This document shows positions 1-64,000 of a stretch of DNA of 64,000 nt, piece after piece; the stretch's first letter is position 1, and each line of letters opens with the position of its first letter. The notes beneath the pieces are model-generated. The model ran no database searches. It worked only from the letters and a program-made list of their open reading frames with translations, and was not told the DNA's origin. A program made the translations under genes and the position numbers. Origin of the DNA: Rhodospirillales bacterium (GTDB lineage Bacteria > Pseudomonadota > Alphaproteobacteria > Rhodospirillales > Defluviicoccaceae); the NCBI GenBank assembly GCA_007694935.1, contig REES01000065.1, positions 1 to 64,000 on the forward strand. Reading direction: 5' to 3'.

Positions 1-143
1 GCATGGGCAGCATCGGCTGGATGCTGCTGCTGGCCGCGGTGATGGCGGCAGAGAAAAACCTTCCCTGGGGCCGACACCTGAGCAAGCCGCTCGGTGCGGT
101 GCTAATATTGGCGGCCGCGATTCTGGCCGGCGCGGCCGCATGA
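1..143 (+). CDS. DUF2182 membrane protein, C-terminal end only
   Basis: Only the last 46 codons lie in the window, in the frame that begins at base 3; the start is beyond the left edge. The visible part reads as a membrane segment (MGSIGWMLLLAAVMAAEK), a short NLPWGRHLS link and a second hydrophobic helix ending in AAA. The pattern of a helix, then AEKNLPWG, then a final helix is what I know from the end of DUF2182 proteins, predicted metal-binding inner-membrane proteins of unknown function. The family call rests on this fragment alone, so it is good but not certain. Nothing about an operon can be said. Confidence 0.7.
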   Translation, partial: MGSIGWMLLLAAVMAAEKNLPWGRHLSKPLGAVLILAAAILAGAAA

Positions 144-385
144 TCCCCATATAGGGAGCGACCAACCAGGGGCGGCTTGTTTGGAGTTACCCCCTTTGGT
201 CTGAGGTTTCATTGGCACAAACGTCCTTGCCTCCCGGCATGATTTCGCGACGCGCGCAAAAGGCATGGCGAGGCACCCCACTTGGGGGTCGACGCGATCC
301 GGTCCGTGAGCGTAGGGTGCGACCGCTGGGAAACCGGCACTCGCAACGAAATCACCAATTTAATGTTGGGATAGGAGGGTAATTG

Positions 386-1045
386 ATGCGAGGTTTCAAG
401 CGCTGGTTCGCTGCGGTTGCGGCAGCGGCCATCCTGCCGGGTTTGGCCGTCATGGCCGCCCCGGCTCAAGCGGCGAAGGTGACGTTGCCGCTCACACCCT
501 TTAATGTCGCTTCCTGGGACTTCGAAGGGTACGTGGACTTCGAGTTGGTCGGAACAACTCTCGAGACGACCTTCCGGAATGAGTCTCCACAACCGCCTGC
601 CTTGGACACGAACAGTATCGCGAGAATCTACTTCGAAGGAGGCACCAACCTCTTTCTTTCCAACCCGATCCTGACCCCTGGGGCGGGTGTGGACATGGCA
701 GCGGGTGGCAATCCGCCTAATCTGCCCGCTGGAGGCAGCCTGGTACCCGCGTTCAACACGAACGACTTCCGGTTTACAGCTTCCTCTCCGCCCTCGCAAG
801 ACGGCATTAACCCCGGCGAGTGGCTTCTGATAAGCTGGACGGTTGTCGACGGTTTCGATCTGGACACCTACCTCGCGGGCGTTCTGGGGGATGGACCCCG
901 GATCGGCGCTCATGTGCTGAACTGTGTCGATGGGGAGAGCTGCTCGGCCCTGGTGACCCCGGTGCCGGCGGCCCTGCCGCTGTTCATCACGGCCCTGGCC
1001 GGGCTCGGCTTCTTCGGCTGGCGGACCCGGAAGAACGTCGCCTGA
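386..1045 (+). CDS. Secreted protein with VPLPA/PEP-CTERM-type C-terminal sorting signal
   Basis: A 219-residue exported protein of unknown function. It starts with a signal peptide (FKRWFAAVAAAAILPGLAV, cleavage near APAQA) and ends with a three-part tail: VPAALPLF, a hydrophobic helix (ITALAGLGFFGW), and RTRK. This is the layout of VPLPA/PEP-CTERM sorting signals, which in known cases are processed by an exosortase and hold the protein at the cell surface. The middle is a beta-rich domain with two cysteines (NCVDGESC) near the tail and no family I recognise. I chose ATG 386 because AGGAGG at 373-378 sits 7 nt upstream; a TTG at 383 is too close. A strong terminator follows. No exosortase gene is in the window; a second protein with this tail is the phosphatase at 43.4-44.9 kb. 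Confidence 0.82.
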   Translation: MRGFKRWFAAVAAAAILPGLAVMAAPAQAAKVTLPLTPFNVASWDFEGYVDFELVGTTLETTFRNESPQPPALDTNSIARIYFEGGTNLFLSNPILTPGAGVDMAAGGNPPNLPAGGSLVPAFNTNDFRFTASSPPSQDGINPGEWLLISWTVVDGFDLDTYLAGVLGDGPRIGAHVLNCVDGESCSALVTPVPAALPLFITALAGLGFFGWRTRKNVA

Positions 1046-1079
1046 TCAAAAACAAGACGTTCGTTGACCTGATTCGATC

Positions 1080-1108
1080 GGGGCGGCTCCCAAAGAGCCG
1101 CCCCTTTC
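1080..1108 (+). terminator. Rho-independent terminator of the VPLPA protein gene
   Basis: A perfect 10-bp stem (GGGGCGGCTC at 1080-1089, GAGCCGCCCC at 1095-1104) with a 5-nt loop CCAAA is followed by TTTCT. It lies 35 nt after the stop codon of the preceding gene. Confidence 0.85.
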
Positions 1109-1287
1109 TAATGTGCGTTCACGGGAGACTGTACCCCTACCCTGCCAGGCCGGCTCGGCCGGCGAACCGGACGGCCGAACAATCCAACGCTCAGGCGGCA
1201 GCGCCGCTTCGACCGGGTCACCGAAGGTCGGTCGAGGGCGCCCGCCAACGCCGACGAATGCCGCCCCACGCTCACCTCGGGACAGGG

Positions 1288-1983
1288 CTACCGCGCCTCG
1301 AACTGGCGCGTGCCGAACAGGTTGGCGCGGGTTTCCGCGTCCATGTCGCGGTTGAGGTCGGTGCCGGGCGGCGGCACCTGGAGGCCCCGCTGCACCGCCG
1401 GCCGGGCATCGATCGCCTGGAACCAGCGCTTGAGGTTGGGATGGGCGTCAAGATCCTGGCCCTGGCGTCGCCACGGGCGGATCCAGGGATAGCTGGCGAT
1501 ATCGGCGATGGAGTAGTCGCCGCCGAGGTATTCGGCCTCGCCCAGGCGATGGTCCAGCACGCGATAGAGGCGCGTCGTCTCGTTGGTGTAGCGGTCAACC
1601 GCGTAGGGAATGGTCTCCGGCGCGTAGCTGCGAAAGTGGTGGGCCTGACCCAGCATCGGGCCGAGGCCGCCCATCTGGAACATCAGCCACTGCAGCACCC
1701 GGTAGCGGTCCCGCGGCCGGTCGGGCAGAAAGCGCCCGGACTTTTCGGCCAGGTAGATCAGGATGGCACCGGATTCGAACAGGGTCAGAGGGCGGCCGTC
1801 CGGCCCGTCGGGGTCGACGATCACGGGGATGCGGTTGTTGGGGTTGAGGGCGAGGAACGCCGGATCGAACTGCTGCCCCTTGCCGATGTCCACCGGGATC
1901 ATCCGGTAGGGCAGGCCGGTCTCCTCCAGCATGATGGAGACCTTGTAACCGTTGGGCGTACTCCAGGTGTAGAGATCGATCAT
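1288..1983 (-). CDS. yfcG: Glutathione S-transferase family protein (YfcG/Nu-class-like)
   Basis: A 231-residue cytoplasmic glutathione transferase fold protein. The thioredoxin-like N-terminal half begins [17 protein letters not shown] and carries [11 protein letters not shown] and [14 protein letters not shown], the glutathione-binding segments typical of YfcG/YghU-type disulfide-bond oxidoreductases; the all-helical C-terminal half contains [11 protein letters not shown] with the conserved N-cap aspartate. Family members reduce disulfides or peroxides with glutathione. Start at 1983 is chosen because the family begins at MIDLYTW and GGAGGG lies just upstream; the open frame continues to 2067 without family support. 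It stands alone, divergent from DUF4170. Confidence 0.88.
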
Positions 1984-2094
1984 CCGGCTTCCCTCCGTTG
2001 CAGACCCGCGTAACCGGACCACCGCTATCGTGGCGGCGGCTTCGGCGTTAAGCTTCGGCTGTGGCATCCGACCGGCAGCAGGGACTCAATCACC

Positions 2095-2325
2095 ATGGAC
2101 AAGCCGCTCTTGCATCTGGTGTTCGGTGGCGAGGTCAAGGATCCCCGCGGCACCGACTTCGTCGACACGGATAAGCTGGACATCGTCGGCATCTTCCCCG
2201 ACTACCGGTCCGCCCTGGCGGCCTGGCGCGGTGTCAGCCAGCAGCATGTCGACCACGCCCACATCAAGTATGTCATCGTGCATCTGCACCGCCTGCTGGA
2301 GCCGGACCGGGAGGCGCCGGGCTGA
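2095..2325 (+). CDS. DUF4170 domain-containing protein
   Basis: A 76-residue protein matching the short DUF4170 family, which is largely alphaproteobacterial and functionally uncharacterised. Visible family features are the opening LHLVFGGEVKDP, the FPDYRSALAAW segment (an acidic-aromatic turn followed by a helix) and the closing VDHAHIKYVIVHLHRLL strand. No signal peptide or membrane segment. Its last 53 bases overlap the 3' end of the uracil-DNA glycosylase gene on the other strand, so both transcripts share antisense sequence. Confidence 0.82.
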   Translation: MDKPLLHLVFGGEVKDPRGTDFVDTDKLDIVGIFPDYRSALAAWRGVSQQHVDHAHIKYVIVHLHRLLEPDREAPG

Positions 2326-2992
2326 GCGCGCCGGCACCGACCGCGGTGGGGTGATCGCAGGCAGCGAGCAGGTCCCGGAACACGGCGTGGAACATCCCTT
2401 CGGTGAGCCGCCCGGTGCTGGTATTGAGCCGGGAGCAATGATAGCTGTCGGCCACGATGAGGCCGTCGGGAAGCCGATGCAGCCGGCCGTGGCCGAACGG
2501 AAACCGGCTGGGGCGGTGACCGAGCGCGGCGAAGGTGGCCGCATGGGCAATGGTCCCCAGCGCCAGCACCGCCCGAAGGCGGCCGAGGGCGCCCAGTTCG
2601 GCGGCGAGGAAGCCGCGGCAGCAGCCGATCTCTTCCGGGGTCGGTCGGTTGGCCGGCGGCACGCAACGCACTGCATTGGTGATGCGGCAGCCGCGCAGGA
2701 CCAGGCCATCATCGGCGGCAGCGCCGTAGCGGCCTTCGGCGAGTCCGAAGCCGAGCAGGGTCGAATACAGCAAGGTGCCCGCATGGTCGCCGGTGAACGG
2801 CCGCCCGGTCCGGTTGGCGCCCCGCAGGCCGGGGGCGAGGCCGACGATCAGAAGCCACGCCTCCGCCCCGCCGAACGACGGTACCGGTGCGTTGTGCCAA
2901 TCCGGGTGGCACGCACGGTTCTCGCCGCGATAGGCGGCAAGCCGCGGGCATAGCGGACAGTCCCGCCCCGGGCCGGAGCCGTCGCCGGCCAT
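2273..2992 (-). CDS. Uracil-DNA glycosylase, type 5 (UdgB-like)
   Basis: A 239-residue DNA repair enzyme that removes uracil and related damaged bases. The family 5 signature is clear: GLAPGLRGANRTGRPFTGD at about residues 51-69, with no catalytic Asp or Asn in the usual family 1 place, and a late HCSRLNTSTGRLT segment. CPLCPRL near the N-terminus, with a later Cys pair (EEIGCCRG), fits the 4Fe-4S cluster of this family. Start ATG 2992 precedes the first cluster cysteines. The C-terminal tail (about 25 residues rich in Pro, Ala and Gly) is longer than usual and is encoded in the stretch that overlaps DUF4170. Confidence 0.9.
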   Translation of the reverse strand: MAGDGSGPGRDCPLCPRLAAYRGENRACHPDWHNAPVPSFGGAEAWLLIVGLAPGLRGANRTGRPFTGDHAGTLLYSTLLGFGLAEGRYGAAADDGLVLRGCRITNAVRCVPPANRPTPEEIGCCRGFLAAELGALGRLRAVLALGTIAHAATFAALGHRPSRFPFGHGRLHRLPDGLIVADSYHCSRLNTSTGRLTEGMFHAVFRDLLAACDHPTAVGAGALSPAPPGPAPAGGADAR

Positions 2993-3017
2993 GGTCCCCG
3001 CCGCCCGCCCCCGGGGA

Positions 3018-3626
3018 TCAGGCGTCTTCCATGAAGTCGGCGCTGTCAGCCGGCGCCGCCGACGTGACGGCAGCCGGATAACGTTCCTCCCGGCCCGGGA
3101 CGATCCGGGCGATCAGAGGCTGGAGGTCCTGCAACTCGATGAAGGCATCAGCCTGACGCCGCAGCTCGTCCGCCACCATCGGCGGTTGCGAGCGGATGGT
3201 GCTGACAATGGTGACACGAACGCCGCGGCGCTGCACCGCCTCGACCAGGCGGCGGAAGTCACCGTCGCCCGAGAACAGCACGACATGGTCGACGTGCTCG
3301 GCCATCTCCATCACATCGATGGCAAGCTCGATATCCATGTTGCCCTTGATCTTGCGGCGCCCGGAGGCGTCGGTGAACTCCTTGATCGGCTTGGTGACCA
3401 TGGTGTAGCCGTTGTAATCCAGCCAGTCGACCAACGGCCGAATCGGTGAATACTCTTGATCCTCCATGAGGGCGGTATAGTAGAATGCACGAATCAATCG
3501 CGCCTTCTCGGAAAATATCTCCAGCAATCTTTTATAGTCGATATCGAAGCCCAGGGATTTGGCCGCAGAATATAGATTTGATCCATCAATAAACAGGGCA
3601 ATGCGCTCGTTATTATAAAAAGTCAT
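3018..3626 (-). CDS. NYN-domain (LabA/DUF88) protein, putative RNase
   Basis: A 202-residue protein of the LabA/DUF88 branch of NYN domains, which have a PIN-like nuclease fold. Key acidic residues appear in order: the start ALFIDGSNLY (Asp), the middle KGNMDIELAIDVMEMA (Asp), and VVLFSGDGDF (two Asp). The substrate is unknown, though RNA is most likely from the family. ATG 3626 is preferred over the longer frame from 3662 because GGGAGAT lies upstream and the family starts near FYNNERIALFIDG. The first 150 bases use A/T-ending codons far more than the rest of the gene. It is divergent from folK. Confidence 0.85.
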   Translation of the reverse strand: MTFYNNERIALFIDGSNLYSAAKSLGFDIDYKRLLEIFSEKARLIRAFYYTALMEDQEYSPIRPLVDWLDYNGYTMVTKPIKEFTDASGRRKIKGNMDIELAIDVMEMAEHVDHVVLFSGDGDFRRLVEAVQRRGVRVTIVSTIRSQPPMVADELRRQADAFIELQDLQPLIARIVPGREERYPAAVTSAAPADSADFMEDA

Positions 3627-3786
3627 CGGTATCTCCCTTTGTTTTCGTTGCGCCCCCTGCACGTAAAGCGGGCAGCGGGTTGGGCCTTGAACTTCTCATC
3701 CCCATGGGATTGGGGCAGCGAGATTACACATTGTCGACATGGTATGGTAGCGTGGTGTGCGCAAGATCGCGACCGGGGCACCCGTC

Positions 3787-4293
3787 ATGATATTCATCGG
3801 CATCGGCGGCAACTTGGCCACCGCACGCCATGGACCGCCGCTGACCACCTGCGCTGCGGCCCTGGCCGCGCTCCCCCGGCACGATATCGTCGTGGTTTGC
3901 CGCTCACGCTGGTATCGGAGCAGGCCGGTGCCGCCCTCGGACCAACCCCCCTACGTCAACGCCGTCGCCCACGTGACGACCGATCTCGACCCGCTCCGCC
4001 TGCTGCAGACGCTGCATGCCGTGGAGGCACGGTTCGGACGCCGCCGCGGCGTGCCCAACGCAGCGCGGCCGGTGGACCTCGACCTCCTCGCCTACGGCGC
4101 CCAAATCCGGGATCGCGATAGCGGCATCGTGCTTCCCCACCCCCGCATGCATCAGCGCCGCTTCGTGCTTCAGCCGCTGGCGGAGCTGGCGCCGTCCTGG
4201 CGCCATCCGCGCCTCGGGCTGACGACGCTGGAGATGCTGGCGCAGGTGCCGAAAGACCAGGTGGCGGAGCCGTTGGATGAGGCGGCCGATTGA
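3787..4293 (+). CDS. folK: 2-amino-4-hydroxy-6-hydroxymethyldihydropteridine pyrophosphokinase
   Basis: FolK, 168 residues, transfers pyrophosphate from ATP to the pterin alcohol before dihydropteroate synthesis in folate biosynthesis. Visible family features: the opening IFIGIGGNLA, SRWYRSRPV with the PPYVNAV strand, FGRRRGVPNAARPVDLDLLAYG with the paired aspartates that hold magnesium, and LPHPRMHQRRFVLQPLAEL. ATG 3787 starts right at the first strand; a GTG at 3757 would add ten residues without support. No folP or folB is nearby; rpoZ follows after 124 nt and probably has its own promoter. Confidence 0.93.
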   Translation: MIFIGIGGNLATARHGPPLTTCAAALAALPRHDIVVVCRSRWYRSRPVPPSDQPPYVNAVAHVTTDLDPLRLLQTLHAVEARFGRRRGVPNAARPVDLDLLAYGAQIRDRDSGIVLPHPRMHQRRFVLQPLAELAPSWRHPRLGLTTLEMLAQVPKDQVAEPLDEAAD

Positions 4294-4318
4294 TTGCCGG
4301 CCCGGTGCAGCCTATAGA
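4290..4318 (+). promoter_or_regulatory. Putative sigma-70 promoter for rpoZ
   Basis: TTGATT at 4290-4295 and TATAGA at 4313-4318 are 17 bp apart, about 100 nt before rpoZ. The -35 element overlaps the folK stop codon. Match by eye only. Confidence 0.4.
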
Positions 4319-4417
4319 ATAGGGTGGTGGATTGTGACGTGGCACTGTGCCGGACGCCGCCGCGGCGACGATGGATGCGGGGCGGCACCGGCGCACTTCG
4401 GGATGGAGAGAAGCTGA

Positions 4418-4891
4418 ATGGCACGCGTTACCGTTGAGGATTGCGTCCAACGGGTTCCCAACCGGTTCGAACTGGTCATGCTGGCGGCGCAGCGTGGGCG
4501 CAGTATTGGTTCCGGCGCGCCGCTGACGGTGGACCGGGACAACGACAAGAACGCGGTGGTGGCCCTCCGGGAGATTGCCGATGGCACGATCAACCTTCCG
4601 GATATCGAAAACAACCTGATCCAAAGCCTGCAGAAGGTCGTGGAACTGGAAGAACCGACCATCGAAGAATTGGACCTGCTGTCGGTTCAGAACGACATCC
4701 TGTCGGAGCAGGGGGAAGCGGCTCCGGATGCCGAGATCGCCGCCGATGATCTTCACCTTGAGGGTGAGGGCGGGGAGGACATCGACGTGCTCGCGGACGC
4801 CGAAGCCCTTTTCGAGGGCGAGGAGTCGGACGAGGAGCCGGAGTCCCAGGATGACGGCGCGCCTGGTTCCGACAGCGAGGACGAGACCTGA
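4418..4891 (+). CDS. rpoZ: RNA polymerase omega subunit with long acidic tail
   Basis: Omega binds and stabilises the beta-prime subunit of RNA polymerase. The conserved core begins [26 protein letters not shown] and includes [15 protein letters not shown], both diagnostic. At 157 residues it is far longer than the roughly 90 of E. coli: from about residue 80 the chain is an acidic tail rich in Glu, Asp, Gly and Ser (for example [14 protein letters not shown]). Alphaproteobacterial omegas are often somewhat extended, but this tail is strikingly negative. It precedes rel by 55 nt, the usual bacterial pairing of omega with the ppGpp enzyme. Confidence 0.95.
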
Positions 4892-4946
4892 GGCTTCGAC
4901 ATTCCCGTGGAGACAGGGGCCGCGTTGACGCCGCCCCGGGGTCGCG

Positions 4947-7100
<2,154 letters not shown>

Positions 7101-7148
7101 CCGGTCGCATCCGCGCTGCCCCACCTTACCGGAAGGCAAGTATCGCAG

Positions 7149-7913
7149 ATGGCACGCTACCTCCGCTTGGGCGTCAACATCGACCACGTGGCCACGGTGC
7201 GGAATGCCCGTGGCGGCTCCCATCCCGACCCGGTGCGTGCCGCCGTCATGGCCATTCAGGCAGGCGCGGATGGGATCACCGCCCACTTGCGGGAGGACCG
7301 GCGCCACATCACCGATGCCGATCTCGACCGCCTGATGCGCGAGGTGCGGGCCCCCTTTAACCTGGAGATGGCGGCCACCGACGAAATGCTGCGGATCGCC
7401 CTCGCCCACCGTCCGCACGCCGTCTGCCTGGTCCCCGAGCGACGCGAGGAGCGCACCACCGAAGGGGGGCTCGATGCGGTGGCCGGCCCGGCATCCCTGG
7501 CCCCGGCGGTCCGGACCCTCCGGGAGGCCGGCATCCGCGTGTCGCTGTTCATCGAGCCGACGGTCGAGCAGGTCGAGGCGGCGGCAGCGCTGGGGGCGCC
7601 GGCAGTGGAACTGCATACCGGCGCCTATTGTCATGCCGCCGGGGACGGTGCGGCAAGGGAACTGGCCCGCATCGTCGCCGCGGCGGCGCGGTGCGACGCT
7701 CTCGGCCTGGAGTGCCATGCCGGGCATGGCCTGACCTATGACAATGTCGCGCCCATTGCCGCCATCGAGCCGATGGCAGAGCTCAACATCGGGCACTTCC
7801 TGGTGGGGGAAGCGGTGTTCATCGGCTTGGAGGCGAGCATTCGGCGGATGCGTGCGGTGATGGAAGGAGCCCGCGCCGCCGGAGCGACCGGGCTGATCGG
7901 ACTGTCGCGATGA
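7149..7913 (+). CDS. pdxJ: Pyridoxine 5'-phosphate synthase
   Basis: PdxJ, 254 residues, joins 1-deoxyxylulose 5-phosphate and 3-amino-2-oxopropyl phosphate to form pyridoxine 5'-phosphate (vitamin B6). The TIM-barrel family motifs are clear: [17 protein letters not shown] at the start, [13 protein letters not shown] with catalytic and substrate-binding residues, [34 protein letters not shown] and [11 protein letters not shown]. Start ATG 7149 has GGAAGG upstream. Its stop overlaps the acpS start (ATGA), so the two are translationally coupled. Confidence 0.97.
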
Positions 7914-8332
7914 TCATCGGCGTCGGCACCGACCTGCTGGACATCCGCCGGATCGAGCAGACCCTCGCCCGCTTCGGCGAGCGATTCTGCGCGCGCGTGT
8001 TCGTGGAGAGCGAGCGGGTGCGGTGCGACCGCCGGGCCAATCGTGCGGCCTGCTACGCCCAGCGCTATGCCGCCAAGGAAGCCTGCGCCAAGGCGCTCGG
8101 CACCGGCCTGCGCCAGGGAGTGTTCTGGCGGGACATGGTGGTGACCAGCCTGCCGTCGGGGAAACCGATCCTGACCCTGACCGGGGGGGCGAGGCGCCGG
8201 CTGGAGAAGCTGCTGCCCGAGGGGATGAATGCCGCTATCGAGGTGACCCTGACCGACGAATACCCGATGGCGCATGCGGTGGTGGTGATCTCGGCGGTGC
8301 CGAACGGGATCAAGGGGCCGCCGGTTGCTTGA
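7910..8332 (+). CDS. acpS: Holo-[acyl-carrier-protein] synthase
   Basis: AcpS, 140 residues, transfers 4'-phosphopantetheine from CoA to the serine of acyl carrier protein. The magnesium-binding pattern is present: [10 protein letters not shown] (Asp8) and [14 protein letters not shown] (Glu). The [11 protein letters not shown] and AHAVVVISA strands complete the fold. The ATG at 7910 overlaps the pdxJ stop by four bases. Coupling to pdxJ and the following lepB-rnc-era run is the standard alphaproteobacterial order. Confidence 0.95.
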
Positions 8333-8426
8333 CAGCCTCCGCCGGGGCTGGCTTGATCGCGCCCGGACGCGCAAAGCGCCCGTCAGCACCCCGCCCGGCG
8401 ATCGCGCCCGGGCCGACAGGAGTTCC

Positions 8427-9161
8427 ATGGAAAAGCGCAAGGAAGGCGGCTTCGGCGAACTGCTGCGAACGATCATCTACGCCGTGCTGATCGCGCTGGT
8501 GGTGCGCACGGTCGCCTACGAGCCGTTCAGCATCCCGTCGGGCTCGATGATTCCGACCCTGCTGGTGGGAGACTACCTGTTCGTCTCCAAGTACTCCTAC
8601 GGCTACAGCCGGTACTCCCTGCCGCTCAGTCTGCCGCTGTTCTCGGGGCGACTGTTCGCCTCCGAGCCGGAACGGGGCGACGTCGCCGTGTTCAAGCTGC
8701 CGACCGACAACACCACCGACTACATCAAGAGGATCGTCGGACTGCCCGGCGATACCATTCAGCTCATCGGCGGCATCCTGCACATCAACGGCGAAGCGGT
8801 GGAGCGGATCGAAGACAGCGCCTTCACCTTTACCGACGCTGCCGGCACCGTGCGGGCGCTCAGGCGGTACATCGAGGTGCTGCCCAATGGCCGCCGCCAC
8901 ACCATCGTCGAGCTGACCGACCACGGACCGTTCGACAACACCCCGCCTTACCGGGTGCCGGAGGGCCATTACTTCGCGCTCGGCGACAACCGGGACAGCT
9001 CCCGCGACAGCCGGTTCCTTGATGAAGTCGGCTACATTCCGTTCGAGAACCTGATCGGACGGGCCGAGATCATTTTCTTCTCGGTGGATGGCCGGATTTG
9101 GGAGTTCTGGCGATGGCCCAGCACGGTCCGGGCGGGACGACTGTTCACCCGCATCGAATGA
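8427..9161 (+). CDS. lepB: Signal peptidase I
   Basis: LepB, 244 residues, removes signal peptides at the outer face of the inner membrane. One N-terminal membrane helix (LLRTIIYAVLIALVVRTV) precedes the catalytic serine in PFSIPSGSMIPTL and the catalytic lysine in TDYIKRIVGLPGD; GDNRDSSRDSRFLDEVG is the family's last box. I chose ATG 8427, which follows GACAGGAG, over the frame opening at 8325, whose extra residues look like non-coding DNA. The stop codon overlaps the likely rnc start (ATGA). Confidence 0.95.
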   Translation: MEKRKEGGFGELLRTIIYAVLIALVVRTVAYEPFSIPSGSMIPTLLVGDYLFVSKYSYGYSRYSLPLSLPLFSGRLFASEPERGDVAVFKLPTDNTTDYIKRIVGLPGDTIQLIGGILHINGEAVERIEDSAFTFTDAAGTVRALRRYIEVLPNGRRHTIVELTDHGPFDNTPPYRVPEGHYFALGDNRDSSRDSRFLDEVGYIPFENLIGRAEIIFFSVDGRIWEFWRWPSTVRAGRLFTRIE

Positions 9162-9886
9162 TCGCCAAACCCGTCGCACCATCCGACGGATCATCCATGC
9201 TCGATGGTCTGACCCCGCAGCTCGACCACGACTTTGCCGATCCGCTGCTGCTGCAGGAAGCCCTGACCCACGCCAGCGCCGTTGGCCAAGCCGGTGCTTC
9301 ACGGCGCTCCAACGAGCGGCTCGAGTTCCTGGGTGACCGGGTGCTCGGGCTGATCGTGGCGGAACTGCTGTATGACGCGTTTCCTCGGGAGGCGGAGGGG
9401 GCGCTGGCCCGTCGCTATGCCGCCCTGGTCCGCCGCGACGCGCTGGCCCGGGTTGCCGAAGCGATCGACCTCGGTGCCTTCATCCGGCTTTCCCGCGGCG
9501 AGGAGGAAGCCGGTGGCCGGCGCAATCCGGGCCTGTTGGCCGACACCTGCGAGGCTGTGATCGCGGCTGTGTATCTGGACGGCGGCCTGCCGGCGGCCCG
9601 GGCGTTCATCAGGCGGCACTGGTGGACGATGATCGGGGAGACGGCGCGTCCGCCCAAGGATTCGAAGACGGCGCTGCAGGAATGGGCGCAGGCCCGCGGC
9701 CTGCCCTTGCCCCGGTATCGCGAGATCGGGCGCGCCGGACCGCCGCACGCACCCACCTTCTCCGTCGAGGTGACGGTCGAGGGACTTGAGTCGACCACGG
9801 CCGGCGGAGCGTCCAAGCGGGTGGCCGAGCAGGCGGCGGCGGAAACCATGCTGGCACGCATCCATGACACCGACCACGCCGGCTGA
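9158..9886 (+). CDS. rnc: Ribonuclease III
   Basis: RNase III cuts double-stranded RNA in rRNA and mRNA processing. The catalytic box NERLEFLGDRVLGL and the later DTCEAVIAAVYLDGG with its metal-binding Asp and Glu are intact; the C-terminal half (KTALQEWAQARGLPLPRY to AGGASKRVAEQAAAETML) is a double-stranded RNA-binding domain. Start 9158 is chosen for its four-base overlap with the lepB stop (242 residues); ATG 9197 (MLDGLTPQ) is an equally good family start and would give 229 residues. The 3' end overlaps era by 23 nt. Confidence 0.95.
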   Translation: MIAKPVAPSDGSSMLDGLTPQLDHDFADPLLLQEALTHASAVGQAGASRRSNERLEFLGDRVLGLIVAELLYDAFPREAEGALARRYAALVRRDALARVAEAIDLGAFIRLSRGEEEAGGRRNPGLLADTCEAVIAAVYLDGGLPAARAFIRRHWWTMIGETARPPKDSKTALQEWAQARGLPLPRYREIGRAGPPHAPTFSVEVTVEGLESTTAGGASKRVAEQAAAETMLARIHDTDHAG

Positions 9887-10817
9887 ACCACCGGGCGGAC
9901 CGGACGCCGACGCCGAGCCGATCGGGACGGCGACCCGATGCGGATTCGCCGCCGTGTTGGGGGCGCCCAACGTGGGCAAATCGACGCTGGTCAACCGCCT
10001 GGTGGGAACCAAGGTGAGCATCGTCTCGCCGCGGGTGCAAACCACCCGGTCCCGGGTGCTCGGCATCGCGCTGCAGGGCAACGCCCAGCTCATCCTGGTG
10101 GACACCCCGGGAGTGTTCGTCCCGCGCCGGCGGCTGGACCGGGCGATGGTGGCGGCAGCCTGGAGCGGTGCGACGGACGCCGACATCCTGGTGGTGATGG
10201 TCGATGCGGTCGCCGGTATCACCGACGATACCGGCCGCATCCTCGCAAACCTGCGCCCGGGCGGCCGGCCCGCCCTGGCCGTACTCAACAAGGTTGATGC
10301 GGTTGCCAAGCCGAGGCTGCTCACCCTCGCCGACGAGGTATCGCAGACCGGTCCGTTCAGCGATGTCTTCATGGTCTCGGCACTGACCGGCGACGGCGTG
10401 GACACGTTGGCAACGGCCCTTTACGCCCGGCTGCCGATCGGTCCCTGGCTGTTTCCGGAGGAGCAGGTGTCGGATATGCCGGAACGTCTGCTGGCCGCCG
10501 AGATCACCCGGGAGAAGCTGTACCTGCAGCTCCGCCAGGAACTCCCCTATGCCAGCGCGGTGGAGACCGAACGCTGGACCGAGCGGGACGACGGCAGCGT
10601 CCGCATCGACCAGGTGATCTACGTCATCCGCCCCAATCAGAAGGCGATCATTCTCGGCAAAGGCGGCCAGCGCATCCGCGAGATCGGCCGGGCGGCTCGT
10701 AGCGAGCTGGAGCAGCTTCTGGACCGCCGGGTACACCTGTTCCTTTATGTCAAGGTCCGCGACTGGACCGACGACCCCGAGCGCTTCCGCGATCTCGGGC
10801 TCGACTACGGTGCCTGA
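9864..10817 (+). CDS. era: GTPase Era
   Basis: Era, 317 residues, is the essential GTPase that binds 16S rRNA during small-subunit maturation. G motifs: GAPNVGKSTL, an effector-loop threonine in VQTTRSRVLG, VDTPGVF, and LNKVD; the KH RNA-binding domain carries IILGKGGQRIREIG. The start at ATG 9864 lies within the end of rnc; the first 20 residues (rich in Pro, Thr, Ala, Asp) precede the GTPase core. In most relatives recO follows on the same strand, but here era runs into parC from the opposite strand with 30 nt between stops. Confidence 0.96.
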   Translation: MTPTTPAEPPGGPDADAEPIGTATRCGFAAVLGAPNVGKSTLVNRLVGTKVSIVSPRVQTTRSRVLGIALQGNAQLILVDTPGVFVPRRRLDRAMVAAAWSGATDADILVVMVDAVAGITDDTGRILANLRPGGRPALAVLNKVDAVAKPRLLTLADEVSQTGPFSDVFMVSALTGDGVDTLATALYARLPIGPWLFPEEQVSDMPERLLAAEITREKLYLQLRQELPYASAVETERWTERDDGSVRIDQVIYVIRPNQKAIILGKGGQRIREIGRAARSELEQLLDRRVHLFLYVKVRDWTDDPERFRDLGLDYGA

Positions 10818-10847
10818 CCGGACGAGCGGGGATGCGGGTCCGGCGGC

Positions 10848-13076
10848 TCAGGCGAAGCGGTTGCCCGGAGGGAAGCCGCGCGGTGCCTTGCTGCCGGTAT
10901 GGGCGCGCTTGCCGGTCCAAGGGGCAAGATCGCGCTCGGTGCGCACGCCGGCGCCGCTGCGCCAGGAAAGCCCGTCGGCACGGCAGAAAGCGATCGCGTC
11001 CGTCAGCTTTCCGTCGCGCACGCGCTGAAGCAGAACACCGCGCCCGCGCACCATGGTCGGCAATTCGCCGAGGGCGAAGACCAGCAGCTTTCGGTTGCTG
11101 GCAACGCTGGCGACCGAATCCGCCGCGGGCGGGACCACCGCGCAGACGGCCGCCGTGTCGCCATCAGCCAGATTGAGCACCTGCTTGCCGCTGCGGGTCT
11201 GCGCCACCACGTCCGCCTCCGGCACCAGGAAGCCGCGTCCCGAACGGGACGCCAGCAGCAGCCGCCGATCGCCCTGCAACACCAGCACGGCCACCGGCTC
11301 ATGCCCCTCGGGCAGGTCGATCATCAGGCGCAGCGGCTCCCCCTGACCGCGACCGCCGGGCAGCCGGTCGCACGCCAGCGTGTAGAAGCGCCCGTGACTG
11401 GCGAACAGCAGCAGCCGGTCGGACGACTTGGCGGGTACCACGAACCGCTCCCGGTCCCCTTCCTTGTAGCGGATGGCGGCGGTGTCCTCCGGATGTCCCT
11501 TGACCGTCCTGACCCAGCCCTTTTCCGAGATGATCACGGTAATGGGCTCCTGCTCGACCGGGGAAGGCAACGGCTCCGCCGGTGCTGGCGGAGCCGCGTC
11601 GATCAGGGTCCGCCGTCGGCCGAGCGGGGTTGCCGGCCCGTATGCCTTGGCCAGTTCCGCGAGATCCTCGCCGATCACGGTCCAGCGGCGGCCGTCGTCC
11701 GCCAGCAACGTCTCCAGCTCCTGCCGTTCCGAGGACAGGGCATCGTACTCCTTGCGAATCGCCCACTCCTCCAGCCGGCGGAGCTGACGAAGCCGCATGT
11801 TCAGGACCGCCTCGGCCTGCACCTCGGTGAGATCGAAGCGGCGCATCAGTGCGGGCTTCGGCTCATCCTCCTCCCGCACGATCCGGATCACCTCGTCGAG
11901 ATCGAGGTAGACCACCAGGAAGCCGGCAAGGATCTCGAGCCGTTTGCGGATCTTCTCCAGCCGGAAGCGGGTGCGCCGGACCAGCACCGTGTGGCGATGG
12001 TCGAGAAAGGCGCGCAGCACATCCGGCAACCCCATCACCTTCGGGGTGATGCCGCCATCCAGCACGTTCATGTTGAGGGAAATACGGACCTCGAGATCGG
12101 TGAGGCGGAACAGCGGCTCCATCAGCGCCGCCGGTTCCAGCGCCCGGCTGCGCGGCTCCAGGACGATCCGAACCACGTCGGTGGACTCGTCACGGACATC
12201 GGCAAGAAACGGCAGCTTCCGGGCCGCCATCAGTTCGGCGATGCGTTCGATCAGCCGCGACTTCTGGACCTGATAGGGAATCTCGGTGACGACGGCGGTC
12301 CAGGCACCGCGCTCCTGCCGCTCAACCTGCCAGCGTGCCCGCAGGCGGAAGCTGCCTCGCCCGGTGCGGTACGCCTCCAGGATCCCGGCGGGCGGCTCGA
12401 CCAGGACCCCGCCGGTCGGAAAATCCGGCGCCGGTATGAACTCCACCAACTTGTCGATGCCGGCGGCGGGATGTTTAATGAGATAGCGGAGCGCCCGGCA
12501 GATCTCGCCAATGTTGTGGGGCGGGATGCTGGTGGCCATTCCCACCGCGATGCCGGATGCGCCGTTGGCCAGCAGGTTCGGAAATCGTGCCGGCAGCACC
12601 ACCGGCTCGGCATCCTCGCCGTCGTAGGTCGGCCGAAAATCAACGGCATCCTCGTCGATGCCATCGAGAAGCGCCGCGGCAACCGCCGTCAAACGGGCCT
12701 CGGTATACCGCATGGCGGCGGCGTTATCGCCGTCGACGTTGCCGAAGTTGCCCTGCCCGTCCACCAGCGGATAGCGCACCGCGAACTCCTGGGCGAGTCG
12801 GACCAACGCGTCGTACACGGCCACATCGCCGTGGGGGTGGAAGCGGCCGATCACGTCCCCCACCACCCGGGCGCACTTCTTGAAGGCCTGTTCCGGGTTG
12901 AGACCGAGCTCCCGCATGGCGTACAGCAAACGCCGGTGCACCGGCTTGAGGCCGTCCCGGACATCCGGCAGCGAGCGCGAGACGATGGTGGAGAGCGCGT
13001 AGGACAGGTAGCGCTGGCTGAGCGCCTCGGTGAAAGGAACGTCCTGGATCCCGCCTTCCGGGGCAAGGTCGGTCAT
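10848..13076 (-). CDS. parC: DNA topoisomerase IV subunit A
   Basis: ParC, 742 residues, is the DNA-breaking subunit of topoisomerase IV, which unlinks daughter chromosomes. The catalytic tyrosine is Tyr124 in [10 protein letters not shown]. The winged-helix region holds [15 protein letters not shown] and the C-terminal half has beta-pinwheel repeats. I call ParC rather than GyrA because there is no GyrA-box in the C-terminal domain and the N-terminus ([16 protein letters not shown]) matches alphaproteobacterial ParC. The position equal to E. coli Ser80 is Val85 and that of Glu84 is Asp89. ATG 13076; it lies 72 nt downstream of recO on the same strand. Confidence 0.95.
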
Positions 13077-13148
13077 CGCCGCTCCCTTCGGGGACGCATA
13101 CCGGAGTGATCACGGAACCGGGCGAGAGTAGCCGCCCCGACGCCCGCG

Positions 13149-13877
13149 TCAACCGGCCGGCCGGCGCCGAACCCGCTCCAGCAGGCGCAGGCGCGCGGGC
13201 GGCAGATCCCGGCCACCCTCGGCGTACACGTGGCGGGCGAGAAAGAACCCGGTCAGCAGCAGACCATCCACCAGGTCCGCCGGCACCCACGGGGCGGCCG
13301 AATCGGTCAGGAATCGCGGCAGACGCAACAACCGATCGTGGTAGGCGGCGCCCGCCGCCCGGCCGACCGCCCGGCCGGTGCGAGGCGAGACGTAGACAAG
13401 ATCGTCGGTGCCGCCGGTCACCGTACAGCGGTGCAGATCCAAGCCGAAGCCCAGTTCCGCCAGAAGCCGGACCTCCCACGCAACATAGGAAGGGAGCCAG
13501 CCCGACGGGTCGGCCAGGGCACGGATCAGCCCGCCCAAGGCGGCGTAGGCACCGGGAGAGGGTTCCCGGTCCGGCAGGGCCGTCTCGGCGACGGCGCATG
13601 CCGCCACCAGACCGGCCAGACGGTCGGGATCGGTCATCACGGCGGCATCGACCGAGGCCAGCGCTTCACAGGCAAGGCTGCCGAGATGATCGGCCAGTCG
13701 GCCGCGCCAGCGGGCCCGGACCAGCGTCCCCGGCACCAGACCACCGCGATTGCGGCCGGCAGCACCGCGGACCAGGCCGCCATGACGTCCGTGCTCACGG
13801 GTGAGCAGGGTGACCACCGCAGCGGTGTCGCCGTGACGCCGAGCCGACAGCACCAAGGCATCGTCGATCCATTGCAT
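13149..13877 (-). CDS. recO: DNA repair protein RecO
   Basis: RecO, 242 residues, works with RecF and RecR to load RecA on single-stranded gaps and anneals strands. The N-terminal OB fold is typical: MQWIDDALVLSARRHGDTAAVVTLLTRE then HGGLVRGA; the helical C-terminal half follows (YVAWEVRLLAELGFGLDL with CTVTGG). The family's C-terminal cysteine cluster is reduced here, as in many alphaproteobacteria. It is probably co-transcribed with parC. Both are on the opposite strand to era, unlike the usual era-recO-parC order. Confidence 0.92.
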   Translation of the reverse strand: MQWIDDALVLSARRHGDTAAVVTLLTREHGRHGGLVRGAAGRNRGGLVPGTLVRARWRGRLADHLGSLACEALASVDAAVMTDPDRLAGLVAACAVAETALPDREPSPGAYAALGGLIRALADPSGWLPSYVAWEVRLLAELGFGLDLHRCTVTGGTDDLVYVSPRTGRAVGRAAGAAYHDRLLRLPRFLTDSAAPWVPADLVDGLLLTGFFLARHVYAEGGRDLPPARLRLLERVRRRPAG

Positions 13878-14047
13878 GCGCCGGATCTAGGCCCGCGGAC
13901 TTCCATGCACCAGGACAGCTTCGGCATGGCCGCAACTCAGTCGCACTTGTGCGTTCGCAAAAGCCGGATCCACCCCCACTTCACGCCCATAAGCCATTGG
14001 AAAACTTCGTTTTCTTTCGAAACATGCGGCTTTCTGCATTGACCTGT

Positions 14048-14076
14048 TTGTTGCACTGCCGTGGCTATGGTAAATT
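14048..14076 (+). promoter_or_regulatory. Putative promoter of the 76-residue orphan
   Basis: TTGTTG at 14048-14053 and TAAATT at 14071-14076 are 17 bp apart, in a locally A/T-rich stretch 50 nt before the start codon. Visual match only. Confidence 0.35.
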
Positions 14077-14125
14077 TTCGGTTCACTGGTATGAGGGTTC
14101 GCCAACTGCATAGGAGGTAAGGCCT

Positions 14126-14356
14126 ATGGGAGTGCACAACATCATGGTTTCTGAGCCTCATCCGTGTCGACGGGGCTACTTTCGCCAGTTGTTCACGCGG
14201 GTCGAGGTGTGCAACACCGGCGCCTATTGGGTGTGGCGCCAGGTCGACGAGAACGGCGTCGCCATGTCCGACGCCGAGCGCGCCTTCGACACCGAGGACG
14301 CGGCCCTTGATGACGCGGTGAAGCAACTGAAGGGCATCGCGGTCATCGCCGCCTGA
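14126..14356 (+). CDS. Small protein of unknown function (76 residues)
   Basis: I do not recognise this protein. A strong ribosome site (AGGAGG at 14112-14117, 8 nt from ATG) and normal G/C-rich codon use say it is a real gene. It has no signal peptide or membrane helix. The body alternates a basic aromatic stretch (RRGYFRQLFTRVEV), a YWVWRQVDENG turn and an acidic helix (AFDTEDAALDDAVKQL), like a small single-domain alpha/beta fold. It stands alone between recO on the minus strand and the convergent binding-protein gene. Confidence 0.75.
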   Translation: MGVHNIMVSEPHPCRRGYFRQLFTRVEVCNTGAYWVWRQVDENGVAMSDAERAFDTEDAALDDAVKQLKGIAVIAA

Positions 14357-14413
14357 CGACCGGGCGGATGACGGGCGCGACCCGGCTAAGGACCGTGTGC
14401 CGGCGCCCCCTTC

Positions 14414-15574
14414 TCAGGGCCCATAGCGGAACGGCAGAAGGCGGGCGTCAAGATAGCTCTGGAGCGATTGGCGCGACCAGCCGAGGGACTCCCGGCGGAA
14501 CGCGATGAACGCGTCGTAAACCCGTGCGGCCAGCGGATCGCCTTCCGCCACCTCGGCCACCACCCTGCCGGCGGCTTCACCCAGTGCCTGCAGGACGGCG
14601 TCGGGAAGGCGGCGCGGGGTCAAGCCATGGTCAACCCGGAGTTCCGCCAGCGCCCGGGTGTTGTTGCGGTGGAATTCCGCCAGAGTGTGCGTCGTTTCGG
14701 CAGCGGCAGCCGTGGCAACGGCCTGCTGTTGGGCGACCGGCAGGTTTGCCCAGAAGTCGAGATTGATGCCGAGTGCGATGGCCGTGCCGGGAGCGAACAC
14801 GCCCGGATAGGTGACGTAGCGGGCAGCCTGCGGCAGGCCGATGGCGCGGGCGTTCCAGGGCCCGAACCACTCGGCACCGTCGATCCGACCGGCGGCCAAG
14901 GCCGGTGCGATCTCCCGTCCCGGCAGGGCCGAAGCCGAGACGCCGAGCCGCCGCATCACCTGCCCGCCGAGCCCGGTGACGGCGACACGCAGACCCTTGA
15001 GGTCGTCCGGACCACCGATCGGCCGATTGTACCAGCCGGACTGGTGAAGGCCGGTGTGGCCGGCCATCAGTGGCTTGAGATTGAACCCGGCGGCGACCTC
15101 GTCCCACAGGGCCTGCCCGCCGCCGTTATGGATCCAGGCCAAGTGCTCCTCGCCGGTCAATCCGAAGGGAACCCCGGCGAAGAACACGAACGCGGCGGAA
15201 CGCCCCTGCCAGTAGCTTTCCAGAGCATGGTACATCTGCACCCGCCCATCGGCGACGGCACCGAAGGCTTCGAACGGTCCCACCACTTCCCCCGCCGCCA
15301 GTACCTGGACGGTCAGGGCACCGCTGGTCAGCACGGTGATCCGACGGGCCAGGCGCACAGCGCTGTCGGCAAAGCCAGGGAAATCCGCCGGCCACGCGGT
15401 TACCATGCGGACCTCCCGCCGCGTTTGCGCGGACGCGGTGGTCCCTGTGGTAGCGACGACACCCGCCGCTCCGGCGGCCGCGGCACCACTCAGGAAGCGG
15501 CGGCGGCCATAGCGTGGTTGCCCTCGGCCACTGTCAGGCACTTGACCGGAAATGGCGGGTGGTTTCGGGCTCAT
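14414..15574 (-). CDS. TRAP-type substrate-binding protein with Tat signal (TakP-like)
   Basis: A 386-residue periplasmic solute-binding protein of the DctP superfamily. The N-terminus has a twin-arginine signal (YGRRRFLSGAAAAGAAG) before the TASAQT cleavage region. MVTAWPADFPGFADSAVRLARRI, AGEVVGPFEAFGAVADG and VAVTGLGGQVMRRLG are like the dimeric TakP type that binds 2-oxo acids with a metal; the ligand here is inferred only. No membrane subunits are next to it. ATG 15574 lies inside the end of bpt; GTG 15541 just before the Tat motif would shorten the overlap to 8 nt and is possible. It is probably co-transcribed with motA-motB-bpt. Confidence 0.85.
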   Translation of the reverse strand: MSPKPPAISGQVPDSGRGQPRYGRRRFLSGAAAAGAAGVVATTGTTASAQTRREVRMVTAWPADFPGFADSAVRLARRITVLTSGALTVQVLAAGEVVGPFEAFGAVADGRVQMYHALESYWQGRSAAFVFFAGVPFGLTGEEHLAWIHNGGGQALWDEVAAGFNLKPLMAGHTGLHQSGWYNRPIGGPDDLKGLRVAVTGLGGQVMRRLGVSASALPGREIAPALAAGRIDGAEWFGPWNARAIGLPQAARYVTYPGVFAPGTAIALGINLDFWANLPVAQQQAVATAAAAETTHTLAEFHRNNTRALAELRVDHGLTPRRLPDAVLQALGEAAGRVVAEVAEGDPLAARVYDAFIAFRRESLGWSRQSLQSYLDARLLPFRYGP

Positions 15575-16325
15575 CGGGACGAAGCGGCTGCCAGCCCTCC
15601 GGAGTGTAGGCTTCGAGCGGCTGGAAACTTGCCTTGTACGCCATCTTCCCGCAGTCGGCGACCCAGAAGCCGAGGTAGACATGACGCAGGCCGAGGTCGC
15701 GGGCGCGCGCGACCAGCCAGAGGATGATAAACGTGCCGAGGCTGCTGCGGGGAGACCGAGGGTCAAAGTAGCTGTATACCGCTGACAAGCCATCCGAGAC
15801 ACGATCGGCAATACAGGCGGCGATCAGGGTGCCCGCCGGGTCCCGGAACTCGAAGACTCTGGTGTCCACCGGGGTGTCCTCCACCAGCGCCTGATAATCG
15901 AAGAAGTCCATCCGCGCCATCTCCCCGCCAGCATGACGGACGTCCTGGTAGCGGTGGAACAGGGTGAATTGCTCATGGGTTGCCCGGGCGGCACGGTCCC
16001 GACCGGTCAGATCCCGATTGCGAGCCATCACCCGGCGCTGGGTGCGAGACGGCTGGAACGCGGGGACAACGATCCGCACGGTGGCGCATGCGTTACAGTC
16101 GCGGCACACCGGCACATAGGCGAAGCGGTGGCTGCGCCGGAAGCCCGCCTGGGACAGGGTGTCGTGGAAGGCATCGGCGTGGGGACCGACCAGTTCCGCG
16201 ACCAGCCTGCGCTCCATCCTGCCCGGAAGGTAGGGACACGGGATCGGCGCGGTCGCAAAGAAAAAATGTGTCCCCGCAACCGGCTTGTGCTTCACGGACC
16301 AGGGCTCGCTCGGGTTTCGATTCAT
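15534..16325 (-). CDS. bpt: Leucyl/arginyl-tRNA--protein transferase (Bpt/ATE family)
   Basis: A 263-residue N-end-rule enzyme that adds leucine (Bpt) or arginine (ATE) from aminoacyl-tRNA to proteins with exposed N-terminal Asp or Glu, marking them for ClpSAP. Features: CPYLPGRMERRLVAEL, the cysteine set CRDCNACATVRI, then RNRDLTGRD and the acyltransferase-fold core SAVYSYFDPRSPRSSLGTFIIL followed by YLGFWVADCGKMAYKASFQPLE. The short bacterial form usually uses leucine, so I prefer bpt. Its ATG overlaps the motB stop (ATGA), tying it to the motor genes; this link looks like operon packing rather than function. Confidence 0.9.
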   Translation of the reverse strand: MNRNPSEPWSVKHKPVAGTHFFFATAPIPCPYLPGRMERRLVAELVGPHADAFHDTLSQAGFRRSHRFAYVPVCRDCNACATVRIVVPAFQPSRTQRRVMARNRDLTGRDRAARATHEQFTLFHRYQDVRHAGGEMARMDFFDYQALVEDTPVDTRVFEFRDPAGTLIAACIADRVSDGLSAVYSYFDPRSPRSSLGTFIILWLVARARDLGLRHVYLGFWVADCGKMAYKASFQPLEAYTPEGWQPLRPDEPETTRHFRSSA

Positions 16326-17335
16326 CGATCAATTTGTAAAGTAACATCCCGACGCTGCGGTTGGAATGCCCCATCCGTGGCATCAATGGAAGCCCTGTCC
16401 TGCCACTGGGTGCCGCGTATCAAGACCACGGAGAGCCGGCGGTTGGCAGGGGCATGGGGATCACCGGCGATCAGGGGATCGGTGGCGGCCTTGCCGACCA
16501 CCCGGGAGAACCGCGCTTCCGGCACCCCGAACCCCAGCAAAGCCCGCCGCGCCGCATTGGCGCGGTCGGCCGAAAGCTCCCAATTGCCGTAGCCGCGATC
16601 CTGGGCGAACGGGGTGGCATCGGTGTGACCCGTGATCGCTACCTGCTGCGGCATGTGCTCGATCACCCTGGCGACGAGTTCGAGCAGACGCCTCGTGTGC
16701 AGATACATGTCGGCAGAGCCGAGGGGAAACATGGCGAGGCCATCCTGGTCGAGGATCTGGATGCGAAGCCCCTCCTGAGTCTGGTCGATCAGCAGGCTGT
16801 TGGCGAGCACCTTGAACTGCGGCGTGCCTTCCAAAGCCTCGCGCAGCACCGCCTCTGCCTCGCGGAACTGCTGCTCCTCCCGCTGCCGCAGCATGGCATC
16901 CAGATCATCGGCATCCACCTCTCTCGCCTCGGGCGTCCGGTGGCGCGGCAGGCCCTCCGCCTCCGCATCCGGGTCATCGGCATCCGGGTCCGGATCCACG
17001 TCGACCACGCCGATACGCGCCAACCGCTCCTGAAAGGTGGTTCTGGGCGTCCCGAACGGATCCGGAAAATCTTCGACGGCGCCGACGGTCTTGCCGGTCA
17101 TGATGCCGGACCCGCCGCTCGTGCCGGTGCTGACCTTGACGGTCACCGGCGAGAAGTAATCGGCGATCCCCTTGAGCTGCTCGTCGGTGACGACGTTGAG
17201 CAGCCAGAGCAGCAAGAAAAAGGCCATCATCGCCGTAACGAAGTCGGCGTAGGCGACCTTCCAGGCGCCGCCATGGTGCCCGCCGTGGCTTTTCTTCCTG
17301 ACCTTCTTGATGATGACCGGAGTGTGCTGAGCCAT
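16322..17335 (-). CDS. motB: Flagellar motor stator protein MotB
   Basis: MotB, 337 residues, anchors the stator to peptidoglycan and holds the proton-binding aspartate. The single membrane helix is AYADFVTAMMAFFLLLWLLNVV, with that Asp at its start, after a basic tail (IIKKVRKKSHGGHHGG). The C-terminal half is an OmpA-like peptidoglycan domain (ITGHTDATPFAQ, ELSADRANAARRALL, RVVGKAATDPLI). Between them is an unusually acidic linker (VDPDPDADDPDAEAEG). It follows motA by 13 nt. No other flagellar gene is in the window. Confidence 0.95.
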   Translation of the reverse strand: MAQHTPVIIKKVRKKSHGGHHGGAWKVAYADFVTAMMAFFLLLWLLNVVTDEQLKGIADYFSPVTVKVSTGTSGGSGIMTGKTVGAVEDFPDPFGTPRTTFQERLARIGVVDVDPDPDADDPDAEAEGLPRHRTPEAREVDADDLDAMLRQREEQQFREAEAVLREALEGTPQFKVLANSLLIDQTQEGLRIQILDQDGLAMFPLGSADMYLHTRRLLELVARVIEHMPQQVAITGHTDATPFAQDRGYGNWELSADRANAARRALLGFGVPEARFSRVVGKAATDPLIAGDPHAPANRRLSVVLIRGTQWQDRASIDATDGAFQPQRRDVTLQIDR

Positions 17336-17348
17336 GAGCTGGCCGTAT

Positions 17349-18206
17349 TCAGACCGTCACCGCATCGAGAGCGCCTTCCAGTTCCTCGAACGACGGCCTG
17401 AGATTCGGATCCAGTGTCTTACGGGCAAACTCGACCGACACCTGCGGGGCATACCCTTGCATGTGGGCGATGACACCGGCCTTGATGCATTCCAGGTAAT
17501 GCAGCTCGCTGATGAAGCTGTTCTCCAACGACTTGGCGACGGGCGCGGCAACCCCGTAGGCCGCGAACACGCCGCTGAAGGTCCCGACCAGGGCGCCAGC
17601 GATCAGGTGGCCCAGCACCTCCGGCGGCTCGGTGATCGAGCCCATGGTCTTGATCACCCCCAGCACGGCCGCGACGATGCCCAGCGCCGGCAGACCGTCC
17701 GCCACGGTCTGCAAGGCATTGGAGATGGCCAGCCGCTCAGCGTGGCTTGCCTCCACCTCCGCCTCCATCACCGTCTCCACCTCGTGAGCGTTGGCAGTTC
17801 CGAGGGTGAGCAACCTGAGGTAATCGCAAAGGAACGCCACCGCACGGGAGTCGCGCATAAATCCCGGATAGCTCTGGAAGATCGCACTGTCGCGCGGGTT
17901 CTCGATGTGGCTTTCCAGGGCCAAGTCACCCTTGGTCTTGGCCAGCTTGAACACCGCGTACAGAATGCTGAGGAGTTCGACGTAGCTGGCCTTCCTGTGG
18001 TCGGCGCCGGTGAAGACCTTGCGGAGCGCCTTGATCGTGCCGATCAGCACTGCCTTGGGATTGGCGATGACGAAGGCCCCGAGGGCAACGCCAAAAATGA
18101 TGACGAACTCGAACGGCTGCCAGAGCACGTCGAGGTGACCACCCATAGCCGCGTAGCCGCCGAGGCAGCTGGCAACGACGACGATCAGACCGACGATGAA
18201 CAGCAT
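17349..18206 (-). CDS. motA: Flagellar motor stator protein MotA
   Basis: MotA, 285 residues, forms the proton channel of the stator with MotB. Four membrane segments are visible: the N-terminal FIVGLIVVVASCLGGYAAMGG, FVIIFGVALGAFVIA, then LPALGIVAAVLGVIKTMG and IAGALVGTFSGVFAAYGVAAP, the last two with the conserved prolines that move during torque generation. The cytoplasmic loop between helices 2 and 3 has the charged MRDSRAVAFLCDYLRL region. The leader has a CCCCTT-AAGG-AAGGGG hairpin at 18246-18261, of unknown role. Confidence 0.95.
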   Translation of the reverse strand: MLFIVGLIVVVASCLGGYAAMGGHLDVLWQPFEFVIIFGVALGAFVIANPKAVLIGTIKALRKVFTGADHRKASYVELLSILYAVFKLAKTKGDLALESHIENPRDSAIFQSYPGFMRDSRAVAFLCDYLRLLTLGTANAHEVETVMEAEVEASHAERLAISNALQTVADGLPALGIVAAVLGVIKTMGSITEPPEVLGHLIAGALVGTFSGVFAAYGVAAPVAKSLENSFISELHYLECIKAGVIAHMQGYAPQVSVEFARKTLDPNLRPSFEELEGALDAVTV

Positions 18207-18410
18207 TACCGACCTTCAGCTCGCACTTGACCGATGATTGGGCAGCCCCTTAAGGAAGGGGTGGCGGCGACCGCTGGGCGACGGCCGGGGGTACCCGGTT
18301 GCCGTCGAGTGTCGCGGTGTCCCGGTTACGATACTGTGAAGCGCCCGGCGATCAGGCCCGGCGGAATGCCGGGACCGGACGAGGCATCAGGCGCATGATC
18401 TCCGATCACG

Positions 18411-18896
18411 ATGGTTGATCCCCAGGACTTCCGCGACGCTCTCAGTCGCTTCGCCAGCGGGGTGACGGTCGTCACCGGCATCGACAGCGAAGGCAAACCC
18501 GTCGGCGTGACGGTGAGCTCGTTATCATCGCTTTCGCTGGACCCGCCGCTGGTGCTGTTCTGCCTGGGGCTCCGAACCGCCAAGCTCGATGCCTACGCCA
18601 GTCATGGCGCCGTCGCCGTGAACATCCTCGCCGAAAACCAGTATCCCGTCTCCGAGCTGTTCGCCAGCCAGGAGCCGGACAAGTTCGCAACCATCAGCTT
18701 CCGCCTCGGCGACAATGGCTGCGCCCTGCTGGACGACTGCCTGGCGTCGTTGGAGTGCGCGGTGGTCAACTCCCACGTCGGCGGCGACCACCTGATCATC
18801 ATCGGCCGGGTGAACCGCATCATCCGGGGCACCGCGATGGCACCACTGCTGCGGTTTCGCGGCCGCTACGCCGCACTCGCATCCGAGAACGCGTGA
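18411..18896 (+). CDS. Flavin reductase family protein
   Basis: A 161-residue flavin reductase domain protein. FRDALSRFASGVTVVTG at the start, VGVTVSSLSSLSLDPPLVLFCL (flavin contacts) and the final GDHLIIIGRVNRI strand match the family whose members reduce FMN or FAD with NAD(P)H to serve a partner monooxygenase. No monooxygenase is nearby, so the partner is unknown. Start ATG 18411 fits the family start. The gene for a sodium channel follows after 24 nt on the same strand and may be co-transcribed. Confidence 0.87.
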   Translation: MVDPQDFRDALSRFASGVTVVTGIDSEGKPVGVTVSSLSSLSLDPPLVLFCLGLRTAKLDAYASHGAVAVNILAENQYPVSELFASQEPDKFATISFRLGDNGCALLDDCLASLECAVVNSHVGGDHLIIIGRVNRIIRGTAMAPLLRFRGRYAALASENA

Positions 18897-18920
18897 CGTC
18901 CTGCCACGAGGGGTGGCCGC

Positions 18921-19820
18921 GTGAGCCCGCCTGACCTGGATAACAGGCACTCAGAGAACGGCACCGGCGACCTGCCTCCCGCCAGGTCCGGCATCGCCGG
19001 ATGGCGGTCACGCGCCCGCACCTTCGTCGAGGCCCCCCGGGTGCAGAAGGCCATCATCGCCCTGATCGCCCTCAATGCAGTGACTCTGGGCCTCGAGACC
19101 TCACCGGCCGCCATGGCGGCGGCGGGCCCCCTGCTGCTGACCCTCGACCGTGTGCTGCTTGCCATCTTCACCGTCGAGATCGCGGTTCGGATCTTTGCGC
19201 ACGGCCACCGGTTCTTCCGGGACGCCTGGAGCCTGTTCGACTTCATCGTGGTCGGCATCGCCTGGGTCCCGTTGACCGAGGGCTTCGCCGTGCTCCGGGC
19301 GCTCCGGGTGCTTCGGGTGCTCCGCATCATCACCGCGGTGCCGCGGATGCGCATGGTGGTGCAGGCGCTGCTGTCGGCGATCCCGGGGATCAGTTCCATC
19401 GTCGCGCTGCTGGCGCTGATCTTCTACGTCGCCGCGGTGATGGTGACTAAGCTGTTCGGGCCGAGCTTCCCGGACTGGTTCGGGTCGATCCCCAAAAGCC
19501 TCTACTCGCTGTTCCAGATCATGACGCTGGAAAGCTGGTCCATGGGCATCGTCCGCCCGGTGATGGAGCAATACCCCTACGCTTGGCTGTTCTTCGTGCC
19601 GTTCATCCTCATCGCCACCTTCACCATGCTCAACCTGTTCATCGCTGTGGTGGTGAGCGCGATGCAGTCGGAACACGAGGCCGAGCACCGGCAGGTGGAA
19701 GAGGAGGCCCACGACGAGCGCCGGATCATCCTGGCCGAGGTCAAGGAACTGAGGCGGCAGATGGCCGCTTTGCAGCAGCGACTGGACCCTGGCCTGGCGA
19801 GACGGGATCAGGCCGAATAG
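18921..19820 (+). CDS. Voltage-gated sodium channel (NaChBac/NavAb type)
   Basis: A 299-residue six-helix ion channel subunit; four are expected to form the pore. The S4 voltage sensor has arginines every third residue (R126, R129, R132, R135 in LRALRVLRVLR), followed by IITAVPRMRMVV. The selectivity filter TLESWS (residues 202-207) plus MGIVRP is that of the structurally known NavAb channel, so sodium selectivity is a strong inference. S6 (FILIATFTMLNLFIAVVV) runs into a charged coiled coil (about 250-290). GTG start; no ribosome site stands out. The 40-residue N-terminal extension looks unstructured. Confidence 0.92.
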   Translation: MSPPDLDNRHSENGTGDLPPARSGIAGWRSRARTFVEAPRVQKAIIALIALNAVTLGLETSPAAMAAAGPLLLTLDRVLLAIFTVEIAVRIFAHGHRFFRDAWSLFDFIVVGIAWVPLTEGFAVLRALRVLRVLRIITAVPRMRMVVQALLSAIPGISSIVALLALIFYVAAVMVTKLFGPSFPDWFGSIPKSLYSLFQIMTLESWSMGIVRPVMEQYPYAWLFFVPFILIATFTMLNLFIAVVVSAMQSEHEAEHRQVEEEAHDERRIILAEVKELRRQMAALQQRLDPGLARRDQAE

Positions 19821-19947
19821 GCGCCGGCGGCGCGTGACCGGCGAAGCCCTGGCACTGGCGAACAAGGTATCAATCGCTTGTTGCCGGGCTTCGGCGCCCG
19901 GGATAGCCTTCGCAGCAGCAGCAAAGTCGGCATGACGGAGGGACGCG

Positions 19948-21150
19948 ATGAACGACATCTACCATGCTCTGGTGCTGAACCTGCACCAGCCGCCAAGCAA
20001 TCTCGACGACCTCCTGGAGACCAACGAGTGGGAGGTCAAGGAGATCCTGTTCGCGTATGACCGCATGCCGCGGACCCTGTGGGACTACGAGGACCTGGCC
20101 AGGGTGCATCTGTCGCTTTCCGGGACGCTGCTGGAGACGCTGTCATCGCCGGAGTTCCAGCGCCGGGTGTACGGCACGGTGGATTGCGGCACTTTGCTGT
20201 GGGCGTTGCAGAACCAGAAGATCTTCGAGATCCTGGGGACCGGCTACTACCACCCGGTGCTGCCGCTGACCCCGGAAGCGGACTGGGACGAGCAGATCGG
20301 CCGCTGGCAGGCCCTGGCCCGTCACGTTTTCTGGCGCGGACATTTCGCCGGCTTCTGGCCGCCGGAAATGGGGTTTTGCATGGAGATGATCCCGCACCTC
20401 AAGCGCGCGGGATACCGCTACGTGCTGGTGGACAGCGAATATGTCGACCCGGTCGACAGCATGTCCTGGCAGGAGGCCCGCTATCGGCCCCATATCGCCG
20501 AGTTCGAGGGGGAGGAGATCGTCATCGTCGTCCGCGACCGGGATCTCTCCAATGCCCAGCTCTCCGGCATGGATTACGGCTGGTTCTACCACGAACTGAA
20601 CGAGCGGACCAAGTGGTGCGACTTTCCGCCACTGGTCACCACCGCCACCGACGGCGACAACGGCGGCTGGTTCCGCAACGTCAACCCCAATGCCAACTTC
20701 TGGACCTACTTCTATCGGGAGGCACTGGAGCAGATCCGCAACGGCTGGTCTTCGCTGCGGCCGATGTTCATCACCGAGTACTTGGACCGCTTCGGGGCTC
20801 ACGGCCGGGTCACGGTTCGGCGGGGCGCCTGGAACACCGACGAACACCATGGCTGGGATTTTCATCAGTGGCAGGGTTCAGAGGCGCAGCGCGACGCCAT
20901 GGCCCGGGTCCACCAGGTAAGCCGGCACTTCCATGACCAGGAGCGGGAGGTGCTGCGGCTCGCTCCGCAGCATACCGAGCTCGGCCACCACCTCGGCGAG
21001 GCACGCTGGCGCCTTCTGCGGGCGGAAACCAGCTGCCATTTCTACTGGGGCGAGGCCTGGGTGAACCGGACGCACGGCGATCTCGACCGCGCCGTCGACC
21101 ACCTCAAGGATGCCGAGTCAGCCCTGAAGGCCATCGCCGGCGGAGGATGA
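19948..21150 (+). CDS. Glycoside hydrolase family 57 protein
   Basis: A 400-residue GH57 enzyme, acting on alpha-glucans. The family's conserved regions are in order: LNLHQPP (HQP at 13-15), GTGYYHPVLPLT, GFWPPEMGF with the probable nucleophile Glu140, and TTATDGDNGGWF with the probable acid/base aspartate (235 or 237). Specificity (amylase, 4-alpha-glucanotransferase or other) cannot be read from the sequence. It converges on glgA with 63 nt between stops, which suggests a role in glycogen or maltodextrin metabolism. Cytoplasmic: no signal peptide. Confidence 0.9.
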   Translation: MNDIYHALVLNLHQPPSNLDDLLETNEWEVKEILFAYDRMPRTLWDYEDLARVHLSLSGTLLETLSSPEFQRRVYGTVDCGTLLWALQNQKIFEILGTGYYHPVLPLTPEADWDEQIGRWQALARHVFWRGHFAGFWPPEMGFCMEMIPHLKRAGYRYVLVDSEYVDPVDSMSWQEARYRPHIAEFEGEEIVIVVRDRDLSNAQLSGMDYGWFYHELNERTKWCDFPPLVTTATDGDNGGWFRNVNPNANFWTYFYREALEQIRNGWSSLRPMFITEYLDRFGAHGRVTVRRGAWNTDEHHGWDFHQWQGSEAQRDAMARVHQVSRHFHDQEREVLRLAPQHTELGHHLGEARWRLLRAETSCHFYWGEAWVNRTHGDLDRAVDHLKDAESALKAIAGGG

Positions 21151-21213
21151 CGCGGTCGGCGGGCCCGCGCGCCGGAGCGCCCCCGGGAGCGACGGCGCCG
21201 GTGGCCACGCCGG

Positions 21214-22686
21214 CTACCGGGCGCGGATGTGCTCGTAGATGCCGACGTAGTGGTGCCCCGACTGCGCCCACGAGTAGTCCGCGGCCATGCCGTTGGTGAC
21301 CAGGCGCCGGAAGTCCTTGGGAAACGAGTACCACAACCCAATCGCCCGGTTGAGCGCCGATTCGATCGCCGGGAAGTCGGAATCGTGGAACACGTAACCG
21401 TTGCGCAGTTCCACCGGCTTGTCGGAATGGTCGCGGTCGAACACGGTGTCGACCAGACCGCCGACGGCGCGGACCAGCGGCACGGCGCCATACCGCATGG
21501 CGATCATCTGAGCCAAGCCGCATGGCTCGAACAGGCTTGGCACCACCATGATATCGGCACCGGCGTAGATAAGGTGGGCAAGCTGCTCGTTGAAGCCGAT
21601 TTCCAGGTGACAGTTGGGATTGTTGTTGAGCTGATGCTTCAGGTGCCAGAAGTGATTGTTGATCCCGGAATCGCCGGCAGCCCCCAACAGCACGAATTGC
21701 GCCCCTTTCTCAAGCGCGTAGAACATCGCGTGCTGGATCAGGTGCACCCCCTTCTGCGCATCGAGCCGCCCGACGTAGGCCACCAGCGGCTTGAACTCCT
21801 TGCTGAGCCAGAGGCGGTCGCGCAACGCGTCCTTGTTGGGATACTTGGCCTCGACGTTCCAGGCATTGTAGTGGGAGGGGATGAAGCGGTCGGTCTCGGG
21901 ATTCCAGACGTCGTAGTCGACGCCGTTGAGCACGCCGCTGAACTTGGGGTGATGAATGCCGAGGGTGTGGCCGAGGCCATGCCCCTGGTCGGTATGCTGC
22001 GCTTCCCAGGCGTGGTGCGGTGACACCGTGGTGATGTGGTTGGCGTAGACGATGCCGCCCTTCATCAGGTTGATCGCATTCGGGTGGGTGTTATCGCGCA
22101 GCCGGTCCGGATGCATGTAATAGTCCGGGCGGTTGAGGCCGGTGGCCCACAGCACCGCGTCGCCGGTGATACCCTGGTGCTTGAAGTTGTGAATGGTGTA
22201 GCACGCCCGCGGCCGATGCATGCCTTGCTGCTGATAGATCTCGAACAGCAGCACCGGAACCAGCCCGGTCTGCCAGTCATGGCAGTGGATGATGTCCGGC
22301 TGCTTGCCCGATTTCAAGAGGAACTCCATCGCCGCCTTGGAGAAGAAGGCGAATCGCAAAGGATCATCATGATTGCCGTAAAAGCACCCGCGATTATAAA
22401 AATTATCGGAGGAATGAGGTTCGATGAAGAAACACTTGCGGCCATGCACGAAGCCGAACCAGATCGAGCACGGGACCGCGCCACCATACCACGGCACCCA
22501 CAGCTCATCCCATATTTTGTGCAATCCCCAGATTTCATCATACCACATACAATCATACTTGGGCAGGATGATCTCCACCGAGTTGCCCCGGATCTCCAAC
22601 TCGCGGCTCAGCCCGAAAACGACGTCGCCAAGCCCTCCGACCTTGGCCACCGGGGCCAGTTCCGATGAAATCATGACGATGAACAT
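21214..22686 (-). CDS. glgA: Glycogen synthase (GT5)
   Basis: GlgA, 490 residues, adds glucose from ADP- or UDP-glucose to alpha-1,4-glucan. It opens with SSELAPVAKVGGLGDVV (the KxGGLGDV loop binds the sugar nucleotide) and keeps TIHNFKHQG, GVDYDVWNPETD, VAYVGRLDAQKG and the closing FEPCGLAQMIAMRYGAVPLVRAVGGLVDTV. The sequence is closer to the cyanobacterial/plant-like GlgA type than to the E. coli form (for example CMWYDEIWGLHK), by memory of both. The first 250 bases contain A/T-rich codons unlike the rest. No glgB, glgC or glgP is nearby. Confidence 0.93.
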   Translation of the reverse strand: MFIVMISSELAPVAKVGGLGDVVFGLSRELEIRGNSVEIILPKYDCMWYDEIWGLHKIWDELWVPWYGGAVPCSIWFGFVHGRKCFFIEPHSSDNFYNRGCFYGNHDDPLRFAFFSKAAMEFLLKSGKQPDIIHCHDWQTGLVPVLLFEIYQQQGMHRPRACYTIHNFKHQGITGDAVLWATGLNRPDYYMHPDRLRDNTHPNAINLMKGGIVYANHITTVSPHHAWEAQHTDQGHGLGHTLGIHHPKFSGVLNGVDYDVWNPETDRFIPSHYNAWNVEAKYPNKDALRDRLWLSKEFKPLVAYVGRLDAQKGVHLIQHAMFYALEKGAQFVLLGAAGDSGINNHFWHLKHQLNNNPNCHLEIGFNEQLAHLIYAGADIMVVPSLFEPCGLAQMIAMRYGAVPLVRAVGGLVDTVFDRDHSDKPVELRNGYVFHDSDFPAIESALNRAIGLWYSFPKDFRRLVTNGMAADYSWAQSGHHYVGIYEHIRAR

Positions 22687-23330
22687 GGAAGCCCTTCGTT
22701 CTTTGCTATGACATCGACCGGTTCGGACGCCGCCGGCCGGCGGTTGGCGGGAACAGCCTGACAGGCCTCAGGCGAGGGCGACAATGCCGAACTCATTCGG
22801 CCGAACGGCGGCCGGGACACGGATTGGGTCGGCGGTGGCGGGAAGCGGCGTCCGGACATCATCTCTAACCCGATAATCGCCTAACCTAGCACGCCTTTTG
22901 CAGTGCAGCAAAGACTTCGGCAGGCCGGCGCGTCGGCTTGCGCAACCCTGGACACCGAATACCGGCGGCACCCTGCGCGGCTGACGATGCCGGAGCAACG
23001 GCTTTTTTCCCCAACGAGCGGTTCTTCGCTGCGGGCCGCGAGCCCGCCTTCACCTCCCGCCGGATCACCATCCGGCGGCGTCAGGTCTGCCGGGCCCTGG
23101 ACGAGGATGGAGTGCTCAAGGCCCTGCACCTCTCGACCTAAGACGATAAGCGTTGTGATCCTCGGCTGCCGCGCGAACAGATTGCCGCGTCGCCGTCATG
23201 CTGGTCGGTCAGGACCTCGGATAGCCACAATGGGTTGCATCGCGCGGTGCCGGCTGGCCCCGTTGGTCCCGGCATGGGCTACCTGCCGCACCGTGCCGCA
23301 GGTCCGGCGGATCGCCGCCCTGCCGCCCCC
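22687..23330. other. Intergenic stretch without a supported gene
   Basis: About 640 bases between glgA and sixA. The one open frame of note (22938-23141, plus strand, TTG start) has a basic composition and no ribosome site, and I do not trust it. The 22687-22870 part is presumably the glgA leader and promoter region. I see no tRNA, repeat or clear terminator. Confidence 0.5.
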
Positions 23331-23852
23331 TCAAATCCGCCCCAGGTCTTTCGGCCGGACGAACGCGCGAAGGTGCGCCGCCCCGGGTACCAGGTCCCGC
23401 CAATGCTCGATATCGACGGCGAGGGTGGCGAGAGCGCCGGTCGGGTATTTGGTCGCCAGCTTGTCCCGCGCCGCCGCCTCGCCGGAGTCGACCAGCATCA
23501 GCGCCAGCCGTTCCAGCGCCGGGTTGTGCCCGATCACCATCACCGACGCCAGCACCTCCGACAGGCGGCGCAGCCGGCGCAACAGGGCGGTGGCATCGGC
23601 GTGGTAGATCGCCTTCTCGAACCGAACCGGCACGGCGGCGTTGAGCCCCTGCTCCATGCGTTCCAGGGTTTCCCGGGTGCGCCGGGCCGGCGAGCACAGT
23701 ATCTGCCCCGGCTGGATGCCTTCGCGAACCAGATGCTCGGCCATGGCCTTGGCATCGCGCCGGCCGCGCTTGCTGAGCGGCCGGTCGATATCGTCCCGAG
23801 ACGGATCGTCCCAGTTCGATTTGGCGTGGCGCAGAAGGTAGATCGTTTTCAC
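23331..23852 (-). CDS. sixA: Phosphohistidine phosphatase SixA-like (histidine phosphatase family)
   Basis: A 173-residue cytoplasmic phosphatase of the phosphoglycerate-mutase fold. The catalytic histidine is in YLLRHAKSNWDD; SKRGRRDAKAMAEHL, CSPARRTRETLE and IGHNPALERLAL (second histidine) complete the site. SixA-type proteins remove phosphate from phosphohistidine in phosphorelays or the PTS. The likely start is GTG 23852, directly before the first strand (KTIYLL); the frame stays open upstream but codes nothing recognisable. No histidine kinase is adjacent. Confidence 0.88.
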   Translation of the reverse strand: MKTIYLLRHAKSNWDDPSRDDIDRPLSKRGRRDAKAMAEHLVREGIQPGQILCSPARRTRETLERMEQGLNAAVPVRFEKAIYHADATALLRRLRRLSEVLASVMVIGHNPALERLALMLVDSGEAAARDKLATKYPTGALATLAVDIEHWRDLVPGAAHLRAFVRPKDLGRI

Positions 23853-23982
23853 CGGGCGGGCGCGGCTCTTGAGTCGGAGCGAAGGGGGCGAGTATAGCGG
23901 GTGGGTGCGGCCACGTGCCACCGTTTCGCGACGGCAATGGAGATCCCATGCCGGCATCCACCACCGACGACAGGGCCAGGTA

Positions 23983-24510
23983 ATGACACCACGGGTCGTC
24001 AAGGCCGTCTTGGCGGCGCTGCTCCTGCTGGCCGTCGCCCCGGGTTGTGCCGAGCCGCTCGACACCGCCGACCGGGCGGCGGACGCAACGGCGCCCTGCG
24101 GCACGGCGGTCGCGGTTGCGCCCGAACGCGCCCAGGTGCTGATGGGGCTGGCGGACGAGTTGGGCCTGGATCACCCGCAGGCCTTCGCCGGGGTTGCGGC
24201 CACGCTCGAGAAAACCGGCGCGCTGCCCCGGTGCTACCTCACCAAGGACCAGGCCCGGGAGGCGGGCTGGCGCCCCGGCGGCGACCTGTGGGAGCACCGG
24301 CCGGGCTACGCGATCGGCGGCGACCGCTTCGGCAACTTCGAACGGCGGCTGCCGCAGCATCACGCCTACGTCGCCGCCGACCTGGACTACGCCGGCGGTC
24401 GGCGCGGGCCGCGGCGGCTGGTCTATGTCACGGATGCCGAGGAGTCTCCCGCGGTGTGGGTGACAGTCGATCACTACAACACTTTCACCGCGGTACCGCC
24501 GGCGCCATGA
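23983..24510 (+). CDS. Barnase-like ribonuclease, catalytic Glu replaced
   Basis: A 175-residue exported protein with a barnase-type RNase domain at about 45-172. The signal peptide (VLAALLLLAVAPGC) may be a lipoprotein signal on Cys22, though the lipobox is weak. Aligned by eye to barnase, Lys27 (K88, YLTKDQAREAGW), Glu60 (E120), Arg83 (R141), Arg87 (R145, RRLVYVTD) and His102 (H164, VDHYNTF) are kept, but the general base Glu73 (WREAD in barnase) is Ala131 (YVAAD) and Arg59 is Phe119. Activity is therefore in doubt. The stop overlaps the barstar start (ATGA), showing coupled expression of enzyme and inhibitor. Confidence 0.85.
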   Translation: MTPRVVKAVLAALLLLAVAPGCAEPLDTADRAADATAPCGTAVAVAPERAQVLMGLADELGLDHPQAFAGVAATLEKTGALPRCYLTKDQAREAGWRPGGDLWEHRPGYAIGGDRFGNFERRLPQHHAYVAADLDYAGGRRGPRRLVYVTDAEESPAVWVTVDHYNTFTAVPPAP

Positions 24511-24830
24511 CCGGACCCGACGAATCGCCCATTGAATCGGAAAGCGGCATGCGCCACTGCACCCTTGACGGCCGTGCCGTCGGCTCGCTCGACCAGGCGT
24601 TCGAAATCCTGGCCCGGCAACTGGACTTCCCGCCTTGTTTCGGGCGCAACCTGGATGCCCTGTGGGATGTGCTCACCACCGACCTGGAAGGCCCGTGCAC
24701 GGTGCGCTGGCACCATTGCGGGCGGTCGGCTGCGGCCATGGGCCCGGACTTCGAGCGCCTGCTGGCGGTCCTGCAGGACGCCGCCCGGGAACGCCCCGAC
24801 CTCCACGTGGAGCTGGCCGAGGACGGTTGA
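24507..24830 (+). CDS. Barstar-family ribonuclease inhibitor
   Basis: A 107-residue barstar homologue, cytoplasmic, expected to bind and block the neighbouring RNase. The inhibitory helix is conserved: PPCFGRNLDALWDVLT holds Asp50 and Asp54, equal to Asp35 and Asp39 of barstar, the residues that fill the barnase active site. The rest follows the fold (hydrophobic FERLLAVLQDAAR helix, then a HVELA strand). About 14 extra residues precede the first strand RHCTLDG; ATG 24549 (MRHCTL) is a possible alternative start. The ATG at 24507 overlaps the RNase stop. Confidence 0.88.
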   Translation: MTGPDESPIESESGMRHCTLDGRAVGSLDQAFEILARQLDFPPCFGRNLDALWDVLTTDLEGPCTVRWHHCGRSAAAMGPDFERLLAVLQDAARERPDLHVELAEDG

Positions 24831-24888
24831 CGCCGGATGGCGGGCGGGCGGTGCCGGAGCGGCGTGCGATCCGCTTGGCGCCTCGCCG

Positions 24889-24918
24889 TTGACAGCGGCG
24901 CCCCGCCGATCTTACGTA
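24889..24918 (+). promoter_or_regulatory. Putative promoter of tRNA-Leu
   Basis: A perfect TTGACA at 24889-24894 is followed 18 bp later by TACGTA (24913-24918), about 45 nt before the tRNA. The -10 element is weak but like the one upstream of the acyl-CoA dehydrogenase gene. Confidence 0.45.
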
Positions 24919-24960
24919 ACCCCAGCGCCCCCAAGACGCATCCAGGGCGCATCCACCCCT

Positions 24961-25047
24961 GCCCAGGTGGCGGAATTGGCAGACGCGCAGGTTTCAGGTA
25001 CCTGTGGCCGCAAGGCCGTGGAAGTTCGAGTCTTCTCCTGGGCACCA
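24961..25047 (+). tRNA. tRNA-Leu (anticodon CAG)
   Basis: A class II tRNA with encoded CCA. The acceptor stem GCCCAGG pairs with CCTGGGC (25037-25043), the discriminator is A, and CCA occupies 25045-25047. The anticodon stem CAGGT/ACCTG encloses TTCAGGT, giving anticodon CAG, which reads CUG, the dominant leucine codon here. A long variable arm (TGGCCGCAAGGCCG) and the T-arm loop TTCGAGT are present. Confidence 0.96.
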
Positions 25048-25124
25048 CCACACGCCCCCGTTCCGACCGGGCACTACGCGCTTAAGCCCCGGTAGCGCGC
25101 CCGGCCGGCGCCGTTCGCCCCGCG

Positions 25125-26108
25125 TTACGGCTGTCCCACCGTCAGCACCACCTTGCCGGTGGCGCGGCGGTCGAGCAGGGCCTGCAAGGCTTCGGCGGCG
25201 GCCTCCAGCGGGTAGGTGCGACTCACGTGCGGGCGGATCCGGCCGGCCGCCAGCCACTCCAGCAGCTCGGCCACGGACGCGTCCATCACCTCTGGTGCCA
25301 GGGTGCGGAACGGCCCCCAACTGTAGCCGATCACGGTGACGTTCTTGACCAGGAGGATGTTGGCCGGGATCTGCGGCACCGTGCCGCTGGCGAAGCCCAC
25401 CACCAGGATGCGCCCGCCGGGGGCGATCGCACGCAAGGACGCATCGAACACGCTGCCGCCCACCGGATCATAGATGACGTCGGCGCCACGCCCGTCGGTC
25501 AGCTCCTTCACCCGCTCGCGGATGTCCTCGATCTTGTAGTCGATCAGGTGTTCCGCGCCGTGCTCGGCGGCAACGGCAAGCTTGTCGGCACCGCCGGCCG
25601 TGGCGATCACCGTGGCGCCCAGGTTGCGCCCCACCTCCACCGCCGTTAGGCCGACGCCGCCGGCGGCCCCGTGCACCACCAGCCTCTCACCCGCCCGGAG
25701 CCCGGCACGGTGCTTGAGGCCGAGGTGGGAGGTGCCATAGGCGACGATGAAACCGGCGGCGGCCACCATGTCCACCCCGGCCGGGAGAGGATACACATGG
25801 GCCGCCGGCGCCACCACCTGCTCGGCGAAGCCGCCGTGGCTGATCACCGCCAGCACCCGATCGCCCGGCAGGAAACCGCTGACGGCGGGGCCGCATTCCA
25901 GCACCTCCCCGGCCACCTCGAAACCCGGGGTGAACGGCAGCGGCGGTTTGACCTGGTAGTTGCCCTTGATGATCAGGGTATCGGCGAAGTTGACGCCGGC
26001 CGCGCGGACGGCGATACGGACGCCGTCGTTGCTGAGGGGTGGCAACGGCAGGTCGTCAAGGACCAGTTCCGAGGGCGCTCCCCAGTTCCTGCAGACAATC
26101 GCTCTCAT
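25125..26108 (-). CDS. NADPH:quinone oxidoreductase family protein (zeta-crystallin-like MDR)
   Basis: A 327-residue medium-chain dehydrogenase/reductase. The substrate domain has VNFADTLIIKGNYQVKPPLPFTPG, without the zinc ligands of alcohol dehydrogenases; the nucleotide site is VVHGAAGGVGLTAVEVGR and the NADPH side includes VIATAGGADK. YDPVGGSVFDASLRA and GRILVVGFASG are also typical. Family members reduce quinones or other carbonyl compounds; the substrate is unknown. ATG 26108 begins at MRAIVCRNWG, the normal start. It is divergent from the RNA methylase gene. Confidence 0.9.
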   Translation of the reverse strand: MRAIVCRNWGAPSELVLDDLPLPPLSNDGVRIAVRAAGVNFADTLIIKGNYQVKPPLPFTPGFEVAGEVLECGPAVSGFLPGDRVLAVISHGGFAEQVVAPAAHVYPLPAGVDMVAAAGFIVAYGTSHLGLKHRAGLRAGERLVVHGAAGGVGLTAVEVGRNLGATVIATAGGADKLAVAAEHGAEHLIDYKIEDIRERVKELTDGRGADVIYDPVGGSVFDASLRAIAPGGRILVVGFASGTVPQIPANILLVKNVTVIGYSWGPFRTLAPEVMDASVAELLEWLAAGRIRPHVSRTYPLEAAAEALQALLDRRATGKVVLTVGQP

Positions 26109-26217
26109 CAGTGGCAAGCCCTCCCCGGTGCAAAGCTGGCGATCCATGCCGGCTGCACTGAGGTTAGAGCACCGAAGCCGCTTGCGGAACCCGGCGCGCG
26201 CGAATCAAGGTGGGGCC

Positions 26218-26793
26218 ATGCGTGGTTATTTCGGCATCGGCATGGAAGGCGTCACCAAGGCGATGAACGTGGGCAGCCTGTTCCGCACCGCCCACGCCTT
26301 CGGCGCCAGCTTCGTGTTCACCGTCGCCGCCGCCTACCCCCGCGCCGAGGGCCGCAAGGCGGATACCTCGCGGACGGAGGGGCAGGTGCCGTTCTATGCC
26401 TTCCCCGATCCGGAGGCCCTGGTGCTGCCCCAGGACTGTGTGCTGGTGGGCGTCGAGATCCTGGACGATGCGATCGAGCTGCCGAGCTTCCGCCATCCCC
26501 GCCGTGCCGCCTATGTTTTCGGGCCGGAACGGGGGGCGCTGTCCCCGGCGCTCGCGGTCCGGTGCCGCCATCTGGTCCGCATCCCTACCCGGTTCTCGGT
26601 CAACGTCGGCATCGCCGGGGCGATCCTGATGTACGACCGGCTGATCACCCTTGGCCGTTTTCCGCGCCGCCCGGAATGGCCGGAGGGCGAGCCGGAGGCG
26701 CTGCCGGAGCCGGTGTTCGGCGATCCCAAGCTCCGCCGCAGTCTCGAGGACTACCGCGCTGCCCCGCCCGAGCCCACACCCCGGCGGCGCTGA
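26218..26793 (+). CDS. TrmH/SpoU-family RNA 2'-O-methyltransferase
   Basis: A 191-residue RNA ribose methylase of the knotted SPOUT fold. Motif 1 is MNVGSLFRTAHAFGASFVF, motif 2 YVFGPERGALSP, and motif 3 IPTRFSVNVGIAGAILMYDR; these form the S-adenosylmethionine-binding knot. There is no separate RNA-binding domain, so the target (tRNA or rRNA site) is not predictable. ATG 26218 directly precedes the first strand RGYFGIGM. It ends 9 nt from the convergent asparaginase gene. Confidence 0.9.
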   Translation: MRGYFGIGMEGVTKAMNVGSLFRTAHAFGASFVFTVAAAYPRAEGRKADTSRTEGQVPFYAFPDPEALVLPQDCVLVGVEILDDAIELPSFRHPRRAAYVFGPERGALSPALAVRCRHLVRIPTRFSVNVGIAGAILMYDRLITLGRFPRRPEWPEGEPEALPEPVFGDPKLRRSLEDYRAAPPEPTPRRR

Positions 26794-26802
26794 CCCATGG
26801 GC

Positions 26803-27858
26803 TCATTCCAGCCAGCCCCGCGCCGCCCGGAGGGTGCCGATGCGCACGTCCTGCGTGTTGCGGAGCGCCGTCTCGACGAAGTGGGCGAGGCGCACCCGGA
26901 GCTCGGCCGCGGGTTCGGCGTAGCGAAGCAGCAGGGCGGCGATGGCGGCATCGGCGGCGCGGCGGGCGCCGTCGTCGATCTTGACGGCGATCCCGAGCCC
27001 AAGGGCCGGTACGGCAGCCACGTGCACGCCCTCGGCGCCGGCCTTGACCACCACCGAACCCGCCGCCGCCTCCATGATCGCGGTGTCGAACCGGCCGCTG
27101 CCGCCCACCAGGAACGGATGAGCCGTCATCGCCGCCACCACCCGCCGGGCCGCCAGGGCGCGCAGCCGGCCGAGGCGCGCCGGTACCGCCAGCACCGCCA
27201 TGGCCCGGGCCAGCGCCGCCAGCGGCATCGCGAAAGTGGGGACGCCGCAGCCGTCGATCGCAATGTGGCTGTCGTTGAGGTCGCACCCCCCCATCTGAGC
27301 GAGGGTTCGCCGCACCCGTAGCTGCGCCGGATGCACCGGCCCGGCGTAGCCGGTGATGGGCTCGCGGAGGTGCAGGGTGGTGGTGAGGAACCCGGTGTGC
27401 TTGCCGGAGCAGTTGTTGTGCAGGCGGGACGGCGCTTGACCGCGGCGAATCAGCGCGTGCACCTGAGCCTCCGACAGCGGCGGGTGAGGGCCGCAGACCA
27501 GGGCCGATTCGCTGAGGCCGAGGCGTGCAAGCCAGCCGCCGATCCGGTTCACGTGATCCGGCTCGCCGGCATGGGAGGCGCAGGCGAGCGCGATCTCCTC
27601 GTCGGTCACGGCGAACCGCTCGGCCGCGCCGGTCTCCAGCAACGGCAGCACCTGCAACGGCTTGACGGCCGAGCGGGTGAAGACCGGCCGGTCCACGTCA
27701 CCCACCGCCGCGACGATGACACCGTCCGCATCCGCCACGGCGGCGGCGCCGCGGTGGGCGCTTTCCACCCGGTCGCCGCGGGTCGCCTCCACCAGAACCG
27801 GGTTTGCCCCCGCCATTTGCGCCGCCCATGGTTGCCAAGGGAGCGCGATCTCTGCCAT
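26803..27858 (-). CDS. Asparaginase (rhizobial type II, PF06089 family)
   Basis: A 351-residue enzyme of the asparaginase family known from Rhizobium etli AnsA, unrelated to E. coli AnsB. Conserved segments include VLVEATRGDRVES, FTRSAVKPLQVLPLLETGA, ACASHAGEPDHV, LHNNCSGKHTGFL and DGCGVPTFAMPLAALA. It should hydrolyse L-asparagine to aspartate and ammonia; the Ser-Lys pair and the CSGKH segment are the catalytic parts in the family. No signal peptide, so cytoplasmic. ATG 27858 is the only good start. Divergent from ialB, 74 nt apart. Confidence 0.88.
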   Translation of the reverse strand: MAEIALPWQPWAAQMAGANPVLVEATRGDRVESAHRGAAAVADADGVIVAAVGDVDRPVFTRSAVKPLQVLPLLETGAAERFAVTDEEIALACASHAGEPDHVNRIGGWLARLGLSESALVCGPHPPLSEAQVHALIRRGQAPSRLHNNCSGKHTGFLTTTLHLREPITGYAGPVHPAQLRVRRTLAQMGGCDLNDSHIAIDGCGVPTFAMPLAALARAMAVLAVPARLGRLRALAARRVVAAMTAHPFLVGGSGRFDTAIMEAAAGSVVVKAGAEGVHVAAVPALGLGIAVKIDDGARRAADAAIAALLLRYAEPAAELRVRLAHFVETALRNTQDVRIGTLRAARGWLE

Positions 27859-27932
27859 GGTCTCCCCGGCTTGGCAATGCCGCGGCCGGATCTGGCCGAT
27901 CGAGTCAAGACAACCAGGAATGCAGGGTGACC

Positions 27933-28463
27933 ATGATCAGGACAGGCTCCCTCCTTGCCGCCGCCGTCGCGCTGTCGCTTCTGTCCCCCGCCGAGATCCG
28001 TGCCGAGCAGCGGGTGATCGGCACCTTCACCGACTGGACCGCGTTCGTCGATCAGGAGAACGGCAATCGCCTCTGCTACATCGGCAGCGCCCCCCAGAAG
28101 GAGGAAGGGGACTACACCCGCCGGGGCAACGCCTACATGCTGGTGACCATCCGCCCGCAGGCCCACAGTCACGGCGTGGTCACGGTGGAGGCCGGCTATC
28201 CCTACCGCCCCGGTAGCACCGTCTCGGTGGCGATCGACGGCAACACCTTCGAGCTCTACACCCGCAACCGAGACGGTGACGGCTTGGGTGACGCCTGGGC
28301 GTTCGGCGACGACGGCGACAAGGCCCTGGTCCAGGCGATGCGGGCCGGACGGACCATGGTGGTGAAGGGCACCTCCAGCCGCGGCACCCTGACCACCGAT
28401 ACCTACTCCCTGCTGGGCTTCACCGCCGCCTACAACGCCATGGAGCAGGCCTGCCGCGGCTGA
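27933..28463 (+). CDS. Invasion-associated locus B (IalB) family protein
   Basis: A 176-residue periplasmic protein with a signal peptide (GSLLAAAVALSLLSPAEIRA) and an IalB domain. Typical features: TDWTAFVDQENGNRLCYIG near the mature start, PYRPGSTVSVAIDGNTFELYT, and a C-terminal YNAMEQAC whose cysteine probably pairs with the one in RLCYIG. IalB was named for erythrocyte invasion in Bartonella, but homologues are common in free-living alphaproteobacteria and their role is unknown, so no virulence meaning should be drawn. Confidence 0.87.
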   Translation: MIRTGSLLAAAVALSLLSPAEIRAEQRVIGTFTDWTAFVDQENGNRLCYIGSAPQKEEGDYTRRGNAYMLVTIRPQAHSHGVVTVEAGYPYRPGSTVSVAIDGNTFELYTRNRDGDGLGDAWAFGDDGDKALVQAMRAGRTMVVKGTSSRGTLTTDTYSLLGFTAAYNAMEQACRG

Positions 28464-28488
28464 CGGCTGGGACTCGCTCGGCCAAGGG

Positions 28489-29145
28489 TCAGCCAGGGCA
28501 GTCGCCGGCGGGGGGCTGATCCCAGCTGTAGCCGGGATGGCACGGGCGGGTGCTCGCGCCGCCGTCCACCTGATCGCCCCAGCTCTGCCAGCCGGCCCGT
28601 CGTTCCCGAGCGAACAGCTCCACAAACGGGCCGGGGCTGCACGCCTCGATGATGTCGTACAGCGGCAGCGGCTTGCGGGAATGCTCGCGCTTGCGCTCGG
28701 CGATGACGTTGGTCTGCCGCCGCCCCGGCGGCAGGGTGCGAAGCCGACCCTTGACCCCGAACAGGACCAGCTCGGTCACGTTGCGGAAATAGAAGCCGAC
28801 GCCGCGGCCATCCGGACCGCCGTCCTTGCGGACCTTGTACCACACCAGGTTGGTCTTGTAGCTGAAGCCCCAGGCCGCCATCAGGTCGAGCCCGTCCCGC
28901 AGCAGGGCATTGGGGCACCACAGGTACAGATGGCTCTGGGCGCGCGCGAGATCGCCCACGGGCAGCCGGGCGAGGTCGGCCGTGGCCAGGGTGGCATAGC
29001 GGTCGAGCCGCCGGTGTTCCGGAGCCACCTTGCCGGTGCGATTGGTGAACCGCCACGGCGGATCGATCAGCAGGGTGCCGAAGCCGTCTGCGTGGTTGCG
29101 TCCGAACGCGACCAGTGACGAGGTCGTGTCCTTGATGTCCGGCAT
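28489..29145 (-). CDS. MT-A70 family adenine methyltransferase
   Basis: A 218-residue N6-adenine methylase. The catalytic DPPW box is in LLIDPPWRFTN; SHLYLWCPNALLRDGLDLMAAWGF and VWYKVRK follow, and a GPFVELFARERRAGW segment closes the SAM-binding site. Substrate could be DNA or RNA; bacterial members are usually DNA methylases from phage or orphan. No restriction enzyme is next to it. I prefer ATG 29145, 9 nt after GGAGG; ATG 29151 (two codons longer) is only 3 nt from it. The C-terminal 30 residues look unstructured. Confidence 0.87.
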   Translation of the reverse strand: MPDIKDTTSSLVAFGRNHADGFGTLLIDPPWRFTNRTGKVAPEHRRLDRYATLATADLARLPVGDLARAQSHLYLWCPNALLRDGLDLMAAWGFSYKTNLVWYKVRKDGGPDGRGVGFYFRNVTELVLFGVKGRLRTLPPGRRQTNVIAERKREHSRKPLPLYDIIEACSPGPFVELFARERRAGWQSWGDQVDGGASTRPCHPGYSWDQPPAGDCPG

Positions 29146-29165
29146 CCCCATCCACCTCCGGTAAA

Positions 29166-29194
29166 TTGACCCTTGGCCGCCGGCATTCTACGTT
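29166..29194 (+). promoter_or_regulatory. Putative promoter of the acyl-CoA dehydrogenase gene
   Basis: TTGACC at 29166-29171 and TACGTT at 29189-29194 are 17 bp apart, 57 nt before the start codon. The same A/T-rich spot lies just upstream of the MT-A70 start on the other strand. Confidence 0.45.
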
Positions 29195-29250
29195 AGTCAG
29201 GCCCGTGGTGACGACCGAACAGACAAGCAAGAAAGAGGGAGTCCCGAAGC

Positions 29251-31044
29251 ATGACCTACACCGCGCCGCTCGCCGACATGCGGTTCATCGTTCACGACCT
29301 GGGCGAACTGGCCCGGGTCCATGCCCTGCCGGGGTTCGAGGAGACGACGCCCGACCTGGTCGATGCCGTCCTGGAGGAAGCGGGCAAGTTCGGCGCTTCG
29401 GTGCTGGCGCCGCTCAACGAGGTCGGTGACCGGCAGCATTCGGTGTTCGAGAACGGGGTGGTCCGCACGCCGGACGGCTTCAAGGAAGCCTACGACCAGT
29501 TCGTCCAGAGCGGCTGGAACAGCGTGCCGTTCAATCCCGAGTATGGCGGCCAGGGCCTGCCCTGGCTGGTGGCGACGGCGGTGTCCGAGGTATGGAACGC
29601 TGCCAACATGGCGTTCGGCCTGTGCCCGATGCTGACCCAGGCTTCGGTGGAACTGCTGGACTCCTATGGCACCGACACCCTCAAGCGCACCTTCCTGCCC
29701 AAGCTGGTGGAAGGCACCTGGACCGGCACCATGAACCTGACCGAACCGCAGGCGGGTTCCGATCTCGCCCGGGTCCGCACCAAGGCGATCCCGGACAACG
29801 GCGCCTACCGCATCGTCGGCCAGAAGATCTTCATCACCTGGGGCGAGCATGACATGGCCGAGAACATCGTCCACATGGTGCTGGCCCGCCTGCCCGACGC
29901 CCCGGACGGCGTGCGCGGCCTGTCGTTGTTCCTTGTGCCCAAGTTCATGCCCAATCCCGACGGCAGTTGCGGTGTGCGCAACGACCTCCGCTGCATCTCC
30001 ATCGAGCACAAGCTCGGCATCCGGGCGAGCCCCACCGCCGTGATGTCGTTCGGCGACGACGGCGGTGCCGTGGGCTACCTGATCGGCGAGGAAAACCATG
30101 GCCTCGAGCACATGTTCCTGATGATGAACAATGCCCGGCTGGCGGTGGGGCTCGAAGGAGTCGGGATCGGCGACCGGGCCTACCAACTCGCCCACGCCTA
30201 TGCCATGGGCCGGGTGCAGGCCCGACTCACCGGGTCGGCCGATCCCGATCCGGTGACCATCATCCACCACCCGGATGTGCAACGCATGCTGCTCACCATG
30301 AAGTCGCAGGTGGAAGCGGCGCGGGCGCTGGCCTATTTCGTGGCGGCGTCCTTGGACGTCTCCAGGCACTATCCGGAGGAAGGCGTGCGCGCCCACCATG
30401 ATGGGCTGGTGGCGCTGCTGACGCCGGTGGTCAAGGCATGGTCCACCGACGTTGGTATCGAGGTCGCGGACCTCGGCATCCAGGTGCACGGCGGCATGGG
30501 CTATATCGAGGAAAGCGGCGCCCCTCAGCATCTCCGCGATGCCCGCATTGCCTCGATCTACGAGGGCACCAACGGCATCCAGGCCAACGACCTGGTGGGA
30601 CGCAAGGTGGCCCGCAACGGCGGGGCCACGGCGCGCGATCTGATCGCCCTGATGCGCGAACTGGACGGTCCCCTGGGACAGAGCGCCAACGAGCACCTGC
30701 GCGTCATCCGACGCGAACTCAGCCGCGCCATCGACGAGCTGGAGGCGGCCACGGTCTGGGTCGTGCAGACCAACCCGAAGGACCCGCGCGCCGTCGCCAT
30801 GGGCGCCTACTATTACCTTCGGCTGATGGGAACGGTGGCCGGCGGCTGGATGCTGGCGCGCTCCGCGGTCACGGCGCTGCGGAAGCTGTCGGAGGCCGAC
30901 GGGGACCCCAACTTCCTGCACGGCAAGGTCCTGACCGCCCGCTTCTTCGCCGACCACCTCCTGGTGCGGAGCGAGGGTCTCAAGCGCGCCCTGATCGGCG
31001 GCGGCTGGCTGCTCCAGGACTTCGTGCCGGAGGATCATCTGTAG
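29251..31044 (+). CDS. Acyl-CoA dehydrogenase (DmdC/FadE-like, 597 residues)
   Basis: A flavoprotein that oxidises an acyl-CoA to its 2-enoyl form. The long type with extra N- and C-terminal parts matches the group of DmdC (3-methylmercaptopropionyl-CoA dehydrogenase) and related long-chain FadE forms. Landmarks: WNAANMAFGLCPMLTQ, MNLTEPQAGSDLA, KIFITWGEHD, VQVHGGMGYIEESG and RIASIYEGTNGIQANDL, the last with the probable catalytic glutamate. The frame ends in a helical C-terminal domain. Which acyl-CoA is used cannot be told; no other beta-oxidation genes are adjacent. Confidence 0.92.
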   Translation: MTYTAPLADMRFIVHDLGELARVHALPGFEETTPDLVDAVLEEAGKFGASVLAPLNEVGDRQHSVFENGVVRTPDGFKEAYDQFVQSGWNSVPFNPEYGGQGLPWLVATAVSEVWNAANMAFGLCPMLTQASVELLDSYGTDTLKRTFLPKLVEGTWTGTMNLTEPQAGSDLARVRTKAIPDNGAYRIVGQKIFITWGEHDMAENIVHMVLARLPDAPDGVRGLSLFLVPKFMPNPDGSCGVRNDLRCISIEHKLGIRASPTAVMSFGDDGGAVGYLIGEENHGLEHMFLMMNNARLAVGLEGVGIGDRAYQLAHAYAMGRVQARLTGSADPDPVTIIHHPDVQRMLLTMKSQVEAARALAYFVAASLDVSRHYPEEGVRAHHDGLVALLTPVVKAWSTDVGIEVADLGIQVHGGMGYIEESGAPQHLRDARIASIYEGTNGIQANDLVGRKVARNGGATARDLIALMRELDGPLGQSANEHLRVIRRELSRAIDELEAATVWVVQTNPKDPRAVAMGAYYYLRLMGTVAGGWMLARSAVTALRKLSEADGDPNFLHGKVLTARFFADHLLVRSEGLKRALIGGGWLLQDFVPEDHL

Positions 31045-31299
31045 CCCCGGGCGCCCGCTCGAACACTCGATGCCCTCCCGTCATCGACCACCTCAAACGC
31101 CAGGGCGGCTGGACGCACGTGAAACTCCCTGGCAACGGTACCGGTGGTACGCGGAGGGCATAAGCCACCAGTGACGTGCCGGGGCATTCCGAGCGCCCTG
31201 CCTCAGGCCCCAAAGGCAGCATTGCGCCGTCATCAGCTTTGCATGACGCACACTTGGAGGGTCGTGTATGATGCCGGCCCGTTTGGGCCTGGAGGTGGC

Positions 31300-32781
31300 A
31301 TGCAGATCCCGGAAGTCCTGGCGTTCGACGACGTGCTGTTGGTCCCGGCGGCCTCCAGCGTCCTCCCCGCCCAGGCCGATACCACCACCCGCCTGACCCG
31401 GGCGGTGTCGCTGCGGATTCCGCTGATCTCCGCCGCCATGGACACGGTGACCGAGAGCGCGCTCGCCATCGCCATGGCGGAGGCTGGTGGGCTTGGCATC
31501 ATCCACAAGAACATGAGCGCCGAGGCCCAGGCGGCGGAGGTGCGCAAGGTCAAGAAGTACGAATCCGGCATGGTGGTCGATCCCATGACCATCCATCCCG
31601 ACGCGACCCTGGCGGATGCACTCACCTTGATGCGCACCCACCACTTCTCCGGGGTGCCGGTGGTGGAAAAAGGCACCGGCCGGCTGGTCGGCATCCTCAC
31701 CAACCGCGACGTGCGGTTTGCCGCAGACCCGGGGCAGCCGGTTCGCGAGTTGATGACGGACGATACTCCGGAGCGTCCGCTCGTCACCGTGCGGGACGGC
31801 GCCACCCGCGAGGAAGCCAAACGCCTTCTGCACAAGCACCGGATCGAGAAGCTGCTGGTGGTGGATGACGCCTACCGCTGCGTCGGACTGATCACGGTGA
31901 AGGACATCGAGAAGGCGGAGCGGTACCCCGACGCCTGCAAGGATTCCCGCGGCCGGCTTCGGGTCGGAGCGGCCACCGGCGTCGGCGATCCGGGAATCGC
32001 CCGGGCCGAATCTTTGTTGGCGGCGGATGTGGATGTGGTGGTGGTGGACACCGCGCACGGCCATTCCAAGGGGGTGATCGAGGCGGTGCAACGAATCAAG
32101 CGGCTCAGCAACCACGCCCAGGTGATCGCCGGCAACGTCGCCACCGCGGATGGCGCCAGGGCGCTGGCCGATGCCGGCGCCGATGCCATCAAGGTGGGGA
32201 TCGGCCCCGGCTCCATCTGCACCACCCGCATGGTTGCGGGCGTGGGCATGCCGCAGTTTTCCGCGATCGTCGAGGCGGCGGAGGCCTGCCGGGCAGCCGA
32301 CGTGCCGCTGATCGCCGACGGCGGCATCCGCTTCTCGGGCGACCTGGCCAAGGCCGTCGCCGCCGGCGCCGACTGCGCCATGATCGGCTCCCTGTTCGCC
32401 GGCACCGACGAGAGCCCGGGGGAGGTGTTCCTGTACCAGGGCCGGTCGTACAAGGCATACCGCGGCATGGGATCGATCGGCGCCATGGCGCGCGGTTCCG
32501 CCGACCGCTATTTCCAGCAGGAAGTGTCGGATCAGCTCAAGATGGTGCCCGAAGGGGTGGAGGGACGGGTGCCCTACAAGGGGCCGGTGTCAACGGTCAT
32601 CCATCAGCTTGTTGGCGGCCTGAAGGCCGCCATGGGCTACACCGGCAACCGCACCATGGCGGAGATGCAGCACAACTGCATGTTTCGGCGGACCACCGCC
32701 GCCGGGGTGAGCGAGAGCCACGTGCACGACGTCACGATCACCCGGGAGCCGCCCAATTACCAGCGCGCCGACCGCTCCTGA
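31300..32781 (+). CDS. guaB: IMP dehydrogenase
   Basis: GuaB, 493 residues, oxidises IMP to XMP with NAD, the rate-limiting step of GTP synthesis. The TIM barrel opens [17 protein letters not shown]; two CBS domains interrupt it ([15 protein letters not shown] to [16 protein letters not shown]), and the catalytic cysteine is in [17 protein letters not shown], with the flap [13 protein letters not shown] 31300 has GGAGG 4 nt upstream and matches the family start. The open frame extends to 31144 but that part is not conserved. A weak ATGACG/TATGAT pair at 31243 and 31267 may be its promoter. guaA is not present. Confidence 0.97.
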
Positions 32782-32867
32782 CCCTCAGCCGGCAGGTCGT
32801 TTCGTGGATCGGATCTGACGGCCTTCAGGCGATCGATCACGTCGTCATCCAAGTGTGATACACGTGC

Positions 32868-33821
32868 TCAGGGAGCAAGCGGATTGATCACCGGCCGGGT
32901 CTCGTCCAACGTCCAGGCGTGCATGGAGCCGTCATAGAGCCGCGCCTGCTCCAGCCCCATCAACTCATGGAGCACGAACCACGTCAGTGCCGAAACGTGG
33001 CCGCTGTTGCAGTAGGCGATCAGCTCCTCGGCTGCGGGATCGAGGCCAAGGGTCCGATAGGCCGCCAACAGGTCGTCCGGTTCACGGATGAAAGCCGGCG
33101 CAGAGACTTCTGTGTTCAGCGTGAACGGGATGTTGATCGCGCCGGGGATATGGCCGGGTGCATAAACATAGTCCTCCTGCTCCAGCCCGAGGAAGAACGG
33201 CTGGGGGCGGTTGTCGATAAGCTGAACGCCCTCGGCGCCGAGCCGATCCAGCACCCCCTGGCTTTCGACCAGCAGTTCCGGGCGCTCGGTCAGGACCCGG
33301 AAGTCCCCTTCGGTCGATGCGGCTTCGCCGGTTTCCAGCGCGCCACCCTCGCCCGTCCATGCCGCGGTGCCACCATCCAGCAGGGCCACCGCGTCATGAC
33401 CAAAGTACTTGAGCTGCCACAGAACCCGCGCCGCGACGGTGACGTCGGCTGCGGCTTTCCCTGGTGACGTCACGACGATGGCGTCACCGCTGTCCACGCC
33501 GGCCGCCTGCATCAGGCCCTCGAACGTCGCCGGCTCCGGCAGGATCATCTGGAACTCCACGCCGTCGATGATGCGATCATCCCGTACCGCCGACCAATCC
33601 AGAAGCCTTGCCCCCGGAATGCGTCCCTCGGCGAACTGGTCGGGATCGCGCCGCACGTCCAGCACCACCACGTCGTCCAGGTGCTGCTGGAGCCACGCTA
33701 CGTCCACAAGCGGGCCGGGCAATCGCTGTTCCGCCGCCGACACCGGCCCGGCGACACCGGTCACGATGCACACCGCAACCACCGACATCGGCATGGCGAA
33801 CGACAGAATGCGCAGACGCAT
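32868..33821 (-). CDS. Periplasmic rhodanese-domain sulfurtransferase
   Basis: A 317-residue exported protein (signal SFAMPMSVVAVCIVTGVAGPVSA) with two rhodanese domains. The C-terminal domain keeps the active-site cysteine (ELIAYCNSGHVSAL); the N-terminal domain has TSPGKAAADV at that place and is therefore inactive, as in thiosulfate and mercaptopyruvate sulfurtransferases. It lies downstream of a periplasmic DsrE-like gene, 86 nt away, and may act in periplasmic sulfur transfer, but no sox or dsr genes are in the window. Start ATG 33821. Confidence 0.88.
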   Translation of the reverse strand: MRLRILSFAMPMSVVAVCIVTGVAGPVSAAEQRLPGPLVDVAWLQQHLDDVVVLDVRRDPDQFAEGRIPGARLLDWSAVRDDRIIDGVEFQMILPEPATFEGLMQAAGVDSGDAIVVTSPGKAAADVTVAARVLWQLKYFGHDAVALLDGGTAAWTGEGGALETGEAASTEGDFRVLTERPELLVESQGVLDRLGAEGVQLIDNRPQPFFLGLEQEDYVYAPGHIPGAINIPFTLNTEVSAPAFIREPDDLLAAYRTLGLDPAAEELIAYCNSGHVSALTWFVLHELMGLEQARLYDGSMHAWTLDETRPVINPLAP

Positions 33822-33907
33822 GGCAGGTATCCCTTCGGTCAACATCAGAGTCGACACCGTACCGTTTTGGCCCGCGGACCACCCGGGCGCCGCACCACGG
33901 AAGCGGA

Positions 33908-34360
33908 TCAGAACGACATCACCTGCCAGTCCGGGCTCACCAGCTTGGCCGCGATCTCCGGCGGCGTCGCCACGGTGATGTCCTGTGCCAGGGCATCGGG
34001 CTCGAGCCCCGCATTCGGCAGGAAGATGGCGCATACCTGGACATCGGCGCCGGCAGTCATGGCCGCCTGCAGAAGCTGCACCGGCGACCGGTCGATGGGC
34101 TTCACCGGCTCCGCCTCGGCGCCGTCCAGCGCCAACCGGCCCGCGGCATCGCACAGCAGGATGTGCACCTGCCGCTCCCGTTGCAGGGTGTGATTGGCGA
34201 GGATCAGGGCCATCGCCTGGGTCTCCAGCCGCTCTGAGGCGAGAATGACCAGTAGATCACGCTCATCTCCCGGCGCTTCGGCTCGAACCGGCTGGCTCCA
34301 GGCCCACACCGCGGTGATGATCAGGGCAAACGCGATCGGCAGGACATTCCGGTGACGCAT
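33908..34360 (-). CDS. Exported DsrE-family protein
   Basis: A 150-residue protein with a signal peptide (VLPIAFALIITAVWAWSQPVRA) and a DsrE/DsrF-like fold: DLLVILASERLETQAMALILANHTLQ, the HILLCDAAGRLAL strand, and GADVQVCAIFLPNAG. Two cysteines occur in places used by some DsrE proteins for sulfur carriage. Periplasmic location is unusual compared with cytoplasmic DsrEFH. Start ATG 34360; the open frame goes further upstream but encodes no signal. It precedes the rhodanese gene and the two may form one operon. Confidence 0.75.
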   Translation of the reverse strand: MRHRNVLPIAFALIITAVWAWSQPVRAEAPGDERDLLVILASERLETQAMALILANHTLQRERQVHILLCDAAGRLALDGAEAEPVKPIDRSPVQLLQAAMTAGADVQVCAIFLPNAGLEPDALAQDITVATPPEIAAKLVSPDWQVMSF

Positions 34361-34485
34361 GACGGGTTCCCCAGCTGTCAGAACATTAGAGCTCCCTGAT
34401 ATTACCAGCACCGCCTCATCCGCATCAACGCCCCGGCCGCGGCACGAGTTCCGTTCCGCTGCGGCGCGGGAGTGAGCGCGCGCCA

Positions 34486-34734
34486 TTGCATCTCAGTATC
34501 GCGAAGGCATCGGAGATCCTGGGCGTGCGGCGAGCCACCCTGTCGGACTGGGTTCATGACAAATCCGCATTGTCTCCGGAGATGGCGCTTCGGCTTGAGA
34601 AGGCGTTCGACCTCGACATGGATACGATGCTGCGCATGCAGGCGTGGCACGACAGTGCGTCCATGCGTTCCCGGGCCGACGAAATCAACGTCAAGCGTTA
34701 CCGGGCGGAAGACCACGGGGCCAAAGGATCCTGA
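34486..34734 (+). pseudogene. HigA-type antitoxin remnant, N-terminus lost
   Basis: 82 codons from TTG 34486, with a Cro/C1 helix-turn-helix of the HigA antitoxin family: IAKASEILGVRRATLSDWV and the diagnostic ALSPEMALRLEKAFDLD then RADEINVKRYRAE. A normal HigA starts about 15 residues earlier with a HPGEILREE-like segment; the upstream codons in this frame read differently, and the nearest stop is at 34387. There is no ATG, no ribosome site and no HigB toxin gene before it. I read it as a decayed orphan antitoxin. It could still be a short expressed regulator from the TTG. Confidence 0.6.
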
Positions 34735-34876
34735 GTGGCGAGATCTCGAACCGTCGCCGCGCAACGGCCACAACAAGGGATGGCCGACGTTTCCCCCTCC
34801 GATCACGCGATCGCGTGGGGTTCCGATGTGGCCAGCTGCACGGCCCGCGGGGCTTCAGCCAACCCCTTGTTTTCCT

Positions 34877-34952
<76 letters not shown>

Positions 34953-35003
34953 GGCTTGGGAAGGGACGCGCGTCCCGCTTTGCGGGAACCTCGCGAAACC
35001 GGA

Positions 35004-35032
35004 AAAGTACGAGCCAGTGCAGGCGCGCGCAA
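35004..35032 (-). promoter_or_regulatory. Putative promoter of tRNA-Ala
   Basis: On the minus strand TTGCGC (35027-35032) and TACTTT (35004-35009) are 17 bp apart, about 50 nt before the tRNA. The -10 match is fair. Confidence 0.4.
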
Positions 35033-35201
35033 GGGAAAACAGCACCGTCATGCATCCCGGCCCAGACGCCCTGACGCCGCACCGGCCGTCGGCGCACGCC
35101 ACCCCACGAGCGGCACGGCATTCTCCGGGTTGAAAATGCGTTTGCGTTGCGATCTTATATTGCAAGGTGGTGACAACAGCGTTTCCCCAGGGAGGAAGCC
35201 G

Positions 35202-35393
35202 GTGCCAAACCCGATGTTCGAGTTGATGCAGTTGCAGTGCGAGATCTTGCGACAGTCCGTGTCCCTGTCGGCCCAGGTGATGAACGTGTGGATGCGCAAT
35301 CAGCCTCGCCTGGTCAGCGCCCTCTCGCCGCCCAAGCTGGGCCCGCGGCGGCCGCGGCCGGCTTTCCTGGCGCTGGAGGATTTTCGGGGCTGA
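35202..35393 (+). CDS. Small orphan protein (63 residues)
   Basis: I do not recognise it. The GTG start has GGAGGA 5 nt upstream, and an A/T-rich stretch with TATATT at 35156-35161 (with TTGAAA 20 bp before) could be its promoter, so it is probably expressed. The N-terminal half is a continuous amphipathic helix (MFELMQLQCEILRQSVSLSA, then VMNVWMRN) resembling parts of phasin-like proteins only in general character; the C-terminal half is basic and Pro-rich (SPPKLGPRRPRPAFL). No membrane helix. It is convergent with tonB. Confidence 0.6.
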   Translation: MPNPMFELMQLQCEILRQSVSLSAQVMNVWMRNQPRLVSALSPPKLGPRRPRPAFLALEDFRG

Positions 35394-35430
35394 TCCGCTC
35401 GCGCCGCGCGGGCGGCGTCCACGGCAGGGT

Positions 35431-36477
35431 TCAATCGGTCAGCCGGAAGGCGATCGGCACCCGCACGGTCGCCTGCCCACGGCCGTGATCGGGCGTGAAC
35501 CGCCAGCGCTTCACGGTGTGGGCAGCGGCTTGGTCCAGCAGCCGATAGCCGCTGCTGTCGGCGACGCTCACCTGCAGGGCCGTGCCGTCGGCGGCCAAAA
35601 CCACCGCCAGCACCACTTGGCCTTCTTGGCCGCGGCGCCGCGCCATCTCGGGATAGGGTGGCAGCGGGTTGCCCGGGGCGCCCAAGCGGAAACGCGGGCC
35701 CGCGGCGAAGCCGGCGGTACCGGCGCCCAACCCGGCATGAGCCAGCTGCGTCCCGCCGGCGCCCGCCGCCAGCCCGTCGCCGGCATCGGTAGCCCCCTCC
35801 GACCGCGCCGCTGCCGTGTCTGACTGCGGCTGGGCACCGTCGCGGTGGCCGGCGCGGTCCCGTTGCCGCTCTGACGGCCGCTCCGACGGGGCTTGCGCCT
35901 GCCGCGACGGCGCCGGGCGCACAGCAGCAGCCGGCTTGGTGGTGGCCGGGGCGGGGGCCAGGTCACGGCCGCCGCCGTCGGTGGCCATCGCACTGAACTC
36001 GCCCGCCAGGGACGGATCGGCAGGGGTCATGACGTCAAGGCCCTCATCGGCCGTCAGCACTGCGGCCGCCGCCACGTCGGCCGCCGGTGCCGGTGTATCG
36101 GCCTGAGCGCCATCCGGTTCAGGAGGTGCGGCGGTCCTGTCTGCCACCGGCGCCCCAAGCACGTCGCCATCGGCGACCTGGCCGCCCGCCGGCTGGCGCC
36201 CAGCCTCCGGCGCCTCGGCCATGATGTCCGCGTTGCCGGTGGTGGTGCCGGCGCCCCCGTCCGGGTCGCCCCCCGGGTCTGGTGACATCGCGATCACCTC
36301 CACCGTGATCGCCGCGGGCAGGCCCGGCGCCGGCGAACCCGGTGCCGCCAGCCAGAGCACGGCCGCCAGCGCGCCACCGTGGCCCAGCAGCGACAGCAGG
36401 GTGGCGGCGGCCGTCACCCGCACCTCCCGCCGCGGTGCGGGCGACGGTGCCATCACCGGGCCTGACCCCGGCGTCAC
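35431..36477 (-). CDS. tonB: TonB-family protein of the B12 operon
   Basis: A 348-residue energy-transducing protein. One N-terminal membrane helix (TLLSLLGHGGALAAVLWLAAP) is followed by a long Pro/Ala/Gly/Asp-rich periplasmic linker (about 60-250) and a TonB C-terminal domain: PLPPYPEMARRRGQEGQVVLAVVL, then HTVKRWRFTPDHG. It should pass inner-membrane proton-motive force to the BtuB receptor. The GTG start overlaps the btuD stop (GTGA); ATG 36456 is a possible alternative. It closes the btuB-btuF-btuC-btuD-tonB operon, probably dedicated to B12. exbB and exbD are not here. Confidence 0.88.
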   Translation of the reverse strand: MTPGSGPVMAPSPAPRREVRVTAAATLLSLLGHGGALAAVLWLAAPGSPAPGLPAAITVEVIAMSPDPGGDPDGGAGTTTGNADIMAEAPEAGRQPAGGQVADGDVLGAPVADRTAAPPEPDGAQADTPAPAADVAAAAVLTADEGLDVMTPADPSLAGEFSAMATDGGGRDLAPAPATTKPAAAVRPAPSRQAQAPSERPSERQRDRAGHRDGAQPQSDTAAARSEGATDAGDGLAAGAGGTQLAHAGLGAGTAGFAAGPRFRLGAPGNPLPPYPEMARRRGQEGQVVLAVVLAADGTALQVSVADSSGYRLLDQAAAHTVKRWRFTPDHGRGQATVRVPIAFRLTD

Positions 36478-37313
36478 CGGAGCCTCCCGGCCGCGGCGGG
36501 ATGCAGCACCGGCTGATCGCTGTCAGCGCCTTCCCCCTCGTCGGTGACCGCCCACGGCACCACGTAGCGGCTTCCCTGCCACGTCCCCACCCTGGCGCGG
36601 ATGCGGAACACGTTGGCCAAGGTCTCCGGCGTGAGCACGTCGGCCGGGGTCCCGTCGGCCACCACCCGGCCCCCGTCCACCACCACCAGCCGCCGACAGA
36701 ACCGCGCGGCCAGGCCCAGGTCGTGCAGCGTGACCACCACCCCGGTGCCCGCATCCGCCCGGGCCCGCAGCACGGTCATCACCCGGAGCTGATGCGCGGG
36801 ATCGAGCCCGGAGACCGGCTCGTCCGCCAGCAGCAGCGCCGGCTCCACCGCCAGCGCGCGCGCCAATAGCACCCGCGCGCGTTCGCCGCCGGAAAGGGTG
36901 AGGACGTCACGGCCCACCAAGTGTCCCACATCGGCGAGGTCGAGCGCCGACGTCACCGCTTCGGCGTCCGTCCCGGTCGGCGCCTGCCAGGGCAGCAGGT
37001 GCGGCAGCCGGCCCAGCGTCACCAGCCGGCGCACCTCCAACGGCCAGTGACAGGGCGCACCCTGCGGCAGATAGGCCAGCAGCCGGGCGCGGCTGCGGCG
37101 ATCTCCCGTTCCGATGGGACGGCCATCCAGCAGCACCCGCCCCCCCGCCGGGCGCAGCAGCCCAGCCGCGACACGAAGCAGGGTGGTCTTGCCGGCGCCG
37201 TTGGGGCCGATCAGGCCGATCATCTCGCCACGGCTCACGGTGACCGATGCGTCGTCCAGCGCCACGTGGTCGCCGAACCGCACCGCGACACGGTCGAGGG
37301 CGAGGGCCGTCAT
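36474..37313 (-). CDS. btuD: Vitamin B12 ABC transporter, ATP-binding protein
   Basis: A 279-residue ATPase of the iron-siderophore/B12 (FecE/BtuD) type. Walker A is [11 protein letters not shown], the signature [15 protein letters not shown], and Walker [13 protein letters not shown], then the switch histidine in [10 protein letters not shown]. The membrane partner is btuC, whose stop overlaps the ATG here (ATGA); the stop of btuD overlaps the tonB start. B12 is inferred from the cobalamin riboswitch upstream of the operon, since the ATPase itself does not show substrate. The last 30 residues are a loose tail. Confidence 0.9.
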
Positions 37314-38350
37314 GGCGACGTCGCCCTCAGGCGCAACAGCAGTATCAGGAAGAACGGCGCCCCGATCAGGGCGGTCACCACCCCGATCTTCAATTCCGGC
37401 CCCGGCGCCAGCATGCGCACGAAAATGTCGGTCGCGACCAGCAGCACCGCCCCGCCCAGCGCGCTCACCGGCAGCAGCCGCGCCGGCTGATAGCCCACCA
37501 GCGGGCGCAACAGGTGCGGCACCACCAGGCCGACGAAGCCGATCACGCCGCTGACCGAGACCGCAGCCCCCACCGCCAGCGCCGTGCCCAGGACCGCGCG
37601 CCAGCGCACCGCCTGCAGGTCGAAACCGAGGGACGTGGCGGCGTCCTCGCCCAGGCTCAGCGCATCCAGGCTGCGCGCGACGCTGATGAGCAGCAGCCAG
37701 CCGGGGATGGTCAGGGCGGCGGCGACACCCAGGTGCTGGAAGCTGCGGTCGGCCAACGACCCCATCATCCAGAAGATGATCTCCGCCGCGGCATAGGGGT
37801 TGGGCGACAGGTTGAGGGCCAGCGCGGTGAGGGCCCCGGCGAAGCTGTTGACCGCCACACCGGCCAGGATCAGCGTCAGCGTGCTGCCCTGCCGGCCGGC
37901 GAGGATCATCAGCAGCGCCACAGCCAACCCGGCGCCGACCATGCCGCCCAGCGGCAGGCCCAGCGGAAACGCCGCCGCGAATCCGGTATAGAACGCGATC
38001 ACCGCCCCCAGCGCGGCGGAGGCGGACACGCCGATCAGCCCGGGTTCGGCCAGCGGGTTGCGCAAAAGCCCCTGGAGCACCGCTCCGGCCAAGCCGAGGC
38101 TCGCGCCGATCATGGCGGCAAGCAGGGTGCGGGGTACCCGGAGTTCCCAGACGATGATCTCGGCCACACTCAGGTTGCGGCCCAGCAACGCCCCCAGCAG
38201 TTCCCGCGGGCCCACCGCCACCGGCCCGGCGAACAGGGAGCCGGCGAGCAGAAGCGCCAGCAGCGTCGCCAGCGCCAGCGGCAACCGCCACGCCCGATCC
38301 ACGCCGATCATCGGCAGGGCGAGCGGCCGGCTGAGGCCCGCCTCTTTCAC
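37310..38350 (-). CDS. btuC: Vitamin B12 ABC transporter permease (FecCD family)
   Basis: A 346-residue inner-membrane protein with about ten helices. FecCD hallmarks: [58 protein letters not shown] and the terminal [13 protein letters not shown]. It forms the B12 channel with BtuD and BtuF. The GTG start at 38350 overlaps the btuF stop (GTGA); the open frame extends to 38434 but only into the end of btuF. Both neighbours overlap it, so expression is tightly coupled. Confidence 0.92.
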
Positions 38351-39261
38351 GAGCCCGCCTCTCCGGTCACCCGCCGGCGGGCATCCGCCAGGAGTTCGAC
38401 CGCTTCCGCAATCGCCGGCAACCCACAAATCCACAATCGGGTCGGCACCTGAACCCGGATCGACCGGGCCAGCAGTGCGGTGACGGCCGGATGCTCCAGA
38501 ATCTCGTAGGCCAGCGCCGGCGCCCGGTCCCGGGATTCGTCGGTGATCAGGATGTCCGGGGCCAGGGCCAGCAGCGTCTCCATGGACAGCCGCCCGTGGC
38601 CCGAAATGCCGGCTTCAGCCCCCAGGTTGGTCAGCCCCGCATGCCCGATCACGTCACCGATGAGCGAGTCCCCGCCGGCGGTGTAGCCGTTGGGCTGCAG
38701 GTAGAGCGCGGTCGGCCGGTTGCTTCCGGTCGGTCCGGCCGCGGCAGCCAGACGCCCATCCATGGCTTCGATCAGTGCTTCCGCCCGCGCCGCTTCCCCG
38801 AAGGCACCGCCCAGGGTGCGGACGTTGGTCCGCACGTCATCGATGGAGCGGGCGAAATCCACCACCAGGGTGGGATGGCCCAGGCGGCTGAGCAGCATTA
38901 CCGTGGGCTGGGCCGAGAAGGTACCAGCCACGACGAAATCCGGTTCCAACGGCAGGATTTCTTCCGAGAGGCCGTGGTTGAGCCGGATTCCCGCCACGTC
39001 GTCGGCGGCGTTGGAATAATCCGCCTGAGCCACCAGGGCACTCAGCGAGGCAACACGCTCCCGCTCCACCAATGCCAGGGTGATCTGGTCGGTGCACAGG
39101 TTCATGGAGGCGATGCGCTCCGGCCGGGCTTCCGCCGGGCCGGAAATCGTCAGGGCGATGAGGGCGAGCGCCAGCGCACCCGCCCTGAATCCGAGGCCGC
39201 GCCGGTCCCTCAGGCGCCGAACCAACGCTGACCCGAATCCGCGCATCGCCTCCCGGGCCAT
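38347..39261 (-). CDS. btuF: Vitamin B12 ABC transporter, periplasmic binding protein
   Basis: A 304-residue binding protein of the helical-backbone (BtuF/FhuD) fold. A signal peptide (GALALALIALTISGPAEARP) follows a long basic start; the mature part opens RIASMNLCTDQITLALV, then GLSEEILPLEPDFVVAGTFS, LYLQPNGYTAGGDSLIG and APDILITDES. It delivers B12 from BtuB to BtuCD. Start ATG 39261 overlaps the btuB stop by one base (TGATG). A later ATG (codon 6) is possible. This is the only one of three BtuF-like proteins in the window with a signal peptide. Confidence 0.88.
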   Translation of the reverse strand: MAREAMRGFGSALVRRLRDRRGLGFRAGALALALIALTISGPAEARPERIASMNLCTDQITLALVERERVASLSALVAQADYSNAADDVAGIRLNHGLSEEILPLEPDFVVAGTFSAQPTVMLLSRLGHPTLVVDFARSIDDVRTNVRTLGGAFGEAARAEALIEAMDGRLAAAAGPTGSNRPTALYLQPNGYTAGGDSLIGDVIGHAGLTNLGAEAGISGHGRLSMETLLALAPDILITDESRDRAPALAYEILEHPAVTALLARSIRVQVPTRLWICGLPAIAEAVELLADARRRVTGEAGS

Positions 39262-41300
39262 CAGAACGTGAACGAGCCCTGGATGCCGCCGAACGCGCCG
39301 ATGCCTGGGCTCTGGAACCCGAACACCTCCTCGTAGTCCTGGTTGAGCAGGTTCTCGATCCGCCCGACCACCGCCAGACCGGGCAGCACCTCGTAGCGCG
39401 CCGCCAGGTTGACCAGGGTGAAGGAATCCAGCCAGACGCGCTCCCGCTGGAAGAACGGCACCAGGAACGCGGTGTCCCGCTGCCGGCCGCTATGGCGGAT
39501 ATCCAAGTTGACGTTGGCGCGGTTACGACCGGCCTCATCGGGCAGAAACGCATAATTGACGGTGGCACTGCCCAGGTGCTTGGGCCGGCGGGGCAACTGG
39601 AACCCGTCGGGACCACGCGTTTCGGTGAAGGTGTAGGCGCCGCGGAAGGTCAGACCCGGCCACAGTTCCGCCCCCAGCGCCACCTCGACGCCGCGGGCCC
39701 GGGAGGTGCCCGGCACGTTGATCGGCTGTGAAACCCCCAGTGCCGGAACGAACTCTGAGGAAATGAAGTCGGTGATGCGGTTCTGGAAATAGGCAACATC
39801 CACCGTGACCCGATCGGACAGCAGCGACTGCTCGATGCCCACATCCCAACCCTCGGAGCTTTCCGGTCGCAGGTCCGGATTGCCGACAAAGGTGCCGAAG
39901 AAGCCGAACAGTTCCGTCAGGGTCGGGTTCTGGACCCCCTCGCCCCAACTGGCGCGAATACGCGTACCGGTCTCCCGATGCACGTAGGCGCCGGTCACCC
40001 GCGGGGAGGTGAAGTTCTCGAACCGGTCGTTGCGATCGAACCGCGCGCCGCCGGTCAGGAACAGTCTGTCCCACAGGCCCAGCCGGTACTCGCCGGCGAA
40101 GCCGACATTGGTGATGGCATCGAAGCTCACTCTGGGGCCGAACCCGAACCGGTCCCCGTCCTGCACCTCGTGTTCGACGATGGCGGACAGACCATGCGTC
40201 GCCGGCACCACTACGTCCGTCGTAAAATTCACATTAGCCTGATAGTCGAAGATGCGTTTGTCCGTATTGAAGTCGGAAATGAGCGTTCCATCGCTGAAAT
40301 TTTCGCTCTCGCTTCGGACGTAAGAAAACCCGGCGGTGTTTTCCCACATCCCATCGAGCAGAATCAGCTTCGCCTGCCCACGCCCATAAAACAGGTGCCT
40401 TTTGGATTGATTGTCAGCGTCTTCCGGCACAAACACCGTCCCGATGCCGGGCAGGTCTCTGGTTCCCGAGAAGTCGTCGAACTCCAGCCAAGTGCGGGTA
40501 TAACGAAACACACCATCGATCTCGAAGAAGTCGGCCGGAGTCAGGCCTATCTTGCTGTCCACTGTAACGTTCGACGTACCGTCCTTCTCCGAGCCCTCGG
40601 GGGAAATGTTGATCCCGTCGGTGCGGAGTCCGGCGACCGACAGGCGGGCGTTCACCCGATCGTCGCCACCGCTCACCGCGGCCGATCCGTCGAACGTGGC
40701 GAACGAGCCACCCTCAGCGCGGCCGTCGACCCGGAGCGGGCCGGCGCCCCGCCGGGTGATGATATTGATCACCCCGCCGATGGCATTGCTCCCGAACAGG
40801 GTCGCTTGCGGGCCGCGGACGATCTCAATGCGTTCGATGTCGTCGGCCAGCAAGGTCTCGAACCGAAAGGTATTGCCGGCAGCAGGGTCGTTGGCCTTGA
40901 TCCCATCGATCAGCACGAGGGTATGATTGGCCTCGGCGCCGCGGATACGCACCGCGGTCTCGGCACCGAAGGTGCCGGTGCGACTGACCGCCAGTCCCGG
41001 CACGTCCCTCAGCACGTCGGAAACGAACCGGGTCTGCTTCTGTTCCAACTCCTGGCGGGTGATCACGGTGACCGCACTGCCCACCGTGGCCGGGTCCTGG
41101 GGCACGCGGCTGGCCGTCACCACCGTTGGTGGCAAGGTGGTCACGCCCTCTTGCGCCACCGCACCCAGGGCTGTCAGCGTGGTCAGCGTGGCCGCCAGCG
41201 GCACCGCCGCCAGGATCGTGCTGACGGACGCCGGCCGCGGCCGGCGCCGCGACCCGTCACCGGCATGGTTGTCGTTTGGTCCTGAGTCGTTCTGTGTCAT
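39261..41300 (-). CDS. btuB: TonB-dependent vitamin B12 receptor
   Basis: A 679-residue outer-membrane receptor. After a signal peptide (ILAAVPLAATLTTLTALGAVAQ) comes a TonB box (LPPTVVTASRV), a plug domain (VGSAVTVITRQELEQKQ, VLIDGIKANDP, IERIEIVRGPQATLFGSNAIGGVINI) and a beta barrel that ends in GGIQGSFTF, with terminal Phe as required for barrel assembly. The ligand is assigned because a cobalamin riboswitch precedes it and btuFCD follow. ATG 41300 has AGGGG upstream. The 4060-base leader-free frame extends past the start without homology. Confidence 0.93.
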   Translation of the reverse strand: MTQNDSGPNDNHAGDGSRRRPRPASVSTILAAVPLAATLTTLTALGAVAQEGVTTLPPTVVTASRVPQDPATVGSAVTVITRQELEQKQTRFVSDVLRDVPGLAVSRTGTFGAETAVRIRGAEANHTLVLIDGIKANDPAAGNTFRFETLLADDIERIEIVRGPQATLFGSNAIGGVINIITRRGAGPLRVDGRAEGGSFATFDGSAAVSGGDDRVNARLSVAGLRTDGINISPEGSEKDGTSNVTVDSKIGLTPADFFEIDGVFRYTRTWLEFDDFSGTRDLPGIGTVFVPEDADNQSKRHLFYGRGQAKLILLDGMWENTAGFSYVRSESENFSDGTLISDFNTDKRIFDYQANVNFTTDVVVPATHGLSAIVEHEVQDGDRFGFGPRVSFDAITNVGFAGEYRLGLWDRLFLTGGARFDRNDRFENFTSPRVTGAYVHRETGTRIRASWGEGVQNPTLTELFGFFGTFVGNPDLRPESSEGWDVGIEQSLLSDRVTVDVAYFQNRITDFISSEFVPALGVSQPINVPGTSRARGVEVALGAELWPGLTFRGAYTFTETRGPDGFQLPRRPKHLGSATVNYAFLPDEAGRNRANVNLDIRHSGRQRDTAFLVPFFQRERVWLDSFTLVNLAARYEVLPGLAVVGRIENLLNQDYEEVFGFQSPGIGAFGGIQGSFTF

Positions 41301-41579
41301 GGTCCCCTTACCCCTCGCAAAGCGTTGGCGCCGCGGCCACGGCACGTGCCAAGGCACGCGGCATTGGTTTCTGCCGTCCTGCTGGCTTTGGTCTTGGGGA
41401 AGGGCCTTGGCAGCACACGTCCGAGCATCGGCCATTCGGCCGATCCTGCGGTTCCGCTTGCTGATTATTGGTCGTCTCGCCCCACGCGCATCCTCCAGCA
41501 GCACTGCCGTTCTTCAGGCGTCACCGCTTCGGAGAGCCGCGCTCATGACACACCCCGGTCACAAGCAGGGTGACGCTGG

Positions 41580-41765
41580 CGATGGCAGGTCTCCTGGCTC
41601 GCGGGTCGTTGCCTGATGCGCCCTGCCTTCCCGGTTTCCCAGTGGCTTTGCGTGGGCACGGGCTCGCCGCTTACAGTTGCGGGGGCAGCCACGGAATACG
41701 TGCCGAGTGGGCACCGCACCGTGTTCCCTCTTGGGTCCCGTTCAAGGGAACCATCACCGATGGTT
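41580..41765 (-). promoter_or_regulatory. Cobalamin (adenosylcobalamin) riboswitch
   Basis: Read on the minus strand, the region shows the class hallmarks: GCTGCCCCCGCAACTGT, then GGCGAGCCCGTGCCC, GCCACTGGGAAACCGGGAAG and the B12 box GAGCCAGGAGACCTGCC (plus-strand 41584-41600). It lies about 280 nt upstream of btuB, so B12 should repress the whole uptake operon. A possible -35 TTGACG is at 41789-41794; the matching -10 is weak. The expression platform after 41580 was not resolved. Confidence 0.93.
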
Positions 41766-41826
41766 AGCCTTGCCGATTGTGTGCAGCGCGTCAACAGCAA
41801 TTCACCGGACAACACCCCCGGTCAGT

Positions 41827-41893
41827 AAGCCCCTCACCCGTGGAGCGGGAGAGGGAGGGGCCCGGAGCGCCGCTGGCGCGACGGGAGGGTGAG
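41827..41893. repeat. Palindromic dispersed repeat, copy 1
   Basis: Begins AAGCCCCTCACCC and ends GGGAGGGTGAG, which is almost its reverse complement, with GAGCGGGAGAGGGAGGGGCC in the middle. Aligns nearly end to end with 41901-41969, which differs mainly in the inner loop (GAGCGCCGCTGGCGC against TCCGGCCGGCAGGCCGGA, each itself a hairpin). Confidence 0.8.
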
Positions 41894-41900
41894 CGTTCTT

Positions 41901-41969
41901 AAGCCCCTCGCCCGCTTCAGCGGGAGAGGGAGGGGCCCGTCCGGCCGGCAGGCCGGATGGGAGGGTGAG
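41901..41969. repeat. Palindromic dispersed repeat, copy 2
   Basis: Same element as copy 1 in direct orientation, 7 nt later. Outer arms AAGCCCCTCGCCC and GGGAGGGTGAG, inner CGCTTCAGCG hairpin and TCCGGCC-GGCAGGCCGGA hairpin. The loop difference between the copies suggests old duplication or separate arrival. Confidence 0.8.
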
Positions 41970-42001
41970 GGTTCGTGACGGGGATTCCACTTCCCCAGAC
42001 T

Positions 42002-42022
42002 TGGCCGGACTTGATCCGGCCA
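42002..42022. repeat. Short palindrome in the repeat island
   Basis: TGGCCGGA and TCCGGCCA form a perfect 8-bp stem around CTTGA. The core resembles short palindromic dispersed elements of GC-rich alphaproteobacteria. Confidence 0.6.
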
Positions 42023-42073
42023 GCCACGAACAACCCTGGCCCGGCCCCTCCGCCCGTGCCGGGGACGGGAAAG

Positions 42074-42103
42074 GCGTGGATGCCCGGAACGAGCCCGGGC
42101 AAG
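42074..42103. repeat. 30-bp repeat, left arm of an inverted pair
   Basis: GCGTGGATGCCCGG, AACGAG, CCCGGGCAAG. Repeated in inverted orientation at 42184-42213 with two mismatches (GGCCGAG in place of GAACGAG), so the pair could fold into a long hairpin around partial copy 3. Confidence 0.7.
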
Positions 42104-42125
42104 ACACGTGAGCGGCGGCACAGTA

Positions 42126-42164
42126 TCCCCTCACCCGCGGAGCGGGAGAGGCAGGGGCCCGGCC
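42126..42164. repeat. Palindromic dispersed repeat, partial copy 3
   Basis: TCCCCTCACCCGCGGAGCG then GGAGAGGCAGGGGCCCGGCC matches the left half of copies 1 and 2; the right arm GGGAGGGTGAG is missing. Direct orientation. Confidence 0.7.
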
Positions 42165-42183
42165 ACCCCCGTCCCGTTCCTGC

Positions 42184-42213
42184 CTTGCCCGGGCTCGGCC
42201 CGGGCATCCACGC
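42184..42213. repeat. 30-bp repeat, right arm of an inverted pair
   Basis: CTTGCCCGGGCTC, GGCCCGGGCATCCACGC: the inverted partner of 42074-42103, 80 bases apart. Each arm also contains its own small CCCGG palindrome. Confidence 0.7.
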
Positions 42214-42262
42214 TTCGGCTCCCTGTCAAGGGCGGAGGGGACCGTGCCGCCGCATTCCGTAG

Positions 42263-42285
42263 ATGGCCGTGACGAGCACGGCCAT
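42263..42285. repeat. Short palindrome at the end of the repeat island
   Basis: ATGGCCGTG and CACGGCCAT form a perfect 9-bp stem around ACGAG, 70 bases from the B12-binding-protein stop codon. It has no T-run, so it is a poor intrinsic terminator. Confidence 0.6.
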
Positions 42286-42355
42286 GACAGCAAGAGGCGA
42301 GGGCCGGGATAATCACATGGCTGTCGTCGTCCCCTGCGCCGCTTTCGGCCCCGCG

Positions 42356-43144
42356 TCAGGCCCCCTCCACCCGGCCGCCGATGATCGCTTCCAGGGCCGC
42401 CAGCCCTTCGGTCAAGGCTCCCGGCCCGGGCTGCAGGATCACCGCCGACTTGACCTCGTGCAGCGCGCCGTCCCGCACCGCCGGCGCCGCCGCCGCATCG
42501 GGCCGTGCCCGCACCCGCGCCGGCACGAAGCGCTTGCCGCACCAGGAGCCGATGATGATGTCCGGCTGGGCCTCCATCACGTCCCGCCACGCCACGATCC
42601 GGTCCTTGGCCGCCGGCCGATGGGCGCGATCGGCAAACACATCGACGCCGCCGGCGAGTTCGATCAACTCGGAGACCCAGGCGGTGGCGGAGATCAGCGG
42701 CTCGTCCCATTCCTCGAAAAACACCCGCGGCCGCCGGGCCCGATCGGCGGCACGCTGCCGCGCCGCCGCCAGGCCGGCTTCCAGTTCGCGCACCAGCGCG
42801 GCTGCCCGGTCGCCCGCGCCCACCAGGCTGCCGAGCGTCATGATCATCCTGAGGATGCCGGCCACGGTGTGCTGGTTGAAGGCATGGACCTCGATCCCGT
42901 GGCGGATCAGGGTGGCCGCCAAGTCGGCCTGCAGGTCGGAAAACGTGAGCACGAGGTCCGGCTCCAGCGCCCGAATACTGTCGACCCGGGCGGAGGTGAA
43001 GGCACCCACCTTCGGTTTCTCGTGCCGCACCTCGGGCGGCCTCACGGCGTAGCCGGTGACTCCGGCGATGCGATCCTGTGCCCCGAGGAGGTACAGCGTT
43101 TCCACCGTCTCGGCGGTGAGGCAGATGATCCGTTCCGGATACAA
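42356..43144 (-). CDS. Cobalamin-binding protein (BtuF-like, no signal peptide)
   Basis: A 262-residue helical-backbone binding protein. It begins right at the first domain strand, YPERIICLTAETVETLYLLGAQDRIAGVTGYAV, and continues with VGAFTSARVDSIRALEPDLVLTFSDLQ, then ISATAWVSELIELAGGVDVFAD and QPDIIIGSWCGKRF. Close relatives, as I recall them, are annotated as cobalamin-binding proteins and also lack signal peptides, so the place of action is unclear. No ATG or GTG fits; the TTG at 43144 gives the family start, although the frame is open to 43231. It follows the repeat island on the minus strand, upstream of the btu operon. Confidence 0.82.
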   Translation of the reverse strand: MYPERIICLTAETVETLYLLGAQDRIAGVTGYAVRPPEVRHEKPKVGAFTSARVDSIRALEPDLVLTFSDLQADLAATLIRHGIEVHAFNQHTVAGILRMIMTLGSLVGAGDRAAALVRELEAGLAAARQRAADRARRPRVFFEEWDEPLISATAWVSELIELAGGVDVFADRAHRPAAKDRIVAWRDVMEAQPDIIIGSWCGKRFVPARVRARPDAAAAPAVRDGALHEVKSAVILQPGPGALTEGLAALEAIIGGRVEGA

Positions 43145-43302
43145 TGGGTTCGCACGCCCTTGCCCGAACCGGCTGTGCGGTTTTGGGCCTGAGATAGTGG
43201 AATGACTGGAGCCGGGACGGTAACGGCTCAAGCGTGTGCGTGCAATCCTGCGGGGTCAGGGGCGGGCCATCATGGGCCGTGGTACACCCGGAACCTGTCA
43301 CG

Positions 43303-43334
43303 CAAAGCGCCCGGGCACGTCAGCACCCGGGCGC
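43303..43334 (-). terminator. Possible terminator of the alkaline phosphatase gene
   Basis: On the minus strand a perfect 9-bp stem (GCGCCCGGG/CCCGGGCGC) with a 10-nt loop is followed by TTTGCG. It lies 60 nt past the phosphatase stop. The T-run is short. Confidence 0.5.
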
Positions 43335-43394
43335 CGGAAGGTGACATCCAAGGGTGAGAGGCTATCCGGAGACAGCCCCGTCGCTGTCCTGATG

Positions 43395-44939
43395 TCAGGC
43401 GGCGAGCTTAGTCATGCGGCGACGGGCGACGGCGAACAGAGCCACCAGCCCGGAGCCGAGGAAGATCACGCTGGCCGGCAGCGGCACCGGCTCGAGCGCC
43501 CGCTCCATCACGAAGTAGATCGCGGTGTTGTCGATGTAACGGCCATCGTTGAAGTCAAGGATGAACCGGAGGCCCGGATCCCAGCCTACGATGTGATTGT
43601 ACAGCAGGTACGAGCCCGCACCCTTGGCGAACATCAGGGTGTTCTCGTTGGTGTGAGTCCCGGAGTGCCACTTGACACCCGGCAGCTCACCCTGGCCCCG
43701 GTTCTCCACCGGCTCGAACGGGATGGTGTCCGAGTTCGGGCCCATGGGGATGGCATTGCCATGGTCGGTGACGACCAGCAGCAGGGTCTCGTCCCAGTTG
43801 CTGTACATCTCCACCCAATCGACCACCGCCTTGACCGAGTGGTTGAAGTCCACCTGCTCTTCGATAATGCGGGCCGTGTCGTTGGCGTGGGCCGCCCAGT
43901 CGACCGCACCACCCTCGATGTGGAGGTACATACCGTCAGGGTTCTGTCCGAGGATGTTAAGCGCCGCCCGGGTCATGGTGGCCAGGGTCGGCACCGTGTC
44001 GAGGTAAGCGACGCCGCTCGGCACGCTGGGATCAGCTCCGAGCACGGCCGGATCCCGCGACCGGTTGTACTGCAGGGTGGCAGCCACCTCCGGGACACCG
44101 AACACCCGGCCGGTCGGCACGTCCACACTGGAAGCGATCTTCTCGAAGTCTTCCTTGCTGGTGACCAGGGTCCAGTCGGTTGCACCCGACTCGACGGCGG
44201 TCCAGTCCGCCTCGGAAATCCAGAAATAGTTGGGGGCACCCCGCAGTTCACCGTTGTCGTTGTACCAGGGGTGCCCGCCGCCCATCAGGACGTCGAGGTG
44301 GCCCTCGCTCAGCATCTGGTTGGTGATCTCGTGATAGGCATTGCGCCGCAGGTTCTGGGCGCCGCCCAGCGCCGCCGGAGTGGCATGGCTGAACGGCACG
44401 CTGGAGATGGAGCCGGTGGAACGGCCGAGTTCCTTGGCGTGGTGGACAATCGTGCGTAGGGGGTTGCCGAAGTCATCGAAGTTGATGGCGCTGTTGTACG
44501 ACTTATGGCCGGTGGCGAGGGCCGTGCCAGCGGCGGCGGAGTCGGTCCAATCAACCTTGATGTACTCGTAGCCGGCGAAGTAGTTGGGATTTCCCCGGTA
44601 ATCGACGGTATCGACCGGGGTGATGTCCCAGGCCTTGGACCACTCGTAGCTGATCTGCGGGATGCCGGTCCCGGTCGGCGTGTTAGAATTGTTGAGCGGA
44701 TAGGTGGTCATGCCCAGCTTGACCGGGAACGAGTCATAGGGCTGCTGCCCCAGCTCGCCATACTCCCAGTAGCTGGCCATGTCCCAGGTGCCCCAGCTCG
44801 CCCCGTCGGTCACCATCAGGATGACGTTCTTGGCGATCGGCGGCAGATGATCATGGGCGTTGGCGGGAGCGGGCATCACCAGCGAACCGGAGACGAACCC
44901 GCTCAGCACCAGCGCCGAGGCGATGGTCTTGACGTGCAT
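43395..44939 (-). CDS. Alkaline phosphatase with PEP-CTERM (VPLPA) anchor
   Basis: A 514-residue phosphatase of the PhoA-type alkaline phosphatase superfamily. A signal peptide (VLSGFVSGSLVMPAPANAH) precedes the metal site VILMVTDGASWG; the nucleophile serine is in DWTDSAAAGTALATGHKS, and VVTDHGNA and HSGTHTNENTLMFA give later metal ligands. The C-terminus is VPLPASVIFLGSGLVALFAVARRR, a textbook three-part sorting signal (motif, helix, basic end), so it should be processed by an exosortase and fixed to the surface. ATG 44939 has GGAGG 8 nt upstream. The leader is full of inverted repeats (see next entry). Confidence 0.92.
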   Translation of the reverse strand: MHVKTIASALVLSGFVSGSLVMPAPANAHDHLPPIAKNVILMVTDGASWGTWDMASYWEYGELGQQPYDSFPVKLGMTTYPLNNSNTPTGTGIPQISYEWSKAWDITPVDTVDYRGNPNYFAGYEYIKVDWTDSAAAGTALATGHKSYNSAINFDDFGNPLRTIVHHAKELGRSTGSISSVPFSHATPAALGGAQNLRRNAYHEITNQMLSEGHLDVLMGGGHPWYNDNGELRGAPNYFWISEADWTAVESGATDWTLVTSKEDFEKIASSVDVPTGRVFGVPEVAATLQYNRSRDPAVLGADPSVPSGVAYLDTVPTLATMTRAALNILGQNPDGMYLHIEGGAVDWAAHANDTARIIEEQVDFNHSVKAVVDWVEMYSNWDETLLLVVTDHGNAIPMGPNSDTIPFEPVENRGQGELPGVKWHSGTHTNENTLMFAKGAGSYLLYNHIVGWDPGLRFILDFNDGRYIDNTAIYFVMERALEPVPLPASVIFLGSGLVALFAVARRRMTKLAA

Positions 44940-44958
44940 TGATGTTCCTCCTGCCCAT

Positions 44959-45113
44959 GAGTTCATGGAACTCGGAGCGGACAGACCGGTCTGCATCCCC
45001 ATGCAGAGCGGCCCTTTGGTCCGATCCGATGCCGACCCACTCGGGTACCATGTGCGCGATTGGGTTGGGTCCGGCGGGCGCAGGAGTAGCCCATTTAGGC
45101 TACGTTCACGTGA
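44959..45113 (-). promoter_or_regulatory. Inverted repeats in the phosphatase leader
   Basis: Four perfect dyads: GAGTTC-ATG-GAACTC (44959-44973), the 12-bp palindrome CAGACCGGTCTG (44982-44993), GTAGCC-N6-GGCTAC (45086-45103) and TCACGTGA (45106-45113). They are candidate operator sites and a leader hairpin. I found no clear Pho box. Confidence 0.5.
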
Positions 45114-45195
45114 CGCCATCCTTACCCTTTTGGGAAACCGTTAACGCTTGGTAGAGGACTTCTGCCACGCCCCACGACGGTGTTCCGCTCGCCGC

Positions 45196-46344
45196 TCAAG
45201 CCCGATCCCGCCGCGCCAGAGGCCAGGCCAGGAGCGCCGCAGACCCCGCCGCAACGGCCATTGCCAGGAACGCGACGCCGCCGAAAGAGGCGTAGAGCGG
45301 CCCCGAGACGGCCATCATCAGGCCCAGCGCAAGCCCCATCACCACGGCGGCATAGAGCCCCTGTGCCGTCGCCGACAGGCCCGGCGATACCGTCCGGGTG
45401 ATGAAGTGGATGGCCGCCAGATGCACCGCGCCGAAGGTGAAGGCGTGCAGCGCCTGCATCAGCACGAGGGCCGGCAGGGCATCTGTGAGGCCGGTCACGG
45501 TCCAGCGCACCACTCCTGCGAGCCCCGCCGCCACCAGCAGCCGCGCCGGCCCGAAGCGGCGGATCAGGCGCTCCCCCGCGGCGAACAGGAGAATCTCGGC
45601 AATGACCCCTTCCGCCCACAGCGCGCCGATCACCGCGTCCGAGTATCCGGCCGCCCGCCAGTGGAGAGTACCGAACGCGTAGTACACCGCGTGGCTGCCC
45701 TGGATCGCCGCAGCCGCGGCGAGGAACAGCGCGAAACGGGGCAGCATCAACACCTGCAGCAGCAGCAACCCGCCCTTGGGCGCCGGCACCTCCGGCCGCG
45801 CGTCCGGCAGCAGCGCCGTCACCGCGGCGGTAGCGCCGACCGCGGCCAGGGCCAGGAGGAACACGATCTCCGGCGACCGCCCTTCCAGCGCCAGGCCGGT
45901 GCCGATGGCGGCGGCAATAAAGGTCCACGAGCCCCACAACCGGATCCGGCCGTAATCCAGGTTGCCCGCCCGCACCGCCAGCATGGTCAGGCTCTCCCCC
46001 AGCGCCATCACCGGCGGCCACACGGTGAAGAACAGGAACGTCACCAAAACGATGGCGACGAATCCCGATGCCGGCGCGAACAGGGCGAAGGCGCCAGTGG
46101 CAATCAGGGCGAACGCCAGCATCGGCCGGCGCCGCTCACCGGCGCGGTCGGCAATGCCGGCCGCCACCGGGTTGCCCACGATCTTGGCGATCACACCGAC
46201 GGCCAGGACGACAGCGATCTGCTGGGTCGTCAGTCCCCGGGCATCCAGCCAGACCGGCCAGAACGGCAGCAGGATCCCCACCACCACGAAATAGGCGGCG
46301 TAGAACAGCGACAACCGGGCAGAAAAAGGCGGGGCGGCATGCAT
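45196..46344 (-). CDS. MFS transporter (HcaT/phenylpropionate-permease-like family)
   Basis: A 382-residue carrier with twelve predicted membrane helices. The N-terminus (FSARLSLFYAAYFVVVGILLPFWPVWLDARGL) and the helix-4/5 pattern YGRIRLWGSWTFIAAAIGTGLAL match the MFS_1-like group that includes HcaT and nucleoside or sugar proton symporters. The substrate is unknown. ATG 46344 opens at MHAAPPFSARL; the frame is open to 46533 but that stretch overlaps the divergent kinase gene. A divergent PfkB-family kinase starts 155 nt away; a shared role in sugar or nucleoside uptake is possible. Confidence 0.87.
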   Translation of the reverse strand: MHAAPPFSARLSLFYAAYFVVVGILLPFWPVWLDARGLTTQQIAVVLAVGVIAKIVGNPVAAGIADRAGERRRPMLAFALIATGAFALFAPASGFVAIVLVTFLFFTVWPPVMALGESLTMLAVRAGNLDYGRIRLWGSWTFIAAAIGTGLALEGRSPEIVFLLALAAVGATAAVTALLPDARPEVPAPKGGLLLLQVLMLPRFALFLAAAAAIQGSHAVYYAFGTLHWRAAGYSDAVIGALWAEGVIAEILLFAAGERLIRRFGPARLLVAAGLAGVVRWTVTGLTDALPALVLMQALHAFTFGAVHLAAIHFITRTVSPGLSATAQGLYAAVVMGLALGLMMAVSGPLYASFGGVAFLAMAVAAGSAALLAWPLARRDRA

Positions 46345-46499
46345 GCCGGCACGACGATAGCGAAGCCGTCCGACCACGCCAACGCGGCCGGCCGCTGCCC
46401 ACGCCGGGCCGGCGGATGCCCGGATTGCGGTCCTTTGGCTTGGCGGTTTGCCGTCGCAGGGGGTAGGGTCGGCACCCTTGATCGGGGGGAGAGGAGCGT

Positions 46500-47345
46500 A
46501 TGGCCCGAATCGCGGTGGTGGGGTCGGTCGCAAGCGACGAGGTCATCAAGCTGGACGAGCCGCTGCGCGAGGGGACGCATCTCACCGGCAAGCAGTCCGG
46601 CGCCCGCCTCGGCGGCGGTGCTGCCTGCACCGCGGTACCGCTCGCCTACGCCGGGCACGAGGTGGCGGTGTTCGGCTCCATCGGCCGGGATGACATCGGC
46701 GACGCGCTGCTGGCGGAGCTGGCGGCCACCGGGGTCATCACCGCCCACATCGCCCGCCTGGACCAGCCATCCACCCGCTCGCTGATCCTGCTGGACGGAT
46801 TCGGCGAGCGCACCATCGTCAACCTGCAGCGGACCCACGAGGAACAGCCGCCAGACCGGCTGCTCGGCTGGCACGCCGACTGGGTGTATGTGCGGAGCCG
46901 CCGCCTCGACCTCGCCTCATTGCTGGAACGACAGGCGCGGAGCGCCCGGGTGATCGCCCACGTGCCGCCTTCCGAGGATGGGGCTCGCCCGGCCCACGTC
47001 CTGATCACCTCCGCCTCCGATGTCGGCCCGGAGATCCTGGAGGACCCCTTCGCCGCCGGCCGGCGGATCGCCGGCGACCATCTCCAGTGGATGGTGGTCA
47101 CCCGCGGGGCCCGCGGCGCCGTCGCCCACGGACGTGACGCAGTGCTGGAGGTACCGGCCCGCAAGGTGACGCCGGTGGACACCACCGGCGCCGGTGATTC
47201 GTTCGCTGCCGGTCTCGTCCACGCGCTGGCTGACGGTGCCGAGATGGCTGCCGCTCTCGAGTGCGCCGTCGCCTGGGGTGCCGAGGCGACGCTGTGGGAG
47301 AGTTCGGTGCTGCCGCGGGCGGCGGTGACCGACCTGGTTCAGTAG
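46500..47345 (+). CDS. PfkB-family sugar/nucleoside kinase
   Basis: A 281-residue ribokinase-fold kinase. The N-terminal VVGSVASDEVIKLD and GGGAACTAVPLAYAGHEVAVFGSIGRD match the sugar-binding half; the ATP side has MVVTRGARGAVAHG and DTTGAGDSFAAGLVHAL with the catalytic aspartate. Substrate may be a sugar or nucleoside; nothing in the sequence decides. GGGGAGAGGAG lies before ATG 46500. It is divergent from the MFS carrier and overlaps the convergent CBS gene by 7 nt at the 3' end. Confidence 0.88.
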   Translation: MARIAVVGSVASDEVIKLDEPLREGTHLTGKQSGARLGGGAACTAVPLAYAGHEVAVFGSIGRDDIGDALLAELAATGVITAHIARLDQPSTRSLILLDGFGERTIVNLQRTHEEQPPDRLLGWHADWVYVRSRRLDLASLLERQARSARVIAHVPPSEDGARPAHVLITSASDVGPEILEDPFAAGRRIAGDHLQWMVVTRGARGAVAHGRDAVLEVPARKVTPVDTTGAGDSFAAGLVHALADGAEMAAALECAVAWGAEATLWESSVLPRAAVTDLVQ

Positions 47346-47794
47346 CGGGCGTGGGAGCTGAACAGCCAACCGGTCAGATTGTCGACATCGAGCTGCGCCC
47401 ACTGGTAGAGAAACTCCAGCGCCTCGCGCCGCGCCACCAACCCGGCGAGCTTGCCGTCCTGGACCACCGGCGCATGCCGCACGCCCCGCTCCGCCATCTG
47501 GCGCAGAACCTCCTCGAGCAAGGAATCCACGCCGCAGATCAGAACGTCGCGGGTCATGATGTCGGAAACCTTGATCGCGGCGGCGCCGCCCTCGTGCTGG
47601 CCGACCGCGTAAACGATGTCGCCGAGGGACACGATCCCCGCCACCCGCTGATCGGCATCGACCACGACGGCCACGGAATAACGCTTGCCGCCGGTCAGGT
47701 GGCCGAACCGGCGGGCACACTCGGCCACACTGGTGTCGGGACTGACGGTGAACACCGGCCCGCCATACTTGCCCAGATAGCGCTCGACCTGCAT
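47339..47794 (-). CDS. CBS-domain protein
   Basis: A 151-residue protein made of two CBS domains, which bind adenine nucleotides and regulate partner enzymes or channels. Domain 1: FTVSPDTSVAECARRF to VVVDADQRVAGIVSLGDIVY; domain 2: VSDIMTRDVLICGVDSL to APVVQDGKLAGLVARREALEF. No catalytic domain is attached. The ribosome site GGGAGG (minus strand) lies inside a hairpin: CCTCC at 47814-47818 (plus GGAGG) can pair with it, so translation may be structure-controlled. A possible promoter is TTGCGT-17-TAAAGA at 47882-47910. Confidence 0.88.
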   Translation of the reverse strand: MQVERYLGKYGGPVFTVSPDTSVAECARRFGHLTGGKRYSVAVVVDADQRVAGIVSLGDIVYAVGQHEGGAAAIKVSDIMTRDVLICGVDSLLEEVLRQMAERGVRHAPVVQDGKLAGLVARREALEFLYQWAQLDVDNLTGWLFSSHARY

Positions 47795-47881
47795 CGCTTC
47801 CTCCCTTCATCAAGGAGGCGCTGTCACCTCCCCTGCCGTTGCGATCGCCTCAAGGTCCCCCCTTAAAGCAGGCAGTAATTG

Positions 47882-47910
47882 TCTTTATCCCATGACGCCG
47901 GCTGACGCAA
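47882..47910 (-). promoter_or_regulatory. Putative promoter of the CBS gene
   Basis: On the minus strand TTGCGT (47905-47910) and TAAAGA (47882-47887) are 17 bp apart, 88 nt before the start codon. Weak -10 match. Confidence 0.35.
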
Positions 47911-47930
47911 ACGCCAGGACAGTAGAGAGG

Positions 47931-48782
47931 TCACTTCCCAGTGCCCGCGAGTTCCGAAAGATAGTGGAGGCCGGCGACCGCCCGGCTGCCGTACCAGGAG
48001 ATCCGTTCCCCGTCGATCAACCGGGCCTTGTCGGCGTGTCCGGGGAAGGCCTCCCGGAACGCCGCCAAGTGGCACTCCTTGAACGGAAACGGTTCACTGG
48101 CGAACAGCACCCGATCGCATCGCCGGAGACAGGCCTCGTCGACCTCGATCCGCGGATAGCGGTCCGCCGCCGCATCCGCCACGGTATCCCAGCCGATCAA
48201 GGCGAGCATCCGCGCGATGTAGGTCTCGCGGGAGACGGTCATCCACGGATCCCGCCAGATCAGGTACAGGACCCGCTCCCGGTGGCCCGCCGGACGCCGC
48301 CGCATCAGCTCGTCATAGGCGGCCTCGAACCGACGCGACAGAGCCGCCGCCTGCGCCTCCCGCCGGAACATGGCCCCCATCAGCCGATAGAGCCGGAGAT
48401 TGTCGGCAACCTCGATGGGATGGGTTACCACGACGGTGATGCCCCGGGCTGCGAGTTCCTCCGCCAGCCCCCGGGGGTTTTCATCCACGTTGACGATGGC
48501 ATGGGTCGGGGCCAGCGCCGCCAGCTTGGCCATGTTCACCTGCTTGGTGCCGCCGATGCTCTTGGCCGACCGCACCATCGGCGCGGGATGCACGCAGAAG
48601 GCGGTTCGCCCCACCACCGCCGGCCCCAACCCCAGGTCGAACAGCAGTTCGGTGATGCTCGGCACCAGGGAGACGATCCTGGGCTCCCCGGTCACTGGCT
48701 GATGCGCCACCCCGGCATCGTCGATCACCGCGTCGCCTTTGGGCCGGACCCCGGCGGCCCCTCCCGCCGGTGCCGTCGTCAT
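47931..48782 (-). CDS. BtuF-like helical-backbone metal/corrinoid receptor
   Basis: A 283-residue protein of the periplasmic-binding fold used for B12 and siderophores: RIVSLVPSITELLFDLGLG and VVGRTAFCVHPA at the start, NVDENPRGLAEELAARGITV, RVLYLIWRDPWMTVSRETYIARML and RVLFASEPFPF. No signal peptide is visible before the domain (about 35 loose residues, GVRPKGDAVIDDAG), so it may be cytoplasmic. The family contains cobalamin and metal receptors; a role in B12 is possible since the btu operon is 6 kb away. ATG 48782 is the best start; no strong ribosome site. Confidence 0.82.
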   Translation of the reverse strand: MTTAPAGGAAGVRPKGDAVIDDAGVAHQPVTGEPRIVSLVPSITELLFDLGLGPAVVGRTAFCVHPAPMVRSAKSIGGTKQVNMAKLAALAPTHAIVNVDENPRGLAEELAARGITVVVTHPIEVADNLRLYRLMGAMFRREAQAAALSRRFEAAYDELMRRRPAGHRERVLYLIWRDPWMTVSRETYIARMLALIGWDTVADAAADRYPRIEVDEACLRRCDRVLFASEPFPFKECHLAAFREAFPGHADKARLIDGERISWYGSRAVAGLHYLSELAGTGK

Positions 48783-48938
48783 GGCCGCTTGCCGCCCGGC
48801 CCGGAGGCCGCCGCCACAAGCATCCCGGAATGGTGCCGGGTGTGACGCCCGTTACAGACGACCATGAAGTCGATCCCTATGCTCGTGACTGGATGGCTTG
48901 CCATCCGGAGTTCTCCCTTCCCTCAAGAACATCAACTC

Positions 48939-48968
48939 GGGGCCGGTGGCGACGCCGGCCCCCTTCTT
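48939..48968 (+). terminator. Plus-strand intrinsic terminator of an unknown short transcript
   Basis: GGGGCCGG (48939-48946) pairs with CCGGCCCC (48955-48962), followed by CTTCTT. It lies in the 400-nt gap between two genes, with no plus-strand gene just upstream, so it may end a small RNA from about 48.8 kb. Nothing else in 48783-48938 is recognisable. Confidence 0.5.
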
Positions 48969-49026
48969 GGTGTGCATCACCTCCGCTATCCCGGCCTGCC
49001 TGTCTTGCCCCGCCATTGCCCCGTTC

Positions 49027-49056
49027 TTGCCAGGTGCGCGGGCTAAGGTCTATAAG
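49027..49056 (+). promoter_or_regulatory. Putative sigma-70 promoter of ndk
   Basis: TTGCCA at 49027-49032 and TATAAG at 49051-49056 are 18 bp apart, a good visual match. It would give an ndk leader of about 120 nt. Confidence 0.5.
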
Positions 49057-49066
49057 GCGCCCGCCG

Positions 49067-49107
49067 GGTCATCCGGGGGAGCCGCCACGTGGGGTGGCGG
49101 CATGACC
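49067..49107 (+). promoter_or_regulatory. Hairpin in the ndk leader
   Basis: GCCGCCAC (49081-49088) pairs with GTGGCGGC (49094-49101); GGTCAT (49067-49072) can pair with ATGACC (49102-49107) as an outer stem. There is no T-run, so it is a leader structure, not a terminator. Confidence 0.45.
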
Positions 49108-49182
49108 GGGTAGTTCACATCGGAACGATTGCCCCGGGGATGACACGCCCAGCCTGACCATGAAAAGGGGAGAACGTCGACC

Positions 49183-49605
49183 ATGGCTGTCGCCAGAACC
49201 TTGTCCATCATCAAGCCCGACGCCACCGCACGCAACATCACCGGCAAGATCAACGCCCTGCTGGAGGAGGGCGGCCTCCGCATCGTCGCCCAGAAGCGTC
49301 TCCGCCTGACCAAGGCGCAGGCGCAGGCGTTCTACGACGTTCACCGTGAGCGCGCCTTCTATGATGAACTCTGCGAGTACATGATCTCCGGTCCGGTGGT
49401 CGTCCAGGTGCTGGAAGGCGAGGATGCGGTTCAGCGCAACCGCAAGATAATGGGCGCGACCAACCCGGCCAGCGCCGATGAGGGCACCATTCGCAAGGCC
49501 TTCGGCCAGAACGTCCAGGAGAACTCGGTCCACGGCTCCGACTCGCCGGAGAATGCCGACAAGGAAATCCGGTTCTTCTTCAGCGAGATCGAACTGGCCG
49601 GCTGA
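49183..49605 (+). CDS. ndk: Nucleoside diphosphate kinase
   Basis: Ndk, 140 residues, moves phosphate from ATP to other nucleoside diphosphates through a phosphohistidine. [13 protein letters not shown] opens the fold, [29 protein letters not shown] binds nucleotide, and [20 protein letters not shown] holds the active histidine. ATG 49183 has GGGGAG 10 nt upstream. It has its own promoter and leader hairpin (49027-49107) and converges on purN. Confidence 0.97.
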
Positions 49606-49655
49606 ACCCGCGCAGACCCACGGCAGCGGCACCGGCCGACGGGCGCTGTCGCTGC

Positions 49656-50357
49656 TCAGCGCGCCTTCGCGTCGTGAGGGTTCCGGCTGCCCCTGGGTCC
49701 GTGGCGATGCAGGATCGGGCTGATCAGGGCGCCCCTCGGTGCACTCGCCCCTTGCGCCACCACCCGATCCTGCACCACCCGCACCCGGGACTCGGCGATC
49801 ATGCGCACGGCCAGCGCGTAGATGGTGTGCTCCTCCCGGAGCACCCGCTCAGCCAGGGATTCGGCATCGTCGTCAAGCGCCACCGGCACCACCGCCTGGG
49901 CAATGATCGGGCCGTCATCCATCGCCGGACGGACGAAGTGGACCGTGCACCCGGTGAACCGGGCGCCGTACTCCAGTACCCGTTCATGGGTGTGCAAGCC
50001 GCGAAACGCCGGCAACAGAGACGGGTGGATATTGATCAGCCGGTCCCACCAGCGGTTCACAAAGTTCTCGGTCAGCAGGCGCATGAACCCGGCGAGGCAC
50101 ACCAGTTCCACCCCGGCCCGCTTCAGCGACTGGTGCAGTTCGTCCTCGAAGCGCTCCCGGTCGGGGAAATCGCGATGGTGGATTACCTGCACCGGTATCC
50201 CCGCTTCCTCCGCGTACCCAAGGCCCCCTGCCCCCGGCAGGTTGGCAATCACCAGCACGATCTCCGCCGGGAAGTCGTCACCCTTGCAAGCGTCGATCAG
50301 CGCCTTGAGATTGCTCCCCCGCCCCGAGATCAGCACGCCGAGCTTCAGCTTCGCCAT
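49656..50357 (-). CDS. purN: Phosphoribosylglycinamide formyltransferase
   Basis: PurN, 233 residues, adds the formyl group from 10-formyltetrahydrofolate to GAR in purine synthesis. [19 protein letters not shown] opens the fold; [16 protein letters not shown] and [20 protein letters not shown] carry the Asn-His catalytic pair; [19 protein letters not shown] holds the Asp. The C-terminal 25 residues beyond the family end are loose (for example [15 protein letters not shown]). Its ATG overlaps the purM 3' end by 13 nt, so the two are coupled. Confidence 0.95.
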
Positions 50358-51409
50358 GCCCGTTCCGTCCCGTCCAGGGTGACACCCGCACCGCCATCCC
50401 CGCGCCGGACGATGTGGCCGACCGCGAACACCCGTTCCCCCGCCGCCTCCAGCACCGATTTAACACTCTCGGCCCGATCCGGAGACACCACCGCCAGCAT
50501 GCCGAGCCCGCAATTGAAGGTGCGGGCGAGTTCCGGATCGGCAACACTGCCGGCCTCGGCCAGCCACCGGAACACCGGCGGCAGCGGCCACGCGGTGGTA
50601 TCGATCACTGCTGCGAGCCCTGCCGGCAAGACCCGAGGCAGGTTGTCGATCAATCCGCCGCCGGTGATGTGGGCCAGCGCCTTGACCCCGCCCGCCCGGA
50701 TCGCATCCAGGCAGCTTCTGACATAGATCCGCGTCGGCTCCAGCAGGCTGTCGCCGAGCCTGCTCGATGGATCGAACGGCGCCGGCGCCTCCAGATCGGC
50801 GCCGATCCGCGTGAGGATCCGGCGCACCAGCGAGAAGCCGTTGGCGTGCAGGCCACTGGAGGCGAGACCGAGGATCATGTCCCCTGCCGCCGTCGTGACC
50901 CCTGTCAGCACCGCATCGCGCTCGACCGCGCCGACGGCGAACCCGGCGAGGTCATACTCGCCTTCCCCGTACATGCCCGGCATTTCCGCCGTTTCGCCGC
51001 CGATGAGAGCGCAGCCGGCCAGCCGGCAGCCTTCCGCCATGCCGGCGACGACCAGGGCGGCGCGCCCCACGTCGAGTTGTCCGGTGGCGAAATAGTCGAG
51101 GAAGAACAAGGGCTCGGCCCCCTGCACCACCAGGTCGTTCACGCACATGGCGACAAGGTCGATGCCGATGGTGTCGTGACGGTCCCGCGCCTGGGCAAGC
51201 TTCAGCTTGGTGCCGACGCCGTCGGTGGTGGCCACCAGGATGGGTTCGCGATAACCGCAAGCGGCCGGGTCGAACAGGGCGCCGAATCCACCGATGGCGG
51301 AGGCGACGCCGGGGCGATGGGTGGACCGCGCCAGCGGCTTGATCGCCTCCACCAGCGCCAGCCCGGCATCGATGTCGACCCCGGCGCGTCGATAGGTCTC
51401 CCCGCTAAT
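50345..51409 (-). CDS. purM: Phosphoribosylformylglycinamidine cyclo-ligase, ATT start
   Basis: PurM, 354 residues, closes FGAM to AIR in purine synthesis. Core motifs: [71 protein letters not shown] and [12 protein letters not shown]. No ATG, GTG or TTG lies between an upstream ATG at 51487 (inside the divergent gene's leader) and the conserved body; the codon at the family start is ATT at 51409, 5 nt after GGGGAGG. I infer it initiates there, as infC does in E. coli. Its other in-frame choice would add 26 poor residues. Confidence 0.9.
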
Positions 51410-51490
51410 GGCTTCCTCCCCTTGGCCATCGTGATAGACTGGCGCCGGTCGCGCGCCGGCGCGAACATACTGGATCGGAGACCGCATGCA

Positions 51491-52618
51491 ATGAGCGAGA
51501 CGCTGCGAGCGTTCCGCCTCGCGCCCCTCCTGGTGCTGGTCGCGCTGATGTTGACGACACTTCCGCTTGCCTTGCCTGCCGGCGCCGACACCATCACGGT
51601 GACGGGGATCGCTGTCGACGTCACCGCCGAATCGGCTGCCACCGCCCGGGACTCCGCCATCGTCCAGGCGCATCGCCAGGCATTCCGTCAGGCCGTCGGG
51701 GAATTATCGCCGGGCGCGTCGGTCCCCGACGTCTCCGACGACCGTATCGCCTCGCTGGTTCAGGATTTCTCGATCCTGCAGGAACGATCATCGGCGGTCC
51801 GCTACCTGGGAACGTTCGAGTTCCGCTTCGATGCGGCGGGATTGCGGCGGCTGTTGGGTCAACACGACCTGCCGGTAGCGGCACCCGCAGATCCCGTTGT
51901 GGTGGTGCCGGTCTATCGCGCCGGCGAGACGATGACGCTGTGGGATGAGCCGAATCCGTGGCGGCGGGCCTGGGACGTGCAGCAGGCGACGGGAGGAGTG
52001 GTACCCATCATGGTGCCTCTTGGCGATCTCGGTGATGTTGCGACCCTTGCGGCCGAAGAGGCAGTCGCCGGCGACCTCGCCCGCCTCACCACCCTGGCGG
52101 CACGCTATGGTGCTGCGGCCGCGCTGGTGGTCGAGGCGGCCACGGAGGGCCACCCGCCGGGGGAAGGCGATGAGCTCACCGTGAGCGCCACCCGGTTCGG
52201 CGCCCGGGGACCCGACTTCCGCACCACCAAGTCGCTTCGGCGCGACGCGGGGGAGGCTGTGGACGCCCTGTTCGGCCGCGCCGCTGCGGCAGTCCTGGAA
52301 GACCTGCGGACCTGGTGGGTGCAGCCCGACCGCATGGCGGCGGCGGCAGGTCCGGCAGCGGTGCTGGCGGTGCGCATTCCGGTGCAGGATCTCCGCGACT
52401 GGGTCAATGTGCGCCAGCGCTTGTCCGGGGCGCCGGCGGTCCAGGACCTGGAGGTGGTGGTCCTGACTCGTCAGGAAGTTCGCGCCAACCTTCGCTATTC
52501 TGGTGACATCGAGCAGTTGAGAACCAGCCTGCAGCAGTGGGACATCGACCTCTATGACGACCCGGACGGCGCCGGCTGGACGGTTCGAACCGCATCGCCG
52601 GACGCCCCCTCCCGCTGA
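51491..52618 (+). CDS. DUF2066 domain-containing exported protein
   Basis: A 375-residue protein with a signal peptide ([22 protein letters not shown]) and the DUF2066 domain: [54 protein letters not shown], and a long alpha/beta remainder. Function is unknown, but in alphaproteobacteria it stands, as here, between purM-purN and a permease-hdaA pair. The ribosome site GGAG is 5 nt before an ATG-CAA-TGA mini-frame at 51486-51494 and 10 nt before the true ATG, which overlaps the mini-frame's stop. Divergent from purM, 81 nt apart. Confidence 0.87.
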
Positions 52619-52654
52619 ACCCCGGTCCGTCACAACCCTGGTACCTGGCCGACC

Positions 52655-53764
52655 GTGTCCGCCAATCGCCGATCGCTGCTCCCCTGGATCCTGATCGCGG
52701 TCATCGCCGCCGCGCTCCTGTATCTGCTGCGGGGCGCCATCTGGCCGTTTCTGGCTGGGATGGCCATCGCCTACCTGTTCGATCCTGTCGCCGACCGGCT
52801 CGAGCGGCTGGGCCTGCCGCGGAGCGCCGCCGCCGCGGTGATCGTGATCACCGTGGTAATCTTCCTGATTGCCGTGGCGGTGATCCTGGGGCCGCTGCTG
52901 CTGGGTCAGCTCACCGGGTTGCTGTCCCGCGCGCCCCGCTACTTCGACCAGCTCACGGAGTTTGCCCGCCCCCTCGTGGCAACCATTCGCGAGCGGCTCG
53001 GCGACCAGGATCTCGCCCGCCTGCAGGACGTCATCCAGGAGCAATCGGGCGAGGTGGTGGCTTGGCTCGGCCGGGTCATTGCCGGCATTCTCACCAGCGG
53101 TCTGGTGCTTTTCCAGCTCCTCTCCGTACTGGTGATCATGCCGCTGATCGCCTTCTTCCTGCTGCGCGACTGGGACCGGATCATCGCCTACATCGATTCC
53201 CTGGTCCCCCCGCGCATCGTCGGCGAGGTGCGCATCCAGGCCCAGGAGATCGACCACCGGCTTGCCGCCTACCTCCGCGGCATGAGCCTGATGTGCCTGA
53301 TGCTGGCCGCCTGGTACGGCACCATGCTGTCCATCCTGGGGCTGGATTTCGGGCTGGTGGTGGGTATCGGCGCCGGCCTGATCTCGTTCATTCCCTACGT
53401 CGGCACGGCGGTCGGTATAGGCGCGGCCATGGGCATTGCGATCGCACAGTTCTCCGACTGGCTTCCGGTGCTGGGCGTGGCCGCGGTGTTCCTGGTCGGC
53501 CAAGTGGTCCAGGATTACGTCCTGTATCCGAAGCTGCTGGGTGACCGCGTCGGCCTGCACCCTGCGTGGGTTCTGTTCGCGCTGATTGCCGGCGGCTCGC
53601 TGCTGGGATTCACCGGGGTGCTGCTGGCCATCCCCGCGGCAGCGGTGATCGGGGTGCTGGCCCGGCATGCCATCCGGCGCTATCGTGCGAGCGGCCTTTA
53701 CGGCCCGGCCGGCGCCTCAGCCGGCGACTCCGGGCGATCTCCGACAAAGGTTCCGGAACCGTGA
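52655..53764 (+). CDS. AI-2E family transporter (PerM-like)
   Basis: A 369-residue permease of the AI-2E/PerM family with about eight membrane helices. LPWILIAVIAAALLYLLRGAIWPF opens it; MAIAYLFDPVADRLERLGLPRSAAA is the family's first signature, later VAWLGRVIAGILTSGLVLFQLLSVLVIMPLIAFFLLRDW and VGTAVGIGAAMGIAIAQF follow. Substrate is uncertain: some members export AI-2, others are Na/H antiporters. GTG start. Its stop overlaps the hdaA GTG (GTGA). Confidence 0.9.
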   Translation: MSANRRSLLPWILIAVIAAALLYLLRGAIWPFLAGMAIAYLFDPVADRLERLGLPRSAAAAVIVITVVIFLIAVAVILGPLLLGQLTGLLSRAPRYFDQLTEFARPLVATIRERLGDQDLARLQDVIQEQSGEVVAWLGRVIAGILTSGLVLFQLLSVLVIMPLIAFFLLRDWDRIIAYIDSLVPPRIVGEVRIQAQEIDHRLAAYLRGMSLMCLMLAAWYGTMLSILGLDFGLVVGIGAGLISFIPYVGTAVGIGAAMGIAIAQFSDWLPVLGVAAVFLVGQVVQDYVLYPKLLGDRVGLHPAWVLFALIAGGSLLGFTGVLLAIPAAAVIGVLARHAIRRYRASGLYGPAGASAGDSGRSPTKVPEP

Positions 53765-54444
53765 GCGCCGGCAACCAGTTGCTTTTGGACCTGTTGCAGC
53801 CACCCGCGCTGGGCGCCGAGGATTTCCTTGTCGCCGGTCCGAACCGGGAGGCCGCCTCCTGGATCCGGAGTTGGCCGGACTGGCCGGCGCCCATCCTGGT
53901 GATCCATGGCCCGCCCGGCTGCGGCAAGACCCATCTCCTTCGTGTTTTCCAGGCCTGCACCGGGGCTCGCAACCTGAGTCTGACCAACGTCGGCGATCCG
54001 GAATGGACGCGCGCACTCGACTCCGTGCCGGCGCTGGTGCTCGACGACGCCGACAGCCGGCTCTCGCCGGCGACCGAGGAGCCGCTCCTCCACGCCTGCA
54101 ACGCCATCCACGAGGCCGGCCGGCACCTCCTGTTGACCGGCCAGGCTCCGCCGGCGCAATGGCCGGTGGCACTGCCCGACCTGCACTCCCGCCTGGCCGC
54201 GTCCATGGCTGTCCCCATCGGCCCGCCCGACGACGGGCTGCTGCGCGGGCTCCTGGTCAAGCTGTTCGCCGACCGTGGGCTCCGGGTGGATGAAAGCGTG
54301 ATCAGCTACCTGATCCCGCGCCTGGAGCGCACTTTCGAAGCGGCCCGCACCGTGGTCAGCGAGATCGATGCCGCCGCTGCCCGCGACCACCGCCGCATCA
54401 CCGTGCGGCTGGTGAGGACTCTCCTGCCCGCCCCCCCGCCGTGA
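53761..54444 (+). CDS. hdaA: DnaA regulatory inactivator (HdaA)
   Basis: A 227-residue DnaA-like ATPase that, with the sliding clamp, makes DnaA hydrolyse ATP and prevents over-initiation. NQLLLDLLQPPALGAEDFLV is the clamp-binding end; VIHGPPGCGKTHLLRVF is Walker A, ALVLDDADS is Walker B, and SYLIPRLERTFEAARTVV is the sensor-2 region. It lacks a DNA-binding domain, which separates it from DnaA. The GTG start overlaps the upstream permease stop by four bases. Confidence 0.92.
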   Translation: MSAGNQLLLDLLQPPALGAEDFLVAGPNREAASWIRSWPDWPAPILVIHGPPGCGKTHLLRVFQACTGARNLSLTNVGDPEWTRALDSVPALVLDDADSRLSPATEEPLLHACNAIHEAGRHLLLTGQAPPAQWPVALPDLHSRLAASMAVPIGPPDDGLLRGLLVKLFADRGLRVDESVISYLIPRLERTFEAARTVVSEIDAAAARDHRRITVRLVRTLLPAPPP

Positions 54445-54693
54445 TCGCCGCCATCTCCCGATCGGCGTGTCCCCGACCGGGGGTGGTGCTGCCTTGCCCG
54501 CCGGCTCGCACGCGATGGGATAGCCGGAATTGGCGCGAGAAAGCACTGGCATTCAGGGCGGGAGATACGATCTGACAGACTGGACACCACGGTCTTCCCA
54601 ACCGTCGCTTGGCCAATGCGGACCGGCTCCGGCGGCGGCGGGCCCACCGGGCCCCTGAAACAACAATCATAACGTGGCGAGGAGAGTCCGTTC

Positions 54694-55743
54694 ATGATCA
54701 TCCGCGTCCCGGCGCGATCCCTTTGCCGGCGCGTTCTGTTTTATCTTGTCTCGATCACCGTCGCCGTATTTGCCATTGCCGGCACAGCTCGGTCCGACGA
54801 GGAGCAGGCCTATATCCTGGCCACCGCCACCACCGGCGGGACCTACTACCCGGTGGGCGTGGCACTCGCCACCCTCACCAAGGTCAAGCTGCAGCCCGAG
54901 CGCAACATCTCCCTCACCGCCGTAACCTCCGCCGGGTCGGGAGAAAACGTCCGGCTTCTCCGGGAAAACCAAGCCCAGTTCGCCATCATTCAAGGCCTGT
55001 TCGGGGCCTGGGCCTGGTCGGGAACCGGAGCATTGGCCGACCAGGAGCCGGCGACCGATCTTCGCTCCGTCTCCGCACTCTGGCGCAACGTCGAACACTT
55101 CACGGTGCTGTCGGAATACGTGGCCGACGGCACCATCTCCGACATGGCCGGGATGGCGGGGCGGCGGTTCGCCATCGGCGCGCACGATTCCGGCGCCGCG
55201 GGGTCGGGCCGGACCATCCTCGCCGGCCTTGGCATGGATCCCGACGCGGTCCTGGAACTGGTCCATCTGGACTATGGCGCCAGTGTCGATGCGCTGCTGG
55301 ACGGCACCATCGTGGGCATGAACACGCCGACGGGCGTCCCCTCCCCTCCGGTGACCCGGGCCGCGGCAGCTCTCGGTGACCGCATCCGCGTGCTCGATGT
55401 CACCGATGCCGAGTTGGCGCAGGTCAACGCCAGGGCGGGAGCCGAACTGTGGAGTCGCCATGTCATCCCGGCCGGCACCTATCCGGGCCAGGCGGCCGAG
55501 ATCCGGACGATCGCGCAGCCGAACTTTCTTGCGGTACGCGACGACGTCGATGCCGACGCGGTCTATGAGATCACCCGGACCATGTACGAGAACCTGGGGT
55601 TCCTGCAGGCAATCCACCCGTCAACCAACGACATGAACTTGGATCACGCTCTGGCCGGCTTGCCGTTTCCGCTGCACCCCGGCGCGTTGCGCTATTACCG
55701 GGAGCAGGGGCTCACGGTGCCTCCCCATCTGAGTGCCGACTAG
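54694..55743 (+). CDS. TAXI-family TRAP solute-binding protein (orphan)
   Basis: A 349-residue periplasmic binding protein. A signal peptide (VLFYLVSITVAVFAIAGTARS) is followed by ILATATTGGTYYPVGVALATL (TAXI signature), SAGSGENVRLLRENQAQFAI, FAIGAHDSGAAGSGRTI and the closing HPGALRYYREQGL. TAXI proteins usually feed a fused DctQM permease; none is adjacent. The ligand may be glutamate or a dicarboxylate. ATG 54694 follows GGAGAG. The 3' end overlaps the Panacea gene by 32 nt on the opposite strand. Confidence 0.87.
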   Translation: MIIRVPARSLCRRVLFYLVSITVAVFAIAGTARSDEEQAYILATATTGGTYYPVGVALATLTKVKLQPERNISLTAVTSAGSGENVRLLRENQAQFAIIQGLFGAWAWSGTGALADQEPATDLRSVSALWRNVEHFTVLSEYVADGTISDMAGMAGRRFAIGAHDSGAAGSGRTILAGLGMDPDAVLELVHLDYGASVDALLDGTIVGMNTPTGVPSPPVTRAAAALGDRIRVLDVTDAELAQVNARAGAELWSRHVIPAGTYPGQAAEIRTIAQPNFLAVRDDVDADAVYEITRTMYENLGFLQAIHPSTNDMNLDHALAGLPFPLHPGALRYYREQGLTVPPHLSAD

Positions 55744-56344
55744 GCCGACCGCCGACACCGGGTCGCCCGGCCGGCCGGCCGGATTGAGGCGGCCCGCCCG
55801 CTGCTGACCGCTTCGCCCCACCCTTTCCCGGCATCCACCGCTCGGCGACCACCGGCTTGCCGGCTTGGGTGAACAGGACCCTGGCACCGGCGATTCGTTG
55901 TGGACTGGGCAGCGCCGCAGCCTCGGCGACGCCTTGGCACATGGCATCGAACGCGAGTTCGCTACCCAAGCCATGCTCCCGGGCTTCCCGGTAGGCGCGG
56001 GACTCCCGGGCAAGGCAGGACAGCCGCTCCGACGAGTGATGTCCGAACCGGCGCCAGATGCCCTTGAGGGTGGTCAGCGCCTCGTCCGGCAGGCACACAT
56101 CGACCTGCAGGTCCGGGCGCCCGCGGGAGAGCGCCAGGTGAACGTTGGGTTCCAGCGGCCCCAACTCATCGGCAACGAACACCGCCGGCATCAGCTTCCG
56201 CCCGCCATGCAGTGCGCCGAAATAGGCCTGGGCGAAGAACATCAGCCGCTGCAGCTTTTGCGGCTGGAGATACTCGTTGTCGTTCAAAGCGGCGTCGAGG
56301 AACCAGAAGGCAACCTCGAACGCGGTTTTGCAGGCGGCAGGCAT
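55712..56344 (-). CDS. Panacea-domain protein (SocA/GepA-like), no toxin partner
   Basis: A 210-residue protein with a Panacea domain at about 8-140: AFEVAFWFLDAALNDNEYLQPQKLQRLMFFAQAYF and KLMPAVFVADELGPLEPNV are diagnostic. Panacea domains are best known as antitoxins that use proteolysis or binding to block diverse toxins, as SocA does. No toxin gene is next to it, and the neighbours are exported or lipid-transport genes. The C-terminal 60 residues (GGAKRSAAGGPPQSGRPAGR) are loose. ATG 56344 matches the family start; ATG 56398 adds 18 Pro-rich residues. Divergent from the ydbH operon. Confidence 0.78.
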   Translation of the reverse strand: MPAACKTAFEVAFWFLDAALNDNEYLQPQKLQRLMFFAQAYFGALHGGRKLMPAVFVADELGPLEPNVHLALSRGRPDLQVDVCLPDEALTTLKGIWRRFGHHSSERLSCLARESRAYREAREHGLGSELAFDAMCQGVAEAAALPSPQRIAGARVLFTQAGKPVVAERWMPGKGGAKRSAAGGPPQSGRPAGRPGVGGRPSRHSDGEAP

Positions 56345-56473
56345 CGGCTCGATCCGTTCCGGCGGCGGAACCGGCGAATGGTGCGGAACCGGCACCATAG
56401 GCCGGTGGTCTCACCGCGCGGTTAACGGTACTCTCAGGACTGTGCGCGAGTGCGCGCCACCGGAGGGCTGTCC

Positions 56474-58036
56474 GTGGCCGTTCGCCGTTTCCTTTGCCTA
56501 TCAGCCGCCGGCTTGCTGGCTTTGCTCCTGTTCGCCGTGCCGCTCCCGCCGGGGGCCGCGGCTGCGCCTGCCCCGACAGGAGCAGACCGAGGCAGCGCCG
56601 AGCCGGCGCTTGGCTTGAGCGGGCGCCTGCACGTCTCTCGCGCCGATGGCACAACCCGCATCCGGGCCTTGAGCACGGTTCGGCTTGTGCTCCGCGGGGA
56701 CGAGCCGCTGGCGATCGAGATCGACCCGGCAGCCCAGCCGCTTCTGGTGGTACAGCAGCAGCCGGACGCCCAGACCGTCTACAGCCTGACGGCACCCTCC
56801 GTCCGGGCCATCCTCACCGGAGAGCCGTTGGAACTGCTCGGCCTCGAGATGGAGGGTGCCGGGGTCGATCCCTCAGCAGCCCAGGTGCGGATTCGTCGCC
56901 TGACGGTTCCGTCCCTGGCCGGCTGGATCCCGCCGCTTCAGCTCGAGGCGGGCCTCTCCCGGCAGCAATCCGATATCGCCGTGTCCGGCACCCTGTCAGC
57001 GCTGGACGGCCGAATCAGCGGCCGGATCGACGGCACCGCCGACATTGCCGCCGATACCGGGCGGGTGGAGGTGAGCGTAAGGCCGATTCGCTTCCAGCCC
57101 CGCACCCTGCAGCCTGTCGACATCGCTCCGGCGCTCGCCGCCGAAACGGACCTGGCTCAGGTGACCGGTCAGCTGGGTGGAACCGTCACACTCCGCTGGC
57201 AGGATGGCCCGCCCTCGACGGTCTTTCGGGTGACCGCCCGCGACCTCGGCTTCATCGTCGCCGGCGTGCGAGTCCAAGGACTGGCCGGCAGCGTCAGCTT
57301 GGATCGTCTCGTTCCGATCCGCACGCCGCCCGGCCAACGGCTCACCGTCGCCCTGATCGATCCGGGAATGCCGGCCACCAATGGAGCCGTTCGCTTCCGC
57401 TTCGATGCCGCCGGCCGACTGCGCGTGGACCACGCCGAGATCGAGATTTCGGGCGGCCGGCTCAGCCTGCACAACGTGGTTATCGATCCCCGGTCGCCCC
57501 GCCACGACATCGTCATCTTCGCCGACGGGCTGGACCTGGCGGAGGTGCTGGAGCGGGCGGACGTCCCCGGCGCCAGCGCCCGGGGCCGCATCAGCGGGAC
57601 GATTCCCGTGAGTCTGTCGGCGGACGGCGTGATCATCGCCGATGCCTCGCTGACCACCGACGCGCCGGGCCTTTTGCGCTATCGCCCGGCGGCGCCCACG
57701 CCCGCCCTGCCGTCGGACGATCCCCGCATCCGGCTGCTCAAGGGGGCCCTGGAAGATTTTCGTTACGACACACTGAGCGTCAGTCTCGACGGCCGCACCG
57801 GTGCGGCGTGGCAAAGCCGGCTCCGCATTTCCGGGCGCAATCCCGATTTCCTGGAAGGACAGCCGTTCATCCTCAACGTCAACATCGAGGTGGTGCCCGG
57901 GGCATCGGTCCTGGAGCTTGGCGATGCGAGATTTGCTGTCGGCGACGCCCTGCCCATCTATAATGCGCTTTTTGGGGTGAGGTTCCTTGAATGGCTTGGC
58001 AACACCATTACCGCCCTGCGGCCCGCGGCACGTTGA
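56474..58036 (+). CDS. ydbH: YdbH-family intermembrane phospholipid transport protein (short)
   Basis: A 520-residue envelope protein with an N-terminal helix (RRFLCLSAAGLLALLLFAVPL) and a C-terminal YdbH domain of repeating beta-taco type: LRVDHAEIEISGGRLSLHNVVID, HDIVIFADGLDLAEVL, VLELGDARFAVGDALPIYNALFGVRFLEWLGNTI are typical. In E. coli YdbH (about 880 residues) is one of three AsmA-like bridges carrying phospholipid to the outer membrane; this one is about 60% of that length. GTG 56474 has CGGAGGG 6 nt upstream and is preferred over GTG 56450. ynbE starts inside its 3' end. Confidence 0.87.
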   Translation: MAVRRFLCLSAAGLLALLLFAVPLPPGAAAAPAPTGADRGSAEPALGLSGRLHVSRADGTTRIRALSTVRLVLRGDEPLAIEIDPAAQPLLVVQQQPDAQTVYSLTAPSVRAILTGEPLELLGLEMEGAGVDPSAAQVRIRRLTVPSLAGWIPPLQLEAGLSRQQSDIAVSGTLSALDGRISGRIDGTADIAADTGRVEVSVRPIRFQPRTLQPVDIAPALAAETDLAQVTGQLGGTVTLRWQDGPPSTVFRVTARDLGFIVAGVRVQGLAGSVSLDRLVPIRTPPGQRLTVALIDPGMPATNGAVRFRFDAAGRLRVDHAEIEISGGRLSLHNVVIDPRSPRHDIVIFADGLDLAEVLERADVPGASARGRISGTIPVSLSADGVIIADASLTTDAPGLLRYRPAAPTPALPSDDPRIRLLKGALEDFRYDTLSVSLDGRTGAAWQSRLRISGRNPDFLEGQPFILNVNIEVVPGASVLELGDARFAVGDALPIYNALFGVRFLEWLGNTITALRPAAR

Positions 58037-58248
58037 CCCGATCCATCGGCCCCGCGTCGATCGCGGTCGTGTCGGTCCTTGGCATGGCCATCGTGTCCGG
58101 CGGCTGCCAGCCGCGGGTGATGCTGGAGGCCCCGAAGGACCCCATCGTCATCGACCTCAACGTCCGGATCGAGCATGAGGTCCGGGTCAAGGTCGACCGA
58201 GAGCTGGAAACCCTGTTCGACGAGAACCCGGAGTTGTTCGCACAATGA
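57991..58248 (+). CDS. ynbE: YnbE-family lipoprotein
   Basis: An 85-residue outer-membrane lipoprotein. The signal sequence is SIAVVSVLGMAIVSGGC, with Cys39 the likely lipidated residue. The mature part (EAPKDPIVIDLNVRIEHEVRVKVDRELE) matches YnbE, which caps and multimerises with YdbH in E. coli to complete the lipid bridge. The ATG lies 46 nt before the ydbH stop; its own stop overlaps ydbL (ATGA). The gene order ydbH-ynbE-ydbL is conserved. Confidence 0.87.
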   Translation: MAWQHHYRPAARGTLTRSIGPASIAVVSVLGMAIVSGGCQPRVMLEAPKDPIVIDLNVRIEHEVRVKVDRELETLFDENPELFAQ

Positions 58249-58610
58249 TCCCGAGACGCCGTCTCCTCTCCCTGCTGCCGCGACTGGCCGCGGCGGCAGC
58301 CGTCGTGACCGTGGCTGGGTTGGCTGCGGTTCCGGCGCTGGCCCAGACGCTGGATCAGGCCAAGGCCGCCGGCTACGTGGGCGAACGCCCGGACGGCTAC
58401 CTCGGCCTGGTTCGGGCCGATGCGCCGGGCTGGGCGCGTGACTTGGTCACCCGGGTCAATGCGGAACGCCGGGCCCGCTATGCCGAGGTCGCCCAGCGGA
58501 CCGGCGCCAGCGTCCGTGATGTCGCCATCGTCGCCGGCCAGAAACTGGTGTCCGGTGCCCCCAGCGGCCATTACGTAATGACGCCCCAGGGCACCTGGGT
58601 GCAGCGGTAG
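58245..58610 (+). CDS. ydbL: YdbL-family periplasmic chaperone (DUF1318)
   Basis: A 121-residue exported protein (signal LPRLAAAAAVVTVAGLAAVPALAQ) of the YdbL/DUF1318 family. QTLDQAKAAGYVGERPDGYLGLV opens the mature protein, followed by LVTRVNAERRARYAEVAQRTGASVRDVAIVAGQK and VMTPQGTWVQR. In E. coli YdbL limits YnbE self-assembly so that the YdbH-YnbE bridge forms properly. The ATG overlaps the ynbE stop. XdhC follows 19 nt later on the same strand, probably in the same transcript. Confidence 0.88.
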   Translation: MIPRRRLLSLLPRLAAAAAVVTVAGLAAVPALAQTLDQAKAAGYVGERPDGYLGLVRADAPGWARDLVTRVNAERRARYAEVAQRTGASVRDVAIVAGQKLVSGAPSGHYVMTPQGTWVQR

Positions 58611-58629
58611 CCGCCGACAAGGGGCAGCC

Positions 58630-59718
58630 GTGACTTCGCCGGCGTCCGGGCTGGGCGTCGATGACGCGCCGATCCGCCACGCGCTGGCTTGGCTCGGCGA
58701 AGGGCGGCGGGTCGCCCTGGCCACCGTCGTCGAAACCTGGGGCGCGTCGCCGCGGCCGCCGGGGAGCCTGCTCGCCGTCACCCCGGACGGCAATTTCACG
58801 GGCTCGGTATCCGGCGGCTGCATCGAGGCCGAGGTAATCACCGCCGCCCTCCGGGTCATGGCCAGCGGGCGCCCGGAGCTGCTGCATTTCAGCATCGGGG
58901 ATGAACAGGCTTGGCATGTCGGGCTCGCCTGCGGCGGCTCGCTGACGGTCTTCGTCGAGCCGGCTTCGGATGCCGAGCTGCTCGGCGCCATCTGTACCGC
59001 CCGGCCGATCGCCGTGGTGACGGACCTGGGCGATGCCCGGCACGCCCTGGTCGGGCCCACATCGGTGGCGGGAGGTTCCCTCCCCTTGCCGCCGGCGGCG
59101 GTGGCGGCCGCCTGTCAAGCCCTTCAGGACGATGAGAGCCGGCGGATCGATGGCGAAGGCCAGGCGCTGTTCGCGACCGTGTTCAACCCGCCAATGCGCC
59201 TGATTGTCGTCGGCGCCGTCCACGTCGCCCAGGCGCTGGCACCGCTGGCGACCGGTCTCGGCTTCGTCGTGACCGTCGTGGATCCACGTGCCGGCTTCGC
59301 CTCGTCCACCCGCTTTCCCGACGTCGACATCCGCAACGACTGGCCTGATGACGCGCTGACCGCTCTCAGGCCGGATGCGCGAACCGCGGTGGTGACCCTG
59401 AGCCACGATGCGAAGCTGGATGACCCAGCCCTGGAAGCTGCCCTCCGGTCCCAGGCGTTCTACATCGGGGCACTCGGGAGCCGCCGCACCCACACCAGGC
59501 GGCTCGAGCGGCTGTCCGCCCGCGGCTTTCCCGGCTCCCAGCTCGCCCGCATCCACGGCCCGGTGGGTCTCGACCTGGGTGGCCGCAAGGCAGCGGAGAT
59601 CGCCCTCGCGATCATGGCCGAGGTGGTTGCCGTCCGCTACGGCCGCGCTTCCCGGGCGGCCAGGATCTCCGATTCCGGCCGCCAAACCGCTTCCGCCGGA
59701 AACACCCTGAGGTCGTGA
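58630..59718 (+). CDS. xdhC: XdhC/CoxF-family molybdenum hydroxylase maturation protein
   Basis: A 362-residue protein of the XdhC family, which binds molybdenum cofactor, protects it and delivers it to xanthine dehydrogenase-type enzymes after sulfuration. VVETWGASPRPPGSLLAVTPDG and SVSGGCIEAEVITAAL (with the family cysteine) form the N-terminal part; LIVVGAVHVAQALAPLATGLGF, ALGSRRTHTRRLERL and IHGPVGLDLGGRKAAEIALAIMAE form the Rossmann-like C-terminal part. GTG start. No xdhA, xdhB or cox gene is in the window. The 3' end overlaps the convergent binding-protein gene by 82 nt. Confidence 0.9.
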   Translation: MTSPASGLGVDDAPIRHALAWLGEGRRVALATVVETWGASPRPPGSLLAVTPDGNFTGSVSGGCIEAEVITAALRVMASGRPELLHFSIGDEQAWHVGLACGGSLTVFVEPASDAELLGAICTARPIAVVTDLGDARHALVGPTSVAGGSLPLPPAAVAAACQALQDDESRRIDGEGQALFATVFNPPMRLIVVGAVHVAQALAPLATGLGFVVTVVDPRAGFASSTRFPDVDIRNDWPDDALTALRPDARTAVVTLSHDAKLDDPALEAALRSQAFYIGALGSRRTHTRRLERLSARGFPGSQLARIHGPVGLDLGGRKAAEIALAIMAEVVAVRYGRASRAARISDSGRQTASAGNTLRS

Positions 59719-60869
59719 AAGATCGGGAAGTCGTAGTCCGGATCGTCGGCGACCCGGCCGACATAGGCCGGCACGCCGAGCTGGTTGTCGACCTCCCGGA
59801 ACGTCAGCGTCCCTCGGGTGGTGGTGACGGTGGCCCCTGTCAGCGCATCCTTGACCACGTCGCTGTCGAGGCTCCCGGCGGCTTCGATTCCCTGGCGCAG
59901 CACCTGGACGGCATCGTAGGCCATGACCGCCCAGTCGGTGGGATACCGCCCGAAGCGTTCCAGGTGGCGTTCGACGAAGGCCTGCATCATCGGCTCGTCG
60001 AGATGGGCAAAGAAGGGTGCGCGGGTGCGGGCCCAGGTACCGCGGCGTAGCCACCGGCCTTCGAACAGGAGTTCGGACACGCTGATCAGGCCGCCCGGGA
60101 CCGCCACCTGGTCGGCCAACCGGTAATCCCACACCGCCCGTTGCCACAGCGCGTTGTCGACCCCGGCGAGGGATTCCAGCACGAAGTCGGGCCTCAGGTT
60201 GGCGACGGCGACCACCAGGGCGTTGAAGCCGACATAGCCGAGCGGCGGCCAGAGCTCCTCCACCAAATCGAGCTGCGGCGCCAAGCGGGTGATCTGCTCT
60301 ACCTGGACCCCCTGGTTGGACCGTCCCCATGAATAGTCCGAGGCAATGGTGACGTAGCGGCGCCAGCCGTATTCCTCTGACAGGTCGGTGACGGCCAGCG
60401 CCACCGCCTTCGCCATCATGTAGGTGTTGGGCACCACCGAGAAGGTGTAGGGGCTGGGGTCGAGCCGGGTGATGTCCTCGGAGTTGCTGATCGGCGCGAT
60501 ATGCAGCACCCCGGCGTCCCGGCAGATCGGCTTGATCGCCAGCGCCGTGTCGCTGGAATAGGTGCCGATCACTGCACGGACGCCGTCCTGCTCGATGAGC
60601 CGGCGCACCACCACTTCGGCGACATCCGGCCGGGTGCGGGTGTTGGCGAGATGGATATCGATCCGGTGGCGGCCGAGCATGCCGCCCTCGGCGTTGATGT
60701 CGTCAACGGCGAGTTCGATCGCATCCAGCGCTTGGCGGGAGTACGGCGCGCCGGGGCCGGTGAGGCCCAGGGCAACGCCCAGGCGATAGGGCTCGTCCTC
60801 GGCCGCTGCCGTTCCCGTCGGTGCAAGCAGGAGGACCAGCAGCACGAGGCTCAGGCGAAGCAGCACCAT
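59637..60869 (-). CDS. ABC-type (LivK-like) substrate-binding protein, downstream of TRAP genes
   Basis: A 410-residue periplasmic binding protein of the type that normally serves branched-chain amino-acid or amide ABC importers. Signal MVLLRLSLVLLVLLLAPTGT; mature part LGVALGLTGPGAPYSRQALDAIELAVDDINAEGG, VIGTYSSDTALAIKPICRDAGV, SEDITRLDPSPYTFSVVPN and AYDAVQVLRQGIEAAGS. ATG 60869 has AAGGAGA upstream. It follows dctM by 59 nt on the same strand, in a TRAP operon, with no ABC permease or ATPase nearby. Its ligand and partner are therefore unclear. Confidence 0.88.
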   Translation of the reverse strand: MVLLRLSLVLLVLLLAPTGTAAAEDEPYRLGVALGLTGPGAPYSRQALDAIELAVDDINAEGGMLGRHRIDIHLANTRTRPDVAEVVVRRLIEQDGVRAVIGTYSSDTALAIKPICRDAGVLHIAPISNSEDITRLDPSPYTFSVVPNTYMMAKAVALAVTDLSEEYGWRRYVTIASDYSWGRSNQGVQVEQITRLAPQLDLVEELWPPLGYVGFNALVVAVANLRPDFVLESLAGVDNALWQRAVWDYRLADQVAVPGGLISVSELLFEGRWLRRGTWARTRAPFFAHLDEPMMQAFVERHLERFGRYPTDWAVMAYDAVQVLRQGIEAAGSLDSDVVKDALTGATVTTTRGTLTFREVDNQLGVPAYVGRVADDPDYDFPIFHDLRVFPAEAVWRPESEILAAREARP

Positions 60870-60928
60870 GGGATTCTCCTTGGCCGACGGACGGAACGGT
60901 ACGATCCCGCCGACCCCGCCGGCGCGGG

Positions 60929-62284
<1,356 letters not shown>

Positions 62285-62290
62285 GGCGTA

Positions 62291-62896
62291 TCAGCCCCGC
62301 TTGTCGCCGCGGATGAGCGGCGGCTTGATGAACAGGTAGGCGATCACCCGGCTCAGACGGGACAGGGCGGCGATCAGGATCAGGATGTAGGCGATGAGCA
62401 TCGCCGACTTGATCACCCAGCGGTAGCCAAGCCCGCCGGGCGCGGTGGAAACCTCGCCGGTGATGAACGAATACTGAATGAACGGCGGGGCATAGACCAG
62501 CACGACCGCCACGTAAGGGATCAGAAAAACTATAATGCCGAAAAACTCGATCCAAGCCTTGGTCTTGAGCTTGAACCGCTCATGAAGAATATCGATGCGG
62601 ATGTGCGAGTCGTTCTGGATGCAATAGGACAGTCCGACCAGAAATCCCACCGCGTACAGATGCCACTGCAGTTCCTCGAACTCGATGCGGCCCTGGCCGA
62701 ACGCGTAACGCAACGTGACGTTGAGAACGATCACCCCGATCAGGATCACCCACACCCAGGATACCGCGTTGCCGATGCCCCGGATGATGGCATCCAGGGC
62801 ATCGGAGATCCGCGTGCGCGGCAGCTCGATCGGATGGAAGAACTGGTCGACATCGACGTGTGGCCCGGCCGTTTGGTCCGGCCTGCTGTCCGTCAT
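62291..62896 (-). CDS. dctQ: TRAP transporter small permease (DctQ)
   Basis: A 201-residue four-helix subunit. Helices: GIGNAVSWVWVILIGVIVLNVTLRYAFG, then WHLYAVGFLVGLSYCIQND, FFGIIVFLIPYVAVVLVYAP and SAMLIAYILILIAALSRLSRVIAYLFI. The IRIDILHERF segment after the second helix is a family mark. ATG 62896 starts 42 nt after the dctP stop. It has a soluble N-terminal stretch of about 35 residues, longer than in some relatives. Confidence 0.93.
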   Translation of the reverse strand: MTDSRPDQTAGPHVDVDQFFHPIELPRTRISDALDAIIRGIGNAVSWVWVILIGVIVLNVTLRYAFGQGRIEFEELQWHLYAVGFLVGLSYCIQNDSHIRIDILHERFKLKTKAWIEFFGIIVFLIPYVAVVLVYAPPFIQYSFITGEVSTAPGGLGYRWVIKSAMLIAYILILIAALSRLSRVIAYLFIKPPLIRGDKRG

Positions 62897-62938
62897 GGCG
62901 TCAGCCCTCCCTGCCGACCTGACGTGCCGTGATGTCGA

Positions 62939-64000
62939 TCATTCGCGATCGTAGAGCGTGGTCGGAAAGTCCCGCGGCAGATAGCCGTACTGCTTCCAGA
63001 GGTCATAGTTCTTGCGGAAGGCGATCTGGGACTCGAGGATCTTGTTGAACATCTCGTCCTTCTCGGCCTCTTGTCGGAGAACCTGGGTCGAGACTCGCTC
63101 GAGCTCCATCAGGATGTCCTCGGGCAGCACAACCGGAGTCACGCCCTTGTCCGGGAAGCCCGCGATCACCGGTCCCTGATTGGCTTCCGCCTTGCTGAGG
63201 CCGTACATGGTGCCCGCCATGCACGCCATGTTGAAGAGCGCCTGAGTCTGCGGCTCCAACCCGTCCCACAGCCCCTTGTTGACCAGCAGATGCATGGTTG
63301 TGAAGGTCTGATGCCAGCCGGGGAAGTAATTGTACTTGGCCACCCGGTCAAAGCCCAGTTGCTGGTCCACTTCGGGCAGGGAGAACTCGGCGGCATCGAT
63401 CGCCCCCCGCTCCAGCGCCTGGTAGATTTCGGCGCCCGGAAGCTCCGTCACCGAAGCCCCCAGTTCCTGCATCACCTTGCCGCCCAAGCCGGCAAACCGG
63501 ATCTTGAGGCCGCGCACGTCGTCAAGACTGGTAATTTCAAACCGGAACCATCCGGCGGTTTCCGGGCTGATGATGCCACACAGCAACGGGTGAACGTTGT
63601 GCGGCTCGTACAGCTCCTGGCCCAGTTCCTTTCCGCCGGCATGATACCACCACGCGGTGAACTCCCAGGGCTCCATCCCGAATGGTACGGCGGAGATCAG
63701 CGGCAGTGCCGGGATCTTGCCGGCGTCATAGCCGATCCAGGTGAATCCCGCCTGCACCTTGCGATCCTTGACCGCCTCCATGATCTGGAACGGCGGCACC
63801 AACTGACCCGGCTCGGAAATCCGCAACTCGATGTTGCCGCCGCTGACGATATTGAGCTGCTCGAACACCCAGGGGGCCGTGTCGCCCAACGCCGGCAGCG
63901 CGGAGGGAAACGCGATCGGCACCCGCCAGCGGACCCGCTCCTGGGCATCCGCAGGGACCACGGTGGCGCCGAGTACAGCCGCGGCGACGGCGCCACCGAC
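62939..64000 (-). CDS. dctP: TRAP transporter substrate-binding protein (DctP), N-terminus cut by window edge
   Basis: At least 353 residues; the frame runs off the right edge. The first visible residues (VAAAVLGATVVPADAQ) are the end of a signal peptide with an ADAQ-type cleavage. The mature part has WRVPIAFPSALPALGDTAPWVFEQLN, LRISEPGQLVPPFQIMEAV, GMEPWEFTAWWYHAGG, GLKIRFAGLGGKVMQELGASVTELPGAEIYQALERGAIDAAEF and the closing FPTTLYDRE. This is the TakP-like class, so 2-oxo acids or mono/dicarboxylates are likely ligands. It heads the dctP-dctQ-dctM operon. Confidence 0.93.
   Translation of the reverse strand, partial: VGGAVAAAVLGATVVPADAQERVRWRVPIAFPSALPALGDTAPWVFEQLNIVSGGNIELRISEPGQLVPPFQIMEAVKDRKVQAGFTWIGYDAGKIPALPLISAVPFGMEPWEFTAWWYHAGGKELGQELYEPHNVHPLLCGIISPETAGWFRFEITSLDDVRGLKIRFAGLGGKVMQELGASVTELPGAEIYQALERGAIDAAEFSLPEVDQQLGFDRVAKYNYFPGWHQTFTTMHLLVNKGLWDGLEPQTQALFNMACMAGTMYGLSKAEANQGPVIAGFPDKGVTPVVLPEDILMELERVSTQVLRQEAEKDEMFNKILESQIAFRKNYDLWKQYGYLPRDFPTTLYDRE

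Follow-up and report, generated by a model that had tools for sequence, protein, structure and literature searches.

The 64,000-nucleotide stretch of Rhodospirillales DNA analysed here (the window) encodes a protein that belongs to the barnase family by profile match and predicted fold, but lacks the general-base glutamate of barnase (Glu73) and is paired with an intact barstar. In barnase, Glu73 accepts the 2'-OH proton and His102 protonates the leaving group; the window protein keeps the histidine and has alanine (Ala131) at the Glu73 position. The same alanine is found in a sister species, and the RNase and the barstar are both preserved by purifying selection. The reading that we favour, at about even chances, is that this general-base-less barnase is dead or extremely slow and has been kept for binding (of barstar and perhaps of RNA).

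Active site and predicted fold

Both genes of the pair scored well above the family cut-offs in profile searches (49.8 bits against 24 for the RNase, 81.7 bits against 23.4 for barstar). They are adjacent on the same strand and overlap by ATGA, as the sequence-only reading had it. The sole other genome of the genus found to carry the RNase gene is Rhodospirillales PLM2.Bin41 (G485, equated with this assembly through identical sequence; loci L002 and L025), hereafter the sister, where the junction is GTGA. The position of the overlapping barstar start is conserved in the sister, but translation might begin at an internal ATG in either species; that of the window barstar has an SD-like GGAAAG. 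Upstream of the window RNase, on the opposite strand, lies a SixA-like phosphatase gene (sixA, named from its sequence and not from a family search), and a tRNA-Leu gene is found downstream of the pair (24961-25047).

Table 1. Coordinates of the RNase and barstar features in the window
Feature	Position	Strand	Basis
Barnase-family (PF00545) protein with signal sequence, 175 aa, Ala131 for Glu73, Phe119 for Arg59	23983..24510	+	
N-terminal signal sequence, ending at Cys22 (VAPG-C)	23983..24048	+	sequence
RNase domain, residues 67-171, aligned to barnase/binase	24181..24495	+	
Codon TTC of Phe119, Arg59 position, guanine-binding loop	24337..24339	+	
Codon GCC of Ala131, Glu73 position, general base	24373..24375	+	alignment and predicted structure
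Codon of His164, His102 position, general acid, kept	24472..24474	+	alignment
Barstar (PF01337), 107 aa if started in the ATGA overlap, 93 aa if started at ATG 24549	24507..24830	+	

A phmmer search against PDB chains aligned the RNase domain with binase (1gou, E=2.3e-16) and wild-type barnase (1a2p, E=3.1e-14) in a register that sets 'hayvaad' opposite 'rtwread' and thereby equates Ala131 with Glu73 and Phe119 with Arg59, and a MAFFT alignment of the window protein with barnase and its relatives gave the same register. Akin to barnase and binase, the protein has the IGGD-F-N loop and keeps (barnase numbers in brackets) Lys88 (27), Asp114 (54), Asn118 (58), Glu120 (60), Arg141 (83), Arg145 (87) and His164 (102). 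Besides the two pocket substitutions, it differs from them in a loop 65-70 that is two residues shorter, a hairpin before the last strand that is four residues longer, and an N-terminal extension carrying a second cysteine, a possible partner of the one in LPRCYLTK. The shorter loop precedes the strand that bears Ala131 and might have caused a misalignment, which we rejected: the register is fixed by the motif Ala-Asp-x-Asp-Tyr and the invariant arginines, the alignment from residue 131 to Arg141 is free of gaps (the strand 129-133 with its invariant Asp133, then Arg141 and Arg145), and four relatives that share the short loop (L014, L063, L066, L074) have Glu73 nonetheless. An AlphaFold2 model of the RNase (mean pLDDT 91.8) likewise places residue 131 within the strand 129-133, and its top Foldseek matches are binase and barnase, the latter superposing with an rmsd of 1.2-1.6 Å and a TM-score on the target of 0.86-0.89 for most entries. 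Sequence search, alignment and model thus bear out the two substitutions, and the equivalents of Lys27, Glu60, Arg83, Arg87 and His102, that had been read by eye; the predicted structure, like the alignments, puts Ala131 in the Glu73 place.

A scan for clade-specific residues, made on the sequence alone, revealed no Asp, Glu or His gained by the clade that would be a plausible base. The acidic or histidine residues that are common to both species and rare elsewhere (positions 48, 58, 59, 63, 64 and 104) map to the N-terminal part of the protein, to the first helices or to helix three, outside the pocket by alignment; Glu104 sits in the helical region of binase Glu43, a residue that exists there alongside that enzyme's own general base. 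Two extra loop histidines of the window protein are absent from the sister.

Distribution and selection

Glu73 occupies 64 of 69 aligned rows, that of barnase among them, the five alanine rows being copies of the window and sister proteins (both are included with duplicates), and it recurs in four further relatives (from Aerococcus, Acetoanaerobium, Proteus and a viral contig). Comparison with many homologues therefore sets the two proteins apart, as all 68 other family members inspected have glutamate where they alone have alanine. Across the aligned rows His102 and Arg87 are invariant and Glu60 and Arg59 variable. In a tree of 63 rows the window and sister proteins are paired with support of 100/99, and parsimony on this tree requires a single change at position 73; the best explanation would be one loss of Glu73, in the ancestor of the genus, with the alanine kept ever since. 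Our literature search, which covered few of the classical barnase kinetics papers, turned up no natural barnase without Glu73.

Phe59, by the same alignments, is not the odd part of the protein: L062, L065 and the Aerococcus relative L074 also combine it with Glu73 and have a barstar next to the gene, and six other family members have Tyr59. The weight that had been put on the replacement of Arg59 is thus reduced, as Phe or Tyr is common there in barstar-paired homologues that keep Glu73. Elsewhere in the family, the guanine-recognition residue Glu60 is changed and Glu73 kept (Gly in L062 and L065, Ala in L066 and L026, apparently Lys in L073), and base preference may differ in these relatives. 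L026 also has Ile at Arg83, and L064 and L067, barnases without an adjacent barstar, have Asp for the guanine-loop Asn58.

The sister protein, which shares Phe59 and Ala73 and lies likewise between sixA upstream and barstar downstream, is 72% identical to the window protein over the domain and 61% over the whole length. The identities by codon position (0.88/0.83/0.52) place most changes at third positions, and the RNase domain and sixA both have a dN/dS (NG86) of 0.16, against 0.22 for barstar; these values are approximate given a dS near 1. From this comparison of two species, the RNase domain is constrained, and RNase and barstar are preserved by purifying selection. An assembly error was rejected, as the independently assembled sister genome has Ala73 too, with another alanine codon (GCG for GCC).

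All nine other genomes of the taxonomic family lack the gene, which is very rare across the order; probably, then, the genus either acquired it or kept it selectively. A mobile or viral origin was rejected: there was no phage match, matches in the plasmid collection are distant (up to 44%), and the one relative on a viral contig is distant and has Glu73. The defence and NCBIfam libraries gave no match.

Barstar partner and N-terminal region

The window barstar has both key aspartates (NLDALWD; Asp35 and Asp39, the DxxxD of helix 2), in agreement with the sequence-only reading, and is ordinary for its subfamily. A co-change with Phe59 (Glu76 to Asp) was considered and rejected, since many barstars that have Asp76 accompany a barnase with Arg59. 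The window and sister genomes each encode a single PF00545 protein and, next to it, a single barstar, and no second barnase or barstar was found in the window's genome, so that there is no further recognised barnase for the barstar to guard against. Among the relatives, five alphaproteobacterial genomes encode Glu73 barnases with a complete active site and have no barstar over the Pfam threshold (G117, G222 and G1073 with loci L004, L005 and L068; G1067 and G1070 with L064 and L067). Binase-producing Bacillus is also without barstar (PMC8837141). Some barnases with a complete active site can therefore do without barstar, yet it is kept with the Ala73 one.

The signal sequence suggests that the RNase is exported. 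By eye, the sister has a canonical lipobox (LAGG-C) and is a probable lipoprotein; lipidation of the window protein (VAPG-C) is uncertain because of the proline at -2. Cys22 is characteristic of the pair and rare in the other aligned rows, and membrane tethering, if real, would have arisen in the lineage that acquired Ala73. A wider subfamily (window 23983-24240, L002, L013, L007, L004, L005, L068, L064 and L067) has an N-terminal CysGly motif and a second cysteine in LPxCYLTK, which probably form a disulfide that pins the N-terminal extension to the RNase domain.

Binding or catalysis

We propose that the pair comprises a barnase-type exported RNase and a barstar that is made from the next, overlapping gene and stays in the cytosol, and that the general base would have been lost once (Glu73 to Ala), in the genus ancestor, and the protein kept thereafter. 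With no acceptor for the 2'-OH proton, the RNase would most likely be inactive or orders of magnitude slower. The kept pocket (Lys27, Asn58, Glu60, Arg83, Arg87 and His102) would retain what in barnase serves RNA binding and the barstar interface. Barstar would hold the RNase in the cytosol; after export, which in at least one of the species would yield a lipoprotein, the RNase may act in the envelope by binding RNA, guanine nucleotides or a partner resembling barstar. Tentatively, such a membrane-tethered pseudo-enzyme could be a regulated binder of RNA or of a partner, with barstar repurposed as its controller or chaperone.

Studies of barnase bear on this proposal from both sides. A description quoted in PMC6453258 has Glu73 without direct barstar interaction, which makes it the catalytic residue least needed for direct barstar contact, and its loss, as the only catalytic residue without such a contact, fits selection for binding. 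The engineered E73W variant, used as 'enzymatically inactive', keeps its fold and still pairs with barstar in the laboratory (PMC6439198); akin to it, the window protein has lost the general base, but the change is natural, to Ala and not Trp, and fixed in the genus together with Phe59. Against a binding role, barnase Glu73 mutants reportedly bind barstar somewhat more weakly (PMC6453258), and barstar dissociates about 100-fold faster once Arg59 is replaced by Ala (PMC11408511). The protein also retains the catalytic acid His102 and both phosphate-binding arginines, and a dead enzyme needs no immunity, which leaves the intact barstar unexplained unless binding matters. As the six pocket residues are both RNA-site residues and barstar contacts (PMC11408511), their retention cannot separate catalysis from binding. 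The locus has the adjacent gene order, start/stop overlap and barstar aspartates of a barnase-barstar toxin-immunity pair, but its toxin member is without the residue held necessary for toxicity.

A serious rival, though a less likely one, is a working, slow RNase in which the base would be replaced by the substrate, by water or by a residue nearby in a shifted pocket, and barstar would still be needed as cytosolic immunity. It would account for the retention of all other catalytic residues, for purifying selection on the domain comparable to that on sixA and for the intact, adjacent barstar, and loss of the base need not abolish activity, since His40 of RNase T1 substitutes when Glu58 is removed (PMC2525682). 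It is at odds with a pocket that has gained no acid and no histidine shared by the clade, with the invariance of Glu73 in the other proteobacterial and Bacillota members and with the inactivity described for E73W; moreover, as full-Glu73 relatives live without a recognised barstar, its retention is no proof of activity. That the Phe59/Ala73 pocket has been re-tuned to bind or cleave another nucleotide or ligand in place of ordinary guanine-containing RNA, we regard as improbable: substitutions at two pocket residues and at further positions (such as 106) did occur in one lineage, and the base-recognition position varies in the wider subfamily (Gly or Ala for Glu60 in L062, L065 and L066), but the clade keeps the guanine-recognition residues Glu60 and Asn58, and Phe59 is shared with Glu73-bearing relatives. 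Early decay of a non-functional remnant heading for loss is the least probable. The absence of the family from the other genomes searched in the taxonomic family, and its rarity in the order, would mark it as dispensable, but neither reading frame is broken in two species whose proteins are 61% identical overall, changes are mostly at third codon positions with a domain dN/dS of 0.16, and Phe59 and Ala73 are fixed in both, so that decay is largely refuted. The suggestion of an inactive or altered enzyme kept with a functional inhibitor, made from the first inspection of the sequence, stands as an interpretation in light of the fixed alanine, the purifying selection and the lack of a substitute acid in the sequence. 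The decoy or signalling role suggested alongside it is speculative.

Barnase-barstar is a standard model for enzyme catalysis and for protein binding, and here evolution has taken out exactly Glu73 and kept nearly everything around it. The pair allows one to ask, in a natural setting, whether the fold has been selected for anything besides RNA cleavage, whether activity can persist without the base and whether barstar functions beyond immunity, and the contrast with Glu73 relatives that lack a recognised barstar sharpens the question.
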